Shown: piece by piece, positions 1 to 64,000 of the stretch
Layout of the letters: every line of letters starts with the position of its first letter
How positions within the stretch are numbered: position 1 is the stretch's first letter
Notes under the pieces: model-generated
Database searches by the model: none
What the model was told of the DNA's origin: nothing
Seen by the model: only the letters and a program-made list of their open reading frames with translations
Position numbers and translations under genes: made by a program
DNA from: Synechococcus sp. CB0101
GTDB taxonomy: Bacteria; Cyanobacteriota; Cyanobacteriia; PCC-6307; Cyanobiaceae
Assembly (NCBI RefSeq): GCF_000179235.2
Contig: NZ_CP039373.1
Location: forward strand, 1,395,860 to 1,459,859
DNA length: 64,000 bases
Direction of reading: 5' to 3'

Positions 1-2
1 CA

Positions 3-473
3 GCCATGGGCGCCGTGCCTCGCCTCACCGGCGATCTGGCCGCCGATCCCTACTACCGCTGGCTGAACAACAACTTCCTGCTGCTGCAGCTGCCCCTGGC
101 CGGTCTGCTGTTCTGGATCGGCACGGCAACAGGTGCTGGCGGCTGGGCCCTAGTGCTCTGGGGCATTCCCCTGCGCCTGGTGCTCGTGTATCACGCCACC
201 TGGCTGGTGAACTCCGCCACCCACCGCTGGGGCTATGTGCTCCACGACAGCGGTGATGGCTCCCGCAACAATCCCTGGGTGGCCGCCGTGACCTTCGGCG
301 AGGGCTGGCACAACACGCACCACGCCTATCCCCATTCCGCTCGCCACGGCTGGGGCCGCCGCGAGCCCGACCTCACCTGGATGCACATTCAGCTGATGCA
401 ACGCCTGGGTCTGGCAACCCAGGTGCGTCTGCCGGCGCCGCTCCGGGAATCGGCTCAGGCACCCGTGGCGTAG
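3..473 (+). CDS. desC: Fatty acid desaturase, C-terminal part (cut by window start)
   Basis: This is the C-terminal part of a membrane acyl-lipid desaturase, probably the delta-9 type that introduces the first double bond in membrane fatty acids. The reading frame is open to the window edge, so the ATG at 6 is probably internal. Visible are two hydrophobic stretches (LLLQLPLAGLLFWIGTA and an ALVLWGIPLRLVLVYHA-type segment), the motif NSATHRWG, and the third histidine box HNTHHAYPHSARHGW, whose histidines bind the di-iron centre. The GEGWHN-HHAYPHSARHGW context is typical of DesC proteins. The assignment to DesC rather than another desaturase rests on this C-terminal half only. Confidence 0.85.
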   Translation, partial: AMGAVPRLTGDLAADPYYRWLNNNFLLLQLPLAGLLFWIGTATGAGGWALVLWGIPLRLVLVYHATWLVNSATHRWGYVLHDSGDGSRNNPWVAAVTFGEGWHNTHHAYPHSARHGWGRREPDLTWMHIQLMQRLGLATQVRLPAPLRESAQAPVA

Positions 474-516
474 GCTCCTAAGTCGCCCATCCGTTGATCG
501 TTAGTTCGTAGATCCC

Positions 517-975
517 ATGGCCAAGCGCGTTTCTGTGGTCCTCAGCGAGGACGTCCTCAGCCTGGGTAAGGACGGCGATCTGGTTGAAGTGGCGCCCGGT
601 TACGCCCGCAACTTCCTGCTGCCCCAGGGCAAGGCTGTGCCCGTCACCCCCGCGGTGATGCGCCAGGTGGAGCACCGCCGCGCCAAGGAAGCTGAGCGTC
701 AAGCCGCCCTCAAGGCTGAAGCCGTGGCCTTCCGCACCGCCCTCGACACCATCGGTCGCTTCACCGTGAAGAAGCAAACCGGTGGTGACGACGTGCTATT
801 CGGCACCGTGACCAACGGCGACGTGGCCGAGGCCATCGAAGCCGCCACCAAGAAGGAAGTGGATCGCCGCGACATCATCGTTCCCGAAATCCACCGCACC
901 GGCACCTACAAGGTGCAGGTGAAGCTGCACAGCGAAGTGACCGCTGAAATCAACCTGGAAGTGGTCAGCCACTGA
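517..975 (+). CDS. rplI: 50S ribosomal protein L9
   Basis: L9 is a two-domain protein that binds domain V of 23S rRNA and bridges ribosomes. The 152-residue length is normal for the family. The N-terminal signature is clear: [19 protein letters not shown] followed by [15 protein letters not shown] connecting helix rich in Lys, Glu and Ala (about residues 45-75) leads to the C-terminal domain. It lies 44 bp downstream of the desaturase and upstream of dnaB; L9 next to dnaB is a common bacterial arrangement. A likely terminator at 1037-1070 separates it from dnaB. Confidence 0.97.
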
Positions 976-1036
976 TCGGGCTTCTCCAGCCAGGCGTTGC
1001 CTCCCGCGGCGCCCGCGGGAGAATGACCATCCCCTT

Positions 1037-1070
1037 CGCCGTCAGGCCCTGCAGGGTCTGGCGGTTTTTT
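1037..1070 (+). terminator. Rho-independent terminator after rplI
   Basis: An inverted repeat CCG-CAG-CCCT / AGGG-CTG-CGG is followed directly by six T residues (1065-1070). It lies about 60 bp after the rplI stop codon and just before dnaB on the same strand, so it probably ends the rplI transcript. Confidence 0.7.
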
Positions 1071-1093
1071 GTTCTTCAGGCAGCGACCCGGCC

Positions 1094-2512
1094 ATGGTGA
1101 GCGTTCCCCTCAGCAACCTCGACCCTGAGGAGGGCCAGGGCCGCCGACCAGGCTCCCGCGGCAGGCCCCGCGATGAGGCCAGCTTTGAGGCGATGCCCGA
1201 TGGCGTACCGCCGCAGAACCTCGAGGCGGAAGAGGCCGTATTGGGCGGCATCCTGCTGGATCCCGACGCCATCGGCCGGGTGGCGGATGTGCTGCAGCCC
1301 GAGGCCTTCTATCTCACGGCCCACCGCGAGATCTATCGCACCGCCCTGATGCTGCACGGCCAGGGCAAACCCACCGACCTCACGGCCATGACCGCCTGGC
1401 TGGCGGATACCGGCGCCCTAGAGAAGGTGGGCGGCAGCGGCCGGCTGGTGGAACTGGTGGAGCGCACCCTCTCCACCGCCTCAATCGACCAGGTGGCCCG
1501 CCTGGTGATGGACAAGTTCCTGCGCCGCCAGCTGATCCGCTCGGGCAACGAGGTGATCCAGCTCGGCTTCGATCAGGGCAAGCCGATGGAGCAGGTGCTC
1601 GATGAGGCGGAGCAGAAGATCTTCGCCATCAGCCAGGAGAAACCCAGCACCGGCCTCACCCCCACCGCTGAAATCCTCACTGCCACCTTCAACGAGATCG
1701 AGAGCCGCTCGTTAGGCACGGCCGTGGCCGGCATCCCGGTGAACTTCTACGACCTCGATGCAATGACCCAGGGGCTGCAGCGCAGCGACCTGATCATCAT
1801 TGCCGGCCGCCCTGCCATGGGTAAAACCGCGATCACGCTCAACCTGGCCAAGAACGTGGCCCAGCTGCACAACCTGCCGGTGTGCGTGTTCTCGCTCGAG
1901 ATGAGCAAAGAGCAGCTCACCTATCGCCTGCTGGCGATGGAGGTGGGGATCGAAAGCGGCCGCCTGCGCACGGGCCGGCTGCAACCGGAGGAGTGGCCGC
2001 TGCTGGGCCAGGGCATCAGCACCCTCGGCCAGATGCCGATCTACATCGACGACAAACCCAACGCCGGTGTGCTCGAGATGCGCTCGCTCTGCCGGCGCCT
2101 GATGGCCGAATCCGGCAAGGAATTGGGGCTGGTGGTGATCGACTACCTGCAGCTGATGGAAGGCAGCGGCTCCGATAACCGCGTGCAGGAGCTCTCGCGC
2201 ATCACCCGAGGCCTCAAGCAGATGGCGCGCGAACTCAACGTGCCGGTGATTGCCCTCTCCCAGCTCAGCCGCGGCGTGGAGGCCCGCACCAACAAACGCC
2301 CGATGCTTTCCGACCTGCGCGAATCGGGCTCGATCGAGCAGGACGCCGACCTGGTGCTGATGATCTACCGCGACGAGTACTACAACCCCGATACCCCCGA
2401 TCGCGGCATCACCGAAATCATCGTGACCAAGCACCGCAACGGCCCGGTGGGCACGGTGAAGTTGCTGTTTGAGCCCCAATTCACCCGTTTCCGCAACCTG
2501 GCCGCGCCCTAG
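1094..2512 (+). CDS. dnaB: Replicative DNA helicase DnaB
   Basis: DnaB is the hexameric 5'-3' helicase of the replication fork. The N-terminal primase-interaction domain begins with PPQNLEAEEAVLGGILLDPDAI (split here by its typical EAE motif at about residue 43), and the RecA-like C-terminal domain carries Walker A GRPAMGKTA at about residue 237 and the VVIDYLQLM Walker B region. The length of 472 residues is normal. Some cyanobacterial dnaB genes carry inteins, but this one is uninterrupted. The N-terminus has about 35 extra low-complexity residues before the conserved domain, so the true start could lie slightly downstream. Confidence 0.97.
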   Translation: MVSVPLSNLDPEEGQGRRPGSRGRPRDEASFEAMPDGVPPQNLEAEEAVLGGILLDPDAIGRVADVLQPEAFYLTAHREIYRTALMLHGQGKPTDLTAMTAWLADTGALEKVGGSGRLVELVERTLSTASIDQVARLVMDKFLRRQLIRSGNEVIQLGFDQGKPMEQVLDEAEQKIFAISQEKPSTGLTPTAEILTATFNEIESRSLGTAVAGIPVNFYDLDAMTQGLQRSDLIIIAGRPAMGKTAITLNLAKNVAQLHNLPVCVFSLEMSKEQLTYRLLAMEVGIESGRLRTGRLQPEEWPLLGQGISTLGQMPIYIDDKPNAGVLEMRSLCRRLMAESGKELGLVVIDYLQLMEGSGSDNRVQELSRITRGLKQMARELNVPVIALSQLSRGVEARTNKRPMLSDLRESGSIEQDADLVLMIYRDEYYNPDTPDRGITEIIVTKHRNGPVGTVKLLFEPQFTRFRNLAAP

Positions 2513-2521
2513 CGTCAGCCC

Positions 2522-4453
2522 ATGGCCTTCAGCACCCCGCCCACCGAACACTTCGACGTGATCGTCGTGGGGGGCGGTCACGCCGGCTGTGAAGCAGCGA
2601 TCACGGCGGCGCGGCTGGGCTGCTCCACGGCGCTGTTTTCGCTCAATCTGGATCGCATCGCCTGGCAGCCCTGCAACCCGGCGGTGGGCGGGCCAGCCAA
2701 AAGCCAGCTGGTGCATGAGGTGGATGCCCTCGGCGGCGTGATCGGCCGCCTCGCCGATGCCACCGCCCTGCAGAAACGCATCCTCAACGCGAGCCGCGGC
2801 CCGGCCGTCTGGGCCCTGCGCGCCCAAACCGACAAACGCCAATACGCCCGCCAGATGCTGCAGCTGCTGCAGCACACCCCCAACCTGGCCCTACGTGAGG
2901 CCATGGTGACGGGCCTCGAGGTGGAGGGGACCCCGGGCGAAGACGCACGCATCACCGGAGTGCGCACCTACTTCGGCAGCACCTACAGCGCCGGCGCCGT
3001 GGTGCTCACCGCCGGCACCTTCCTGGGCGGGCAGATCTGGGTGGGCAATCAATCGATGAGTGCCGGCCGTGCCGGAGAGCAAGCCGCCGAAGGCCTCACC
3101 GAAGCCCTCGAAGCGCTGGGCTTCCAGATGGGTCGGCTCAAAACCGGCACCCCCGCCCGGGTCGACCGGCGCAGCATCGCCCTCGACCAACTCGAGGAGC
3201 AACCCAGCGACGCCCACGAGCGCTACTTCTCCTTTGATCCGGCCAGCTGGGTGAGCGGCGAGCCGATGAGCTGCCACATCACCCGCACCACGGCCGCAAC
3301 CCATCAGCTGATTCGCGACAACCTGCACCTCACACCGATCTACGGCGGCTTCATCGACAGCAAGGGCCCCCGCTATTGCCCCTCGATCGAAGACAAGATC
3401 GTGCGCTTCGTCGACAAGGAGTCGCACCAAATCTTCCTGGAGCCGGAAGGGCGCGACACCCCCGAGATCTATGTGCAGGGGTTCTCCACTGGCCTGCCGG
3501 AGCGGTTGCAGCTGGAGCTGCTGCGCACACTTCCAGGCCTGGAGCAGTGCGTGATGCTGCGGCCCGCCTATGCCGTGGATTACGACTATCTGCCCGCCAC
3601 CCAGCTCAAGCCCTCCTTGGAAACCAAGCGGGTGCAGGGTCTCTATTCCGCTGGCCAGCTCAACGGCACCACCGGCTACGAGGAAGCCGCGGCCCAGGGT
3701 CTGGTGGCCGGCCTCAACGCCGTGCGCCAACTGCGGGGTGAAACGCCGACGCACTTCCCGAGGGAAGGCAGCTACATCGGCACGATGATCGACGACCTGA
3801 TCACCAAAGACCTCCGGGAGCCCTACCGGGTGCTCACCAGCCGCAGTGAATACCGGCTGGTGCTGCGGGGCGACAACGCCGACCGGCGCCTCACCCCCCT
3901 GGGCCGTGAGCTCGGCCTGATCGACGATCGCCGCTGGGAGACCTACACCCGCAAACAAGACGCCATCGCCGCCGAAACCCAACGCCTGGAGACGGTGCGG
4001 CTGAAGGTGAGTGATCCAGCGGCCACTGCCGTGGTGGAGCAGACCGGCGCCGCCATCAAAGGCTCGATCACCCTCGCGGATTTGCTGCGCCGCCCCGGCT
4101 TCCGCAGCGACGACCTAGTGCGCCATGGATTGGCCGACGCCGACCTCCCCCTCGACGTGCGCGAAGGCGCTGAGATCGACATCAAATACAGCGGCTACCT
4201 GGCCCGCCAGCAGCAACAGATCGATCAGGTGAAGAAGCAGGAACACAAAGCCATTCCTGATGGGATCGACTACGCCTCCATCAGCACCCTGTCGCGGGAA
4301 GCCCGCGAGAAGCTGGCGGCCGTACAGCCCCTGAATCTCGGCCAGGCCTCGCGGGTGCCGGGGGTAAGCCCGGCAGATGTCACCGCGCTGATGCTCTGGC
4401 TGGAGCTCGAGAGCCGGCGCCAGAAGCTCGTCAACAGCGGTCAGGATCGATAA
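2522..4453 (+). CDS. mnmG: tRNA uridine-5-carboxymethylaminomethyl modification enzyme MnmG
   Basis: MnmG (GidA) works with MnmE to add a carboxymethylaminomethyl group to U34 of tRNAs, using FAD and NADH. The N-terminal dinucleotide-binding motif [12 protein letters not shown], the TAGTFLGG segment and the family signatures [12 protein letters not shown] and [15 protein letters not shown] are all present. The length of 643 residues is typical. It starts 9 bp after the dnaB stop codon, so the two are probably cotranscribed. Confidence 0.97.
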
Positions 4454-4532
4454 GGTGCGGTTCACAGCTCGACGCGTCGCACCGCCCTGACGCAGCGATT
4501 CCCAACTGCTTGTACAGGTTGAATCCCAAGCC

Positions 4533-5312
4533 TTGAGCGCGTCCCGTCCTAGCAACACCTCACGGGCCTACTGGGAGCTCAAGGCCGAGCAGGTGATGGA
4601 TCGGGTGTTTGAGAACGCCGGCCGCACCAGCCCGGCTCCGCTCCACCACTCACCAACACCAGCCGCCCACCAGCCACCACCAGCCGAAGCAGAACCGATC
4701 GAGGTGAAGGTGCGCGAAGCGCGCTGGCGCTGGCCGTGGCGGCGGCTTCAGCCCTGGCAGCTGGCGGCGACCGCCTTGGCCGGCTTCGGATTGCTGGGAG
4801 GCATGGGTCTCTGGCATGGCTGGAGCGAAGCCCGTAACGACCTGCGCCAGGAGCGCAATCTGCGCTTGCTGGAGGGGATCCGCAGCCTCGAGAGCGCGCC
4901 GTCAACGCCCCAGGCCACGGCAACGAATCCCGCCAGCGATGGGCTCCCGCCACCACCACCCAGCGAGCCCTGGATCGAAGAGCTGGGGCAACTGGAGGGC
5001 AGCGCCCCGGCCGGTGCTCCACCGCTGCAAGTTCCCCTGAATGGCACCCTGCAGGCCCCAGCGCCTCCCGCCACGGCAAGTGCTGCGGCACCCGCCAGCT
5101 CCGGAGCAGGAACACCCGAACTCCTGGGGGTGGTGCAGATTCCCGGCAAACCAGGCTCCGCCATCTTCCAGTTGGGCGGCAGTTCCACCAATGCCCTGGT
5201 GGGCGAGATGATCGGCAGTAGCGGCTGGAAGCTGGTATCCACCAGCGGCGACAGCGCCGTCATCGAACGCGGTGGAGCTAGTCGCCGCGTCAGCATCAGC
5301 AGTGGTTTCTAG
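4533..5312 (+). CDS. Single-pass membrane protein, PilP/GspC-like C-terminus
   Basis: The function is not recognised with confidence. The protein has a basic N-terminal cytoplasmic part of about 75 residues, one transmembrane helix (WQLAATALAGFGLLGGMGLW), a proline/alanine-rich linker, and a C-terminal module of about 65 residues starting at LLGVVQIPGKPGSAIFQ and ending in a sheet-like segment. A cytoplasmic tail, one helix, a Pro-rich linker and a small terminal beta domain is the layout of GspC- and PilP-like secretion or pilus assembly proteins, so that link is an inference from architecture. The start is a TTG codon at 4533; the ATG at 4596 is an alternative. Confidence 0.6.
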   Translation: MSASRPSNTSRAYWELKAEQVMDRVFENAGRTSPAPLHHSPTPAAHQPPPAEAEPIEVKVREARWRWPWRRLQPWQLAATALAGFGLLGGMGLWHGWSEARNDLRQERNLRLLEGIRSLESAPSTPQATATNPASDGLPPPPPSEPWIEELGQLEGSAPAGAPPLQVPLNGTLQAPAPPATASAAAPASSGAGTPELLGVVQIPGKPGSAIFQLGGSSTNALVGEMIGSSGWKLVSTSGDSAVIERGGASRRVSISSGF

Positions 5313-5341
5313 GGGGCCGGCGAGCCCTCAGCGCTGCGCCG

Positions 5342-5944
5342 ATGCCCCCCACGAAGCTCTGGCCCTCTCCCCTGCCGCTCTGGCAGGCAGCCCCCGAGGC
5401 CGTGGCTGCTGGGCTCGGGGGTGAAGCCGATGGCGATCAGAGCGCCCTCACTGGCCCTTGGCGACTGCTGCTGCTGGGCGATGGCAGCCCCACCCGCCAC
5501 CTGCAGTCGCTCACGGGGATCGCCGTGGATGTGGAGGTGATCGCCATGGAGGCAGACAGCGACTGCCAACAGGAGGCGCCACCGGAAGTGGCCGAATTGG
5601 ATCAGCCGTTGCTGCGCCGCCAGGTGTGGCTGCGCTGCGGCACCCAGACCCTGGCCTGGGCGGAGAGCTGGTGGAACCAAAGCGAAGCGGAACGCCACCT
5701 GCAGGAGCGCAACCAGCCGATCTGGCGCAGCCTCACCGCCAAACGGGCCGAGCTCTATCGCGAAGTGGATGGGCTGGCGTTGGTGGCAGCTCCCTTGCTG
5801 GAGAAGGGATTTGGGCATCCGGGCCCCTACTGGAGCCGCCACTACCGCTTTTTCCGCGGCGGCCGCGAACTCACCGTGATTCGCGAAGTGTTCTCCCCGG
5901 CACTGGAGCGCTGGCTGGGCCCAGCCCAACACACAGCTTCATAA
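5342..5944 (+). CDS. Chorismate lyase (cyanobacterial DUF98 type)
   Basis: Chorismate lyase converts chorismate to 4-hydroxybenzoate and pyruvate, the first step of plastoquinone head-group synthesis in cyanobacteria. The protein has the family pattern: a central RRQVWLRCG strand, then WAESWWN, a basic helix containing PIWRSL and ELYREVDGL, and the C-terminal GPYWSRHYRFFRGGRELTVI, with arginines expected to hold the substrate. The length of 200 residues fits. It follows the membrane protein by 29 bp. A family-level search would confirm the assignment. Confidence 0.75.
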   Translation: MPPTKLWPSPLPLWQAAPEAVAAGLGGEADGDQSALTGPWRLLLLGDGSPTRHLQSLTGIAVDVEVIAMEADSDCQQEAPPEVAELDQPLLRRQVWLRCGTQTLAWAESWWNQSEAERHLQERNQPIWRSLTAKRAELYREVDGLALVAAPLLEKGFGHPGPYWSRHYRFFRGGRELTVIREVFSPALERWLGPAQHTAS

Positions 5945-6040
5945 CGTTTTCAAACAAAGGCTACGAGTGGCTACAGAACGAACTTGACACCTTGCGGGGG
6001 GATGTGCTGCGAGCAGCATGAAGGCACTCTCCAGGGACCC

Positions 6041-6568
6041 ATGCTTCATCTCATCCGCGGCAGCCAAGCGCCACCCCCCGCGGCCGCAACCGAACCCCAG
6101 TGGCTCTCCCTCACCGACCTGGGGCGCATCTACGGGATTTCCGCCGTGCACTGTGGCCGACTGCTCAGCGAGGCCGGTCTGCGCGATGCCAACGGCCAGC
6201 CCAGCCGCCACGCCCTGCGCAGCGGTTGTGCGATCCGCGGCCATCAGCCCCATGCCCATGGCCCCACCCAGTGGCATCGCAACCACTGCCAAGCCGTGTT
6301 TCAGCGAGCGGGCCTCCAGCCCATCCTGCGCACCACCCTGGTGCAGCAATGGGCCCAGCTGCTCAGCGCCCTGACGGAAGGATCACCGTCAATTAGCACC
6401 AGCGCCGCCCAGATGGCCGAAGACCTCCCCGGCGAACTGGTGGAACCCGTGAACGCGGAACTCCGCGAGATCGGCTGCAGCTTTCAAGTGGCTGAACGCG
6501 GCCAGGCGCGCCACCGGCGTCAGTCGAATCGGCGACGCGAAGAGCGCGGCACCGTGCGGCCACTCTGA
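6041..6568 (+). CDS. Conserved hypothetical protein, helix-turn-helix-like N-terminus
   Basis: I do not recognise a specific function. The N-terminal half (WLSLTDLGRIYGISAVHCG, then LLSEAGLRD and PSRHAL) resembles a small winged-helix or phage-antirepressor-like module in which a helix-turn-helix is followed by a domain with His and Trp (THWHRNHCQAVFQ-like). The start at 6041 is chosen because the frame upstream begins with a weak TTG at 5984 and a low-complexity stretch. The 3' end overlaps the convergent gene by 49 bp. Confidence 0.55.
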   Translation: MLHLIRGSQAPPPAAATEPQWLSLTDLGRIYGISAVHCGRLLSEAGLRDANGQPSRHALRSGCAIRGHQPHAHGPTQWHRNHCQAVFQRAGLQPILRTTLVQQWAQLLSALTEGSPSISTSAAQMAEDLPGELVEPVNAELREIGCSFQVAERGQARHRRQSNRRREERGTVRPL

Positions 6569-7035
6569 AGCGGCGGTGCCGGTTCTGCCGCTGAAGCCCC
6601 AGCCCCGGCACTGCCGCGCTGCCAACGGCTCACGCTGAAGCTCTCCTCCTCTGGCCATTCATCGCCATCGGGCGCCGTCTGGCGGGCGGGGCGGCGGCGC
6701 GAGATGGCCTGCAACGGCTCACGCCGTGTCAATCGCCGCTGGGGCGATGCGGGTTCAGATCCCTCCCAGGATTCCCGCCAACCCTCGTCGTCTTCCAGCA
6801 GCCAATCGAGCTTGTCTTCCACCCAGCGGCCGAGGTGATCGAGCTTCAGGCCACTGGCGCGGCCAGCCGGCCGTGAGCCGGGCCGAGCCCCAGCCACCCC
6901 ATCCACCAACTGCCGGCCTGCCGACACCCACTGATCAAGCCGCTGCTCGAGCCTTGGCTCCGATCGGCGCGGGCCACGCCGTTCAAAGCGCTCGTCGGGG
7001 CGTTCATCACGCCAGTTGTCGTAGGCATCCACCAT
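6520..7035 (-). CDS. Conserved hypothetical protein, arginine-rich
   Basis: This 171-residue protein is strongly charged. It begins MVDAYDNWRDERPDERF, has a central module GRWVEDKLDWLLEDDEGW that looks like a short structured motif, and ends in a disordered Arg/Ser/Pro-rich tail. No catalytic motif is visible. Its composition suggests a nucleic-acid or protein-binding adaptor, but that is only an inference. It overlaps the 3' end of the preceding plus-strand gene. Confidence 0.55.
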   Translation of the reverse strand: MVDAYDNWRDERPDERFERRGPRRSEPRLEQRLDQWVSAGRQLVDGVAGARPGSRPAGRASGLKLDHLGRWVEDKLDWLLEDDEGWRESWEGSEPASPQRRLTRREPLQAISRRRPARQTAPDGDEWPEEESFSVSRWQRGSAGAGASAAEPAPPLQSGRTVPRSSRRRFD

Positions 7036-7066
7036 GCGTTCAGGCTAAGGGCGCTGAAGCGGGGCC

Positions 7067-7168
7067 TCAGCGCTGCAGCCGCCTGGCCCGCAGCCAGCGC
7101 TCCCGGGCCAGGCCCACCAAGGCGATGGTCAGCCCGCTCCACTGCAGTGCCCACAACGCGGTGCCCAT
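7067..7168 (-). CDS. Possible 33-residue membrane peptide
   Basis: A short open frame directly follows the SprT-like gene by 10 bp on the same strand. It encodes one hydrophobic helix (MGTALWALQWSGLTIALVGL) followed by a basic tail (ARERWLRARRLQR), the topology of a small single-pass membrane peptide. Only its position and composition support it. Confidence 0.3.
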   Translation of the reverse strand: MGTALWALQWSGLTIALVGLARERWLRARRLQR

Positions 7169-7178
7169 GGGCCGCAAC

Positions 7179-7766
7179 CTAGGCGGCCGCCGGCGTGAAC
7201 ACCAGCTGGCAGCTGGCATGCCAGCGCCCGCCGTGAAATCGCTCGCAGCACAAGCGACAGGCCACTCCGGGCCGGCGGCGGCGATAAGGGGATTCCAGAC
7301 CGCAGCTGGGGCAGGAGGCAATCCAGCGAGCCGGCTCGCTTGGCACCGGAAAGCGGTGGCGCACACTCACTTCAAACTCCTGCTGTGAGGCATTGATCGC
7401 CGCCATCCGGCTTCGGAAGTGGGGGCCATGCACTTCATCCGCCCGCACCACCCGATGCACCCAGGCGTGGATCATTTCGTGGCAGAGGGTGCTGAGGGTG
7501 GCCTCCTGGGGCAGGGGCTCCAGCAGCGGCCGCGACAACACGATCTCGCTGATCGGCTGGCCCTGGCGGTCACGGCCAAAGCGATAGAGGCCGGCACTAC
7601 GCCGCATGCGGCCATCGCTCCAGCGCACCGCCACCAGGGCCTGGCCATCGCCATCGGCCAGCTCGCCGGCGAAATGCTCGCGGTTGAGGCGGTGAAACAG
7701 CGGCAGCAGCGGGACGAGGGGCACGCTCAGGGCTGGCTGCAACGGCGGCAGTCTGGCTGAGATCAC
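7179..7766 (-). CDS. SprT-like zinc metallopeptidase domain protein
   Basis: SprT/Spartan-type proteins have a zinc-dependent HExxH site; eukaryotic members degrade DNA-protein crosslinks, and bacterial roles are less clear. The motif HEMIHAWVH is present in the middle of the protein, and four C-terminal cysteines (CPSCGLESPYRRRR then CRLCCERF) form a likely zinc ribbon, as in the family. The frame extends to an ATG at 7865, but that would overlap the divergent gene starting at 7845. The GTG at 7766, just before the first conserved residues, is preferred. Confidence 0.75.
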   Translation of the reverse strand: MISARLPPLQPALSVPLVPLLPLFHRLNREHFAGELADGDGQALVAVRWSDGRMRRSAGLYRFGRDRQGQPISEIVLSRPLLEPLPQEATLSTLCHEMIHAWVHRVVRADEVHGPHFRSRMAAINASQQEFEVSVRHRFPVPSEPARWIASCPSCGLESPYRRRRPGVACRLCCERFHGGRWHASCQLVFTPAAA

Positions 7767-7844
7767 CAGCCCGGTGCTGGAACCCGCACTGCGCTGCAAG
7801 GGGGCTGGTCCTGCAGAATCACCCCCACCCCTCTCCGCGCGCCC

Positions 7845-8264
7845 ATGGACGGACAACTGGTGCAATCGATCGGCACCAAGGCCCTGTTGGCCGGCGCCGG
7901 CACCCTGCTCCTCTACTGGACGATCAACGCCGTCAAGTTGGTGTTGAACGCGCGCGGGATCAACCCCGTGATCAAGCAGTTCTTCACCCAGGTGGCCTCA
8001 GGCCGGGTGGATGCCGCCTACCTGCTCACCACCAAGAACTACCGCTCCCACGTAAACCGGCAGCAGTTCATCCGCTTCCTGGCCGGGTTGCAGCTCAACA
8101 AATACCGCAACCTCAAGTCGGGTCGTCCCCGCATCCAGGAAGACCAGATCACCCTCACCGTGAAGCTCAAGGCCGAGAACAACGATGAGCTGCCCCTCGA
8201 TTTCACCTTTGTGAAGGTGGAGGAAGACTGGAAGGTGGACCGCATCCAGAAGGCCGCCGCCTGA
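7845..8264 (+). CDS. Conserved hypothetical membrane-anchored protein
   Basis: The protein has an N-terminal hydrophobic segment (ALLAGAGTLLLYWTINAVKL) and then a soluble domain of about 105 residues with the pattern FFTQVASGRVDAAYLLTT, RQQFIRFLAGLQLN and a C-terminal FVKVEEDWKVDRI. This is the layout of a small cystatin/NTF2-like lipoprotein or membrane-anchored domain (DUF4864/DUF4878-like). No enzymatic residues are evident. It is divergent from the SprT-like gene and lies 25 bp before ligA. Confidence 0.65.
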   Translation: MDGQLVQSIGTKALLAGAGTLLLYWTINAVKLVLNARGINPVIKQFFTQVASGRVDAAYLLTTKNYRSHVNRQQFIRFLAGLQLNKYRNLKSGRPRIQEDQITLTVKLKAENNDELPLDFTFVKVEEDWKVDRIQKAAA

Positions 8265-8286
8265 TCGTCCGGTCCGCACCCGTTGA

Positions 8287-10362
<2,076 letters not shown>

Positions 10363-10550
10363 CCACTGCCCGGCACACCACCGCCGCGTGCAATGGGCCT
10401 GCCGCCAACACGCCGAAGCCAGTCACAGCACCCGACGAGCAATAGCTTGCTGCTCACTGGAGCTTCAATGAACCTTATCGATTGTCATGGGCCACATTGC
10501 CATACGGACATCACAATCTGATACTAGCCATAGCTCAGCAAACCCAATAG

Positions 10551-12683
10551 ATGACGCATAAACAACAAAGCGCTCGCATCCCCAATTCCAATCCCTGGGT
10601 CCGCCCAGATCAGAAGACATTCTTTCAACTTGACGACCTCATGCCAGAGGTTGCCAAGCAATACAAGCAGCTCCAGAAAGGGAAAGGAGCAGAGACCGAG
10701 GGCCTCAACCTCAGTGTCGACCTGGTACTGAATCGACGCAAGGTTGATGCCAAAGCCATTGAGAAAAGCGGCAAATACAGCTTCGACAAGTTTTACGACA
10801 CCGACAAACTCCTCGGACTCTCTTACCAGGAACTGCAGGCCTACACAAGCGAGCTATCCAACAAAGACCTGAATCAGCTTTATGGAGCAGACAGAAAGAG
10901 CATTCAATCCGTGGTTGAGTTCCTCAAACGCAGTGGCGCCACAAAGATCGACACATCAACAGCTCTACAACAGCGTACACTGGGCTTCGAGATCACATTA
11001 GAAAAATTTCTAAAAGCCTTCACCAACGGTAAACTGGAATTCAACTCTTCCATATCGAGTTTCGACTACATCAGCCGCGAAGGCACAGCCAAATCTTTCC
11101 TGAAAGCCCAAGGCGAAGGAGCGAAAGACTTTGCCGACGCTATTTTAGGCTTCACAATACGCGAGGCATCAAACCAGACCGACAACCACAACAAGAACAG
11201 CGGCATTGACGACACTAGCCAGATTGAAGCAGCTTATTTTCTACCTAGCGAGGTTGCAAAAGCCTACGATTTCCCCGGATTGACCGATGATCTTGCCGGC
11301 ACAGGAGCCCGCATTGGCTTAACCGGAACTGGAGGCAATCAGGCCATGCTGAACTGGCAGAACAGCTCGGCATTTAGAGAGCTGATGACTTTACAGGGAC
11401 GAAACCCAGATGAGGTCCCACAAATTCAGTCATTGAATCCTGAGATCCCAGACAGCGGGTACAGCCTCGAGCAAATGCTCGATGTCAGCGTTTTGACATC
11501 CATCGCACCAGGAGCACAGATCGTTGCATCAACCCAAAGTGCAGCCATCGACACCTACGCAAGTTATGCGTCCTTGATTTATCTCAAGGGAGACGAAGCC
11601 GTTGACGTCATCAGCTCATCAAAACAATTAGGAAGCGAAAACAACGACGGATCACAGGCACTGGATGAATTGTTCATGGATGCCGTCCTTCGTGGCATTC
11701 CGATCGTGATCGCCGCTGGCGACCGAGGTACAGCCAACCCAACTGGCGGACTGAGCGGACCGCTGAAACCCGCCATTGGCAGAGCACTACCCGATCAAAG
11801 CACCGGCAGCGCAGCAGTACTCAGCGTGGGCGGGACGGCTTTCAGCAGAGAATTTGTTACAGCAACAAACAATTCCAGCGATCCAGCATCTGTTTCATCT
11901 GCAAAAGACCAGAGCACCTGGAACGGGATTTTGACGGAGTCAAGATTTGCGCTGCCCCCAAATCAACCTGTCGCCTTTGCAGGAAATTTCTCAGCCGCAG
12001 ACTTTATAACCGGAAAAACCCAGTTTTTCTATGCAAAATCAGGACTGATTCAGGACCTCGGCTCCAGTGGGAGCTGGGACAAATCTTCGGGCTTGTACGA
12101 AGCGACCTACCAACGCGACAATCTCACAGGAGAGTGGATCGATACCTGGAGAAACTACCCAGACATTTCCATGCTTTCAGGGGGAAATGCTTCGACTAGC
12201 ATTGAGGATCAGCGATATTTCATGGCATACCTTGACGGAGATGACTATGGCATCATGGCAGCAAAAGGAACATCCGCCGCGGCCCCGCTGACTGCCGCCT
12301 TGCTGGCAATTACAGCTTCGAACCTAAGACAGAAGCACGGCGACAAAGCCAAGCTTGGCTTTGTTAATCCACTGCTTTACGAATTGTACAACTCATCATC
12401 GCGAGAACAAGTTTTCTTTGATGTTCCAGCCGGCTCCAACAACGCCAATGTTTATTCAACACCTGAGTCGCCTGAGGATTGGGAGGGGATCTATGTGGCG
12501 GTATTTGAGACAGATCCTGGCTACACGCTTTATCCTCTGAATGGCACCGGACCAAATGGAGAACTTGATCTCAGCCTCTCAGCCACTGGCGCAGGATTTG
12601 ACGCTGCCACCGGTTTAGGCAGCATCAACGGCACCGCTTTCATGCACCATCTACTGACCGCATACGCAAACCTCTTAGGCTGA
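10551..12683 (+). CDS. Sedolisin-family (S53) serine-carboxyl peptidase
   Basis: Sedolisins are acid-active peptidases with a Ser-Glu-Asp triad. The Glu and Asp are in SLEQMLD (about Glu307 and Asp311), the oxyanion Asp in IAAGDRGT (about Asp391), and the nucleophile in KGTSAAAP (about Ser575). A calcium-site segment GFDAATGLGSING lies near the C-terminus. The first 240 residues look like the activation pro-domain (RTLGFEITLEKFLKAF). No signal peptide is visible, so secretion, if it occurs, would use another route. The gene is clearly lower in GC than its neighbours and uses less biased codons, which suggests recent transfer. A 188-bp AT-richer gap precedes it. Confidence 0.85.
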   Translation: MTHKQQSARIPNSNPWVRPDQKTFFQLDDLMPEVAKQYKQLQKGKGAETEGLNLSVDLVLNRRKVDAKAIEKSGKYSFDKFYDTDKLLGLSYQELQAYTSELSNKDLNQLYGADRKSIQSVVEFLKRSGATKIDTSTALQQRTLGFEITLEKFLKAFTNGKLEFNSSISSFDYISREGTAKSFLKAQGEGAKDFADAILGFTIREASNQTDNHNKNSGIDDTSQIEAAYFLPSEVAKAYDFPGLTDDLAGTGARIGLTGTGGNQAMLNWQNSSAFRELMTLQGRNPDEVPQIQSLNPEIPDSGYSLEQMLDVSVLTSIAPGAQIVASTQSAAIDTYASYASLIYLKGDEAVDVISSSKQLGSENNDGSQALDELFMDAVLRGIPIVIAAGDRGTANPTGGLSGPLKPAIGRALPDQSTGSAAVLSVGGTAFSREFVTATNNSSDPASVSSAKDQSTWNGILTESRFALPPNQPVAFAGNFSAADFITGKTQFFYAKSGLIQDLGSSGSWDKSSGLYEATYQRDNLTGEWIDTWRNYPDISMLSGGNASTSIEDQRYFMAYLDGDDYGIMAAKGTSAAAPLTAALLAITASNLRQKHGDKAKLGFVNPLLYELYNSSSREQVFFDVPAGSNNANVYSTPESPEDWEGIYVAVFETDPGYTLYPLNGTGPNGELDLSLSATGAGFDAATGLGSINGTAFMHHLLTAYANLLG

Positions 12684-12737
12684 GTTTGAAGCTGATGCTC
12701 ATCAGCGCTGCGACAAGAGCCCGCCGTCCATACCCTG

Positions 12738-12917
12738 ATGGCCATGCAGCAACTTGCCATCCACCGTTGGATCAAAACCGAGTGCGGCCGTGCGAAATAC
12801 GCCGAGCTGGCAGCCATACCAGGCCCTTTGGCGCGGATGCGCCTGGGATGGTTCGTGCTGATCGCGGCGCTGCGCGATTGGCCGCTACCGGATCAAGCCG
12901 GCGGCTCCGACTCCTGA
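12738..12917 (+). CDS. Small conserved-looking hypothetical protein (59 residues)
   Basis: The frame runs from ATG at 12738 to TGA at 12917. The product starts MAMQQLAIHRWIKTECG, has the segment RAKYAELAAIPGPLARM, then a hydrophobic stretch RLGWFVLIAALRDWPL. This amphipathic pattern looks like real coding sequence rather than a shadow. It overlaps the convergent membrane protein gene by 25 bp. The function is unknown. Confidence 0.4.
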   Translation: MAMQQLAIHRWIKTECGRAKYAELAAIPGPLARMRLGWFVLIAALRDWPLPDQAGGSDS

Positions 12918-13606
12918 AGGGCCTTCCGGGCCGCCCGGCCCACCAGCCACACCACCGCCACCGTGGCAAGGATGCCGATGATGCGCAGCGCCCAGGTGGC
13001 GGGATCGGCCTGGCCGCTGAGCACGTCACCGAAGCGCGCCACGTCGCCGGCAAGAGCACCTAACCCACAAAACAGGATCGTGCCCGGCAATATTCCGATC
13101 AGCCCAATCGTGTAATCGCGCAGGCTCACCTCACTGAGGCCGTAGGCGAGGTTGAGCAACGAGAAGGGGAAAGCAGGCGACAGGCGGGTGAGCAGCACCA
13201 ACTTCAGACCCTCGCGGCTTACGGCGCGTTCCACCGCCTGCAGCTTCGGCAACGCAGCAAGGCGGCGCTGCGCCCACGCCCGCAGCCAGGTGCGACCCAG
13301 CAGAAACGCAGCTTCAGCCCCGAGGCACGCCCCCACAAACACAATCAAGCTGCCCCACCAGGTTCCGTAGAGCGCCCCGGCCAACATCGAGGCCCAAACC
13401 CCGGGCAGGAGCAGCGTGACCCAAAGGGCATAAAGGGGCACGAAAGCGATGGCACCAGCGGGAGACTGCAGCGCCGGGAGCAAGGCTTGGAAACCCTCCG
13501 TGAGGGATGCACCGTGGAAGGGCACTGGCTTTCGGATCTGTGGGGAAGGGTCGACGCTGACTTGAACAAACCCTCGAACTGACAGAAGCAGAGGTTGTGC
13601 ACACAA
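12893..13606 (-). CDS. TVP38/TMEM64 (SNARE-associated, VTT domain) membrane protein
   Basis: These DedA-related integral membrane proteins are thought to act in lipid scrambling or membrane homeostasis. The hallmark segment is present: GVWASMLAGALYGTWWG, GACLGAEAAFLLGR, and RLSPAFPFSLLNLAYGL followed by YTIGLIGILPGT. About five hydrophobic segments are visible. The length of 237 residues is typical. The 5' end overlaps the divergent plus-strand gene by 10 bp, so a downstream start such as the GTG near residue 16 is possible. Confidence 0.85.
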   Translation of the reverse strand: MCAQPLLLSVRGFVQVSVDPSPQIRKPVPFHGASLTEGFQALLPALQSPAGAIAFVPLYALWVTLLLPGVWASMLAGALYGTWWGSLIVFVGACLGAEAAFLLGRTWLRAWAQRRLAALPKLQAVERAVSREGLKLVLLTRLSPAFPFSLLNLAYGLSEVSLRDYTIGLIGILPGTILFCGLGALAGDVARFGDVLSGQADPATWALRIIGILATVAVVWLVGRAARKALQESEPPA

Positions 13607-15141
13607 TCCAATCAGATGCTTGCACTGCAGCCATGGCCGCCAGCTCCGACCTGCCGCTCAGTTCAACAGGAGCCGATCAGACCGCCAGCGCCAGCCCCTT
13701 ACACAGCTGGAGCGAACCCTGGTCGGTGGAGTTGCAACAACTGCAGCAACGCAGCGCGCGCTTCCCCACCCTGCAATCCTTCAGCGCCGCGCAGACCAAA
13801 TCCGGTGAGTGGGTGCTGATCGGCGGACGCACCAATGGCCTGCACAACTTCACCCCCGATGGCGAAGCCAATTTCCCGCCGTCGCATCAGAACGACCGCG
13901 TTTGGGTGTACGACCCGGTGAAGGAGCGCAGCTGGTCGCGGCCCCTGGCGAAATCGGGGCTCAGCGCCGGCAAACAGCTGTCGCTCTCCACCACCAACGC
14001 CCAACAGTTTCAGGAGGGGAGTGTTCTCTACCGCGTGGGGGGCTACGTGTTCGATGAGAGCACTCGGAGCTTTTCCACCCGCAACCGCCTCTCGGCGATC
14101 CAGGTCGACGACCTGGCCGCCTGGGTGAAGAAAGACACCAAGCGCCTTCCCAAACACAGCGTGCTCTCGACGGCGGGAGAGGCCCTGGAGGTGAATGGGC
14201 AGAACACCCACCTCTTTGCTGTCACCGGCGGAGAAATGCTGAAGGGGAGAAAGGAGCACCAGGCGCAGCTGATCTTCGGGCAGGACTTCTCCGGCGGCTA
14301 TGTGCCAGGCAGCAACGGGCTCTACACCGAGCAAGTGCGCAACTTCGACATCCGCTACAAGCCCGAGAAGGGCAAGCTCGGTTACCGGCTCAACAGCCTC
14401 TCCACACCCGTGGAGAGCGCCTACCACCGGCGTGATCTGAATGTGGTCACCCAACTGAAGCGCAATAGCCAGGGTGAGCTAATCCCCCATGGCGCGGCGC
14501 TCGGCGGCGTGTTCTATGGCGGTGTGGGCGTATGGACCGTGCCCGTTCAGATCGACCTGATCACGGGCCAGCCCACCATGGCCAACCCGGACGATCCCGA
14601 CACCTTCCGGCAGGGGATTAATCAATACACCGCCGCCAATCTCGGGCTCTATTCCAGTCGCGAAGACAGCCAAACCAGCCTGATCTTCGGAGGTATCTCG
14701 GCCATCACGATCGATCCGAACGGCCAGCCCTACTACGTGAATCGAGATAACAGTCCAGACCAGGCGCCCCCAGTCCCATTCACCTCCCAGATCGCAGCGA
14801 TCAAGCGGAGCGGAGACAACAGCTGGAGCAAATCACTGGCCGGCAGCTTCCCCAATCTTGAAAATGCGGCCGGAGAACCGCTCAGCTACGGCGCATCCTC
14901 GGTGTTCATCCCCCTGGGGCCTGGCCAGGATCAACGGGTGCGCTATCTGGCCGAGGGTGTGCTCGACCTCGACCGTTTGCAACGGCGCACCCAACCGGGC
15001 GAATCGGTGCTGGTGGGCTACGTGGTGGGCGGCATCGAAGCGCAGGTGGCGAACGATTTCAGCGATCTCAGCACCTATGGCAGCACCACGTACTCCGTGG
15101 CCTCGGGCGAGATCTTCAAGGTGATGATCACGCCCAACTGA
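13597..15141 (+). CDS. Kelch-like beta-propeller protein of unknown function
   Basis: No family is recognised with certainty. The sequence contains repeated propeller-like elements: WVLIGGRTNGLHNF, VWVYDPVKERSW, VLYRVGGYVFD, LFAVTGGEML and TSLIFGGISA, each ending in a small-Gly-Gly turn as in Kelch blades. There is no signal peptide, transmembrane helix or catalytic motif. An ATG at 13633 is the more likely start because the first 12 residues overlap the divergent gene. Kelch-like sheets usually bind partners or carbohydrates; the role here is open. Confidence 0.6.
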   Translation: MHTIQSDACTAAMAASSDLPLSSTGADQTASASPLHSWSEPWSVELQQLQQRSARFPTLQSFSAAQTKSGEWVLIGGRTNGLHNFTPDGEANFPPSHQNDRVWVYDPVKERSWSRPLAKSGLSAGKQLSLSTTNAQQFQEGSVLYRVGGYVFDESTRSFSTRNRLSAIQVDDLAAWVKKDTKRLPKHSVLSTAGEALEVNGQNTHLFAVTGGEMLKGRKEHQAQLIFGQDFSGGYVPGSNGLYTEQVRNFDIRYKPEKGKLGYRLNSLSTPVESAYHRRDLNVVTQLKRNSQGELIPHGAALGGVFYGGVGVWTVPVQIDLITGQPTMANPDDPDTFRQGINQYTAANLGLYSSREDSQTSLIFGGISAITIDPNGQPYYVNRDNSPDQAPPVPFTSQIAAIKRSGDNSWSKSLAGSFPNLENAAGEPLSYGASSVFIPLGPGQDQRVRYLAEGVLDLDRLQRRTQPGESVLVGYVVGGIEAQVANDFSDLSTYGSTTYSVASGEIFKVMITPN

Positions 15142-15148
15142 GCTGGTC

Positions 15149-17965
15149 TTAGCCCAGATCCGCCAAGCGCTTGCGGGCCAACTCCGCCTGGGCCTCGGCT
15201 TCGGCCAGGTTGGCCTTGCACTCGGCCACCACCTCCGGCGGAGCTTTATCCGCAAAGTTGGGGTTGGCGAGGCGGCCGGCCAGGCCCTTGATCTCCTTGT
15301 CGGCCTTGGCGATGTCTTTTTCAAGGCGGGCGCGCAGGGCCTCGAGATCCACCAGGCCTTCGATCGGCAGGAGCACCTGCAGCTCGCCGCTCACGCCGGC
15401 CAGGGCCTTGGTGGCGGGATTGGCCTCCGCCGCGGCCGGATCGAGCACCTCCACCCGCTCCGCGCGGGTGAGGGCGCTGATGTCGGCAGTGGCGGCGCTG
15501 AGCACCCCAGCCAGCGCGCTGCGCCCCGTGACGAAGCGCACCGGCACGCTCTGGCTGGGCTTGAGGCCTGCCACGGCCCGCAGGTTGCGCACCACGCGGA
15601 TCGCTTCGATCAAATCGGCGAACGACGCCTCGAGGTCGTCGTTGAGGGCGGCTTCATCGAGTTGCGGCCAGGGCTGCAGGGCGAGGAACGTCTCCTCACC
15701 GGCACCGGTGAGGCCATGCCAGAGCTCCTCGGTGAGGTGCGGCATCAGCGGCTGGAGCATCACCAGCAACTCGTTGAGCGCCTTGGCCAACACCTGGCGG
15801 GCGGTGCGCTGATCGGCCAGCGCCGCCTCGCGGGCAGCGCCATCGAGATCAGCCGGCACCTGCAAGCGCCGCTTGATCAGCTCCACATACCAATCGCACA
15901 CCTCGTTCCAGGCGAACTCATACAGACCCTTCGCGGCTTCGCCGAGGCCATAGTTGCCGTAACGCTCGGCTGTTTCGCGGTTCACCCGCGCCAGGCGGGA
16001 GAGGATCCAACGATCGGCCAACTGCAGCGCGGCGGGATCCGGTTCCCCCAGGCTCGCCGGCGTTTCGCCATCGAGGTTCATCAGCGCAAAGCGCGTGACG
16101 TTCCACAGCTTGTTGGCGAAATTGCGGGAGGCCTCCACCGTGGCGGAGGTGTCGGACTTGCGGTCGTAGTCGAGGCGGATGTCTTGACCGGCGCCGGCCA
16201 CCTCGCGCACCAGGGCAAAGCGCAGGGCATCGGCGCCGTAGCGATCGATCAGCAGCAGCGGATCGATGCCATTGCCCGCCGATTTGCTCATCTTGCGGTT
16301 GTTTTCATCGCGCACCAGGCCGTGGATGTACACGTCCTGGAAGGGCATCTGGCCGGTGAAGGCGCCGGCCATCATCGTCATCCGGGCCACCCAGAAAAAG
16401 ATGATGTCGAAGCCCGTGACCAGCACGCTGGTGGGGTACCAGCGCTGCAGATCGGCGGCCTCAGCGTTGGGCCAACCCAGGGTGGAGAAGGGCCAGAGGC
16501 CGCTGGAGAACCAGGTGTCGAGCGCGTCGGGATCCTGCTCAAGAACCACCGGATGGGCATGGGTTCCGCCGCTGAATTGGGCTTCGGCCTTCTGGCGGGC
16601 TTCCGCTTCGTTGCGGGCCACCACGTAGGGCGTGGTGTCGGTGATGGCGCCGCCGGTTTCACTCACCACAAACCAGGCCGGGATGCGGTGACCCCACCAG
16701 AGCTGGCGGGAGATGCACCAGTCGCGGATGTCGGTGAGCCAGTCGCGATAGACCTTGCTCCAACGCTCCGGCACGAAGCGCGGATCGGCGTTTTCCAGAG
16801 CCTCGCGGCAGCGGGCCGCCAGGGGCTCGGTCTTCACGAACCACTGGGTAGAGAGAAGGGGCTCCACCGGCACCTTGCCGCGATCGGAGAAGGGCACGCT
16901 GTGGCGGTAGTCCTCCACTTTCACCAGGAAGCCTTCGTTCTCCATCGCCGCGACGACGGCCTTGCGGGCTTCAAAACGATCGAGCCCTTGGAAGCGGCCG
17001 GCGGCTTCGTTCATCGAGCCTTCTTTGGCCATCACCGTGATCAGCGGCAGGTTGTGGCGCTGACCGATGGCGAAGTCGTTGGGGTCATGAGCGGGGGTCA
17101 CCTTCACGCAGCCGGTGCCGAACTCCGCATCGACGTGGTCATCGGCCACGATCGGGATCTCGCGGCCCACCAGGGGCAGGGTGAGGGTCTGGCCCACCAG
17201 GGCGGCGTAGCGCGGATCCTTGGGGTTCACCGCCACGGCTGTATCGCCCAGCAGGGTTTCGGGGCGGGTGGTGGCCACTTCGAGATGGGTGCGGCCATCA
17301 GCAGCCGGTCCAGCTGTGAGCGGATAGCGGAAGTGCCAGAGGTGGCCATCCACCTCCTTCATCTCCACCTCCAGATCACTCACCGCGGAGCCGGAAGCGG
17401 GGCACCAGTTCACCAGGTATTCACCCCGGTAGATCAACCCCTGCTCATGCAGCCGGTTGAAGGCCTCGATCACGGCCTCGCTGCAGCCGGCGTCGAGGGT
17501 GAAGCGCTCCCGCTGCCAGTCGACGGAATACCCCAGCCGGCGCAGCTGGCCCACGATCGTGCCGCCGCTCTGGGCTTTCCATTCCCAGGCCTTCTCGAGG
17601 AACGCCTCACGGCCCAAATCTTCTTTGCGCTTGCCGTCAGCCTTGAGCTGCTTTTCGAGGATCGTCTGCACGGCGATCGAAGCGTGATCGGTGCCGGGCA
17701 GGCAGAGCACGTTCTTGCCGCGCAGGCGCTGGAAGCGCACGATCGTGTCGATCAGGGCCGTGTTGAAGGCGTGCCCCATGTGGAGGCTGCCGGTCACGTT
17801 CGGCGGCGGGATCACCACCGAGAACGGTTCGCCAGGGGCGCTGGGATCCGGGTGAAAGGCGCCGCTGGTTTCCCAGGCCTGCTGCCAGCGCGCTTCGGTG
17901 CCCACCGGGTCGTAGGTCTTGGGCAGAGCGTCGGTCACGGCAGCGGCAGCAGGCATTCGGACCAT
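15149..17965 (-). CDS. valS: Valine-tRNA ligase
   Basis: ValS charges tRNA-Val and edits mischarged threonine. The HIGH-type motif appears as [14 protein letters not shown] near residue 55 and the KMSKS motif as [14 protein letters not shown] near residue 560. The CP1 editing domain lies between them ([15 protein letters not shown]). The C-terminal coiled-coil arm ([19 protein letters not shown]) is typical of ValS. The 938-residue length is normal. It shares a short divergent region with the downstream plus-strand lipoprotein gene. Confidence 0.97.
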
Positions 17966-18060
17966 GCTCGCAAAACGGCGCCAGAGCCGGGATGATGGAC
18001 TCAGTTCCTATGGCCATGGTTCCTATCCCAGGGTCTACGCGACGGCCCCATACGCGCCGG

Positions 18061-19278
18061 ATGCTGCTGTCCAGCCTGCTGTGCGTTCTCAGCCTCAGCG
18101 GCTGTTCAGGCCGGCTTGAACTGCCACAAGTGGTGTACCTGGCGATCGGCGTCAATGCTGACCAGAGCATCGATGCCGACCTGCTGGGCGACTTTCAGGA
18201 GCGACTTAACGGCCTTGAATCGGGTTACCGGCAGATCCACCCCAACACACGGTTTCAATTCAGCGTTTACCCCGATGAACGCATCGATGATGCAGTCCGC
18301 CGGCGCACCAACGCTGGTCTCGGCCCCGATCTGTTGTTTATTAATGGCGACACAGCTCGCTATTTGCTCGAGCAGGGACTGATCGATCCCTTCCCAGCCA
18401 ATCGAGCTCTGGAAAATCTCTTTAGCGCGTATGACCTGAATCGGATGCGCACCGCCAGCGGCCAGCTGGCTGGCTTACCGATCGTGGTGCAGCCGCAAGT
18501 GGCGTGCTTCAACCGCCAGCGCCTCTCCACACCACCTAGCACCCTCTCAGAGCTACTGAAAACCAGCGCCAAAGGCCACAGCATTGGACTCAGCGTTGAG
18601 CTCAACACTCTGCTCTGGACGGCAGGAAGCATGGGCACAATCGAAGCGTTGAATCGCGCTGCAGCCGGAACACCCCCAAGTGCCGAAGAGCGCCAACAGA
18701 TCTCCAAGTGGCTTCGTTGGCTGCAAAACGCCAGCGATCAGCAACGGGTGAGCTTTTTCGGAGGGCAGCTTGCCTTACAGAACGAATTCGGCGCCGGGCG
18801 GCTCGATTGGATCACCTGCTCCAGCATGAGCCTTCCGAAGCTGCGAAAGAGCCTGGGACAAGCGCTTGGTGTTGCCAGCCTGCCCAGCGGCCCTGGAGGT
18901 CTCGCCAGCCCCATCAACCGCCTGCGGGTGATGGCCTTGGGGCGCAGCTCCAGCCGGGAAGGTCGTCAGCGCGCCCTTTCCTTCAGTCGCTTCAGCGTGA
19001 ACCCCCTGGTGCAGCGCAGCCTCACCCTCGGATCGCAGACGCTGCTTCCCGCCAATCGCTTTGTGAAGGTGCCGATACGCAGCTCTCGAGCGCTGCAAGC
19101 CATGGCGGACTCCCAGGAGGGGGGGCAACAGGTCGCCCCATTGATCGGTCTGATCCCCGACGACGATCCGCGGTTGGCAGCCGCCCAGGGACTGATTACC
19201 CAGTTGGTGTTTGGCGAAATCAGCCCCGAGAGCGCTGCTGACGCCTTCATCGCGCTCTTCCAAAGGCGGCAACGATGA
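18061..19278 (+). CDS. Extracellular solute-binding lipoprotein (family 1 type)
   Basis: The protein resembles periplasmic sugar-type ABC substrate-binding proteins. It has a lipoprotein signal, MLLSSLLCVLSLSGC, whose Cys would be lipidated. Two-lobed binding-protein features follow: GPDLLFINGDTARYLLEQGLIDP and AGLPIVVQPQVACFN. The frame is open from 17992, but the ATG at 18061 directly precedes the signal peptide and is preferred. The stop codon overlaps the start of the mechanosensitive channel gene (ATGA). No permease or ATPase gene is nearby, so it is an orphan binding protein. Confidence 0.7.
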   Translation: MLLSSLLCVLSLSGCSGRLELPQVVYLAIGVNADQSIDADLLGDFQERLNGLESGYRQIHPNTRFQFSVYPDERIDDAVRRRTNAGLGPDLLFINGDTARYLLEQGLIDPFPANRALENLFSAYDLNRMRTASGQLAGLPIVVQPQVACFNRQRLSTPPSTLSELLKTSAKGHSIGLSVELNTLLWTAGSMGTIEALNRAAAGTPPSAEERQQISKWLRWLQNASDQQRVSFFGGQLALQNEFGAGRLDWITCSSMSLPKLRKSLGQALGVASLPSGPGGLASPINRLRVMALGRSSSREGRQRALSFSRFSVNPLVQRSLTLGSQTLLPANRFVKVPIRSSRALQAMADSQEGGQQVAPLIGLIPDDDPRLAAAQGLITQLVFGEISPESAADAFIALFQRRQR

Positions 19279-20531
19279 AGCAACTCATCCTCGAAGTTCT
19301 GGGCTGGCTGGGCTATCTGGAGCGCCACTCTGTGGTGGTTCAGCTGGTGTTGGTGGCGCTCTGCGTGATCGGAACACGCCTGGCTCGGCGCCACAGGCTT
19401 CTGCGGCGATGGCCTACCGCCGGCTACGTGCCCTTAGGTCTGGTGCTACTGGGACTGAGCAGCCTTGCGCTGATTAGCGCAAAGCAGCCGGCCGGACTAG
19501 CCCTCCTACTCGGCCTGCTCTGGTTGATTTGGTATGGCCTCCATCTGCTCCATTACCAGTTGCTGCATTGGCTGCCCCCTGCGCGCGCCCACCAGCTTGA
19601 AAGCCGCTTGCTGCGGCCGACCTTTCTGCTGCTCGCTGCCATGGCACTGATCAGCGAAGTGGACAGTCTCAACGATCTCGCTGTAGCTCAATTGGGTGAG
19701 CTATTCGGCGTGGAAATCAAAGCCGGCAAGCTGTTTCACGCTCTGGTGATGATCTATCTCGTGGTGGTGGGTTGCGGGCCGCCCGCAGCTGGCTTGGCCT
19801 GGCTGGTGCAGCGGGCTGTGGGCATGAGCGAAGGCAGCCGCAAAGCGATGGAGCTGATGCTGCGTTATGCGGTTGTGGCCATTGGCCTGGTGGCCGTGGG
19901 CGTGCATTTGGGCCTGAACACAACGGCCCTGATTGCGGTAGCCGGTGGCTTGTCGGTGGGCCTGGGCTTTGGCATCAAGGAGGTGTTCTCCAACTTCGTG
20001 AGCGGCCTCTGGTTGCTCTTCGAGGGCTCCGTGCGCCCCGGGGAAGTTCTGATGCTCGATGGGGATCCCTGTGAGGTGCGCCGCCTGGGGCTGCGGGCCA
20101 CATTGCTGTGGCGCGACCGAGACAACGCCGAACTACTGATCCCCAATCAGACCTTCTTCACCGAGGCCGCCACCACCTACACCGCCAGCGATCGGATGCG
20201 CCGCAGCCAAGTGAGCATTGGCGCGGCCTATCACCACGATCCATCTGAGGTGATCGCCCTACTGGAAACCACAGCCCGCCAAGTAGCCCGAGTGTTGCCC
20301 GAGCCAGCGCCCAAAGCGCTGATGCTCAGCTACGGCGATTACGAGATCAACTACGCCCTGCGCTTCTGGATCTCCAATCCGATGGACAATGTTGGAATCT
20401 GCAGCGAAGTGAACCAGGCCATCTGGCAAGCCTTCAAAGAGAACAAGATTGAAATCCCATTCCCACAACAAGTGGAATATTCGATGCATTGGCCTCCCGA
20501 GCAGCATCGCACCAATAGCCGGCTTCCCTAA
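19275..20531 (+). CDS. Small-conductance mechanosensitive channel, MscS family
   Basis: MscS channels release solutes on membrane tension. Several hydrophobic segments precede the pore-lining TM3-like stretch LIAVAGGLSVGLGFGIKEVF and the conserved NFVSGLWLLFEGSVRPGE that starts the beta domain. A cytoplasmic beta/alpha domain follows (NAELLIPNQTFFTEAATTYT). At 418 residues it has extra N-terminal helices compared with E. coli MscS. Its start overlaps the stop of the solute-binding lipoprotein by four bases, so the two are translationally coupled. Confidence 0.85.
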   Translation: MKQLILEVLGWLGYLERHSVVVQLVLVALCVIGTRLARRHRLLRRWPTAGYVPLGLVLLGLSSLALISAKQPAGLALLLGLLWLIWYGLHLLHYQLLHWLPPARAHQLESRLLRPTFLLLAAMALISEVDSLNDLAVAQLGELFGVEIKAGKLFHALVMIYLVVVGCGPPAAGLAWLVQRAVGMSEGSRKAMELMLRYAVVAIGLVAVGVHLGLNTTALIAVAGGLSVGLGFGIKEVFSNFVSGLWLLFEGSVRPGEVLMLDGDPCEVRRLGLRATLLWRDRDNAELLIPNQTFFTEAATTYTASDRMRRSQVSIGAAYHHDPSEVIALLETTARQVARVLPEPAPKALMLSYGDYEINYALRFWISNPMDNVGICSEVNQAIWQAFKENKIEIPFPQQVEYSMHWPPEQHRTNSRLP

Positions 20532-21154
20532 CCAGCTGCCAGTCGCTTGAGATAAGCCTCGCGGCTACCCGCATTGATCCAACCGGTGGCAATTGTTTTG
20601 CTGCACGCGTGATTCACCCGGCCGCGGTGGATATGCGACGGCCCCGCCGGAAAAATCACGAGCTTGCCCCGTTCGGCCTCCTCATGGTGTTGCTGCCAGT
20701 GAAACTCCGTGCCGGCCTCCTCCACGCTGTTGCAGTAGAGGATCCAGGCGAGCACGCGATGCACGGGCTCGGTGGCTTCGTCGCTGATGGTCCAGTCGCA
20801 GTGCCAGCGCTTGAAACCCTCACCGGGGGCATAGCGCTGCAGGTTGAAGATCGGATTCACAAACAACTGCTGCTCCGGGCAGCACTCGCGGAACAGGGGC
20901 CGCTCCTGCAGATAGCGCTCCAGGCCGGCCGTAACGCCCCGCTGAATCACCTCCGCCAGCGCGAAGGCTTCCGGATCGGAACGATCGATCGCCACCAGGC
21001 TGATGTCGGTCGACACCTTGGCAGGTTCGCCGGCGCCATCCGGCCCAAAGGCCACACCGGGGCGCTGCAGATCAGGGCGACGCTCAAAGAAGGCCATCAC
21101 CCCGTCGGCCAGCGCCTCAAAGCCGGGGTTGCGGTAGCGGGCGATCAGCTCCAT
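20528..21154 (-). CDS. 2-oxoglutarate/Fe(II)-dependent oxygenase family protein
   Basis: The C-terminal half has the double-stranded beta-helix iron-binding pattern: HCDWTISDE (the H-x-D pair), AGTEFHWQQHH, and FPAGPSHIHRGRVN with the distal His and a basic residue for 2-oxoglutarate. The substrate is unknown. ATG at 21154 overlaps the stop of the upstream gene (TGATG), which favours it over the ATG at 21172. The stop codon overlaps the MscS stop codon on the other strand. Confidence 0.75.
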   Translation of the reverse strand: MELIARYRNPGFEALADGVMAFFERRPDLQRPGVAFGPDGAGEPAKVSTDISLVAIDRSDPEAFALAEVIQRGVTAGLERYLQERPLFRECCPEQQLFVNPIFNLQRYAPGEGFKRWHCDWTISDEATEPVHRVLAWILYCNSVEEAGTEFHWQQHHEEAERGKLVIFPAGPSHIHRGRVNHACSKTIATGWINAGSREAYLKRLAAG

Positions 21155-21612
21155 CACCGCTGCTCCTGCCAAGGGATGGCCACCAGCGCATCCAGGCGCT
21201 GCCAGCGCTCTTGATCGGCCACCACCTGATCCTTCAGGCCCACCCGTTCCAGCGCCCGGGCAATGCGCGCCAGCTCGAGCACCTCATCGGCCGGCCCTTG
21301 AGGCAATACCAGCACCTGCTGCTCGGCAGGGTCAGCCATCAGCTGCAGCTCCAGATCCGCCAGCTCCCGTTCAAAAAACACCCGCCGCAGCCGCCCCATC
21401 TGCATCGGGCCGATCGCTTCAGCGAAGGCCTTCAGACCCGCCTCATCCCCACTGCAGCCGCAGTTGAGCGCCAGCCAGATCAGCAGCTTGGCCCAGCTTT
21501 CAGGGCGCCAGAGCGGCGGAAAACTCTCGCGGTGCTGACGCACCAGTTCCGCCAGGGCGAAGTCCACCAGGGTGGCCTGCAGGGCCAGTGGGTCAGGGGA
21601 TGCGGTTGTCAT
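21154..21612 (-). CDS. Conserved hypothetical protein
   Basis: A helical soluble protein of about 152 residues with no recognisable catalytic motif. Notable stretches are LRRVFFERELADLELQLM and a Cys pair (LALNCGCSGDEAGLK). The ATG at 21612 is chosen because an earlier start at 21684 would run across the start of the divergent gene at 21668; 21621 is another option. It is coupled by a TGATG overlap to the downstream oxygenase, suggesting a shared role. Confidence 0.6.
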   Translation of the reverse strand: MTTASPDPLALQATLVDFALAELVRQHRESFPPLWRPESWAKLLIWLALNCGCSGDEAGLKAFAEAIGPMQMGRLRRVFFERELADLELQLMADPAEQQVLVLPQGPADEVLELARIARALERVGLKDQVVADQERWQRLDALVAIPWQEQR

Positions 21613-21667
21613 GCATCCCATCCTCCCCACCGGCCGGCAGACTGAGCAGAGCTGCGCCCGCTTTGCG

Positions 21668-21922
21668 ATGGCCCTGGACTTCAACGATCCCGATCTGGAG
21701 TTCTCCGACCTCGTCTACGCCTATCAGAGCTGGGTGATGGCCGTGATCAACGACGAGAAGCTCGGCGGCGAAGCCCTACTCACCGACGACATCGCCGAGG
21801 ACGCCCTCAATGCGATGCGCTTCCTACCCGGCGAGGTGACCGCCGCCATCGAAACGAGCCTGGCCCGCGTTTACGACGTGGATGCCGATGAGCTGGCCGG
21901 TCTGCTCTTCCCCGAAGACTGA
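21668..21922 (+). CDS. Small acidic conserved hypothetical protein (84 residues)
   Basis: The protein is very acidic, begins MALDFNDPDLEFSDLVYAY and continues with SWVMAVINDEKLGGEALLTDD and DALNAMRFLPGEV. It looks like a compact helical protein. The ATG at 21668 is chosen over an upstream in-frame start at 21572 that would overlap the divergent gene. It lies 11 bp before the methyltransferase gene. The function is unknown. Confidence 0.65.
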   Translation: MALDFNDPDLEFSDLVYAYQSWVMAVINDEKLGGEALLTDDIAEDALNAMRFLPGEVTAAIETSLARVYDVDADELAGLLFPED

Positions 21923-21933
21923 GCAGCACCCCC

Positions 21934-22758
21934 ATGGGCGACTCCAGCTACCTGCTCGGCACCCACGCCGAGGAGCTGGAGCGCCTCCGCTTCCAGCACG
22001 AGCTGTGGCGTCCGCAGGCCCTGGCCGCCTGGCAAAGCGCCGGGCTCGGCCCGGGTGATTGCGTGCTGGACGTGGGCGCCGGTCCCGGCTTCGCAGCCCT
22101 CGATCTGGCGCGGCTGGTGGGCCCGAAAGGCCGGGTGCTCGGCCTCGAGCTCAGCCCCGAATACGTGCAAACCGGCCAACAGCTGGCGGAGGCCGAGGGA
22201 CTCACCCAGCTGGAGCTGCGCCAGCACCAGCTGCTCATCGATCCTTGGCCAGCCGAGGGCTTCGACCTCGCCTGGTGCCGTTGGGTGGCGATGTTCCTGC
22301 CCGATCTGCAGCCGCTGCTGGAGGGGCTGGAGCGATCCCTGCGCCATGGCGGACGCCTGGTGCTGCACGAATACGTGCACTGGGACAGCTTTGGGCTCTA
22401 CCCCCAGGCCGAGGCCGTGGCGCGGTTTGGCCAGGCCTGCCAGACCAGCTTTTGCCAAGCCGGTGGCGACGGGGACGTGAATCGCCGGCTGCCCAGCCTG
22501 CTAGCGGCACGCGGCTGGCAGATTGAGGAGCTCAGGCCGCTGCCGGTGCTGGGCGGGCCAGGCTCCATGGCGGCCCAATGGCTGGAGCGGTTTGTGCCGG
22601 TGTACGGCCCACGGCTGCAGGAGCTGGGGCTGTGGAGCCAGGCCGATGCCGAGGCAGCGGCAGGCGAGATCGATCGCGCGGCCCGCACGCCCGGCAGCTT
22701 CTGGGTGGGACCCACCGTGCTCGAGGTGCGCGCGCAGTGGCAGGGGGCCAACACTTAA
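21934..22758 (+). CDS. Class I SAM-dependent methyltransferase
   Basis: The glycine-rich SAM-binding motif is VLDVGAGPGFAALDLARLVG, followed by motif II (RVLGLELSPEYVQTG) and the acidic post-motif region WPAEGFDLAWCRWVAMFLPD. The Rossmann core makes up roughly residues 40-160. The C-terminal 110 residues probably determine the substrate, which cannot be deduced. The length of 274 residues is common for small-molecule methyltransferases. Confidence 0.8.
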   Translation: MGDSSYLLGTHAEELERLRFQHELWRPQALAAWQSAGLGPGDCVLDVGAGPGFAALDLARLVGPKGRVLGLELSPEYVQTGQQLAEAEGLTQLELRQHQLLIDPWPAEGFDLAWCRWVAMFLPDLQPLLEGLERSLRHGGRLVLHEYVHWDSFGLYPQAEAVARFGQACQTSFCQAGGDGDVNRRLPSLLAARGWQIEELRPLPVLGGPGSMAAQWLERFVPVYGPRLQELGLWSQADAEAAAGEIDRAARTPGSFWVGPTVLEVRAQWQGANT

Positions 22759-22795
22759 AACCACGGCACCCTCAGCGCCAGAGCGCTTCTGAGCC

Positions 22796-23707
22796 ATGCC
22801 CTGGACCTGCGCCGACATCCCCGATCAACGCGGCCGCACAGCACTGATCACAGGAGCCAACAGCGGGCTGGGGCTGGAAACCGCGCGAGCCCTGGCCCAG
22901 CGAGGTGCGCGGGTGGTGCTCGCCTGCCGCAGCCTGGAGCGCGCCGAACAGGCCCGAGCAGAGCTGCAGGCCGATGCTTGCGGCGAGCTGATCCCGCTTG
23001 AGCTGGATCTGGCGGATCTACAGAGCGTGCAGCGCGGTGCCCATCAGGTGGCGGATCAACTGGGCCGGTTGGATCTATTGATCAACAACGCCGGTGTGAT
23101 GGCCCCGCCGCGCCAGCTCAGTGCCCAGGGCCATGAGCTGCAGTTTGCGGTGAATCACCTCGGGCACTTCGCACTCACGCAACAGCTGCTGCCGCTGCTT
23201 GAGCCCGAAGGCCGCGTGGTGCACGTGAGTTCGGGGGCCGCCTACTTCGGCCGGATCGCCTTCGACGACCTGCAAGGTGAGCGGCGCTACGACGCCTGGG
23301 CGGCCTACGCCCAGAGCAAGCTGGCCAACCTGATCACCGCCCTGGAACTGCAGGAGCGGCTCGAGGTAACCGGCAGCAGCGTGCGCTCGATCGCTGCCCA
23401 CCCCGGCCTGGCCCGCACCAATCTCCAGCCCACCTCGGTGGCGGCCCGGGGCTCGCGCCTGGAGGCGCTGGCCTACCGCCTGATGGATCCGCTGTTCCAG
23501 AGCGCTGCCATGGGGGCACTGCCTCAGCTCTATGCGGCCACGGCAGCAGACGCGCAGCCGAACGCGTTTTATGGCCCTGGCGGCCCGGGGAACCTCAAGG
23601 GCTACCCCAAGGCCTGCCGGATGGCTCCTGCCGCGCGCGATGCCGCCACACGGCAGCGCCTGTGGCGCGTGAGCGAAGAACTCGTGGGGAATGCTCTGGG
23701 CAGTTGA
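22796..23707 (+). CDS. Short-chain dehydrogenase/reductase, retinol-dehydrogenase-like
   Basis: The NAD(P)-binding motif [18 protein letters not shown], the NNAGVM segment, and the catalytic VSSGAAYFG with Y-x-x-x-K (YAQSKLAN) are all present. The combination resembles the retinol-dehydrogenase or protochlorophyllide-reductase-like branch of extended SDRs. The substrate is not identified. It lies 37 bp after the methyltransferase gene. Confidence 0.85.
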
Positions 23708-23717
23708 TTCACCCGTT

Positions 23718-23879
23718 TTGACCCCACCGATCACTGCCGAGCCCTCTGTGCTGGAGCTCCTGCGCCGCCCGGATCCAGAGGATTGGCTTGGCCCCCTTCG
23801 CCCCTGGGTCAGCCTCTGCCGCCGCGGCGTCGACCCGCAGGAGGCCTGGCGGTACTTGAAGCAGTCCCGCCAGGGATAG
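23718..23879 (+). CDS. Possible short protein (about 53 residues)
   Basis: An open frame starts with a TTG at 23718 (an ATG at 23691 would overlap the SDR gene). The product contains [18 protein letters not shown] and [18 protein letters not shown], a helical pattern plausible for a small protein. Nothing else supports it. Confidence 0.35.
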
Positions 23880-23907
23880 TGGAGCTGTGACTGGCCTAGG
23901 TAAACAC

Positions 23908-24237
23908 TCAGCCCAACGCACTTGCTCGATGAACCCAGTCCGAGAGCTTGGCTGGCGTGATACGACCAGTCGCACTCCCGACATACTGGGAGTTGTTCAC
24001 GAGGGAGACGGTTGGAGTAGCTCTGACGCCAAACTGGTCAGCAAGACCCGGATTCTGACTAGCGTCAACTCGAACAACGGCGATTTGGTCACCGAATTGC
24101 GCAGCCACTGCATCTACCGCTGCGGAAACACTCTTACAAGGCTCACAATCGGGCTGGGTAAACTCAACGAGGGTCACTAGGCCACCAGCCACGGCCTGCA
24201 GCGCCTGGTCATCAAGGGTCGAAAAGGATTTAGTCAT
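23908..24237 (-). CDS. Thioredoxin-fold protein with a double-glycine-like N-terminus
   Basis: The fold is thioredoxin-like: strand VTLVEF, active site CEPC (Cys31 and Cys34, in place of the usual CGPC), and the cis-proline region GVRATPTVSL. At 109 residues it is of normal thioredoxin length. Its first 19 residues, MTKSFSTLDDQALQAVAGG, resemble the L-x-x-V-x-G-G leader of the peptide genes that follow to the right, but they also align with the normal first strand and helix of thioredoxins. Whether this is a processed leader is unresolved. It is upstream-flanked by a 710-bp region without genes. Confidence 0.8.
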   Translation of the reverse strand: MTKSFSTLDDQALQAVAGGLVTLVEFTQPDCEPCKSVSAAVDAVAAQFGDQIAVVRVDASQNPGLADQFGVRATPTVSLVNNSQYVGSATGRITPAKLSDWVHRASALG

Positions 24238-24947
24238 GGGAAGAACTCCTTAGGGGTGAAACTGAGAAGCACCGACGAGCGGAGCCCTCAATGCACCCAG
24301 ACTGACCGAACCATGGAGATCAAACCAGATCAAAACCAAGAACAGTTCCGGGGAAAATCCAGTGAACCGAGCCGTGCCCACAAGAACCCAAGGAAGCCGA
24401 CTCCTTATCCGAGCCGGCATGCAACTGCGAGCAGCAAGAACAGGAAACACATAGGCAAGCACAGGCATACTCTGATCTCACAGACACGGCCACACAGCAC
24501 AAACAAAGAACCAACAGCAATGATGAACGCCAAAGAGTGGCCCTGAACGAGCCAGATCTTGACACCTCAAGCCGGCCACTAATCGAGGCCCCGGCAAGGC
24601 AGACAACGGCAATCAGAGCATGGCATTTAATACGCTGATTGAACTGAACCAGAGAATTAGCTCTGCAAAGACTGGAAAAGTGCTCAACTGGGAGCACTCC
24701 ACAGTCACCTTGCCACGAACGCTCACGAAGAATGGCGGAGGGGCAAAACGAAAGGCCGCCGCTTTGCCTACGCCCCATCAGCGAAGGCAGCGCCATCACT
24801 TACAAAAGACGCCTGCAAAGGGCAAGAGGATGCCCCAAGGAGCGAGGACCGCTCAGTCATTATTTGGCGACTTTCAAGGAACTGTTTAAAAGGGCTCCAG
24901 GGCTTTCACCCCAGAGCCCAAAGGCAGAAATGGCCAGTAACCACAAA
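24238..24947. other. Gene-poor stretch between thioredoxin and the peptide array
   Basis: No convincing gene is visible. Open frames in this region (24256-24546, 24320-24799, 24620-24889) have no recognisable composition or motif and overlap each other in opposite directions. A sequence at 24348-24363 (CCGGGGAAAATCCAGT) resembles the dyad motif found before the peptide genes, at reduced match. A terminator at 24888-24919 closes the transcript entering from the right. Confidence 0.5.
24888..24919 (-). terminator. Rho-independent terminator after the peptide gene at 24948-25271
   Basis: Read on the minus strand, an inverted repeat GGGCTC / GAGCCC with an inner GGG/CCC stem is followed by TTTT. 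It starts 28 bp after the peptide stop codon. Confidence 0.75.
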
Positions 24948-25271
24948 CTAAGCAGTGCGATCCGCAATCATCTGCTGAATGGTCTCTTCGCCATATTTGG
25001 CAATCAAAGCCTGCTCAAAGCTGTCAAGACTTTCCGTCATAAGACGGTTCGAATCTCTGATAGCATCTAATCCGGAGCGCCTTTCACGCTGCTGCTTCAA
25101 CAGCTCACTACCGGCGCTTACGTTATTGTCGAGGGCCATGGTCGTTACAACTCCTTCCCAGACATTGAAGGGCGCCGCCACTGCTTGAAAGATTGCGCCA
25201 GCATTACCTCCTGAAACACAGGAAAGATCTGAATCCGTAACAGCGACATGAGCGGATTGTAGGGTTTTCAT
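24948..25271 (-). CDS. Double-glycine-leader peptide precursor, type B (107 residues)
   Basis: The N-terminus reads MKTLQSAHVAVTDSDLSCVS followed by Gly-Gly (residues 21-22), the class of leader cut after GG by bacteriocin-processing peptidases. The core begins NAGAIFQAVAAPFNVWEGVV, which is hydrophobic, and continues as a charged helix (LLKQQRERRSGLDAIRDSNR). The leader is related to those of the type B genes at 29848 and 31228. The upstream 5'UTR hairpin and promoter are conserved with those genes. Its partner type A gene at 28086 is now separated from it by an inserted element. The start is fixed by the conserved leader. Confidence 0.75.
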   Translation of the reverse strand: MKTLQSAHVAVTDSDLSCVSGGNAGAIFQAVAAPFNVWEGVVTTMALDNNVSAGSELLKQQRERRSGLDAIRDSNRLMTESLDSFEQALIAKYGEETIQQMIADRTA

Positions 25272-25293
25272 TGAAGATTAGCAATTGGACAGT

Positions 25294-25311
25294 GGAGGGC
25301 TTTCTCCCTCC
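25294..25311 (-). promoter_or_regulatory. 5'UTR hairpin of the peptide gene at 24948-25271
   Basis: Stem GGAGGG / CCCTCC with a six-base loop lies about 23 bases upstream of the ATG. The same hairpin occurs at 30170-30187 and 31571-31588 before the other type B genes, so it is conserved while the cores diverge. Confidence 0.6.
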
Positions 25312-25320
25312 GACATATGA

Positions 25321-25349
25321 ATCATGTCTGGCCAGCGATGGATTACCAA
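25321..25349 (-). promoter_or_regulatory. Candidate promoter of the peptide gene at 24948-25271
   Basis: On the minus strand, TTGGTA and CATGAT are separated by 17 bases. Both boxes and the spacing are kept at 30197-30225 and 31598-31626. Confidence 0.45.
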
Positions 25350-25369
25350 GGAGAGAATACGGGTGCTTG

Positions 25370-25385
25370 CCAGGGAATTTCTGGT
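25370..25385. promoter_or_regulatory. Candidate operator, CCAG-N7-CTGG dyad
   Basis: The near-palindrome CCAGGGAATTTCTGGT is centred 31 bp upstream of the -35 box centre. It occurs at the same distance before the other two type B genes (30246-30261, 31647-31662). The position fits an activator binding site. Confidence 0.5.
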
Positions 25386-25387
25386 GA

Positions 25388-25399
25388 GCTTGTGGGCCC
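25388..25399. repeat. Target-site duplication, left copy, of the ISAs1-like element
   Basis: GCTTGTGGGCCC occurs here and again at 27866-27877, on the two sides of the inserted element. Twelve bases is slightly longer than the 8-10 usually given for ISAs1, so the outer bases may match by chance. Confidence 0.8.
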
Positions 25400-25411
25400 A
25401 AGGCCTATTAG

Positions 25412-26627
25412 GGAAATTCTGGAAAACCCAGCCCGTCTGCGCGAAAATGAACCTGTAATCGCAGACCAGGACTGGGTTGATGGGCGGCAAGCAGCTCGGT
25501 TTCACGGACTATGAGCTGACCACGGCCAAGAAGCGCACCAAGCGCGAGAAATTTCTCTCCGAGATGGAGGCTGTGGTGCCTTGGCAGGCACTCATCGATC
25601 TGATCGAGCCGCACTACCCCAAGGCGAGCAAGAAAGGCGGCAGGCCTCCCTATCCGCTGGCAACGATGCTGCGCATTCATCTGCTGCAGCAGTGGTACTC
25701 CCTCAGCGATCCGGCCATGGAAGAGGCCTTGATCGAGGTGCCCACCATGCGCCGCTTTGCCGGCATCGAGCTGATCAGCGATCGGATCCCGGACGAGACC
25801 ACGATCCTCACGTTCCGCCATCTGCTTGAGAAGCATGGGCTGGGTGAGCAGATTTTTGACACCGTCAAAGCGCTCCTGGCCGCTCGGGGCGTAACCATGC
25901 GTCAGGGCACGATCGTCGATGCCACCTTGATCGCAGCGCCCAGCTCCACCAAGAACAAAGATGGGAAGCGGGATCCGGAGATGCACCAGACCAAAAAGGG
26001 CAACCAGTGGTACTTCGGCATGAAGGTCCACGCCGGCGTTGACAAGGACTCAGGCCTGATCCATTCGGTTGTCGTCACCGCCGCCAACGTGCACGACCTC
26101 ACCCCGGCAGCTGAGCTACTGCATGGAGATGAGGAGGTGGTGTACGGCGATGCTGGCTACCAGGGCATCGCCAAGAGACCAGAAATGGCTGGCAAGACAG
26201 CGGAGTTCAGAGTGGCGATGCGGCCCGGCACGCGCAGGGCTCTTCCTGACACCCCGGATGGGAGGGTGCAGGATCTGATCGAGACGGCCAAAGCTCACAT
26301 CCGCTCCAAGGTTGAGCATCCCTTCCGTGTGATCAAGCAGCAGTTCGGCTTTCAAAAGACCCGGCTGCGAGGCTTGGCCAAGAACCGCTGCAAAATCAAC
26401 GTGCTTGCGGCACTGTCGAATCTGTACCAGGCCCGACGACAATTACTCGCGACAGTGTGAACAGGGACTTGGTGTGCCTGCACACCTCTATTTAGCCTCA
26501 AAACCAGCCGAAAGTGGCTGGATATGTGAGCCAAGGTCATCAAAAAATGGCCTCAGAGGCAATTTGCAGCCAAAACCACTCTTTCTGCTCGCTGCCGCCG
26601 CTCAAACACCGCTTGTCCAGAGTTTCC
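25412..26627 (+). mobile_element. IS5-type insertion sequence, nested
   Basis: Terminal inverted repeats are GGAAATTCTGGAAAA at the left and GGAAACTCTGGACAA read inward from the right (13 of 15 matching). The element is bounded by TTAG at 25408-25411 and 26628-26631, which agrees with the YTAR target duplication of the IS5 subgroup. The length is 1,216 bp, and the transposase is intact. It landed 8 bp inside the left terminal repeat of the ISAs1-like element. Confidence 0.85.
25477..26460 (+). CDS. IS5-family transposase, intact
   Basis: A DDE transposase of 327 residues. The N-terminal region has the IS5 pattern WQALIDLIEPHYPK, the catalytic Asp is in GTIVDATLIAAPSSTKN, a second Asp in VYGDAGYQG and the Glu in the C-terminal segment AHIRSKVEHPFRVIKQQFGF (R-x-x-x-E-H). 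No frameshift or stop interrupts it. The ATG at 25480 is an equally good start. It is the only gene in the IS5-type element. Confidence 0.92.
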   Translation: MMGGKQLGFTDYELTTAKKRTKREKFLSEMEAVVPWQALIDLIEPHYPKASKKGGRPPYPLATMLRIHLLQQWYSLSDPAMEEALIEVPTMRRFAGIELISDRIPDETTILTFRHLLEKHGLGEQIFDTVKALLAARGVTMRQGTIVDATLIAAPSSTKNKDGKRDPEMHQTKKGNQWYFGMKVHAGVDKDSGLIHSVVVTAANVHDLTPAAELLHGDEEVVYGDAGYQGIAKRPEMAGKTAEFRVAMRPGTRRALPDTPDGRVQDLIETAKAHIRSKVEHPFRVIKQQFGFQKTRLRGLAKNRCKINVLAALSNLYQARRQLLATV

Positions 26628-26677
26628 TTAGAAGTTTGTCCTCGTAGCCCTGGCTGGGCCGCTGCGCTTACGGTGCC

Positions 26678-27857
26678 GTGCGCGGGAACCGCTCCTGTCC
26701 ATTTGCTTCCGAGCCCGCCACTTCGCCAGTCGCTGTAAGCGATCTGATCAGCTTCCTCAAGGCGCTGCCAGACTGCCGGATGCGCCGGGGTATCCGCTTT
26801 CCCCAGTGGTGGATGCTGCTGGTGGCCATCCTCTCGATTCTGAGCGGCCAGGGCTCGCTGGTGGGGATGGAGCGTGTCGTCAAACGCTGAACGAGCTCCT
26901 GGGCACCGATTTCGGCAAGTCGCCCTCGGATTCCACGTTCCGGCTTCTGCTCGCCCAGTTGGATGTGCCTGGCTTTGAGACCCTGCTCCGCGACTGGATG
27001 GCGGCTCAACCGGGTGTGACAGAAGCGCTGGATACCTTGGTGTGTGATGGCAAGACGCTGCGCGGTTCCATCGCTGAGAACGAAGCCGGCGCAGCGCGTT
27101 TCATTGCCCAGGTAAGCCTCTACTCCCAATCGCTGGGCGTGGCGATTTCGCAGGCCACATACTCCACCGACGCTAGTGGTGAGATCCAGGCGCTGCGCCA
27201 GTTACTGGAGGCCATCGAGCTCGAGGGAGTGCTTGTGCAGGCTGATGCGCTGCATGCGAACCGCCCTTTTTCTCTACCTCGCTGAGCGCGGCGCCGACTT
27301 CCTGATCGCCGTCAAACATGGGCGCCGCAAAGGGTTCCAGTTGATCCGAGATCGGCTCACCTACAGCCGCCGAATCCCCTGGCGCACCAGTAAGAGGGAA
27401 ATTAGGCGAGGTCGTAACATCACCTGGAAGCTGCGGGCGATGCCGGCTCCGGAGTGGGTGATGGAGCAGTGGCCGGGAAGTGCGACGATCAGCGCCTTGC
27501 GTAGCCATGGCATTCGCGAGGGCAAGCCGCAGGACGAGACCCGTTACTACGTCTCGAGTTTGCGCACCGGTGCTAAGTCCCTACTCAGAGCAATCCGCCA
27601 GCGCTGGTCGATCGAAAACAGCTGGCACTGGGTACGGGACGCGCCGCTGCGAGAAGACGCCCACCGCTACCGGGAGAACAACGGAGTCCAAATCCTGGCC
27701 ACGCTGCGGAGCCTGGCCATCAATGCCCTACGGCTCGATGGGACCTGGTCGATCACCGCGGGCATCGCCGCCCTGGCTCATGACATCAAGGGGTTGCGCA
27801 GACTGCTGGGGTGGCAAGAGCCCGCGACGACAGCGAGCTACTCAGGGCGACTTCTAA
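26678..27857 (+). pseudogene. ISAs1-family transposase, broken by frameshifts
   Basis: Three frames together make one ISAs1-type DDE transposase. The first frame carries LISFLKALPDCRMRRGIRFP and ends at 26890. The second resumes with TLNELLGTDFGKSPSDSTFR, contains VCDGKTLRGS (catalytic Asp) and ends at 27285. The third gives ALFLYLAERGADFLIAVKHG and the conserved RQRWSIENSWHWVRDAPLRED with the catalytic Glu. The breaks lie near 26880-26890 and at the T-rich run near 27263-27272. The third frame lacks a stop inside the element, whereas a TAA at 27855 lies in another frame, so a third shift near the 3' end is likely. Confidence 0.85.
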
Positions 27858-27865
27858 TAGGCCTT

Positions 27866-27877
27866 GCTTGTGGGCCC
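27866..27877. repeat. Target-site duplication, right copy, of the ISAs1-like element
   Basis: GCTTGTGGGCCC, identical to 25388-25399. The sequence that follows (from 27883) aligns with the right half of the intergenic module at 30283 and 31685. Confidence 0.8.
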
Positions 27878-27962
27878 TCTTCTTCCGGATGGGAGGCGCG
27901 ACGACAGCTTCGACAAACACACAGCCGGCTGGAGCCAAACGACTTCACCCATAGAAAGCTAG

Positions 27963-28000
27963 AAATAAAAAACACTCCAGGAGGCAAACCCCCGGAGTGT
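27963..28000 (-). terminator. Rho-independent terminator after the peptide gene at 28086-28430
   Basis: On the minus strand ACACTCC pairs with GGAGTGT and is followed by a T-rich run. The copies at 30351-30389 and 31752-31788 have ACGCTCC/GGAGCGT, so both arms changed together, which supports a real RNA stem. Confidence 0.85.
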
Positions 28001-28085
28001 CATTACATACAGCAATCTGCTGCATCTAACAAGAGCCGCTGGGCTACGGAAAGACATCGAACCCAGGCATTGATCAGAAGACCGG

Positions 28086-28430
28086 CTATTTCCTCCAGAC
28101 AAGTGCGGCAGGATCCCAGGCAGCAGCAGTAATAATCGTCCCCGCAGATGATCCACCAATAATCGCAGCCTTGGTCCCCGCCGAGAGGCCTTCTTTATAC
28201 ACCTCAACACGAATAGGCTCAGCCGAGCTGACCGAACGAAAACTCCCTGTTGAGTAAGAACCTACAGAACCTGTGCTTGACGCGAGAGAGCGCGATGAAC
28301 TCGACAATGGCTTAGTCATTGGACCAGATTTGACCGAAGAGGTCAGCGCCCTGCCGAGCGATGAAAAACTCCCGCCGACAGCTTCTGAAAGCACCTTGTC
28401 GACGACTGGCCGACCAAGTTGAGGTTGCAT
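28086..28430 (-). CDS. Double-glycine-leader peptide precursor, type A, 5' end altered by IS256
   Basis: The leader reads MQPQLGRPVVDKVLSEAVGG with Gly-Gly at residues 19-20. A serine-rich linker follows (SSSSRSLASSTGSVG), then PIRVEVYKEGLSAGTKAAII and a hydrophobic tail with AAAWDPAALVW. From CAACTTGG onward it is very close to the gene at 30463-30825, but the sequence diverges upstream of that point, 8 bp before the IS256 end, so the present ATG is probably not the original one. Its tail differs from those of the other two type A genes (GGSSAGTIITAA in place of GLYSAGTVVDFI). Expression after IS256 insertion is uncertain because the native promoter is gone. Confidence 0.7.
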   Translation of the reverse strand: MQPQLGRPVVDKVLSEAVGGSFSSLGRALTSSVKSGPMTKPLSSSSRSLASSTGSVGSYSTGSFRSVSSAEPIRVEVYKEGLSAGTKAAIIGGSSAGTIITAAAWDPAALVWRK

Positions 28431-28437
28431 CCCTTGG

Positions 28438-29857
28438 AGTGGTGTAAATCCAGAGGTCTATGACCTGATCGCAGCGTTGTGATCAGGCAGCTGCAGTTAT
28501 GGCAGCTGTTGGTTGATCTTGGGTCTGATTGCTGGTGTTGTCCAGCTTGGCCATCGAGAATTCGGAGAACACGCGGCGACCATCGAGTTGCCATTCCTCC
28601 TGCTGCTCCAACAGAAGCGCTCCGACCAGGCGAACGATGGAGGCGTCGTTGGGGAAGATGCCGACGACGCGGGTGCGGCGCTTGATCTCTTTGTTCAGCC
28701 GCTCCAGCGGGTTGGTACTCCAGATCTTGCGCCAGTGTTCTGGTGGGAACGCCCGGAACGCCAGCACGTCCTCCCTGGCCTGCTCCATCAGGGCTGCCGC
28801 TGCCGGGAATTTTTCGCTGAGCATCCTGGTGACCTGATCCCACTGCTGCACCACGGCCTGTGCCTCGGTCTGAACGAACACCGAGCGCAGCGCTGCGGCC
28901 ACCATGTCCTGGCTGCCCTTTGGCACCTTGACCAGCAGGTTGCGGGCAAAGTGGACGCGACAGCGTTGCCAGCTGCTGCCCTGGCAGCACCGGACGATCG
29001 CCTTCTTGAGTCCTGCATGGGCGTCGCTGATCACCAGTTGCACGCCCGAGAGCCCGCGCTCGCGCAGGCGGCGGAGGAAGGCGGTCCAGAAGGCCTCGTC
29101 CTCACTGTCACCCACCTCGATCCCCAAGACCTCACGCTGGCCATTGGCCGTGATGCCCACCGCCACGATCACAGCCCTGGAGATCACCTGTCTGCGAGCT
29201 GGATCTCGGCCGTGCAGGTACGTCGCATCGAGGTAGACGTACGGGTAACGGCTGAACTCCAGCGGCCGATTCAGGAAAGCCTGCACCTGGGTGTCGAGCC
29301 CCTGGCAGATGCGGCTTTCCTCCGATTTGGAGATACCGCTCTCACAACCCAGCGCAGCCACCAGCTCGTCGACCTTGCGGGTGGAGACACCAGAGACATA
29401 AGCCTCCATCACCACGGCCCACAAAGCCCGATCCACACGGCGGCGAGGCTCCAGTAGCGAGGGGAAGAAACTTCCAGTGCGGAAGCGTGGGATACGCAGC
29501 TGAACGTCACCGGCTGGAGTGGCCAGCAACCGCTCCCGGCTGCCGTTGCGGTGTCCACGCCGCTGGACTGTGCGTTCGTGGCGATCGGCGCCAAGAGCAG
29601 CAGCGGCCTCGGCCTCAATCAGGGCCTGTAGCCCCTGACGGACCAGCTCAGGGATGAGCTCACCGGCAAAAGCGCCATTGAGCAGCTGCGCCAGTTCACT
29701 GGCGGCAGAATCGGAGATGGGCATGGTCTGGTCTCAGGAAGGTGGTAGTGCTCCGACCAGGGTCACAGACCAGCCCACCCATTCCCCCGCAAGGGCCTTG
29801 AGCTCGAGACCGTCAGCACCGGCGTAGCCGGTGCTGATCCTCAGGATTTACACCACT
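28438..29857 (-). mobile_element. IS256-family insertion sequence
   Basis: Terminal repeats AGTGGTGTAAATCC are found at the left end and, inverted, at the right end; they match further inward (AGAGG / TGAGG). The element is 1,420 bp with one intact transposase gene. No target duplication is visible: the eight bases on the left (TCCCTTGG) and right (TGGCGGGA) differ. It lies between a type A and a type B peptide gene, where the next pair has about 400 bp of normal sequence, so flanking DNA appears to have been lost. Confidence 0.85.
28483..29724 (-). CDS. IS256-family (mutator-type) transposase, intact
   Basis: A DDE transposase of 413 residues. The N-terminus contains LLNGAFAGELIPELVRQGLQ, the first catalytic Asp lies in YPYVYLDATYLHGRD, the second in VQLVISDAHAGLKKAI, and the Glu follows in TNPLERLNKEIKRRTRVVG. 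The length and order are normal for the family, and no internal stop is present. Confidence 0.93.
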   Translation of the reverse strand: MPISDSAASELAQLLNGAFAGELIPELVRQGLQALIEAEAAAALGADRHERTVQRRGHRNGSRERLLATPAGDVQLRIPRFRTGSFFPSLLEPRRRVDRALWAVVMEAYVSGVSTRKVDELVAALGCESGISKSEESRICQGLDTQVQAFLNRPLEFSRYPYVYLDATYLHGRDPARRQVISRAVIVAVGITANGQREVLGIEVGDSEDEAFWTAFLRRLRERGLSGVQLVISDAHAGLKKAIVRCCQGSSWQRCRVHFARNLLVKVPKGSQDMVAAALRSVFVQTEAQAVVQQWDQVTRMLSEKFPAAAALMEQAREDVLAFRAFPPEHWRKIWSTNPLERLNKEIKRRTRVVGIFPNDASIVRLVGALLLEQQEEWQLDGRRVFSEFSMAKLDNTSNQTQDQPTAAITAAA

Positions 29858-30147
29858 TGGCGGGACGCCCCCTTTAATTCAGCATAGATATCCTTAAGCA
29901 CGGCTTCTCGAGTCAGGATCGAACTCTGTTCTTTTTGGAGATCTTCCTGATACCTATCAGCTGACAGGCCTGCATGCTCCGCCTTACTAGCCTCCAAAGA
30001 GGCTTCATAGTGCTTCATTAAGGGGATCAAACCAAAGGGGCCGAAACTGCCATATTTTAGGCCATCCTTCCAAGTGAGGCCGCCGCCGACAGCCGCCTGC
30101 AGCGCAGACTCGTCGGTCAGGTGTTGAGCATTAAGAGTGGTTTTCAT
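29848..30147 (-). CDS. Double-glycine-leader peptide precursor, type B, truncated by IS256
   Basis: The leader MKTTLNAQHLTDESALQAAV ends in Gly-Gly-Gly (residues 21-23). The core starts LTWKDGLKYGSFGPFGLIPL, hydrophobic, and continues as a charged helix (ASKAEHAGLSADRYQEDLQ). The last three codons (Val-Val-stop, GTGGTGTAA) are IS256 terminal-repeat sequence, so the natural C-terminus is missing. The leader differs from that of the gene at 31228-31548 at two residues only, while the cores have little in common. A promoter and hairpin are upstream. Confidence 0.75.
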   Translation of the reverse strand: MKTTLNAQHLTDESALQAAVGGGLTWKDGLKYGSFGPFGLIPLMKHYEASLEASKAEHAGLSADRYQEDLQKEQSSILTREAVLKDIYAELKGASRQVV

Positions 30148-30169
30148 TGGTGATTAGCAATTGAACTAC

Positions 30170-30187
30170 GGAGGGCTTTCTCCCTCC
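30170..30187 (-). promoter_or_regulatory. 5'UTR hairpin of the peptide gene at 29848-30147
   Basis: GGAGGG / CCCTCC stem with a six-base loop, 23 bp upstream of the ATG; second copy of the conserved hairpin. Confidence 0.6.
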
Positions 30188-30196
30188 TACATATCA

Positions 30197-30225
30197 ATCA
30201 TGTCGGGCCAGCATCGGATTTCCAA
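30197..30225 (-). promoter_or_regulatory. Candidate promoter of the peptide gene at 29848-30147
   Basis: TTGGAA and CATGAT on the minus strand with a 17-base spacer. Confidence 0.45.
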
Positions 30226-30245
30226 GGAAGGAACGCGGGTGATTA

Positions 30246-30261
30246 CCAGGGAATTTCTGGT
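30246..30261. promoter_or_regulatory. Candidate operator, CCAG-N7-CTGG dyad, second copy
   Basis: CCAGGGAATTTCTGGT, centred 31 bp upstream of the -35 box centre. Confidence 0.5.
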
Positions 30262-30350
30262 TAAACTGTTGGTACTGTTCTGCCGGATGGGAGACGCGAC
30301 AACAGTGTTGACAACGACACAGCCAAACGACTTCACCCATAGGGAGCCAG

Positions 30351-30389
30351 AAATAAAAAACGCTCCAGGAGGCACCCCCCCCGGAGCGT
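30351..30389 (-). terminator. Rho-independent terminator after the peptide gene at 30463-30825
   Basis: ACGCTCC pairs with GGAGCGT on the minus strand, followed by TTTTTT and ATTT. Confidence 0.9.
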
Positions 30390-30462
30390 CACAAGATGCA
30401 GCAATCTGCTGCATATAACAAGAACGGCAGTGCTACGGATAGGTATCGAACCCAGACAGTGG

Positions 30463-30825
30463 TCAGATGATCGGCTTATCCCTCCAGACAACTGCAGCAG
30501 GGTCCCACGCAATAAAGTCAACAACCGTACCAGCCGAGTATAATCCAATGATCCCAGCCTTGGCTCCCGTTGAAAGGCCTTCTTTATACACCTCAACACG
30601 AATAGGCTCAGCCGAGCTGACCGAACGAAAACTCCCTGTTGAATAAGGACCTACAGAACCTGTGCTTGACGCGAGAGAGCGAGATGAACTCGACAATGGC
30701 TTAATCATTGGACCAGATTTGACCGAAGAGGTCAGCGCCTTGCCGAGCGATGAAAAACTTCCGCCGACAGCTTCTGAAAGCACCTTGTCGACGACTGGCC
30801 GGCCAAGTTGATGAGTAGAAAACAT
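30463..30825 (-). CDS. Double-glycine-leader peptide precursor, type A (120 residues)
   Basis: The leader starts MFSTHQLGRPVVDKVLSEAV and ends in Gly-Gly (residues 21-22). A serine-rich linker follows, then IRVEVYKEGLSTGAKAGIIG with a GAKAG (GxxxG) motif, a hydrophobic segment LYSAGTVVDFIAWDPAAVVW and the end RDKPII. The ATG has a good ribosome site (AGGAG, 6 bases upstream). The N-terminal two thirds match the gene at 28086-28430, but the C-terminal third matches the gene at 31862-32215, so it looks like a recombinant of the two. A 10-bp palindrome lies about 83 bp upstream. Confidence 0.78.
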   Translation of the reverse strand: MFSTHQLGRPVVDKVLSEAVGGSFSSLGKALTSSVKSGPMIKPLSSSSRSLASSTGSVGPYSTGSFRSVSSAEPIRVEVYKEGLSTGAKAGIIGLYSAGTVVDFIAWDPAAVVWRDKPII

Positions 30826-30907
30826 GATTCTCCTGTGATGTGGGATCGGTAGAAATCTCTTCCGATACCTATAGCGTGACAGAGCATCACGCCCCATTCC
30901 AGATGCT

Positions 30908-30939
30908 TCTCTGGAAAATTTGAAGAGAATTTCCAGAGA
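30908..30939. promoter_or_regulatory. Palindrome upstream of the peptide gene at 30463-30825
   Basis: TCTCTGGAAA and TTTCCAGAGA form a perfect 10-bp inverted repeat around 12 bases. It contains the CTGGAAA/TTTCCAG core related to the dyad before the type B genes. Confidence 0.5.
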
Positions 30940-31162
30940 AAGCAAGGCAGCTGAGGAGAACGAAAATCTGCATGCCGCTTGGCCATGAAGTCACAACCAT
31001 ACCAACCAGAACTGGAGCACGATGCCACTGCCTCATAGCTCTCAGACAGCATAGAATTAAGGAGAGAATTCAAGTCGGGTACCTCAAGTACCTTCGAAGC
31101 GCACTCTCTGGCACGGTCGATAAAATTGGCAACAAGCCTCGATCTATCAGCTTCAATGCAGA

Positions 31163-31198
31163 ACCCCTCTGCAGCCACGACCGTGGCTGCAGAGGGGT
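31163..31198 (-). terminator. 17-bp perfect inverted repeat after the peptide gene at 31228-31548
   Basis: Arms 31163-31179 and 31182-31198 (ACCCCTCTGCAGCCACG and its complement) are separated by 2 bases, starting 30 bp after the stop codon. The position suits a terminator, but no T run follows on either strand, so a processing or recombination site is also possible. Confidence 0.5.
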
Positions 31199-31227
31199 AT
31201 CGATACTCATGTGGTACTAGCGCTACG

Positions 31228-31548
31228 CTAGTCCAAAGAAGCAATAAGGCTGTCGATGTAGTCGCGATATGACTGCCCTGCCAGGCCCATTTCTTGGGAT
31301 AGGGCCTGACTTTCGGCCTGAATTGATGGGGTTTTTGCCCGAATAGAGCTCAGATCTTCTTTTGACTTTGTCATCTCAGCTGTAGCGTTGATAGCGTCAA
31401 CTAGTGGATTGGGCGCGAAGAAGCCAGGGAGCATGGGGCCGACAGCCCCCTTCAGCACAGCCCCGAAGAATTCAGGGACGCCGCCGCCGACAACCGCCTG
31501 CAGCGCAGACTCGTCGATCAGGTGTTGAGCATTAAGAGTGGTTTTCAT
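31228..31548 (-). CDS. Double-glycine-leader peptide precursor, type B (106 residues)
   Basis: The leader MKTTLNAQHLIDESALQAVV ends in Gly-Gly-Gly (residues 21-23). The core begins VPEFFGAVLKGAVGPMLPGF, hydrophobic and glycine-rich, then changes to a polar helix (TKSKEDLSSIRAKTPSIQAE) ending SLIASLD. Unlike the copy at 29848-30147 it is full length. The upstream promoter, dyad and hairpin are intact, so this is the best candidate for an expressed type B peptide. Confidence 0.78.
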   Translation of the reverse strand: MKTTLNAQHLIDESALQAVVGGGVPEFFGAVLKGAVGPMLPGFFAPNPLVDAINATAEMTKSKEDLSSIRAKTPSIQAESQALSQEMGLAGQSYRDYIDSLIASLD

Positions 31549-31570
31549 TGGTGATTAGCAATTGGACTAC

Positions 31571-31588
31571 GGAGGGCTTTCTCCCTCC
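31571..31588 (-). promoter_or_regulatory. 5'UTR hairpin of the peptide gene at 31228-31548
   Basis: GGAGGG / CCCTCC stem with a six-base loop, 23 bp upstream of the ATG; third conserved copy. Confidence 0.6.
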
Positions 31589-31597
31589 GACATATCA

Positions 31598-31626
31598 ATC
31601 ATGTCGGGCCAGCATCGGATTTCCAA
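31598..31626 (-). promoter_or_regulatory. Candidate promoter of the peptide gene at 31228-31548
   Basis: TTGGAA (31621-31626) and CATGAT (31598-31603) on the minus strand with a 17-base spacer. Confidence 0.45.
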
Positions 31627-31646
31627 GGAAGGAACGCGGGTGATTA

Positions 31647-31662
31647 CCAGGGAATTTCTGGT
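31647..31662. promoter_or_regulatory. Candidate operator, CCAG-N7-CTGG dyad, third copy
   Basis: CCAGGGAATTTCTGGT, centred 31 bp upstream of the -35 box centre. Confidence 0.5.
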
Positions 31663-31751
31663 TAGACTGTTGGTACTGTTCTGCCGGATGGGAGACGCGA
31701 CAACAGTGTTGACAACGACACAGCCAAACGACTTCACCCATAGGGAGCCAG

Positions 31752-31788
31752 AAATAAAAAACGCTCCAGGAGGCACCCCCCGGAGCGT
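31752..31788 (-). terminator. Rho-independent terminator after the peptide gene at 31862-32215
   Basis: ACGCTCC pairs with GGAGCGT on the minus strand, followed by a T-rich run. Confidence 0.9.
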
Positions 31789-31861
31789 CACAAGATGCAG
31801 CAATCTGCTGCATATAACAAGAACGGCAGTGCTACGGATAGGTATCGAACCCAGACAGTGG

Positions 31862-32215
31862 TCAGATGATCGGCTTATCCCTCCAGACAACTGCAGCAGG
31901 GTCCCACGCAATAAAGTCAACAACCGTACCAGCCGAGTATAATCCAACGATCCCAGCCTTGGCCCCCGTTGAAAGGCCACCTTTCGGAACGACGTTTTGA
32001 ACGACTTCGACTCGTACAGGAGGCGGTGACGACGGTGGCGTCGAGGGGAGTGAACCAAACGACATCTTGCTGCTTGCTGAACTAGAGCTACCCACGCTTT
32101 TTCCAGACTTGGCAAGACTGCCAAAAGCCTTGAAAAACGAACCCACAGATCCACCGACGGCCGCCGAAAGATCTTGTTCATCGACTGAGAAAGAGGCTCG
32201 ATCAAAAGAAGTCAT
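31862..32215 (-). CDS. Double-glycine-leader peptide precursor, type A (117 residues)
   Basis: The leader MTSFDRASFSVDEQDLSAAV ends in Gly-Gly (residues 21-22). The core begins SVGSFFKAFGSLAKSGKSVG, then a Ser/Pro-rich linker (SLPSTPPSSPPPVRVEVVQN), and ends with the same 37 residues (GLSTGAKAGI to RDKPII) as the gene at 30463-30825. The ATG at 32215 is chosen because upstream codons in the frame start at 32260 and show no leader character. It is the first gene of the array in the direction of transcription. Confidence 0.75.
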   Translation of the reverse strand: MTSFDRASFSVDEQDLSAAVGGSVGSFFKAFGSLAKSGKSVGSSSSASSKMSFGSLPSTPPSSPPPVRVEVVQNVVPKGGLSTGAKAGIVGLYSAGTVVDFIAWDPAAVVWRDKPII

Positions 32216-32592
32216 GATTGATTTGCGTATTGAGTTCAATCGGAATTTCTTCCGATACATGCATCATGGACAACCCTCACCCTTCCATCCAGGTGCTTGA
32301 GCGGAGGCTTTCAAGGTAATTTCAAGGGAGCCTTGCTGAATCGGTGAAACACGAGTGCTGCAACCGCATTCTTGAGCCGTATACCCCCGATTTGTTGATC
32401 ACTTTTGGATGCTGGGCGTCTCCACACCCTGCGAAACGCCCTGATCGATTAACGGCGCGATCTGGCAAAGCTAGATGGCCTACAGAAGATCGCCGCCATG
32501 AATAAGCCCGGCGAGGTCATCGCCGGGTCCCATCCCCATGTCGTCGCTGAGCACATTGGAGCGTGGGGGCCTCGAGAGTGCCATAGGTGTTG
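32216..32592. other. Non-coding stretch at the edge of the peptide array
   Basis: No gene is supported. The first 120 bp resemble the upstream region of the gene at 30463-30825 and contain two TTCAAGG repeats (32310-32327). A stem CCCGGCGA / TCGCCGGG at 32507-32527 may terminate the reductase gene that ends at 32593, though no T run follows. Confidence 0.45.
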
Positions 32593-33450
32593 TCACTCAC
32601 TCCGCAAAAGCAACCGAGGATGGAGCAGCTCGTAGCCCAGGCTGTGCAAATGGCGATTGCTGATGCGTCGATCCACCATCGGTTTGGCACCCGGCTCCGA
32701 ACCACTCCATTGCACCGGGGGCAGATCGGCGGAATTGCAGATCTGATTCAGCAAGTCAGCCACAAGCCAAGGCTGATCGTCCACCACGTTCACTGTTTGA
32801 TCCCAGCCTCCGGCCACGGCCGCTGCGATCGCTCCGGCCACATCGTCGCGATGGATCCAGTTGCAGTAGATGCGGCCATCTCCAGTCCTGGTAGTACCGG
32901 CCAGTGTTTTGAAACGGCGGATGAGGTCACGGCCCGGTCCGTAAATCGCACCCAAACGCAGAACACACACCCGGCGCTGATCGGCGCGGCACTGCTCCAG
33001 TAGCTGTTCGCTCTCCAACAGCACCGCCGCATGGGCATCGCGCGGGATCGCTGGCGTGGATTCATCCACCCAGGCACCGGCAGCGTCGCCATAAACCCCG
33101 CAGCTGCTGGTGTACACGATCTGCCTCAACTGCGGCATGTCGGGCAAGAGCTCCTGTAGCGCGCGCATGCTGTCGCGATAGGTGGCGGCATAAGCATCGG
33201 CATCCACCTGGCGATCACCGCCCGGCGCCATGCAGAACACGGCCGCCTCCGCCCCATCCAGCGCCTGGAACAAAGCGGATGGATCACTCGCTCGCACCAC
33301 CAACACCCGCCGAGCCACGGGGATCAGCTCAACACGACGCTCCTCGCGCGTGGTCGTGACCGTGAGATCAACAGCAGCTTGCTCACCCCAGCGTCGTGCC
33401 AGGGCCTCGCCGACATAGCCGCAGCCCACGATGGTGACCCGCATCGACAT
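32593..33450 (-). CDS. NAD(P)-dependent epimerase/dehydratase family protein
   Basis: The protein starts MSMRVTIVGCGYVGEALARR, a Rossmann G-x-G-x-x-G motif. VYTSSCGVYGD is the SDR-type catalytic serine region, and IYCNWIHRDDVAGAIAAAV is the typical epimerase/reductase C-terminal signature. The usual Y-x-x-x-K tyrosine is not obvious, so it may be an atypical SDR with a redox-sensing or reductase role. The start at 33450 is chosen because upstream codons from 33492 are not conserved-looking. Confidence 0.75.
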   Translation of the reverse strand: MSMRVTIVGCGYVGEALARRWGEQAAVDLTVTTTREERRVELIPVARRVLVVRASDPSALFQALDGAEAAVFCMAPGGDRQVDADAYAATYRDSMRALQELLPDMPQLRQIVYTSSCGVYGDAAGAWVDESTPAIPRDAHAAVLLESEQLLEQCRADQRRVCVLRLGAIYGPGRDLIRRFKTLAGTTRTGDGRIYCNWIHRDDVAGAIAAAVAGGWDQTVNVVDDQPWLVADLLNQICNSADLPPVQWSGSEPGAKPMVDRRISNRHLHSLGYELLHPRLLLRSE

Positions 33451-33494
33451 TCCTCTCGGGAGGAACGAGGCTACGGAGATCCTGCGAAGCACGC

Positions 33495-34295
33495 GTGGAT
33501 CTACAACAGCGCCAATGGGAGCTCAACCGTCTCAACTTCGCAGGGCGCTGGTGTGGTAGCAGCCATTGGTACCTACGCGGGGACCAGCTCAACCTGAGCC
33601 AGCCGAGCCGGGTGATTGACGACACCTGCTACGACATTCATTTCAGCGATCCCGACAACGGCATCTGGGATGGCCGTGGCTTGTTGTTTGCGCCGGAAGG
33701 TCGGCGACAACTGACCTTGAACCGCGACCGTTACAACAGCGGCGGCCAGTGCTGGCAATTCATGGGGGCGGGGGGGCAGTCGAGTCTGCGCGTGGATACA
33801 GCCACTGAGCGCTTCGGCCATGAAGTGAACCTATTCGCAGGACGGTCGCGTTCGATGCTGGTGCTGCTCTGGGGACAACATCCCACTGCCGAGGGTGTCA
33901 CCTGGAGCCTCGATGCCGTTGGAGCCGTGGGCTTTCGCTGCAGCCACGCCAGCACCCAGGAACCGCCGCGGCCGATTCAACCTCCCGAGCAACTGCTGCG
34001 ATCCATGGAGGGCTGGCAAGGCACGCGGCAATGCTGGCTCGATGAGCGGATTGAGCCCTGTACCCCCTTCAGCGCCGAGCAGTTTGCCATCCATCCCCTA
34101 ACGGCAACGTTTGTGGATGGGTTGATTTGCTCTGTGCCCGAACACCTCCCTCAGGGCGCCTTCAGTCTGCAGATCGGCTGCCGCACCAGCGCCAATGCAT
34201 TCCAACAGATCAACCTGGTCTTCAACGACCAGCAATCGCTCGAGCTCTGTGAACGTCGTTGCTATGCCCCGGCGTCGATCGCAGGCGATGGCTAG
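33495..34295 (+). CDS. Conserved hypothetical protein, DUF3598/lipocalin-like
   Basis: The pattern NRLNFAGRWCGSSHWYLR, then repeated beta-strand-like segments (LLFAPEGRRQLTLNRDRYNS, CWQFMGAGGQ) and a second half with EGWQGTRQCWLDERIEPCTP, resembles cyanobacterial two-barrel lipocalin-like DUF3598 proteins. The function is unknown. It is divergent from the epimerase-like gene, and a 24-bp gap separates it from the small thioredoxin-like gene. Confidence 0.55.
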   Translation: MDLQQRQWELNRLNFAGRWCGSSHWYLRGDQLNLSQPSRVIDDTCYDIHFSDPDNGIWDGRGLLFAPEGRRQLTLNRDRYNSGGQCWQFMGAGGQSSLRVDTATERFGHEVNLFAGRSRSMLVLLWGQHPTAEGVTWSLDAVGAVGFRCSHASTQEPPRPIQPPEQLLRSMEGWQGTRQCWLDERIEPCTPFSAEQFAIHPLTATFVDGLICSVPEHLPQGAFSLQIGCRTSANAFQQINLVFNDQQSLELCERRCYAPASIAGDG

Positions 34296-34319
34296 CGTCC
34301 AGACAATGCCACCCAAGCC

Positions 34320-34628
34320 ATGAGCTACACCGTTCTCAAGTTCAGCTCGGAAGACTGCGGCACCTGCCACCGCATGAGCCATTACGACGCAACGGTATGT
34401 ACGGAACTGGGTTGCAGCTTCGTGAGCGTGATGCTGCAAGACACCGATGTCTATCGGCGCTACCGCCGTGTGCTGCTAGCCCAATACCCCGATAAGCAAG
34501 GCATGGGCTGGCCCACCTATCTGCTGGTGAGCGAGCCCGAGGGCGACTTCACCATCCACGGTGAACTCAAGGGCGGCATGCCCAAGGGCGACTTCCGCAC
34601 GCGGCTGAGTGCCTTGATGCCCGCCTGA
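34320..34628 (+). CDS. Thioredoxin-fold protein with CGTC motif
   Basis: The first strand TVLKFSSEDCGTCHRM contains a C-x-x-C active site, and MGWPTYLLVSEPEGDFTIHG contains the cis-proline region and following strands. The order fits a thioredoxin-like protein of 102 residues. No partner is evident. Confidence 0.7.
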   Translation: MSYTVLKFSSEDCGTCHRMSHYDATVCTELGCSFVSVMLQDTDVYRRYRRVLLAQYPDKQGMGWPTYLLVSEPEGDFTIHGELKGGMPKGDFRTRLSALMPA

Positions 34629-34678
34629 TCCAGACCAACACCTAGCCGGCTTGGACTGGGCAGGCTCCTGTGGAGCAG

Positions 34679-34930
34679 CTACAGGCTGTTGAGGCGGGTG
34701 CCTGGGTTAAACGTAGTGCGAATGGGCTGTTCAACGTATCCCGCCTTTGTGAGGGCTACTCGGAGCTGGTCCAACAGTTCGGAGGGTGTTCCCGCGAGCT
34801 GACCATTCAGGCCCACCTGTCCAATGGCATTCGCCGTGAACAGGGGCACCAGAGATTTTCGAGCAGTGACAGGGAGCGTCTTGAGCGAAGCAGCGGGCGC
34901 CGCAGTCAAGGCGGCTGGCAGCTGGCTCAA
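34679..34930 (-). CDS. Possible small protein, TTG start
   Basis: The frame encodes 83 residues, with plausible protein-like segments KSLVPLFTANAIGQVGLNG and TPSELLDQLRVALTKAGYV. The start is TTG at 34930; no ribosome site is evident. A sequence TTCAGGGAATGTC at 34945-34957 lies just upstream and resembles the dyad of the peptide genes. No family is recognised. Confidence 0.4.
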   Translation of the reverse strand: MSQLPAALTAAPAASLKTLPVTARKSLVPLFTANAIGQVGLNGQLAGTPSELLDQLRVALTKAGYVEQPIRTTFNPGTRLNSL

Positions 34931-34944
34931 ACAACACAGATATT

Positions 34945-35222
34945 TCAGGGAATGTCTCGTGATGCACCAGGCACCCCAATTCCCAATAAATCAGCCCCCT
35001 TGATCAGCTGTTCCACTAGCCGACGTGCCTCCCTGGCTAGCTCTAGATGCTCTCTAGCAAACGCTCCAGGCGCGCCAGCTGATACCGGGTGACCTCTGTA
35101 GGCAGGGCTCGATACATCGCCCTGCACTGGCGAAGCTTTTCTTCTAAACCCAGGCGCACATGGTGATCACAGGGCAGGGGAACGGTTGCTGTTGTGGGCC
35201 GAGTGAGTTGATGACCAGCCAT
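34945..35222 (-). pseudogene. Small gene, probably frameshifted
   Basis: From ATG at 35222 a frame of 59 residues runs to a stop at 35043 (KLRQCRAMYRALPTEVTRYQ, then LARLERLLES). Near 35045-35055 the next frame continues in the same helical style (HLELAREARRLVEQLIKGAD LLGIG, split here after 20) to 34945. Joined, these give a helical protein of about 95 residues. A one-base shift in the gene or in the sequence would explain it. The function is unknown. Confidence 0.4.
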
Positions 35223-35670
35223 TTTTGGACCTCAGTATGCATTTGCCCTGAAACCAGAGGAGTACTCCTCTCGATGTATTCACCATCGCAGGAGCGATTG
35301 CTCCATTACCAGATGAAAAGCCAGGGCGGATTCAGGGAATTTCAGGTGAAACGGCGCAACGATTTGCGCTAGGCCAAAAGCCGTGCCTACGAAAGACCAG
35401 CCAAACAAGCCACTGCACAACCACCCACTCATCTTGGGCCTCGATGCATGCATGGGCTCACCTGATCGCGATCAAGCTCGATGCCCTCTTCTTAGGCGGA
35501 ATGAAGGCTGAGCAATCGACCAGCCCCACCCCTAGGTCGATGGCTCTCACCAACAATTCCCCGAAACCTCCCTCAGGATTCTTCTGGTAATCGAAGGGAG
35601 GCTGAAGCATTCTGAAGAGGTCGGGGACACAACACCCCACAACACAACTCAACTCACCAGAACAAGAACC
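35223..35670. promoter_or_regulatory. Upstream region of the plus-strand peptide gene
   Basis: No gene is supported here. TCAGGGAATTTCAGGT at 35332-35347 resembles the dyad of the array. Arms CCTCCCT (35567-35573) and AGGGAGG (35595-35601) form an inverted repeat about 70 bp before the ATG, similar in composition to the 5'UTR hairpins of the array. Confidence 0.45.
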
Positions 35671-35952
35671 ATGAACACCACCACAATCGAAACCAACACC
35701 TTCAACTTGGCCGATGCAGAGCTGCAGGCCGCAGTCGGCGGCCGAAAGAAAGGAGGCGGAAAGAATCGCGCCCAACGACAAGCCCGCAAATTCTGGAAAC
35801 AGCACAAGGCCTCGCAACCCCAGATCACAATCGGTGATGGAGGGGTAACGATTGATGGTGAATGGACAGGTGCCCCGGCTCCCGCTCCTTTCAATCCGTT
35901 CAAACCTGTTGATGGGGCGGACGCAATCTCCTTCCCCCAAATGCCTGGCTGA
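35671..35952 (+). CDS. Double-glycine-leader peptide precursor (93 residues)
   Basis: The leader MNTTTIETNTFNLADAELQA continues AVGG (Gly23-Gly24), the same class as in the array at 24.9-32.2 kb. The core is unlike any of those: a highly basic helix (RKKGGGKNRAQRQARKFWKQ) and then a beta-like, proline-rich tail (GDGGVTIDGEWTGAPAPAPF). Such a cationic core is typical of antimicrobial or nucleic-acid-binding peptides, but neither is shown here. It lies just before a tRNA-Val gene, a common site for accessory genes. Confidence 0.7.
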   Translation: MNTTTIETNTFNLADAELQAAVGGRKKGGGKNRAQRQARKFWKQHKASQPQITIGDGGVTIDGEWTGAPAPAPFNPFKPVDGADAISFPQMPG

Positions 35953-35963
35953 GGCAGGGTTGA

Positions 35964-36035
<72 letters not shown>

Positions 36036-36073
36036 GGCTGCGCCATTCTGCAGCCCGACCGTCGCCCCACGCC

Positions 36074-36589
36074 ATGGCCAGCGGCCAGCAACACGATCGC
36101 GCTACTTGGCTCCTGGCTCTGCCCTTCGGGCTGCTGTGGGCACCGTGGCTCGGCCTTGGCGGTGTGCTGACCGCTGGCCTGGCCTTTCTGCTGGGCGGGC
36201 TGTGGCTGTCCCCCGACCTCGACACCCGCTCCAACCCCAGCCGCCGTTGGGGGCCGCTGCGGCTGCTGTGGTGGCCCTACCGGCACCTGCTGCGCCACCG
36301 CTCGCTCCTCTCCCATTCCCCCCTCATGGGCAGCGCCGGGCGGCTCATCTACCTGGCCGCCCTGGTCGCGGGGTTGAGCTGGCTGCTGCACCCCTGGGGC
36401 GCACCGCACCCACAAGCTCTGCTCGAGGGGCTCCAGGGATGGTGGACCCACCAACGCGGGCTGAGCCTGGCGGCGCTGTGCGGCGTGGAAGCCAGCGCCT
36501 GGCTCCATCTGATCCAAGACGGGGATCCTGTGCCGCGCATGCCCCGCCTGCTGCGCCGCAAGCGCCGCCGATCCAAGACACTGCGCTGA
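36074..36589 (+). CDS. DUF2227-type putative metal-binding membrane protein
   Basis: The protein has three or four hydrophobic segments and the family features SPDLDTRSNP, WWPYRHLLRHRSLLSHSPLM and a later HLIQDGDPVPR. The conserved His and Asp residues suggest metal binding. No enzymatic activity is established. The basic C-terminus (RRKRRRSKTLR) is probably cytoplasmic. Confidence 0.75.
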   Translation: MASGQQHDRATWLLALPFGLLWAPWLGLGGVLTAGLAFLLGGLWLSPDLDTRSNPSRRWGPLRLLWWPYRHLLRHRSLLSHSPLMGSAGRLIYLAALVAGLSWLLHPWGAPHPQALLEGLQGWWTHQRGLSLAALCGVEASAWLHLIQDGDPVPRMPRLLRRKRRRSKTLR

Positions 36590-36605
36590 GCAGCCACTCC
36601 ACACC

Positions 36606-37304
36606 TTGCCTCTGCTCGACTTCGACGGGGATTACGGCCGCACCTACGACGCGCGCATCGCCACGCTGATCCCGGCCTACGAAGCGATCTTCGAGCTCGC
36701 TGCTGCAGCAACCGCCGCCCTGCAACCGCTGGCGCAACAAGCACTGGTGGTGGGCGCTGGAACCGGAACGGAGCTGCCAGGGCTGCTGGCTGCCATGCCC
36801 CAAGCCCTCTTCACCTTGGTGGAACCCAGCGCTCAAATGCGCGGGTTCTGCCAGGCGCTGATCGAGCGCGTCGGAGCGAGCGATCGGGTGACGTGGGGTC
36901 CCGATGATCTCGATGCGCTTGGCCCCACATGCTTCGACGCTGTGATCAGCCACAACGTGCTGCACGTGCTCACGCCGGATGCGCAAGAACGGTTGCTGCA
37001 GCAGATGGCCGAGCGAGTGGCACCGGGCGGCTGCCTGCTGCTCAGCAGCTACAGCGAAACGGAACCGCCTGAGCTGGAGCTTGGCCTCCAGATCGGGGTG
37101 GCCCGCTTTAAAGCCCTGGGGATGGATCCCGCCACGATCGAGGCCGTGATGGCCGCTCGCAACAGCAAGGTGTTTTCCGTGAATCACCAGCGGCTCGAGG
37201 CTCAACTGCTGCAGGCCGGCCTCGAACCACCGATTCAGCTGGTTCAGGCCCTGTTCAACAGGCTCTGGCTGAGTCGCCGATGCGAAGGTGGCGCCACCGC
37301 CTGA
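36606..37304 (+). CDS. Class I SAM-dependent methyltransferase
   Basis: The SAM-binding loop is ALVVGAGTGTELPGLLA, motif II is LFTLVEPSAQMRGF, and the post-motif region is DAVISHNVLHVL. The product starts with a TTG at 36606 (LLDFDGDYGRTYDAR), 16 bp after the previous gene. The substrate is unknown. It overlaps no other gene and lies 10 bp before mazG. Confidence 0.75.
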   Translation: MPLLDFDGDYGRTYDARIATLIPAYEAIFELAAAATAALQPLAQQALVVGAGTGTELPGLLAAMPQALFTLVEPSAQMRGFCQALIERVGASDRVTWGPDDLDALGPTCFDAVISHNVLHVLTPDAQERLLQQMAERVAPGGCLLLSSYSETEPPELELGLQIGVARFKALGMDPATIEAVMAARNSKVFSVNHQRLEAQLLQAGLEPPIQLVQALFNRLWLSRRCEGGATA

Positions 37305-37314
37305 ACGCCAGCCC

Positions 37315-38139
37315 ATGGCCGCCGATCCCGCCACCACCGCAGCCCTCAGTGAGCTGATCAACGTGGTGGCCAGGCTTCGGGATCCCAACGGCGGCTGCCC
37401 CTGGGACCTGGAGCAAACCCACGCCTCCCTGGTTCCCTACGTGCTGGAGGAAGCCCACGAGGTGGCCGATGCCATCCACCACGGCGATGACGCCCATCTC
37501 AAGGAGGAATTGGGGGATCTACTGCTGCAGGTGGTGCTGCACGGACAGATCGCCCAGGAGGAGGGACGATTCGATCTGGGTCAGATCGCTTCAGCCATCA
37601 GCGAAAAGTTGGTGCGCCGCCACCCCCATGTGTTCGGCGATGCCGAAGTCCCTGACAGCGCCGCCGTGAAGGCGACCTGGGAAGCGATCAAAGCCTCTGA
37701 ACACGAGAGCCCGCCCTCCGCCAGCCCCCTCAGCGATCGCCTTGCGAGCAAGGTGCGCGGCCAACCCGCCTTGGCCGGTGCCATGACCATCTCCAAAAAG
37801 GCCGCCGCGGCCGGCTTCGAGTGGGATGACATGGCCGGTGTGTGGAAGAAGGTGCACGAGGAGCTCGACGAGCTCAAGGAAGCCGTGGCCAGCGGCAACA
37901 AGGTTCACGCCCAGGAGGAACTCGGCGATGTGCTGTTCACCCTGGTGAACGTGGCCCGCTGGTGCGGCATCGACCCCGAAGCGGGCCTGGCTGGCACCAA
38001 CCGCCGCTTCCTCGATCGCTTCTCCCGCGTGGAGGCGGCCCTCGGCGGCGACCTCCAGGGCCGCAGCATCCGCGAACTCGAAGGCCTGTGGCAACAGGCA
38101 AAGGCAGAGATCCGAGCGGCTCAATCCTCTGACGGCTGA
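37315..38139 (+). CDS. mazG: Nucleoside triphosphate pyrophosphohydrolase MazG
   Basis: MazG hydrolyses (d)NTPs to NMP and pyrophosphate and may limit (p)ppGpp-related responses. Two MazG repeats are present: the first has CPWDLEQTHASLVPYVLEEA and EELGDLLLQVVLH, and the second has VHEELDELKEAV and EELGDVLFTLVNVARW, with E-E-x-x-E-type metal ligands. The length of 274 residues is normal. ATG at 37315 is preferred over a GTG at 37288. Confidence 0.93.
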   Translation: MAADPATTAALSELINVVARLRDPNGGCPWDLEQTHASLVPYVLEEAHEVADAIHHGDDAHLKEELGDLLLQVVLHGQIAQEEGRFDLGQIASAISEKLVRRHPHVFGDAEVPDSAAVKATWEAIKASEHESPPSASPLSDRLASKVRGQPALAGAMTISKKAAAAGFEWDDMAGVWKKVHEELDELKEAVASGNKVHAQEELGDVLFTLVNVARWCGIDPEAGLAGTNRRFLDRFSRVEAALGGDLQGRSIRELEGLWQQAKAEIRAAQSSDG

Positions 38140-38552
38140 ATCCGCCCGCGCCGCTGCTGCTTCACGGCGCTGCGCTGCTTCTTGGCCGCCAAGCGCCGTT
38201 GCACCGAACCGCGCGTGGGCTTGGTGGGGCGCCGCGGCGGTGGCGGTGGCTTGATCGCCTCCTGCAGGATCTCCACGAGGCGCCGCTGCGCCGCCACCCG
38301 GTTCTGCCACTGGGAGCGGTGCTCGCTGGCCGCGATCACCACGCAGCCGTCCACCAACCGCGGCTCAAGCCGCCGCAGCGCCCGGGCCCGCAGCTGCACG
38401 GGCAACGACGGCGTCACCGCCAGATCAAACAGCAACTCCACCCGCGAATCGGTGGTGTTCACGTTTTGACCGCCGGGGCCACTGGATCGAGAAAAACGCC
38501 AGCGCAGTTCCGCCGCAGGGATCACCAGCCGTGGGCTCAGTTGCAGATCCAC
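38121..38552 (-). CDS. arfB: Peptidyl-tRNA hydrolase ArfB (ribosome rescue)
   Basis: ArfB (YaeJ) hydrolyses peptidyl-tRNA on ribosomes stalled at the end of truncated mRNAs. The catalytic GGQ lies in FSRSSGPGGQNVNTTDSRVE, and the basic C-terminal tail that enters the mRNA channel is present (KPTRGSVQRRLAAKKQRSA). At 143 residues it fits the short release-factor family. The 3' end overlaps the mazG 3' end by 19 bp. Confidence 0.9.
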   Translation of the reverse strand: MDLQLSPRLVIPAAELRWRFSRSSGPGGQNVNTTDSRVELLFDLAVTPSLPVQLRARALRRLEPRLVDGCVVIAASEHRSQWQNRVAAQRRLVEILQEAIKPPPPPRRPTKPTRGSVQRRLAAKKQRSAVKQQRRGRIQPSED

Positions 38553-40321
38553 TTGCCGAAATCAAGCCCGTTCACAAGCATGCCCGTAGTGCCAACCGCT
38601 TGCCGATCGCCATGGGCCAGGGCTCGAGCTACGACCAACTCCATCGGAACATCGTGATCCGCGCCGACATCTACGGCGGCGCCAACAGTGCACCAAGGAT
38701 CCTGGCGGCGGGACTGGGCTTCGAGGGCATCACGGGCATCCCTGGCCTGCTGAGTGAGAACCAGATCGGCCTGGCTGAAACAGCAGGCGCGGGGGTGGTG
38801 CAAGAACTGATAGGCCTGGATCCCGCCGCACCACTGCGCAACATCACCTCAGGCGTTTCGCCGGCAGGCGTGCAGATTGCTGGTTTCAGCAACAGCACGG
38901 TCACGCAGACCTTCATGGATGCGATGCCGATCGAATTCAGCCACCCGCTGCTGCCGAGCACGGTGCTGCCCGAGAACTTCCGCATCCACCTGAACACCGG
39001 TGAGGTGGTCACGCCCCTCTACGTGGCCCAGAACCCCAACCTCGACTTCAACGAGCGCCAGACCGTGGTGGCCTTTGGCTACTTCGCCAACCGCCTGCCC
39101 ACTGGCGACCCCAACGCCGTGCATCCGGTGCGCTTCGAGGTGGTGAACGGCAGTGGCACCCCTGTTCAGCTAATCACCCCCAAGGGTCTGGTGGATGGCA
39201 CCGGCCTCAGCCAGACCAGCAACAACCCCTACGACCCCTTCAACGGCCCAACCCTGGTGGGCGCCAAGCTCAACCGACTCTCGCTGGCCGGGGATTACCC
39301 CGCACCGGCCTTCCCCAACTCGGTGGCCAACCATGGCGTGGAGTACTACGGCACCAGCAACAAGCTCTACCGGCTGCGGCTGTTCACGTCCGGCGGCTTC
39401 TCACCCAATGGCGTGAGCGGCTTTCTGCCCCAGGAGTTCGCGCGCTTCTTCCAGCTCACTGCCCAAGGCCCTGCTGGCGAGGCGATCACCATCGGAGAAG
39501 CCGGCACCTCCGTGAAGGTGAAGGGCGGCAGCCTCAAGGTGAAGGGCATCGCCGATCTGGGCAACGGGCTTTCCGCCGATCCGGATTACATCTATGCGGA
39601 AGACCACGACAACCAGTTCGACATCATCATCAAGGCCTCCAGCCCCAAGGCGATCCGGGCCCTGGAGAGCGTGGTGCTGCCTGATCCACGCCTGGGCACC
39701 CACAGCCCCATTTACAACCCGGGCGGCCCCGGCACCGCGCCCCTGCCCGCCTATCGCTACACCCAGCCTTCCCCGGGGCAGACCCTCGCTGTGGAGTTCG
39801 CCCTGAAGGACCCCGCCACGGTGAGCTGGGCCGATCAGAGCCTGGCCAGCTACGACAGCGCCGACGACCTGGCCGTGGCCTTCCGCCTGCGCGATCCGAT
39901 CACCGGCGAATGGCGCCTGACCAGCAGCTCAAGCCAGGCCAACCGCTGGGCGAGCTCCGGCGATTGGATGTTGGTGGACGTTCCCTTTGCCGCCAACCCC
40001 ACCGACAGCTACACAACTGATGTGGTGGAGCTGCGCAACAGCCAGCGCAACGACTCCGTCTACACCGCTAACCCACGCCAGATCAGCCGGCTGGAACAGG
40101 CCGGCTACCGCAATCAAGGCACCGTATTCACTGCGTATGCAGAGCCCCTGCGGGGTCTCGATCCGGTGTGGCAGCTGGTCTCGCCCGATGGCCAGCACGC
40201 CACCACGGCCTCCCGGCAGGAGCGGCGCCACTGGCTCGAACAGGGTTGGCGTAGCGATGGCGTGGCCTTCTACAGCGTGGCCTTCCCTAACGCAGCCCTA
40301 ACCGGCGGATGGGAGGCTTAG
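38531..40321 (+). CDS. Large protein of unknown function, DUF5648-like C-terminal repeats
   Basis: No enzymatic family is recognised. The N-terminal two thirds are beta-rich ([20 protein letters not shown] and [13 protein letters not shown]). The last 120 residues contain two repeats of the DUF5648 kind: [20 protein letters not shown] followed by QAGYRNQG, and [20 protein letters not shown] followed by QGWRSDG. Such repeats occur in extracellular or surface proteins, but no signal peptide is seen. The start is uncertain: the GTG at 38531 overlaps the divergent arfB gene, and the ATG at 38612 is an alternative. Confidence 0.6.
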
Positions 40322-40347
40322 CTGGAAGGATCGATCAGCCCAGGCCT

Positions 40348-41220
40348 GTGAGCAGCGCACCCGCCCCCACCTCCGGCTGGGTAGATGAAGTCTTTGATGG
40401 CGTGCGCTACGGCCTGGCCGGCCGCGTCATCGCGGAGGAGCAGTCACCCTTCCAGCGGGTGACGATCATCGAGAGCGAGCGCTACGGGAAGGGTCTGCTG
40501 CTCGATGGCTGCTGGATGACCGCGGAGCGCCAGGAGCGGCATTACCACGAATCGATCGTGCATCCGGCCCTCTGCGGTGCGGCACAGGTGGAGCGGGTGC
40601 TGGTGATCGGCGGCGGCGATGGCGGCACCGCCCGCGAGTGCCTGCGCCACGCCGGCGTGCAGCACCTCGACATGGTGGAGATCGATGGGCTGGTGGTGGA
40701 GTGGAGCCAGCAGCACCTGCCGAGCATCGGCGCTGGCTGCTGGAGTGATCCGCGCTTCCACCTCACCGTGGGCGATGGCATCGCCTGGGCCGCGAACGCT
40801 CCAGATGCCAGCTACGACGTGGTGATCGTGGATGGCTCCGATCCGGCCGGGCCGGCTGAGGGCCTGTTCAACCGCGCCTTCTTCGAGCAGTGCCGGCGCA
40901 TTCTCAAACCCGGCGGCGTGTTCGCCACCCAGAGCGAATCACCCGAGGCCTTCCGCCAGGTGCACATCGACACCGTGAAGGTGATCCGCGAGGTGTTCGG
41001 CCACGCCGATCCGATGTATGGCTGGGTGCCGATGTATCCGAGCGGCTGGTGGAGCTGGACCTTCGCCGCCACCGACGGTCGCCGCTACCTGGAGCCGGAT
41101 GCCGCCCGCGCCGCGGCCGTGGCCGAGGGCTGTGAGATCTGGAGCCCCCGTTGGCAACGCGGCGCCTTCGACGCCATCCCGGCTGCCATTGAACGCTCCC
41201 TTCGCTCCCTCCGCGCCTGA
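40348..41220 (+). CDS. speE: Spermidine synthase SpeE
   Basis: SpeE transfers aminopropyl groups from decarboxylated SAM to putrescine. The Rossmann motif [18 protein letters not shown] is followed by the family signature [15 protein letters not shown] and the active-site region [18 protein letters not shown]. The length is close to 290 residues. The GTG at 40348 is preferred over the upstream start at 40309, which would overlap the previous gene. It lies 4 bp before speB, forming a polyamine operon. Confidence 0.92.
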
Positions 41221-41224
41221 AGCC

Positions 41225-42085
41225 ATGTCCGACCTCTCTCTGTTTGACACCGACGGCGCCATCTACATGGGCAGCCAGCGCGATCCCGCCGGCTGCCGCG
41301 TGGGCTTGTTCGGCGTGCCCTATGACGGCACCACCTCCTTCCGCCCCGGCACCCGCTTTGGCCCTGCCGCGATCCGGGAGGTGAGCCCAGGCCTGGAGAG
41401 CTACTGCCCCCAGCTCGATCGCGATCTCGAGGAGCTGGCCATCGCTGATCTGGGCGCCGTGGACATTCCCTTCGGTGCACCGGAACCGGTGGTGGCGGCC
41501 GTGAAACAGGCCACCGAAACCGTGCTGGCCCTCGGGCTCAAGCCCCTGATGCTCGGCGGCGAGCACTCGATCAGCTCCGGTGCCGTGGCGGCCGTGGCGG
41601 AGAAGCACCCGGATCTGGTGCTGGTGCAGCTCGATGCCCACGCCGACCTGCGCCACGAGTGGCTGGGCGCCCATCACAGCCACGCCTGTGCCATGCGCCG
41701 CTGCCTCGAGGTGCTGCCCAGTCAGCAACTGCTGCAGATCGCCATCCGCAGCGGCACCCGCGAGGAATTCTCCGAACTGCGGCAGACGGGCCGGCTGGTG
41801 GCGATCGAACGGATGGCCGAGGCGCTCAAGCCCCTACGCGGCAAGCCGCTCTATCTCACCGTGGATCTCGACTGGTTTGACCCTGCCGTGATGGCTGGCA
41901 CCGGCACCCCCGAACCCGGCGGCTTCCTCTGGAGCGACTTCGCCGCCCTGGTGGATGAACTACGCCACCACAACTTGGTAGCAGCCGATGTGGTGGAGCT
42001 GGCGCCGATGCTCGATCCCAGCGGCGTGAGCAGTGTGCTCGCCTCCAAGGTGGTGCGGAGCCTGCTGTTCCTGCTCGACCGTTAG
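41225..42085 (+). CDS. speB: Agmatinase SpeB (ureohydrolase)
   Basis: The enzyme hydrolyses agmatine to putrescine and urea, feeding SpeE and also producing urea. Manganese ligands are in GGEHSISSGAV, LDAHADLRHEW and YLTVDLDWFDPA, the ureohydrolase signatures. The length of 286 residues is normal. The ATG at 41225 starts 4 bp after the speE stop codon, so the pair is probably cotranscribed. The choice of agmatinase over other ureohydrolases is by neighbour speE. Confidence 0.88.
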   Translation: MSDLSLFDTDGAIYMGSQRDPAGCRVGLFGVPYDGTTSFRPGTRFGPAAIREVSPGLESYCPQLDRDLEELAIADLGAVDIPFGAPEPVVAAVKQATETVLALGLKPLMLGGEHSISSGAVAAVAEKHPDLVLVQLDAHADLRHEWLGAHHSHACAMRRCLEVLPSQQLLQIAIRSGTREEFSELRQTGRLVAIERMAEALKPLRGKPLYLTVDLDWFDPAVMAGTGTPEPGGFLWSDFAALVDELRHHNLVAADVVELAPMLDPSGVSSVLASKVVRSLLFLLDR

Positions 42086-42086
42086 G

Positions 42087-42497
42087 TCAATAAGCGCAGG
42101 TTCCGCTGGAGCGCTGTTCCCGCAGGCGTTCGTGCTGCTGGCCGATCAACAGGATTGCCATGGTGGGGTGGTTGTGGAGCAGGTTGAGGAAGCGCAGGCG
42201 ATCCAGCCGCACCAGCTCAACCGGGGTGCGCGCCACCGCGTCGTTGTGGCGCACGTCCTCAGTCCAAACGATGTCTTCGTAGCTGAACAGCTCACCGGGG
42301 CGATAGCAAAGCTTGTCGCCCTGGGGATTGATCACCTCGACGATGCCGCGGCGCACGGCATAAATGGCATCGGCCGCCTGGCCTCGGCTGAAGATCACCG
42401 CGCCCGTCGCGAATGACACCGTCTCACTGTCCACCTGGGTGGCCATCAGTTCGATCGGACTGGCAACGGCGGCAACAGCCATCAACGATGTCCCCAT
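42087..42497 (-). CDS. Cyclic-nucleotide-binding-domain protein (no DNA-binding domain)
   Basis: The sequence DSETVSFATGAVIFSRGQAA and DAIYAVRRGIVEVI with GELFSYEDIV fit the cNMP-binding beta barrel of the Crp/Fnr superfamily. The protein stops after the barrel, so no helix-turn-helix is present. The ligand-contact PBC motif is not conserved, so it may respond to another signal or mediate protein contacts. The ATG at 42497 is used; 42515 is an alternative. It ends 1 bp after speB on the opposite strand. Confidence 0.7.
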   Translation of the reverse strand: MGTSLMAVAAVASPIELMATQVDSETVSFATGAVIFSRGQAADAIYAVRRGIVEVINPQGDKLCYRPGELFSYEDIVWTEDVRHNDAVARTPVELVRLDRLRFLNLLHNHPTMAILLIGQQHERLREQRSSGTCAY

Positions 42498-42592
42498 GAC
42501 GCTGTGTGAAACCAACTTGGCACCGCCGCACAGGCGACTTGGCGTGCTGGATCACATTCAACGCTGATCAGGCGCGAATCTTCGCCTTCTCT

Positions 42593-42829
42593 TTAGGTTT
42601 CGAGCACATCCGTGAGGGCCAGCTGGCGCTCCCCGGGATGGGGCAACAACTCCGCCGGGCTGTCCCCCATCACCGGCAAGCGCGGCGGGCGCGCCGTCCA
42701 GTGATGGCACCAGAGCTCCGCCGCCAGCTCCCCATGGATCGGCAGCTTGCGCAGGAGACACCACCCCATCTCCACACCGCTCGGCTGGGTGCAGTGGCGG
42801 CAGCTGCGGCAGCAGGGGCGGTTGCCCAT
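42593..42829 (-). CDS. Small cysteine-rich conserved protein
   Basis: The product (78 residues) contains a C-C-x-x-C-x-x-C cluster (NRPCCRSCRHCTQPSG) followed by MGWCLLRKLPIHGELAAELW and CHHWTARPPRLP, a pattern that looks like a metal or iron-sulfur binding module. The composition and order are typical of small cyanobacterial proteins, but the function is unknown. The ATG at 42829 is preferred because it is the last start before the conserved cysteines. Confidence 0.6.
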   Translation of the reverse strand: MGNRPCCRSCRHCTQPSGVEMGWCLLRKLPIHGELAAELWCHHWTARPPRLPVMGDSPAELLPHPGERQLALTDVLET

Positions 42830-42984
42830 GGAGGGCGGCAAGGGGGCTCAACGTAATCAGCCCAACCAGCCCTGGCCAGTGCGGACATCCAACCTCCGGG
42901 TTCTCTTCGGACTGTTGAAGAGCGACCGTGCATCACCGCGCCGCTCGCCACCGTCCATAGGATCCACGCCGATGCCAAATCGCC

Positions 42985-44124
42985 ATGGGCGCCCCATCGG
43001 CTGCCTCCGAGCCCCTGCAGCGCACGCCGCTGTTTGAGGCCGCCCGCATCGCCGGCGGGCGCATGGTGCCCTTCGCCGGCTGGGAGATGGCGGTGCAATT
43101 CGCCGGCCTGTTGCAGGAGCACAAGGCGGTGCGTGAACACTGCGGCTTGTTTGATATCTCCCACATGGGGGTCTTGCGCCTCAGCGGGCCAGGCGCCAAA
43201 GACCTGTTGCAGGCCCTGGTGCCCACCGATCTGTTTCGCATCGGCCCCGGTGAGGCCTGCTACACGGTGCTGCTCAACGAGCAGGGCGGCATCCGCGACG
43301 ATCTGATCATTTACGACCGCGGCTGGGACGAGGCCACCCAGGCCCACGAGCTGCTGTTGGTGATCAATGCAGCCTGCGCTGAGGCCGACACCGTCTGGAT
43401 CCGCAGCCAGCTGGAGCCCGCCGGCATCCAGGTGGCCGACCACAAGGGCGATGGGGTGCTGTTGGCCCTGCAGGGGCCGGAAGCCGCTGCCCAGCTCGAG
43501 AGCATCAGCGGCACCTCCCTCGCCGGCCTGCCTCGATTCGGCCATCGCAACCTCACCCTGCCGGGCATCGGCGAAGCCTTCGTGGCCCGCACTGGCTACA
43601 CCGGGGAAGACGGCTTCGAGCTGCTGCTGGGGCGTGGGGCCGGGCTGAGCTTCTGGACCCTCTGCCAGGAGCGCGGCATCCAGCCCTGCGGCCTCGGCGC
43701 CCGCGACACGCTGCGGCTGGAAGCAGCGATGCATCTGTATGGCAGCGATATGGATGCCTCCACCTCACCACTGGAGGTGGGCCTGGGCTGGCTGGTGCAC
43801 CTGGAGATGCCCAAGCCCTTTGTGGGGCGTGAGGTGTTGGAGCAGCAAACCAGCAGCGGCGTGAAGCGGCGCCTGGTGGGGCTGCAGCTGCAAGGCCGCG
43901 CCATCCCGCGCCATGGCTATTCAGTGCTGGCAAGCGGGGCTGAAGCGGGCAGCACCCCGATCGGCACGGTCACCAGTGGCGGCTGGTCCCCCAGCCTGGA
44001 GGCCGGCATTGCCCTGGCGCTGGTGGATACCGCTGCCGCCAAGCTCGGCAGCCAGCTGGCGGTGGAGATCCGCGGCAAAGCCGAGCCCGCCCAGGTCGTG
44101 AAGCGACCGTTTTATCGGCGCTGA
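42985..44124 (+). CDS. gcvT: Aminomethyltransferase GcvT (glycine cleavage T protein)
   Basis: GcvT releases ammonia from the aminomethyl-lipoyl H protein and makes 5,10-methylenetetrahydrofolate, part of photorespiratory glycine decarboxylation. Characteristic segments are [34 protein letters not shown] and [18 protein letters not shown]. The length is 379 residues. An intergenic region of 155 bp upstream probably carries the promoter. Confidence 0.95.
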
Positions 44125-44191
44125 TCCATCGCCCCGAACGCGATCCAGCCGCCCTAATGGGACAATCGCCGATTGCGTTTCCCTCCTCAGC

Positions 44192-46021
44192 ATGCGCAGC
44201 CACGGATGCGGCGACCTGCGCCCCGATGCCACCGGCCAGGCCGTGCAGCTGTGCGGCTGGGTGGACCGCAGCCGTGATCACGGCGGTGTGATCTTCATCG
44301 ACCTGCGCGATCGCAGCGGCACGGTGCAGATCACCGTGGACCCCGACAACGGCGCCGAGATGTTCGCCGTGGCGGAGCACCTGCGCAACGAAACGGTGAT
44401 CCAGGTGGAAGGCAAGGTGCGGGAGCGCCCCACCGATGCCATCAACGAGAAGCTGGCCACCGGCCGGGTGGAAGTGCTGGCCAGCGCCATCACGGTGCTC
44501 AACAGCGTGAAGGGCAACCTGCCCTTCGCCGTGTCGGTGCACGACGAGGAGAACACCCGCGAGGAGCTGCGGCTGCGCCACCGCTACCTCGACCTGCGCC
44601 GCGAGCGCATGAACAGCAACCTGCGCCTGCGCGCGCAAACCATCCAGGCGGCGCGACGCTTCCTGGAAGACCAGGGCTTCATCGAGGTGGAGACCCCGGT
44701 GCTCACCCGCTCCACCCCCGAAGGCGCCCGCGACTATCTGGTGCCGTCCCGCGTCTGCGGCGGCGAATGGTTCGCTTTGCCCCAGTCGCCCCAGCTGTTC
44801 AAGCAGCTGCTGATGGTGGGCGGCATCGAGCGCTACTACCAAGTGGCCCGCTGCTTCCGCGACGAAGACCTGCGCGCCGATCGCCAGCCGGAATTCACCC
44901 AGCTGGACATGGAGATGAGCTTCATGGACCAGGAGCAGATCCTGGAGCTCAACGAATCCCTGATCGCCTCGATCTGGAAAACCGTGAAGGGCGTGGAGCT
45001 GCCTCGCCCCTTCCCGCGCCTCACCTGGCATGACGCCATGGAGCGCTACGGCACCGACCGCCCCGACACCCGCTACGGCATGGAGCTCACCAACGTGAGC
45101 GACCTGGTGGCCGACATGGGTTTCAAGGTGTTTTCAGGCGCCGTGGCCGCTGGCGGCTCGGTGAAGTGCATCGCCGTGCCCGGGGGCAACGATGCGGTGA
45201 GCAACGTGCGCATCAAGCCCGGCGGGGATGTGTTCAGCGAGGCCCAGAAAGCCGGTGCCGGCGGCCTGGCCTTCATCCGCGTGCGCGAGGGCGGCGAGAT
45301 CGACACGATCGGCGCCATCAAAGACAACCTGTCTGAAGAGAAAAAAGCCGAGCTGTTGCAGCGCACCGGCGCTGAGCCCGGCACCTTGATCCTGTTCGGC
45401 GCCGGCGACACCGCCACGGTGAACAAGGCCCTCGATCGGGTGCGCCAGTACCTGGCCCGCGAGCTGGGCATGGTGAAGCCCGACAGCGAGAACGACAGCT
45501 GGAACTTCCTCTGGGTGGTGGATTTCCCGATGTTCGAGTTCAACGCCGACGAGAACCGCTACGAGGCGCTGCACCACCCCTTCTGCGCCCCGAACACAGA
45601 CGACCTGGGCAACGACCCATCCGCCTGGGCCGACACCCTGCCGGGCGCCCGCGCCCAGGCCTACGACCTGGTGCTCAATGGCCTGGAGCTGGGCGGCGGC
45701 TCCCTGCGCATCCACGATTCCGCCCTGCAGCGCCAGGTGCTCCAAACCGTTGGCCTCCCCCTGGAGGAAGCCAATCAGCAGTTCGGCTTCCTGATGGAAG
45801 CGCTCGACATGGGCGCCCCGCCCCACGGCGGCCTGGCCTTCGGTCTCGACCGGATGGTGATGCTGCTGGCGGGCGAAGAATCAATCCGCGACACCATCGC
45901 CTTCCCCAAAACCCAGCAGGCCCGCTGCCTGATGACCGGCGCCCCTGGCGGTGTGGCAACCAAGCAACTCGAGGAGCTGCACGTGGCCAGCACCTGGGTG
46001 GAGGAGGAGGCCGAGGGCTGA
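44192..46021 (+). CDS. aspS: Aspartate-tRNA ligase
   Basis: A class II synthetase. The N-terminal OB fold has [20 protein letters not shown], motif 2 is [19 protein letters not shown] with the [10 protein letters not shown] region, and motif 3 is [14 protein letters not shown]. The bacterial GAD insertion domain lies between. The 609-residue length is normal. It lies 67 bp after gcvT. Confidence 0.96.
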
Positions 46022-46087
46022 GCTCCTCGCCGGCAATCCCGAACAGAAACGCGTGATTTGAGGGTCGATCTCAATTGAGACTCGATC

Positions 46088-47260
46088 GTGAGGGGGCTGT
46101 TCCGGGCGAAGCCTGTGTCTAAGGGCCCTCCCAGCCCCAAGCCCTCAACCGGCAGCCGGCGCGGCAGCACGGATCTGGTGCGCCTCTACCTGCAGGACAT
46201 CGGTCGGGTGGATCTGCTCAGCCATGAGGAGGAACTCACCCTGGCGCGCCAGGTGCAGCGGCGGGAACGGCTGCTGCGGGAGCGGCGACGCCTTGCGGCA
46301 ACGCATCCAGCGCTGCAAGAGCTGATCGATCTGGAAGACGACCAACAGCGCCTGGCGTCCCAGCTGGGCCACTGGCCCGCTGTGCAGCAGTTGGCTGAAC
46401 AGCAGCGGTGCACGGTGAGCGAGCTGCGGGAACAGATCCGCCAGAAGCAACAGGCCTGGGCCGAGCACAGCAACCTGAGCGTGGCGGAGCTGAAGCAGGC
46501 CCTGCACCACGGCCGCCGCGCCCGCGACCGGATGATCCAGGCCAACCTGCGCCTGGTGGTGGCCGTGGCCAAGAAGTATCAGCAGCGGGGCATGGAGCTG
46601 CTTGATCTGGTGCAGGAGGGCACCCTCGGCCTGGAGCGGGCCGTGGAGAAATACGACCCCACCCGCGGCTTCCGCTTCAGCACCTACGCCTATTGGTGGA
46701 TTCGCCAGGGCATCACCCGCGCCATCGCCACCCAGAGCCGCACGATCCGGCTGCCTGTGCATGTGACCGAGAAGCTCAACCGGATCAAAAAGGCGCAGCG
46801 CCAGATCGCCACGGAGCACGGCCGGCTCGCCTCCGTGAGCGACCTGGCACGGGAACTGGGCCTCAGCGAGGAGGTGGTACGGCTGACCCTGATGCGGGTG
46901 CCGCGCTCGGTGTCCCTCGACACGCGGGTGGGCCGCGAGCAGGACACCCAACTCGGCGATCTGCTCGAAGACAGCCACGCCACCCCGGAGCAGGAACTCA
47001 CCCGCGAGTCCCTGCACGATGACCTCGAGTCCCTCCTGGAGGAGCTCACCGCCCGGGAAGCCGCCGTGATCCGGCTGCGCTATGGCCTGGAAGACGACAC
47101 CCCCCAGACCCTCTCCCAGATCGGCGAAGACCTGCACCTCTCGCGGGAGCGGGTGCGCCAGATCGAATCGCGGGCCTTGCTCAAACTCCGGCAACCGCAG
47201 CGCCGCTGCCGGGTGCAGGACTACATGCGCAGCCTCGACCACGACCAACCGGAGGGCTGA
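46088..47260 (+). CDS. RNA polymerase sigma factor, group 2 sigma-70
   Basis: The protein has the order sigma regions 1.2, 2, 3 and 4. Region 2.4 is FRFSTYAYWWIRQGITRAIA, region 3 begins RTIRLPVHVTEKLNRIKKAQ and region 4.2 is LSQIGEDLHLSRERVRQIES. The length (390) and absence of a long region 1.1 indicate a non-primary (group 2) factor, which in cyanobacteria control stress, light or nitrogen responses. I cannot tell which subtype it is. A GTG start is used. Confidence 0.88.
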   Translation: MRGLFRAKPVSKGPPSPKPSTGSRRGSTDLVRLYLQDIGRVDLLSHEEELTLARQVQRRERLLRERRRLAATHPALQELIDLEDDQQRLASQLGHWPAVQQLAEQQRCTVSELREQIRQKQQAWAEHSNLSVAELKQALHHGRRARDRMIQANLRLVVAVAKKYQQRGMELLDLVQEGTLGLERAVEKYDPTRGFRFSTYAYWWIRQGITRAIATQSRTIRLPVHVTEKLNRIKKAQRQIATEHGRLASVSDLARELGLSEEVVRLTLMRVPRSVSLDTRVGREQDTQLGDLLEDSHATPEQELTRESLHDDLESLLEELTAREAAVIRLRYGLEDDTPQTLSQIGEDLHLSRERVRQIESRALLKLRQPQRRCRVQDYMRSLDHDQPEG

Positions 47261-47296
47261 TCGCCTGGAAGCTCCAGGAGCCGGCCGGTAAATTGA

Positions 47297-49617
<2,321 letters not shown>

Positions 49618-49664
49618 GGGTGCGGGCCGCTCGGCAGTATGGATTCGGCGCCTGATCCCCAACT

Positions 49665-50342
49665 TTGTCCACCGCCATTGCCCTGCTCTCCGGCGGTCTC
49701 GACTCCGCCACCGCTGCCGCCCTCGCCCTCGAAGACGGGCAGCGGGTGATCGGCCTCTCCTTTGATTACGGCCAACGGCACCGACGCGAACTCGAAGCCG
49801 CCGCTCGGATCGCCGCGCAGCTCGGGCTGGCGGAGCACCACACCATCAGCGTGAACCTGGCGGCCTGGGGCGGCTCGGCCCTCACCGACAGCCGCATGGC
49901 CGTACCCAGCGATGGGGTGCAAGCCGATGTGATCCCCAGCACCTACGTGCCGGGCCGTAACACGGTGTTCATCGCCATTGGCCTGAGCCTGGCGGAGGCC
50001 CGCGGCGCCGAACGGCTGGTGCTGGGCGTGAATGCCGTGGATTACTCCGGCTATCCCGACTGCCGGCCCGATTACCTCGACGCCTTTCAGCGGCTGGCGG
50101 ATCTGGCCAGCAAGGCCGGCCGCGAAGGGCACGGCAGCCGCCTCTGGGCACCGCTGGTGACCTGGAGCAAAACCAAGATCGTGCAGGAGGCCCTGCGGCT
50201 GGGCGTGCCCATCGCCGACACCTGGAGTTGCTACAGCGGCGGCGAGCAGCCCTGCGGTGTGTGCGACAGCTGCCGGATCCGCGATGCCGCCCTGATCGAC
50301 GCGGGCCGGCCCGATTTGGCCAGCTCGGCGGCCCAGCGGTGA
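49665..50342 (+). CDS. queC: 7-cyano-7-deazaguanine synthase QueC
   Basis: QueC converts the carboxy-deazaguanine to preQ0 using ATP. The PP-loop motif is [17 protein letters not shown], and the C-terminal zinc-binding cysteines are in [20 protein letters not shown]. The start is a TTG directly before the PP-loop. Stop codon and pabB start overlap (TGATG). Confidence 0.94.
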
Positions 50343-51664
50343 TGCAGGGCAGCACACGCTGGCCGGTGGCCTGGCGTTCACCGGCCACCCTGGCGCCCTT
50401 GCTGGCGGAGCACTGGGGTCACGCCGGGCTGATCTGGCTCGACGGCGACGGCACCGACCTGGGGCGCTGGGCCACCTTGGCCGTTGATCCGGTTGAGCAG
50501 CGCTGCTGCCGCGGACTGCCCGGCATGGAGAGTGCGCAGGATCCGTTTGCGGCCTTGGCTGATCTGGGGCCGGGCCACTGGTGTGGCTGGCTCAGCTACG
50601 AGGCCGCCGCCTGGGTGGAGCCCGGCAACCCCTGGAAGGCCGATTCGATGGCCAGCCTCTGGATTGCCCGCCACGATCCAGTGCTGCGCTTCGATCTGAA
50701 CGAGCATCAGCTCTGGCTCGAAGGCCAAGATCCCGAGCGACTGCAAGCGATGGCCAGTTGGCTGGAGGGCCTGCCGGAAGACGCCTCGGCTGGTGAGCTC
50801 ACGGCTCCAGCCGTGGCACCCGAGCACTGGCACTGGCACACCAATCCCCAGGCGTTCAGCCGTGGCGTGGAACAAATCCGCGAGCTGATCGCCTGCGGTG
50901 ATCTGTTTCAAGCCAATCTCACGGCCTGCTGCAGCACGCAACTGCCCGCCGTTGGCCCTCTCACAGGCTTGGCCCTGTTTCAGCGATTGCGCCGGCGATG
51001 CCCCGCCCCTTTTGCCGGCTTGGTGGTGGCCTCCGGCGCGGCCCAGGGTGAGGCGGTGATTTCCGCCTCACCCGAGCGCTTCCTGCAGGTGAGCCCCGAG
51101 GGGGTCGTGGAAACCCGGCCGATCAAGGGCACCCGGCCCAGGCACCACCATCCGCAGCTGGATGCCGATGCGGCGGCCGAGCTGGTATGCAGCGGCAAAG
51201 ACCGGGCGGAGAACGTGATGATCGTCGATCTGTTGCGCAACGACCTGGGCCGCTCCTGCGTGCCGGGCTCGATCCATGTGCCGCAGCTGGTGGGCCTCGA
51301 GAGCTATGCCCAGGTGCACCACCTCACCTCGGTGGTGTGCGGGCAATTGCGACCCGATCGAAGCTGGGTGGATCTCCTGCGGGCGGGATGGCCGGGGGGC
51401 TCGATCAGCGGAGCTCCGAAATTGCGGGCCTGCCAACGGCTGGCAGAACTGGAACCCGTAGCCCGAGGCCCCTACTGCGGCTCACTGATCCGCCGCGACT
51501 TTGACGGCAGCGTGGACAGCAGCATCCTGATCCGCACCTTGCTGCTGCAAGCGAATGCCCTGCGCGGCCACGCCGGCTGCGGCATCGTGGCCGACTCCGA
51601 CCCCAGCGCCGAAGCCAGTGAGCTGGGTTGGAAGCTCAACCCCCTGCTGGAGGCCTTGGCATGA
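50342..51664 (+). CDS. pabB: Aminodeoxychorismate synthase component I
   Basis: The enzyme converts chorismate to aminodeoxychorismate for folate synthesis. Chorismate-binding-domain signatures are present: VISASPERFLQVSPEGVVET, RPIKGTRPRHHH, and LVCSGKDRAENVMIVDLLRN. The C-terminal GGSISGAPKLRACQRLAELE is typical. Distinguishing it from anthranilate synthase is difficult by sequence alone; the following class IV aminotransferase gene supports the pab pathway. The ATG at 50342 overlaps the queC stop codon. Confidence 0.85.
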   Translation: MQGSTRWPVAWRSPATLAPLLAEHWGHAGLIWLDGDGTDLGRWATLAVDPVEQRCCRGLPGMESAQDPFAALADLGPGHWCGWLSYEAAAWVEPGNPWKADSMASLWIARHDPVLRFDLNEHQLWLEGQDPERLQAMASWLEGLPEDASAGELTAPAVAPEHWHWHTNPQAFSRGVEQIRELIACGDLFQANLTACCSTQLPAVGPLTGLALFQRLRRRCPAPFAGLVVASGAAQGEAVISASPERFLQVSPEGVVETRPIKGTRPRHHHPQLDADAAAELVCSGKDRAENVMIVDLLRNDLGRSCVPGSIHVPQLVGLESYAQVHHLTSVVCGQLRPDRSWVDLLRAGWPGGSISGAPKLRACQRLAELEPVARGPYCGSLIRRDFDGSVDSSILIRTLLLQANALRGHAGCGIVADSDPSAEASELGWKLNPLLEALA

Positions 51665-52476
51665 GCCCCCGGAGCATCGCCTGGTTCGACGGCCAGTGGG
51701 GCGAGCCGCAGCAGCTGGGCCTGCCCTTGAGCGATCGCGGCCTGCAACTGGCCGATGGGCTCTTTGAAACGGTTCTCGTTCTGGATGGTCGCCCGCAACT
51801 GCTGGAAGCTCACCTCCAGCGCTGGCACCAGAGCGCAGCGCTGCTCTCCATGGCGCCCCCGCCAGACGCCGGCACCCTCGAGCCGTTGATCCACGAAGCC
51901 GTGGCGCGCGCAGGGCTCGAGCACGGCAGCGGCGCGCTCCGGCTCAACTGGAGCCGGGGCGACAGCGCCGGACGCGGCATTGCCGTGCCTGAAACCCACA
52001 GGCCACATCGGTTCTGGCTGCAGCTCAGCGCGCACACACCAAGCTTCAGCCCGCAATCGGCGATCGTGAGCCGTCAAGAGCGGCGCAACAGCTCCAGCCT
52101 GCTGAGCCGTTGCAAGACCTTCGCCTACGGCCAGGCGATTCAGGCGCGCCTCGAAGCCCAGCGCGCTGGCGCCGATGAGGCCCTACTGCTGGCCAGCGGC
52201 GGCGAGCTCTGCTGCGCCACCACCGCCAACCTGTTGATTCAGCGCCAGGGCCATTGGCTCACACCAGCCTTGAGCAGCGGCTGCCTGCCGGGCGTGATGC
52301 GCGCCCGGCTGATCGAGCAAGGCATGGCCCAAGAGGCCGATCTCACTCCACAACCGCAGAGCGGCGACAGCTGGCTTCTGATCAACAGCCTGGGCTGCCG
52401 CCCCCTGAGCAGCGTGGATGGAATTCCCTTGAAGCTCCACCGCAACGCCGAGGCCTTGTGGCGGAGCTTGCTTTAG
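51661..52476 (+). CDS. pabC: Aminodeoxychorismate lyase (class IV aminotransferase fold)
   Basis: The fold type IV PLP protein releases pyruvate to give 4-aminobenzoate. The pattern LPLSDRGLQLADGLFETVLV starts the family, with the PLP-lysine region SLLSRCKTFAYGQAIQARLE, then ADEALLLASGGELCCATTAN. The 271-residue length fits. Coupling to pabB by an ATGA overlap supports the assignment over branched-chain or D-amino-acid transaminases. Confidence 0.82.
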   Translation: MSPRSIAWFDGQWGEPQQLGLPLSDRGLQLADGLFETVLVLDGRPQLLEAHLQRWHQSAALLSMAPPPDAGTLEPLIHEAVARAGLEHGSGALRLNWSRGDSAGRGIAVPETHRPHRFWLQLSAHTPSFSPQSAIVSRQERRNSSSLLSRCKTFAYGQAIQARLEAQRAGADEALLLASGGELCCATTANLLIQRQGHWLTPALSSGCLPGVMRARLIEQGMAQEADLTPQPQSGDSWLLINSLGCRPLSSVDGIPLKLHRNAEALWRSLL

Positions 52477-52492
52477 GGGTTGAGGGCCAGGC

Positions 52493-52975
52493 TCAGTTAC
52501 AGCCCTGCACGGAGATGCGGTAGGTGAAACCGGTGGCGGCCTGATCAGCAGTGGCACCGATCTTGAAGTTCACCTGGCTCACGGTTTTGCCGGGAACCGC
52601 CTGCACATCCCACTGACGGCCAGTGCCAACCCCGGGAGTCAGGGAATCGTTGATCACCTGCAGGTTGGAGCCATCGGTGAACTTGAGATAACCCTGAATC
52701 GGATAGGTCGCACTCACCGAGGAATTGGCGGTGAAGAACAGCTTGTAGGAGCTGTAGGGCTGGGTCACGAAGAAATCCGTGTTCCAGTTGGGGCGGGTGA
52801 AGGGCAGCGGATTACCGGGGCTAATCGTCTTGGTCACGATGTCGGTGACACCGTTACCGCCCACGGGAGCCAGGAACTGGCAGCTCTGGGCAGAGGCAGG
52901 AGCAGCCGCAGTGAGAAGGCAGCCACTGGCGCAGACCACGGCAGCGCGGGTAAGGGAGCGCAGGGATACCGACAT
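52493..52975 (-). CDS. Secreted protein of unknown function
   Basis: A signal peptide is evident (SLRSLTRAAVVCASGCLLTA then AAPASAQSCQ, probable cleavage after ASA). The mature part of about 130 residues is beta-rich with two Cys at its ends (SCQFLAPVGG and VQGCN), which may form a disulfide. No family is recognised. The ATG at 52975 is used, though in-frame starts up to 52996 exist. Confidence 0.7.
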   Translation of the reverse strand: MSVSLRSLTRAAVVCASGCLLTAAAPASAQSCQFLAPVGGNGVTDIVTKTISPGNPLPFTRPNWNTDFFVTQPYSSYKLFFTANSSVSATYPIQGYLKFTDGSNLQVINDSLTPGVGTGRQWDVQAVPGKTVSQVNFKIGATADQAATGFTYRISVQGCN

Positions 52976-53047
52976 AGACGTGTTGATCAACATCAATCCC
53001 GATTGTGCACTCGATCTCGCACAGTGGGACCAGCTGCCGATCGATTA

Positions 53048-54643
53048 TTGACGTCCACCCGAGCGCCATCCCCACAGCCTGAGGCGCTACGCCGCAGCCT
53101 CGGATTGCGCAGCCTCACCCTGGCGGTGATCACCAGCACCATCGGCTCCGGCTGGTTGTTCGCACCGCTCTATGCCGCGCGCTTCGCTGGGCCCGCCAGC
53201 CTGCTGGCCTGGGTGGCCGGTGGCGTGATGGCCTTTGGCCTGGCCTTGGTGTTTGCCGAGCTGGGCTCCCTGGTGCCGAGCTCGGGCGCGCTCGCTCAGA
53301 TCCCCCTCCTCAGTCATGGACGTTGGGCTGGCTTCATCGGCGGCTGGTGCGCCTGGATCGCCTATCTCACCCTGCCCACGATTGAAGTGCTGGCGATGGT
53401 GCAATACGTGGCCAGCAGCCTGCCCTGGCTCACCGCCGATGGGGGCCAGGGGCAAGTGCTCAGCGGCGCGGGGCTGGGGGTCGCCATGGTGTTGCTGGTG
53501 TTGATGGCCTGGATCAACCTGGCTGGCGTGAGCTGGCTGGCCCGCTGGATCGATGGCCTGACCAGTTGGAAGCTGGTGGTGCCGCTTCTGGTGTCGCTGA
53601 GCCTGATGCTCACGGCGGGCCATTGGAGCAATCTCGGGCTCCACGACGCAGGTCAGGGAGCCGATCTGGCCGGAGTGGTAAGTGCCATCGGCGGCGGCGG
53701 CATCCTGTTCAGCCTGTTGGGGTTTCGCACCGCCATGGATCTGGCGGGCGAAGCCCGCAACCCCCAGCGCAACGTGCCCCTGGCCATGGCCCTGGGACTG
53801 GGCGTATCGCTGGCGATTTATCTGCTGCTGCAACTGAGTTTTCTGGTAGCGGTGCCGCCGCAGGCCCTCAGCCAAGGATGGGCGGCGCTTCAGCTCAGCA
53901 ACCATGGCGGCCCACTGGTGGCCATCGCCATGGGCCTGGGCATGGGTTGGGTTGTCACCTTGCTGCTCAGTGATGCCGTGATCTCACCAGGCGCCACGGC
54001 CATGACCTACATGGGGGTGTCAGCCCGCGTGGCCTGGATGATGGGCCGCCTGGGGCTGCTCCCCGAAGCCATGGGCCGGCTCAACCGCCAGGCAGTACCG
54101 GCCATCGCCCTGCTCTGGAGCCTGGCGATCGGCGTGGTGATGCTGCTGGGGGGACCGAGCTGGCAGCGGGTGGTGAGCTTCCTCACGGCCACGCTGGTGA
54201 TCGCTCTGGCCGTCGGGCCGGTGAGCTTGCTGGCGCTGCGCCAGCAACTGCCCGCAGCACCGCGCGCCTTCCGCCTGCCCATGGCGAAGCTGCTCTGTCC
54301 GCTCACCTTTGTGGCCGCCAGTTGGGCCGTGCTGTGGTGCGGCCGCAGCGCCCTGGAGGGCGCCGTAACCCTGGTGGTGCTGCCAGCGCTGCTGTTTGGC
54401 CTGCTGCAGCGCCAGCGTGGCCAGAGCCTGAACGCCGGCTGCGGCAGCTGGTGGTTTGTGTATCTGGGGGGTTTGGTGCTGATCGCGGAGATCAGCGGCC
54501 CGCAACGGCTCCTGCCCGGAGGCGATGCCAGCCAGCTGCTGATCACCGCCCTGTTTGCCCTGGTGATCTTCCCCATCGCGGTGGGCACGCGGCTGCCCCG
54601 GGCCTCGAGCGAGGCCCAGGTTGCCGTGGAGCTCACACTGTGA
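53048..54643 (+). CDS. Amino acid permease (APC superfamily)
   Basis: About 12 hydrophobic segments are present. The first contains LAVITSTIGSGWLFAPLYAA, the typical APC TM1 break, and TM6 carries GGGILFSLLGFRTAMDLAGE with RNPQRNVPLAMALG after it. The substrate is unknown. A TTG at 53048 is chosen over a GTG at 53003 because conserved sequence begins downstream. It overlaps the 3' end of urtE on the other strand by 11 bp. Confidence 0.85.
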   Translation: MTSTRAPSPQPEALRRSLGLRSLTLAVITSTIGSGWLFAPLYAARFAGPASLLAWVAGGVMAFGLALVFAELGSLVPSSGALAQIPLLSHGRWAGFIGGWCAWIAYLTLPTIEVLAMVQYVASSLPWLTADGGQGQVLSGAGLGVAMVLLVLMAWINLAGVSWLARWIDGLTSWKLVVPLLVSLSLMLTAGHWSNLGLHDAGQGADLAGVVSAIGGGGILFSLLGFRTAMDLAGEARNPQRNVPLAMALGLGVSLAIYLLLQLSFLVAVPPQALSQGWAALQLSNHGGPLVAIAMGLGMGWVVTLLLSDAVISPGATAMTYMGVSARVAWMMGRLGLLPEAMGRLNRQAVPAIALLWSLAIGVVMLLGGPSWQRVVSFLTATLVIALAVGPVSLLALRQQLPAAPRAFRLPMAKLLCPLTFVAASWAVLWCGRSALEGAVTLVVLPALLFGLLQRQRGQSLNAGCGSWWFVYLGGLVLIAEISGPQRLLPGGDASQLLITALFALVIFPIAVGTRLPRASSEAQVAVELTL

Positions 54644-55340
54644 GGAAACGATCCACCACGTCTTTGCTGAGCTCACTGGTGGGGCCACTGGCCACAATCC
54701 CGCCACGCTGCATGGCGTAGTAGCGATCGGCCTGCCGCACGAAGTGCAGGTGCTGCTCCACCAGCAACACGCTGATCCCGGTGGCATCGATGATCCGACG
54801 CACCGCCCGCTCGATGTCGAGCACCACCGACGGCTGAATGCCTTCCGTGGGCTCATCGAGCAGCAGCAGCTTGGGTTTACCGAGCAAGGCCCGAGCAATC
54901 GCCAACTGCTGCTGTTGGCCACCCGAGAGATCCCCGCCGCGGCGGGCGAGGAACTTCTCCAGGATCGGGAATAGCTCAAACACCAGCGGATCGATATGGC
55001 GGTTCTTGGCCAAACCGCCCGGCAGCGCCTCGAGGCCAAGCAACAGGTTTTCTCGCACCGTGAGCTGAGGGATGATCTCGCGGCCCTGGGGCACATACCC
55101 CACCCCAACCCGCGCCCGGGCGTGGGGTGGCAGGCCGGTGAGGCCGCGCCCCTCGAGCTGCAGACCACCACTGCGTTGCTGCAGCAAGCCGATCACCGTT
55201 TTCAGCAGGGTGGTTTTACCCACCCCGTTTCGGCCGATCAGACAGACCATCTCGCCGGGAGCGACGTTGAGGTCAACGTCGCGAAGAATATGGCTCTCGC
55301 CGTAATAGACGTTGAGGCCGCGGATATCGAGCAAGGTCAC
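54633..55340 (-). CDS. urtE: Urea ABC transporter ATP-binding protein UrtE
   Basis: UrtE is one of the two ATPases of the UrtABCDE urea importer. Walker A is LIGRNGVGKTTLLK, the signature is DLSGGQQQQLAIARAL, and Walker B LLLLDEPTEGIQP is of the branched-chain amino acid LivF type. The context of urtABCD places it in the urea system. Its start overlaps the urtD stop codon. Confidence 0.94.
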   Translation of the reverse strand: MTLLDIRGLNVYYGESHILRDVDLNVAPGEMVCLIGRNGVGKTTLLKTVIGLLQQRSGGLQLEGRGLTGLPPHARARVGVGYVPQGREIIPQLTVRENLLLGLEALPGGLAKNRHIDPLVFELFPILEKFLARRGGDLSGGQQQQLAIARALLGKPKLLLLDEPTEGIQPSVVLDIERAVRRIIDATGISVLLVEQHLHFVRQADRYYAMQRGGIVASGPTSELSKDVVDRFLTV

Positions 55341-56122
55341 GCCACATCCTCCTGAGTGTCACTGCCGAGATACACCTCAATCACCCGTGGATCGTTCTGC
55401 ACCTGATCCATCGATCCCTCACAAAGCACATGCCCCTCATGCAGCACCGTGACCGGTGCTTGCAGATCGCGGATGAACTCCATGTCGTGCTCGATCACCA
55501 GCACGGTGTGATCCCCGGCTAACTGCTTGAGCAGATCCGCGGTGCGAGCGGTTTCCTCGTCGGTGAGACCGGCCACCGGTTCATCCACCAGCAGCAGCTC
55601 TGGATCCTGGGCGACGAGCATCGCGATCTCCAGCCACTGCTTCTGCCCGTGGGATAACCCACCGGCCGGTTGCTGCGCCTGGCGCTCGAGGCCCACCACC
55701 GAAAGGAGATGCTGCACCCGATCGCGCTGGTCGCTGCTCAGAGAACCGAACAACAGTGCGGCGGGGCCGTGGGGTCCGCGCACAGCCAGCTCGAGATTGC
55801 GCCGCGGTGTGAGGTTCTGATACACGCGAGGTGTCTGGAACTTGCGGCCAATCCCCAGCCGTGAGATGTGATGCTCGCTGCGGCCCACGATCGAGCGACC
55901 GCGGAACACCACATCACCGCGGGTGGGTTTCACCTTGCCGGTGATCACATCGAGGAATGTGGTTTTGCCGGCGCCATTGGGACCAATCACGGCCCGCAGT
56001 TCACCTGGAGCGAGCTGAAGGTTGAGGTCATTGAGGGCGAGAAAGCCGTCGAAGCTGACGGTGACGCCCTGCAGTTCAAGCAGATTCATGGATGACGGAT
56101 GGGTGCTTGGAGTGCTGGTCAT
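55337..56122 (-). CDS. urtD: Urea ABC transporter ATP-binding protein UrtD
   Basis: The second ATPase. Walker A is VIGPNGAGKTTFLDV and the signature LSHGQKQWLEIAMLV, of the LivG type. The ATG at 56122 overlaps the urtC stop codon (TGATG). The frame continues upstream to 56266 in low-quality sequence; 56089 is a further possible start. Confidence 0.94.
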   Translation of the reverse strand: MTSTPSTHPSSMNLLELQGVTVSFDGFLALNDLNLQLAPGELRAVIGPNGAGKTTFLDVITGKVKPTRGDVVFRGRSIVGRSEHHISRLGIGRKFQTPRVYQNLTPRRNLELAVRGPHGPAALLFGSLSSDQRDRVQHLLSVVGLERQAQQPAGGLSHGQKQWLEIAMLVAQDPELLLVDEPVAGLTDEETARTADLLKQLAGDHTVLVIEHDMEFIRDLQAPVTVLHEGHVLCEGSMDQVQNDPRVIEVYLGSDTQEDVA

Positions 56123-57276
56123 CAACCGTTGCCCCCACCGCGACCGTCCAACTGCTCTTGCTCCGCGGCGACCTGGGGATCGAGATCCAGGGCGGGATAG
56201 GTGGCTGTGCGCGGCGGCCAACCCACCATGGCGATCAGGCGACCGGGGCCGCCCTGACGCCACCAACCCACCAGGCCATCGGGCAGGGCGAGCACCACCA
56301 GCAGGAACAAACCACCCTGGATGAACAGCCAGGTTTCCGGCAGCGCTTCGCTCACCAGGCTCTTGGCGTAGTTGATCAGCACCGCACCAAGAACGGCGCC
56401 GATCAAGGTGCCGCGGCCGCCCACAGCCACCCAGATCACCATCTCAATCGAGAAGGGAACGGCCATGTATTGCGGCGAGACGATGCCGGATTGCACCGTG
56501 TAGAGCGCACCACTGATGCCCGCCAGAGCGCCCGCCACAGCGAACACCACCGTCTTGTAGGCCGTGGGGTTGTAGCCGGTGAAGCGCAAACGCGGTTCAT
56601 CGTCACGGATCGCGATCAGGGCATCACCGAAGCGGCCATGGGTGAGCCAGCGGCAGAGCAGAAAGGCCAGCACCGTGATCACCACGGTGAGCCAGAACAG
56701 GTTGCGCTGCATCCCATCGCTACCGATCAGCTCGCCAAACACACGCGCTGTCGAGGTTTTGAGCCCATTGGTGCCATTGATCAACTTCTGCTGGCCGTTG
56801 AAGAAGTTGAAAAACACCAACAGAGCCGCCTGGGTGAGGATCGAGAAATAGACCCCCTTGATCCGGTTGCGGAACACCAGATAACCCACCAGTCCCGCCA
56901 CCACAGCAGGAATCACCCAGATGGCCACAAGGGTGAAAAGCGGTGAGTTGAAGGGCTGCCAAAACGCCGGCAAACTCTTCACCCCATAGAGCGAGAAGAA
57001 TTCAGGCAGCTCACCGGGCTTGAGCTCATTGAGCTGCAGATACATCGCCAGGGCGTAGCCGCCCAGGGCAAAGAAGATGCCCTGCCCCAAGCTGAGCATG
57101 CCGGTGTAGCCCCAGATGAGGTCGACACCCAGAGCCACGATGCCCAGGGACAGAAATCGGCCCAACAGATTCAACCGGAACGGCGGCAACACCACCGGCA
57201 ACACCAGGGCACCCACCACGATCAGCACCCAGGGGAGCCAGCGGCGCAGGTTGCGCGAGGAAAGAAGATCTGCCAT
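56122..57276 (-). CDS. urtC: Urea ABC transporter permease UrtC
   Basis: A LivM-type permease with about ten hydrophobic segments. LWGYTGMLSLGQGIFFALGG is the hallmark first-domain segment, and AVGGRGTLIGAVLGAVLINY lies near the end. It is 3 bp downstream of urtB, so urtBCDE form one operon. Confidence 0.94.
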   Translation of the reverse strand: MADLLSSRNLRRWLPWVLIVVGALVLPVVLPPFRLNLLGRFLSLGIVALGVDLIWGYTGMLSLGQGIFFALGGYALAMYLQLNELKPGELPEFFSLYGVKSLPAFWQPFNSPLFTLVAIWVIPAVVAGLVGYLVFRNRIKGVYFSILTQAALLVFFNFFNGQQKLINGTNGLKTSTARVFGELIGSDGMQRNLFWLTVVITVLAFLLCRWLTHGRFGDALIAIRDDEPRLRFTGYNPTAYKTVVFAVAGALAGISGALYTVQSGIVSPQYMAVPFSIEMVIWVAVGGRGTLIGAVLGAVLINYAKSLVSEALPETWLFIQGGLFLLVVLALPDGLVGWWRQGGPGRLIAMVGWPPRTATYPALDLDPQVAAEQEQLDGRGGGNG

Positions 57277-57279
57277 CGA

Positions 57280-58437
57280 TCAGGCCTCCACCATGCGGCC
57301 TTTCTGCGGGAACAAACCAGCCGGTCTGATCTGCAGGAACACCACAATCAAGGCGAACACCAGCACTTTTGCCATCGACGTGGTGGCGAAAAAGGTGATC
57401 ACGGTGTTGAGCCCCTCGGGCATACCAGGCCACACCAAAAGCAGTGAACCGGAACCCACCACATAACTGATCACACCAATGCCCAACGCGGCCAACACGG
57501 TGCCCGCTAGCTTGCCCACGCCGCCAAGCACCACCACCATGAAGCAGTCCACGATGTAGTTCCCGCCGAGGTTCGGGCCCACCGAACCCAGCAGCGTGAC
57601 GGCGACACCAGCCACACCAGCGAGGCCGGAGCCGATCAAGAACGTCAGCGCATCCACCTTTTCCGTGGGAATACCCAGGCAATCACTCATGGTGCGGTTT
57701 TGCGTGACCGCACGAATGCGCATCCCCCAAACACTCTTCTGCAGGAACCAGTTCACCAGCACCAGAGCCACAACCGTGAGAACGATGATGAACAAACGGG
57801 CAGCCGGCATATTCACGGCACCCACATCAATCGAACCGCGCAGCCATACCGGAGCGGTGACATCAATGTTGCGGGCGCTGAACCAGGGCTGATCGAACAC
57901 CCGCTGCTCACCCAGCAAGGAAGCAAGTACCACGCCCACCAGGGCGGTCACCACCCAGCTACCTGTCCCCAATAAGGGGGTCCAGCGTTGCTGCCACCAA
58001 GCTTTCGGCGTGAAGCGGGGCACCATCAGGCCAGCCACAACAGCCACCACCAGGCCAATCGCAAAGGCGCTCGACACCGAACGCACAAACTGCTGCAGGA
58101 TCAGACTCACCCCCCAGGTCGCCAACAGCGTTTCCAGCGGACGGCCGTAAAGCCGTCGAATCACCGTTTTCTCCAGCAGCAAGCCCGCCAGACCACTCAC
58201 CAAAAAGGCCAGGGGCAAAGCCACCAGGATGTAGATCGGGAACAAGGCGTCGGGCAGCACCGCCTTGAAGATGTTCTGCACCACGAAGGTGGTGTAGGCA
58301 CCGAGCATCATCAACTCGCCGTGGGCCATGTTGATGACACCCATCAAGCCAAACACCACAGCCAGTCCCAGTGCTGCAAGCACCAGAACCGAGCCGATGG
58401 CCAGGCCGTTGAAGAGTGTGTCGTAGAGAAGATCCAT
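57280..58437 (-). CDS. urtB: Urea ABC transporter permease UrtB
   Basis: A LivH-type permease. VFGLMGVINMAHGELMMLGA is the family hallmark, and MVVVLGGVGKLAGTVLAALG is a conserved later loop. The hydrophobic segments number about nine. A strong terminator lies between it and urtA, so its expression relative to urtA is likely reduced. Confidence 0.94.
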   Translation of the reverse strand: MDLLYDTLFNGLAIGSVLVLAALGLAVVFGLMGVINMAHGELMMLGAYTTFVVQNIFKAVLPDALFPIYILVALPLAFLVSGLAGLLLEKTVIRRLYGRPLETLLATWGVSLILQQFVRSVSSAFAIGLVVAVVAGLMVPRFTPKAWWQQRWTPLLGTGSWVVTALVGVVLASLLGEQRVFDQPWFSARNIDVTAPVWLRGSIDVGAVNMPAARLFIIVLTVVALVLVNWFLQKSVWGMRIRAVTQNRTMSDCLGIPTEKVDALTFLIGSGLAGVAGVAVTLLGSVGPNLGGNYIVDCFMVVVLGGVGKLAGTVLAALGIGVISYVVGSGSLLLVWPGMPEGLNTVITFFATTSMAKVLVFALIVVFLQIRPAGLFPQKGRMVEA

Positions 58438-58486
58438 CGCGACCAGCAGGGGGCTCAGGCAAAGGGAAAAGCGAAAGAAGAGGAAG

Positions 58487-58512
58487 AAAAAAGGGGGAGA
58501 TTGCTCTCCCCC
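58487..58512 (-). terminator. Intra-operon terminator between urtA and urtB
   Basis: On the minus strand GGGGGAGA pairs with TCTCCCCC across a four-base loop and is followed by TTTTTT. It is 51 bp after the urtA stop codon and could give partial termination, so that the binding protein is made in excess. Confidence 0.9.
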
Positions 58513-58562
58513 AATCCCTCAGTCGATGCGGAAGGCGAAGCCGGCAGGCGACGCCCCTTCGA

Positions 58563-59855
58563 TCACATCTTGTACTTGCCAGCGTCAGGGCGATCCTGGG
58601 TCCAATCGCAGGTGTAACCCTTGGTTTCGGGCACGTACTGGTTCCAGGCCACAGGCTTCACGAAGCCTTTGTTCTCAAGGATCTTGAACATGCCGTCCTT
58701 CTGCACCTCGCCGATCAGCACAAGCTTCTCAACGTGGTGGTTGGGCTGCACGGTCACCTTGCCTTCGGGAGCATCGAAGCTCACGCCGATCAGGGCTTCA
58801 CGCACCTTGTTGTCGTCGACGCTGTTGGCCTTCTCAGCGGCAGCAGCCCACAAATACACCATCATGTAGGCGGCTTCAGCGGGGTCGTTGGTGACGCGCT
58901 GGTCGCCGTACTTGGCCTTGAAGTTCTTGGTGAACTCCTTGGAGGCAGGCGTATCGAGGCTCTGGAAGAAGTTCCAGGCGGCGTAGGTACCTTCGAGGTA
59001 CTCAGGACCGATGGCAGCGATCTCCTCTTCGGCGATCGAGAAGCTCATGATCGAGTAGCCGTTGGCCGGGGTGATACCGGCAGCCTTCATCTGCTTGAAG
59101 AAGGCCACGTTGCTGTCGCCGTTGAGGGTGTTCACGATCACACCACCCTTGGGCATCGCCTGCTTGATCTTGGCGATGATCGGCGCCACTTCGGTGTTAC
59201 CCAGGGGCAGGTAGTCCTCACCCACCACCTTGCCACCATTGGCCTTGAGCTGCTCCTTCATGATGGTGTTGGCGGTACGTGGATACACGTAGTCCGAACC
59301 AACGAGGAAGAATTCCTTGCCCTTGTTCTGCAGCAGCCAATCCACCGCAGGCTCAGCCTGCTGGTTGGGAGCAGCACCGCTGTAGAAGATGTTCTTGGAG
59401 CACTCCTGACCTTCGTACTGAATCGGGTAGAAGAGGAAGTGATCCTTGGCCTCGAAGACCGGCAGCATCGCCTTGCGGCTAGCGGAGGTCCAACCGCCAA
59501 AGACAACAGCAACCTTGTCTTGATCGATCAGCTTGGTGGCCTTCTCCGCGAAGGTGGGCCAATCCGAAGCGCCGTCCTCTTCAACGGGAACGATCTTCAG
59601 CTTCTTGCCGTCGATGGTGATGCCGCCTTTAGCGTTGATCTCATCGATCGCCATCAGCTCGGCTTCGGCCACCGTGTTTTCGGAGATGGCCATGGTGCCG
59701 GAACGGCTGTGAAGGATGCCCACCTTCACTTCACCGTCGAACTCACCACCGGCCTGATCACCGCCACCACAAGCCACCAGGGTGAGAGAGGTGGCCAGAG
59801 CCGTGGCACCGCCCAGCAGACGCAGCGAAGTCTTTCGCATCGAAGGGGAGGTCAT
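58563..59855 (-). CDS. urtA: Urea ABC transporter substrate-binding protein UrtA
   Basis: The periplasmic urea receptor. The lipoprotein signal is LATSLTLVACGGG, with lipidation at Cys. Conserved stretches are VKVGILHSRSGTMAISE, NAKGGITIDGKKL and YQGQECSKNIFYSGAAPNQQ-like (EGQECSKNIFYSGAAPNQ). The 430-residue length is normal. A canonical NtcA promoter lies upstream. An in-frame ATG at 59840 is an alternative start. Confidence 0.95.
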   Translation of the reverse strand: MTSPSMRKTSLRLLGGATALATSLTLVACGGGDQAGGEFDGEVKVGILHSRSGTMAISENTVAEAELMAIDEINAKGGITIDGKKLKIVPVEEDGASDWPTFAEKATKLIDQDKVAVVFGGWTSASRKAMLPVFEAKDHFLFYPIQYEGQECSKNIFYSGAAPNQQAEPAVDWLLQNKGKEFFLVGSDYVYPRTANTIMKEQLKANGGKVVGEDYLPLGNTEVAPIIAKIKQAMPKGGVIVNTLNGDSNVAFFKQMKAAGITPANGYSIMSFSIAEEEIAAIGPEYLEGTYAAWNFFQSLDTPASKEFTKNFKAKYGDQRVTNDPAEAAYMMVYLWAAAAEKANSVDDNKVREALIGVSFDAPEGKVTVQPNHHVEKLVLIGEVQKDGMFKILENKGFVKPVAWNQYVPETKGYTCDWTQDRPDAGKYKM

Positions 59856-59900
59856 GTAAGGAAAGTCACAAAAGAGCTGCCGCCAGTCAGCGGTGAGCGG

Positions 59901-59943
59901 AACGTATCGGCGTGAGCAGTCCGCCTTTGGTATCCGATCGCAC
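59901..59943 (-). promoter_or_regulatory. NtcA-type promoter of urtA
   Basis: On the minus strand GTG-N8-TAC (59930-59943) is followed after 23 bases by TACGTT (59901-59906), matching GTA-N8-TAC and TA-N3-T of NtcA-activated class II promoters with one mismatch in the first half site. The -10 box is 45 bases upstream of the urtA ATG. Confidence 0.75.
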
Positions 59944-60036
59944 GGTTTGGCAAACCGATGAGACTCAAGGCCTCACAAGGGATCTCGAGCGGGTTAAGGA
60001 ACGATTGCGTCTGTGTCCGTTGCTACGAACAGAGCT

Positions 60037-60642
60037 TCAGCTGGGGAGTTGCTGCAGCACAAACGCTTCCACCTGTTCGAGCCCTTCACCCGAGTGGAGG
60101 TTGGTGAAACACCAGGGACGCCCGGGCCGCATCCGTTCGGTGTCGCGCTCCATCACCTCCAGGCTGGCGCCCACCATCGGCGCCAGATCGATCTTGTTGA
60201 TCACCAACAGATCAGAGCGGGTGATGCCAGGCCCGCCCTTACGGGGGATCTTGTCGCCGGCGGCCACATCAATCACATAGATGCAGAGATCCACCAGCTC
60301 CGGGCTGAAGCTGGCGGCCAGGTTGTCGCCACCGCTCTCCACCAGCACCAAATCCAAGCCGGGATAGGCCGCCTCCAGATCGGCCACCGCCGCACGATTG
60401 ATCGAGCAGTCCTCACGGATGGCGGTGTGGGGACAGCCCCCGGTTTCCACGCCGCGAATTCTCCCCGGCTCCAGCGCCCCGGCACGGGTGAGGAACTGAG
60501 CGTCTTCCTGGGTATAGATGTCGTTGGTGACCACCGCCAGCTGCAATCGATCCCGCAGCCGGCGACAGAGCGCCTCCACCAGAGCGGTTTTGCCCGACCC
60601 CACCGGACCAGCCACTCCGACCCGCAAACGACTGGCTGTCAT
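60037..60642 (-). CDS. ureG: Urease accessory GTPase UreG
   Basis: UreG delivers nickel to urease with GTP hydrolysis. The P-loop is [17 protein letters not shown], and the conserved [15 protein letters not shown] and [18 protein letters not shown] metal-binding CPH motif are present. The length is 201 residues. The start codon overlaps the stop of the binding-protein gene upstream (TGATG). Confidence 0.96.
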
Positions 60643-61652
60643 CAGCGCACCACCCGATCAGCTCGTTGCAGCAAATCCTCCGGCACGGTGACGCCAATCG
60701 CCTGGGCGGTGGCCAGGCTCACCAACAGATCGGTGCTGGTGAGCGGTTGAAAGGCCATCTGCGCCGGCGATTCGCCCTGCAACACGCGCACGGCGAGCCG
60801 GCCCGCCGCCATGCCGTCGTCGCGGTAATTCCAGCCAATCACCGCCAGACAACCCGGCAGCTGGATATCGGGTGGATCCACGGAGTACACCGGAATGCGG
60901 TGCTCAAGGCCCACCTTGCAGATGGCGGCGAAGGCCTCAATCGTGGCGTAATCGCCGATCTTCACGAACGCCTCCACCTGCTGCTCCACCAGCGCCTTGG
61001 CCGCCTTTGGCACCTCGCCGGCATTCCCAACCGGCTGCTCCAACACGGTGATGGCGCGCCGCGCGGCCTCCTTGCGCATCAGGGCCGCTTCAAAGCTGGA
61101 ATTGGATTCAGCGGGATTGAAAATCAATCCCACCTGCTTGAGCTGCGGGTTGATCTCCCGTGCCAGATCCAGCTCCTTGCCCACCGGGTTCGTGCCCACC
61201 GTGCCCACCACGTTGGGGCGGTGCTGGCCCACGCCACCGGGTGGCGTACCGGCACCAGCGCCCCAGGGATTGGAGCAGTAACAGAACACCACTGGCGTGG
61301 TGGCCGGCATCACCTGCATCGCGGCTTGCAGCGGTGGGGTGCCCACCGCCAGCACCAAATCCACCTGGTCGCGCAGAAACTGCTGCATCACCACGGTGGT
61401 GTTGGCCGGCTGACCAGCCGCGTCGCGCCGCAGAACACTCATCGTTTCGCCCTCGCGGTATCCCGCCGCGGCCAGAGCCTGTTCAAACCCGAGGCGGGTG
61501 AGGTTGGGGGGCTGGGCATCCACCATCTGCAGCACCCCGATCAGCGGCCTAGGGCCAGTGCTGCGCTGGCCCACACCACAAGCCTTGAGCAACAACGATC
61601 CGGCCAGACCCGCCCCGCCGAGAACCAACACGCGGCGGCGCGGCAGCGTCAT
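60642..61652 (-). CDS. ABC transporter substrate-binding protein (TrpX/DUF534 type) inside the urease cluster
   Basis: The signal region [20 protein letters not shown] followed by KACG looks like a Tat-type lipoprotein signal. The body has [20 protein letters not shown]-like sequence ([20 protein letters not shown]), the fold of ABC binding proteins of the TrpX group. It is translationally coupled to ureG and lies 72 bp after ureF. No permease is in the window, so its partner is unknown. Its position suggests a link to urea or nickel supply, but that is inference only. Confidence 0.78.
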
Positions 61653-61724
61653 GTAGCCATCGCAACTTCATCCGCACTGTGGCGCTGGCATCGAGGCGGG
61701 GCAACAGCGCCAACTCAGTTCCGA

Positions 61725-62405
61725 TCAGCTGCGGAACAGGCGGGAATAGAGCTCGGCATGCTGCAGCTGGGCCAAGCCTGCGCCGATGCCGCCATTCCAC
61801 AGCTCCCGTGGATCCGAGCAGCGCAAGGCCTCGGCTCGCTCGGCGATGCAGCCGGCAAGAGCCAGCTGCAAACGCTGGCCCTGGGTTGGTCCGAGCGGCA
61901 CCAGGCGCACGGCTGCACTGATCTGATTGGCCACCCATCCATAGAGATAGGCCTCCTCCAATTCGGGAGAGGCGATCTCCAGGCACAGAGCGGCCCAGGC
62001 GAATGCCGCCGGCCAGGCCATCCCCGCCGCCGCGGCCGGCAGCGGCAAGCCCAGATCCGCCAGCAACTGCAGCAGCGACTGCCCCATCTGGCGCTGCTGG
62101 GCCCGGAGCTCAGGCGCTTCCCGTTGCGCCAACAGCCAACCATCGAGCGCCACCACTGCAGGCAAGCCGCCATCGCCTTGGCGCCATGCGCGCAGCTCGG
62201 CCTGAAGCTCCCCCAGGGCCGCCGCTTCCACGGCCACGGCCCCCCGCTGCAGTTCAGCCCGCAGCCACGCCTCGAGCGCCTCCGCCCCAGCCAGCTGGCC
62301 CCGCTGCACCAGCACCTCCATCCCTTCGGAGTAGCTGAAAGCGCCTACGGGCAGGGCCGGGCTCACCAGCTGGAACAACCTCAGCCGGGCGGCAGCAGTG
62401 CTCAC
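61725..62405 (-). CDS. ureF: Urease accessory protein UreF
   Basis: UreF joins UreD and the apo-urease for nickel insertion. The helical protein begins with LFQLVSPALPVGAFSYSEGM, the typical UreF motif, and has a conserved AFAWAALCLEIASPELEEAY region. The length is 226 residues. It overlaps ureE by 4 bp. Confidence 0.93.
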   Translation of the reverse strand: MSTAAARLRLFQLVSPALPVGAFSYSEGMEVLVQRGQLAGAEALEAWLRAELQRGAVAVEAAALGELQAELRAWRQGDGGLPAVVALDGWLLAQREAPELRAQQRQMGQSLLQLLADLGLPLPAAAAGMAWPAAFAWAALCLEIASPELEEAYLYGWVANQISAAVRLVPLGPTQGQRLQLALAGCIAERAEALRCSDPRELWNGGIGAGLAQLQHAELYSRLFRS

Positions 62406-62905
62406 GGATGACTGTGGCCGTGATGGTGATGGCCCAGGCCTTCGTAGGCACCGGCCTCCGGTTGGAACGGCAGCTGAGCGAACTCCACCGCCAACCCCCG
62501 CTGGCGCAGCAGATCGGCCAACACGCTGTCTTGCAGGAGCACCAAGCGATCGGCATGCAGCTCCATCGCCACATGGCGATTGCCGAGGTGATAAGCCGCC
62601 TGGAGCAACGCGAGGGGATCGGCGCTGCGCACCTGCATCACCGGCTCAGCCGCCGCAGCCACCTGCACCTGAATCTGCCCATCCGCACTGGCCAGGCGCT
62701 CGCCGGGACGCAGGGCCGCACCGCGAGGCAATTGCAACAACAGATCGGATCCACAGGCTGAGCGGCGATGCCCCCGCAGGCTGGTGCGCTCATCCGCGGC
62801 CAGGGGGAGCTGCAACACAAGCTCGGCAGCCGGCCAGGGCGCCTGATCCGGCAAGCGCTCCACCAACAGGATGGCGGCTTCGTGCGGCATCGCGGCAGTG
62901 GGCAT
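62402..62905 (-). CDS. ureE: Urease accessory protein UreE (nickel metallochaperone)
   Basis: The N-terminal half has the UreE domain pattern (RTSLRGHRRSACGSDLLLQL). The C-terminal domain has AYHLGNRHVAMELHADRLVL with the conserved H for Ni(II) and ends in a short His-rich tail (GLGHHHHGHSHP). The 167-residue length is normal. Confidence 0.93.
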   Translation of the reverse strand: MPTAAMPHEAAILLVERLPDQAPWPAAELVLQLPLAADERTSLRGHRRSACGSDLLLQLPRGAALRPGERLASADGQIQVQVAAAAEPVMQVRSADPLALLQAAYHLGNRHVAMELHADRLVLLQDSVLADLLRQRGLAVEFAQLPFQPEAGAYEGLGHHHHGHSHP

Positions 62906-62948
62906 CGCGGAACGGGCTGCACCCTGGCGGTCGCCGGAGTGCCACTAT

Positions 62949-62962
62949 GTGATCATCGCTAC
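62949..62962. promoter_or_regulatory. NtcA-like site between ureE and ureD
   Basis: GTG-N8-TAC lies in the 92-bp divergent gap of the two urease operons. No TA-N3-T box at the expected distance was found in either direction, so the site is weaker than that of urtA. Confidence 0.35.
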
Positions 62963-62997
62963 CAAAGCGGCGCGGCAACGGCCGGGAGCATGCGCCC

Positions 62998-63909
62998 ATG
63001 AACGGCACCCTCTCCGCCTCAACCACCGGCTGGCAAGCCACCGCCAGGCTGCAGTTCCTGGAGCGCCATGGGCGCACCCAGTTTCAAGGGGGGGCCACCG
63101 CTCCGCTCAAGCTGATGCGCAGTACAGCGCAGAGCAGCGGCCATTGCGAGCTGCCCCTGCTGCACACCGCCGGGGGCCTGGTGGGCGGCGATCAGCTGCA
63201 GCTGCAGCTGGATCTCGAAGCGGGCAGCCGGGCGCTGCTCACCAGTGTGGCGGCGCAGAAGGTGTACGGCAGCGTGCGCCGCTCCCGGCTCCACCCCCAG
63301 GGCGTCTGGGCTGAGCAGAAGCTGGCGGTGCGACAGGCGGCGAACAGCGATCTGGAGTGGCTGCCCCAGGAGCTGGTGCTGTACGCCGACGCCCTCTATC
63401 AACAGCATCTGCAGGTGGACCTGGCCCCGGGCGCCAGTTTTCTGGCGATGGAGGTGGTGCGGCTGGGACGCACCGCCGCGGATGAAACGTTGGGAGAGGG
63501 CTGCTGGCGCTCCAGCACCAGCATTCGCCGCCAAGCCACACCCAGCCAGCCCGAGCGCTGGGAACTCGTGGATCGGCTGCAGCTCCATGGCGAAGCGCTG
63601 CACGGGCCACACGGCATGGACGGGCAACCGGTCTTCGGCTCCCTGGTGTGGGCCGCGCCAGCCCCCCTGGACGCCGCACCCTTACTGGAACAAGTACGCG
63701 CAGCCCGCACCGGGCTGGAGGGAACGATGGCCTGCGGCGCGCTGGAGCAAGGGTTGGTGGCGCGCTACCGCGGACCATCCAGCCAGGCGGCCCGCTTCTG
63801 GTTCTGCCGGATCTGGGCGCTGATCCGCGCCCAACGCGGACTGGCCCCACCGGAACTGCCACGGGTTTGGCCGTTTCAGGAGCAGCCACTCCACCAGTGT
63901 TCAGCCTGA
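62998..63909 (+). CDS. ureD: Urease accessory protein UreD (UreH)
   Basis: UreD scaffolds apo-urease during nickel insertion. LPLLHTAGGLVGGDQLQLQL is the conserved N-terminal motif, followed by SRALLTSVAAQKVYGS, and RRQATPSQPERWELVDRLQL lies in the second half. The length of 303 residues is typical. It is divergent from ureE, and the structural genes appear to follow it. Confidence 0.94.
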   Translation: MNGTLSASTTGWQATARLQFLERHGRTQFQGGATAPLKLMRSTAQSSGHCELPLLHTAGGLVGGDQLQLQLDLEAGSRALLTSVAAQKVYGSVRRSRLHPQGVWAEQKLAVRQAANSDLEWLPQELVLYADALYQQHLQVDLAPGASFLAMEVVRLGRTAADETLGEGCWRSSTSIRRQATPSQPERWELVDRLQLHGEALHGPHGMDGQPVFGSLVWAAPAPLDAAPLLEQVRAARTGLEGTMACGALEQGLVARYRGPSSQAARFWFCRIWALIRAQRGLAPPELPRVWPFQEQPLHQCSA

Positions 63910-63981
63910 ACACAGAGCCCGCTGGGCAGCGATCAGAGTGCTGGTCTTGACTGGACTGAGCGTTCAGGCCCGCCCTTCGCC

Positions 63982-64000
63982 ATGCATTTATCCCCTCAGG
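63982..64000 (+). CDS. ureA: Urease gamma subunit UreA, first codons (cut by window end)
   Basis: The frame ATG CAT TTA TCC CCT CAG gives MHLSPQ, the usual start of UreA, 72 bp after the ureD stop codon. Only six codons are visible. Confidence 0.7.

What the first reader, a model, noticed from the sequence alone, without database searches (positions are those of the whole stretch)
29848..31548. Near-identical leaders joined to unrelated type B cores
The 20 residues before the glycines differ at only two positions between the genes at 29848-30147 and 31228-31548, and much of the leader DNA and 5'UTR is the same, but the core sequences share little. Sharp change at the glycine site is the signature of precursor families in which one maturation machine serves many products.
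Basis: seen in the sequence. Interest (0 to 1): 0.75.

Follow-up and report, generated by a model that had tools for sequence, protein, structure and literature searches.

The report
Recombined leader blocks on secreted peptides
Two neighbouring cyanobacterial genes for small, probably exported proteins share their control region and export tag almost letter for letter but carry different cargo, because a 500-base block has been copied between them, and a related control element stands before other tagged genes in this genome, apparently including two kinds of folding enzyme.

Summary
Observation confirmed: leaders differ at 2 of 20 residues (64/66 bases identical), identity collapses just after the glycine codons, and the cores align no better than codon-shuffled DNA. 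The interpretation needs correcting. The identical stretch is not just the leader but a ~500-bp block from the tail of the upstream gene (A) through terminator, spacer and 5'UTR to B's glycine codons, sharp at both ends. Spacer DNA is as conserved as the leader, both leader changes alter amino acids, and A1 is a chimera (informative sites 117:4 against 2:129). The match therefore records gene conversion or unequal crossing-over in an IS-riddled, strain-specific 8.7-kb islet; an IS256-like end replaces B1's last codons. Beyond the finding: all six islet genes that keep their upstream region carry a two-box 46-bp element 95-109 nt before the start (weak in A2). Box 1 occurs 19 times in the genome (reversed-pattern control 0); 17 stand 97-121 nt before a short ORF with a leader-like start. 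One congener has the element at two GG genes beside the orthologue of this genome's second C39 exporter. One machine for many products is thus plausible, but follows from this wider set, not from the pair. Cargo apparently includes two FKBPs and a thioredoxin.

The parts
31228..31548 (-). B2: GG-leader ORF, 106 aa, leader 22 aa, no Cys
29848..30147 (-). B1: GG-leader ORF, 99 aa; leader nearly that of B2; native sequence ends near 29874, last ~8 codons lie in the IS256-like end
24948..25271 (-). B0: third B gene, 107 aa; 5'UTR 81-83% like B1/B2, leader only 44-47% at DNA level
31862..32215 (-). A2: Ser-rich GG-leader ORF, 117 aa, with Gly/Ala-rich hydrophobic C-terminal tail
30463..30825 (-). 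A1: chimeric A gene; N-part like A0 (219/226), tail like A2 (119/123); breakpoint 30580/30574
28086..28430 (-). A0: A gene whose start and upstream region are replaced by the IS256-like end
31474..31984 (-). near-identical block, copy of unit 2 (A tail, terminator, spacer, 5'UTR, B leader)
30073..30585 (-). near-identical block, copy of unit 1
31760..31789 (-). terminator-like hairpin after A2 (also at 30359-30390 and 27971-28001; one G-C pair is A-T in the A0 copy)
31619..31664 (-). two-box upstream element of B2, box 1 end 97 nt before the start
30218..30263 (-). two-box upstream element of B1 (97 nt)
25342..25387 (-). two-box upstream element of B0 (97 nt)
32284..32329 (-). weak two-box element of A2 (95 nt; score 4.2, reached by 2 of 97,910 background positions)
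30894..30939 (-). two-box element of A1 (95 nt)
24320..24365 (-). two-box element of the GG-thioredoxin ORF (109 nt)
23908..24237 (-). thioredoxin-fold ORF with GG-leader-like N-terminus; Pfam match begins at residue 21, just after GG (18-19)
28424..29873 (.). IS256-like element (Mutator transposase 28483-29724 -); ends approximate; no target duplication seen; its ends lie in B1 and A0
25400..27865 (.). IS insertion(s) in the A0-B0 spacer: transposase ORF 25477-26460 (+) and pieces of another DDE transposase in 26678-26890 and 27176-28132 (+); flanked by a 12-bp direct repeat, so read as nested
23880..32592 (.). strain-specific islet; about 24 bp between the matched flanks in congener G016, 1.6 kb of other DNA in G015, G008 and G012

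Best explanation
The two genes are neighbouring copies in a tandem A-B array of small double-glycine-leader ORFs. Shown: units 1 and 2 share a block of about 500 bp (A tail, terminator, spacer, 5'UTR, B leader) at 97-99% with unlike DNA on both sides, and gene A1 is a chimera; this is best read as gene conversion or unequal crossing-over, presumably stopping at the glycine codons because B1 and B2 already had different cores. Shown by statistics: the upstream part of the block holds a two-box element found at a near-fixed distance before GG-leader genes at several loci of this genome and before two in a congener. Inferred: the element is the promoter or operator of a GG-peptide regulon; the leader is removed after GG by a C39-peptidase exporter encoded elsewhere, most likely PCAT2 at C1:2020472; and the Cys-free cores leave the cell without thioether rings. 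Most likely role of the products, weakly supported: bacteriocin-like or surface/matrix peptides whose cargo is changed behind a constant control-plus-leader module.
For: Block edges and identity. A1 chimera: 252 informative sites, 117:4 U0-like before and 2:129 U2-like after the breakpoint, 0 of 10000 permutations. Spacer 99.0% against leader 97.0%; both leader changes non-synonymous. One per cent spacer divergence is far too little for the cores to have diverged to shuffled level by point mutation since the block was shared. Element: 19 genome hits of box 1 at <=2 mismatches, reversed-pattern control 0; 17 of 19 lie 97-121 nt before a short ORF with a leader-like start, 15 of them with GG. 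With a matrix trained only on 14 sites outside the window, B0, B1, B2, A1, Trx and the 35671 gene beat all 97,910 background positions; A2 is weaker (2e-5 per site, about 0.003 over the 155 positions scanned). Two GG genes of congener G015 carry it next to a PCAT 65% identical to PCAT2 and 25% to PCAT1.
Against: No exporter is in the window. The PCAT2 assignment rests on one congener; of ten PCAT regions fetched from congeners only that one has the element, and I did not type the other nine exporters. All three PCAT2-locus proteins score below the NHLM cut-offs, and PCAT1 also has TIGR03796 as its best hit, so the name does not separate the two. GG genes beside PCAT1 lack the element. Element background is ~49 kb of one window on both strands; the pattern was found after looking; array copies are related by duplication. 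Box 1 alone gave 9 isolated hits above 11 in eight other fetched stretches with no GG ORF behind them; with both boxes none of those passed 8.8. Of the 19 genome hits 2 have no leader ORF and 2 more lack a GG. In two paralogue pairs the leader is better kept than the UTR. B1 and A0 are damaged, so the array may be decaying.
Confidence: 0.75

Rival explanations
1. Leader conservation by purifying selection for one maturation machine, with fast-diverging cores after an ordinary duplication.
For: Sharp change at GG; GG-leader ORFs and C39 exporters present; in two paralogue pairs of other arrays the leader (98%) is better kept than UTR and core.
Against: For this pair the non-coding spacer and the 3' end of gene A are equally identical; both leader changes are non-synonymous; B0 keeps the UTR better than the leader; 1% spacer divergence cannot accompany complete core divergence by mutation.
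Confidence: 0.1
2. The conserved upstream element is a site used by a recombinase that shuffles GG cassettes, rather than a promoter element.
For: Cassette-like arrays with conserved DNA before different cores; an rve integrase-domain ORF in array L110 and transposases in the islet.
Against: The element sits at a near-fixed distance (95-121 nt) before start codons, as expected of a promoter; no recombinase other than transposases among the 20 window ORFs given to Pfam; the L110 integrase ORF has the domain make-up of an IS3-type transposase (my judgement).
Confidence: 0.1
3. The products are biofilm-matrix proteins like EbfG of S. elongatus rather than competition peptides.
For: EbfG precursors are small GG-motif proteins (6-7 kDa when mature) exported with the help of a C39 transporter (PMC4997328, passages); A cores are Ser/Gly-rich.
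Against: In this genome the two GG ORFs directly upstream of PCAT1 lack the element that marks the islet; no sequence comparison with EbfG was made.
Confidence: 0.25
4. The ORFs are decaying remnants with no present function.
For: IS ends in B1 and A0, ISs in the A0-B0 spacer; strong matches to A and B profiles in none of 399 other family genomes.
Against: B2, A2, A1, B0 and Trx are open, with element, start codons and (A genes) terminator-like hairpins kept.
Confidence: 0.15

Closest known systems
Cyanobacterial double-glycine (bacteriocin-type) precursors and C39 exporters (Wang et al. 2011, PMC3140520; part 1 of 5 and passages seen)
   Same: Short precursors, GG leader, hypervariable core; precursors can lie far from the exporter.
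   Different: A and B match no Pfam or NCBIfam family significantly; no exporter in the window; the shared block includes spacer and part of another gene; a common upstream element is described here.
Prochlorosins and other Nif11-leader peptides (PMC10783134, PMC2887384; passages)
   Same: Many cores behind a constant leader in one genome; recombination suspected by those authors.
   Different: No Nif11 domain match, 22-aa leader, no Cys in any core, so no lanthionine rings.
EbfG1-4/PteB of Synechococcus elongatus (PMC4997328, PMC9981879; passages)
   Same: Small GG proteins, C39 transporter, no homologues elsewhere.
   Different: Sequences not compared; here arranged as mosaic A-B pairs with a shared two-box element.
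Microcin V type I secretion with swapped cargo (PMC10231218; abstract and outline)
   Same: A microcin exporter accepts many unrelated small cargos, limited by length; shown there by engineering.
   Different: Here the swapping is natural and inferred from sequence only.

Membership tests
Double-glycine leader peptide / PCAT substrate | Short N-terminal leader ending in GG with hydrophobic positions before it | tested here: met
   B leaders end L-x-x-V/A-V-G-G at residue 22; seven leaders of the window align with invariant L and GG. The published consensus M(R/K)ELX3E(I/L)X2(I/V)XG(G/A) (PMC3140520) is met only in part by B1/B2 (Ala, not Glu, before the Leu).
Double-glycine leader peptide / PCAT substrate | C39-peptidase ABC exporter in the genome | tested here: met
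   Two in G000, E 1.0e-36 and 2.2e-36.
Double-glycine leader peptide / PCAT substrate | Exporter encoded next to the precursor | tested here: not met
   The two PCATs lie at C1:799119 and C1:2020472; the window is C1:1395860-1459859. Distant precursors are known in related classes (PMC2887384, passage).
Double-glycine leader peptide / PCAT substrate | Cleavage after GG and export | not testable with these tools
   Needs biochemistry.
Prochlorosin / Nif11 leader peptide (N11P) | Nif11-type leader domain | tested here: not met
   No Pfam match for the six A/B ORFs at E<=1, while a Nif11 ORF of the same genome scores 1.3e-17.
Prochlorosin / lanthipeptide | Cys in the core | tested here: not met
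   No Cys in the core of any of the six A/B ORFs; the one Cys of B0 is in its leader.
Prochlorosin / lanthipeptide | LanM-type synthetase | not tested
   Not searched for in this genome.
NHLP precursor | Match to an NCBIfam precursor model | tested here: not met
   None for the eight ORFs tested.
NHLM-type exporter (for PCAT2) | HlyD - peptidase ABC - second ABC, matching TIGR03794/03796/03797 | tested here: inconclusive
   Order present and best NCBIfam hits are these models, but all below curated cut-offs; PCAT1 also hits TIGR03796 best.
Two-peptide (class IIb) bacteriocin | Paired peptide genes plus immunity gene and joint activity | tested here: inconclusive
   A and B genes alternate, but no immunity gene was recognised on reading the ORF list; activity not testable.

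The most novel reading that the evidence does not exclude
This picocyanobacterium runs a genome-wide regulon of GG-leader genes marked by a two-box upstream element. The element, 5'UTR and leader act as a portable module that recombination joins to new cores, and the module has captured ordinary folding enzymes: two FKBP isomerases and a thioredoxin, which would be re-routed from their usual compartments to a peptidase-containing exporter together with the peptides they may help to fold.
Probability: 0.4. Interest if true: 0.78.

Novelty: new variant of a known kind. Interest (0 to 1): 0.58.

Why it matters
GG precursor families with constant leaders and variable cores are known, and constancy of the leader is usually put down to what the processing enzymes need. 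Here the DNA shows a different proximate cause for one pair, a conversion tract covering 5'UTR and leader as well as part of another gene, and gives a tractable natural case of how a cell keeps one control-and-export module while changing cargo. The two-box element offers a handle for finding such genes independent of their cores, and a testable prediction of which exporter serves them. If FKBP and thioredoxin are really exported by this route, natural C39-exporter cargo is wider than peptides.

Tried and rejected
Relatives by DNA: the spacer-plus-leader DNA in 300 family genomes (own included) gave short weak matches in 12 others. The eight of these twelve whose frames I translated looked like stretches of longer frames, not leader ORFs, by eye; one (L032) does read ALQAVVGG. 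The other four were not examined. Relatives by protein: A2 alone in 201 genomes, the A profile in 400 and the B profile in 400 (own included) gave strong matches only in G000. Weak ones: 3 others for A2 (E 0.005-0.01), 11 for the A profile (E 5e-4 to 0.008, several with internal stops), 5 for the B profile (E 0.006-0.03). Of these I read two B-profile hits: one lies in a Nif11-like ORF with a GG leader, one in an unrelated-looking frame. A short scan for GG ORFs in the three A2 loci L014-L016 gave nothing convincing; the A-profile hits were not examined. Both scans of genome contigs and one of viral contigs confirmed nothing; the tool warns that the window's own genome may be left out there.

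Structure: AlphaFold models from 3-sequence alignments were unusable (mean pLDDT 50.0 and 41.1), so no fold search was run. RNA: Rfam gave 0 hits in the islet; two hairpins suspected by eye in the 5'UTRs did not hold up: consensus folding of 14 UTRs was weak (-4.6 kcal/mol) without convincing covariation. Sigma-70 consensus: 2 hits against 3.0 expected.

A first table of core identities allowed free end gaps and gave meaninglessly low values; it was replaced. The IS256-like element shows no target duplication, so I do not claim a simple insertion.

FKBP: the leader-like start could partly be coincidence, since the GG falls where the canonical FKBP has Gly-Asp-Gly. In the rows listed, matches in other genomes begin mostly at residues 13-19 of the GG-FKBP, but some run on to residues 2-12, and the list was cut.
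Full report
What is there. The window lies in a 2,789,616-bp single-contig genome. Its size and 64% GC resemble Synechococcus sp. CB0101 (2,789,657 bp, 64.1%; PMC6715862, part 1 of 2 of the text read); the identity is not confirmed. On the minus strand the islet reads A2, B2, A1, B1, [IS256-like element], A0, [ISs], B0, thioredoxin-like ORF. A ORFs are Ser-rich with a hydrophobic Gly/Ala tail; B ORFs have cores of 69 (native part of B1), 84 and 85 residues; no core contains Cys. None of the six A/B ORFs matches Pfam at E<=1, and NCBIfam gives only insignificant hits.

B1 and B2 leaders differ at 2 of 20 residues; the leader DNA is 64/66 identical; identity falls from 18/20 to 2/20 across the glycine codons. 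Cores align at 55% DNA identity, against a mean of 50% and a maximum of 59% in 100 codon shuffles. A weak protein signal remains (10 of 500 shuffles reach the B1-B2 score, 0 of 500 the B0-B2 score, 120 of 500 the B0-B1 score), so a remote common origin of the cores is not excluded. B1's last codons lie inside the right end of the IS256-like element, so its C-terminus is not native.

Why the leaders match. The two units are near-identical over about 500 bp, 30073-30585 against 31474-31984 (97.5%). By region, unit 1 against unit 2: A N-part 44.8%, A tail 96.7%, A-B spacer 99.0%, B leader 97.0%; unit 0 against unit 1: A N-part 96.9%, A tail 73.2%, spacer 81.5%, B leader 43.9%. A1 thus switches partner: of 252 sites where units 0 and 2 differ and unit 1 agrees with one of them, 117 of 121 before the best breakpoint (30580/30574) follow unit 0 and 129 of 131 after it follow unit 2; 0 of 10000 permutations reach this. 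A leader under selection would not drag along the terminator and the 3' end of another gene. The best account is conversion or unequal crossing-over that ends where homology ends, at the glycine codons. When the two B cores first parted, if they were ever one, cannot be told from this pair.

The islet is accessory. The flanking epimerase gene has matches at 58-76% identity in 5 of the other 24 genus genomes; the remaining listed matches are at 43% or less. In G016 the matched ends of the two flanking genes are about 24 bp apart; in G015, G008 and G012 there are 1.6 kb, which in G015 hold a different 525-aa ORF (the three stretches are 89-93% alike); in this genome 8.7 kb. G012's contig ends soon after, and G009 shows no synteny. 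A and B profiles gave strong matches in none of the 399 other family genomes searched.

A shared upstream element. Other GG genes of the genome were found with a leader profile, and two arrays were fetched as L110 and L111. There GG genes are preceded by similar non-coding DNA. Of the 16 pairs compared (of 28 possible among eight array genes), 14 have cores at shuffled level, and in all 14 the UTR (71-96%) is more alike than the leader (44-82%); the other two are true paralogue pairs (a2/b1 and the two FKBPs), where the leader (98%) exceeds UTR (75%, 91%) and core (80%, 81%). By eye the B 5'UTR shares a box with these arrays. Box 1, TCACCAGAAAYTCCCTGRA, has 19 matches at <=2 mismatches in the whole genome and 0 for the reversed pattern. 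Seventeen are 97-121 nt before a short ORF with a leader-like start; 15 keep GG, two do not (L156, L157), and two sites have no such ORF (L154, L160). A 46-bp two-box matrix trained on the 14 sites outside the window scores B2 17.4, B1 17.4, B0 23.0, A1 13.3, A2 4.2, the thioredoxin ORF 18.7 and the 35671 GG gene 37.6; the best of 97,910 background positions is 8.8, two of them reach A2's score, and seven control genes score -6.8 to -18.9. These lie 95-109 nt before the start. A0 has lost its upstream region. The pattern was found after looking at these sequences, so the B scores are not independent; A1, A2, Trx, 35671, L100 and the congener are better tests. Box 1 alone is less specific: it gave 9 isolated hits above 11 in eight other fetched stretches with no GG ORF behind them, none of which passed 8.8 with both boxes.

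Which exporter. Of ten PCAT regions fetched from congeners, one (G015, L163) has the element, 104 and 107 nt before two GG genes; the other nine exporters were not typed. The G015 PCAT is 65% identical to this genome's PCAT2 and 25% to PCAT1, and its two neighbours match those of PCAT2 at 56% and 63%. PCAT2 has the HlyD/ABC1/ABC2 order of the NHLM system, scoring below curated cut-offs; PCAT1, too, has an NHLM model as its best hit. The two GG ORFs upstream of PCAT1 lack the element. So PCAT2 is the best candidate; this is inference from one congener.

Cargo beyond peptides. Both arrays hold an ORF of 113-114 aa that is an FKBP (Pfam 3.3e-34 and 9.9e-32), starting with a GG-leader-like segment behind the element at 121 nt. 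The genome's canonical FKBP instead has a long N-terminal extension that begins with a hydrophobic, signal-like stretch (by eye). FKBP homologues were found in 201 of 221 family genomes, own included; among the rows listed only the two array copies match the query from residue 1. The islet's thioredoxin ORF has its Pfam match start at residue 21, right after GG. In both cases removing the leader would take away the first strand of the usual fold (my judgement), so export in active form is uncertain.

Verdict. Its cause in this pair is recombination; the idea of one machine serving many products is plausible for the wider element-marked set but unproven. Searches of the paper library listed no paper that, from its title and abstract start, describes the element, gene conversion in such arrays or GG-FKBP; only eight papers were opened, none beyond the parts named, and the last query was dominated by unrelated hits.

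Noticed in passing
L110:4225-4569 and L111:6336-6677 (own genome C1:934224-934565 and C1:1106335-1106673): FKBP-type isomerases with a GG-leader-like N-terminus inside two GG-peptide arrays, behind the same upstream element.
   Followed up: partly
window 23908-24237 (-): Thioredoxin-fold ORF (CEPC motif) with a GG-leader-like N-terminus and the two-box element; no relative at E<=1e-18 in 200 other family genomes.
   Followed up: partly
window 35671-35952 (+): GG-leader ORF with a strong two-box element at 105 nt and a paralogue at C1:2584561 (L100) that also has the element.
   Followed up: yes
L111:3284-4213: Sigma-70 family factor gene (regions 1.2-4) about 1.2 kb before the GG array; a candidate regulator of the element.
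   Followed up: no
L019:8608-8868 and 9520-9735: Two GG ORFs directly upstream of PCAT1, without the two-box element; their Asn/Ile-rich cores recall, by eye, what is described of EbfG matrix proteins.
   Followed up: no
window 35331-35349 (-) and 34944-34962 (-): Box-1 matches with no recognisable GG ORF behind them; possibly remnants.
   Followed up: partly
window 28424-29873 and 25400-27865: An IS256-like element without target duplication, and an IS insertion with a 12-bp direct repeat, have broken up the array.
   Followed up: partly
L110:6158-6520 and L111:8600-8956: Nif11-type ORFs that contain two successive GG motifs, about 33 residues apart.
   Followed up: no
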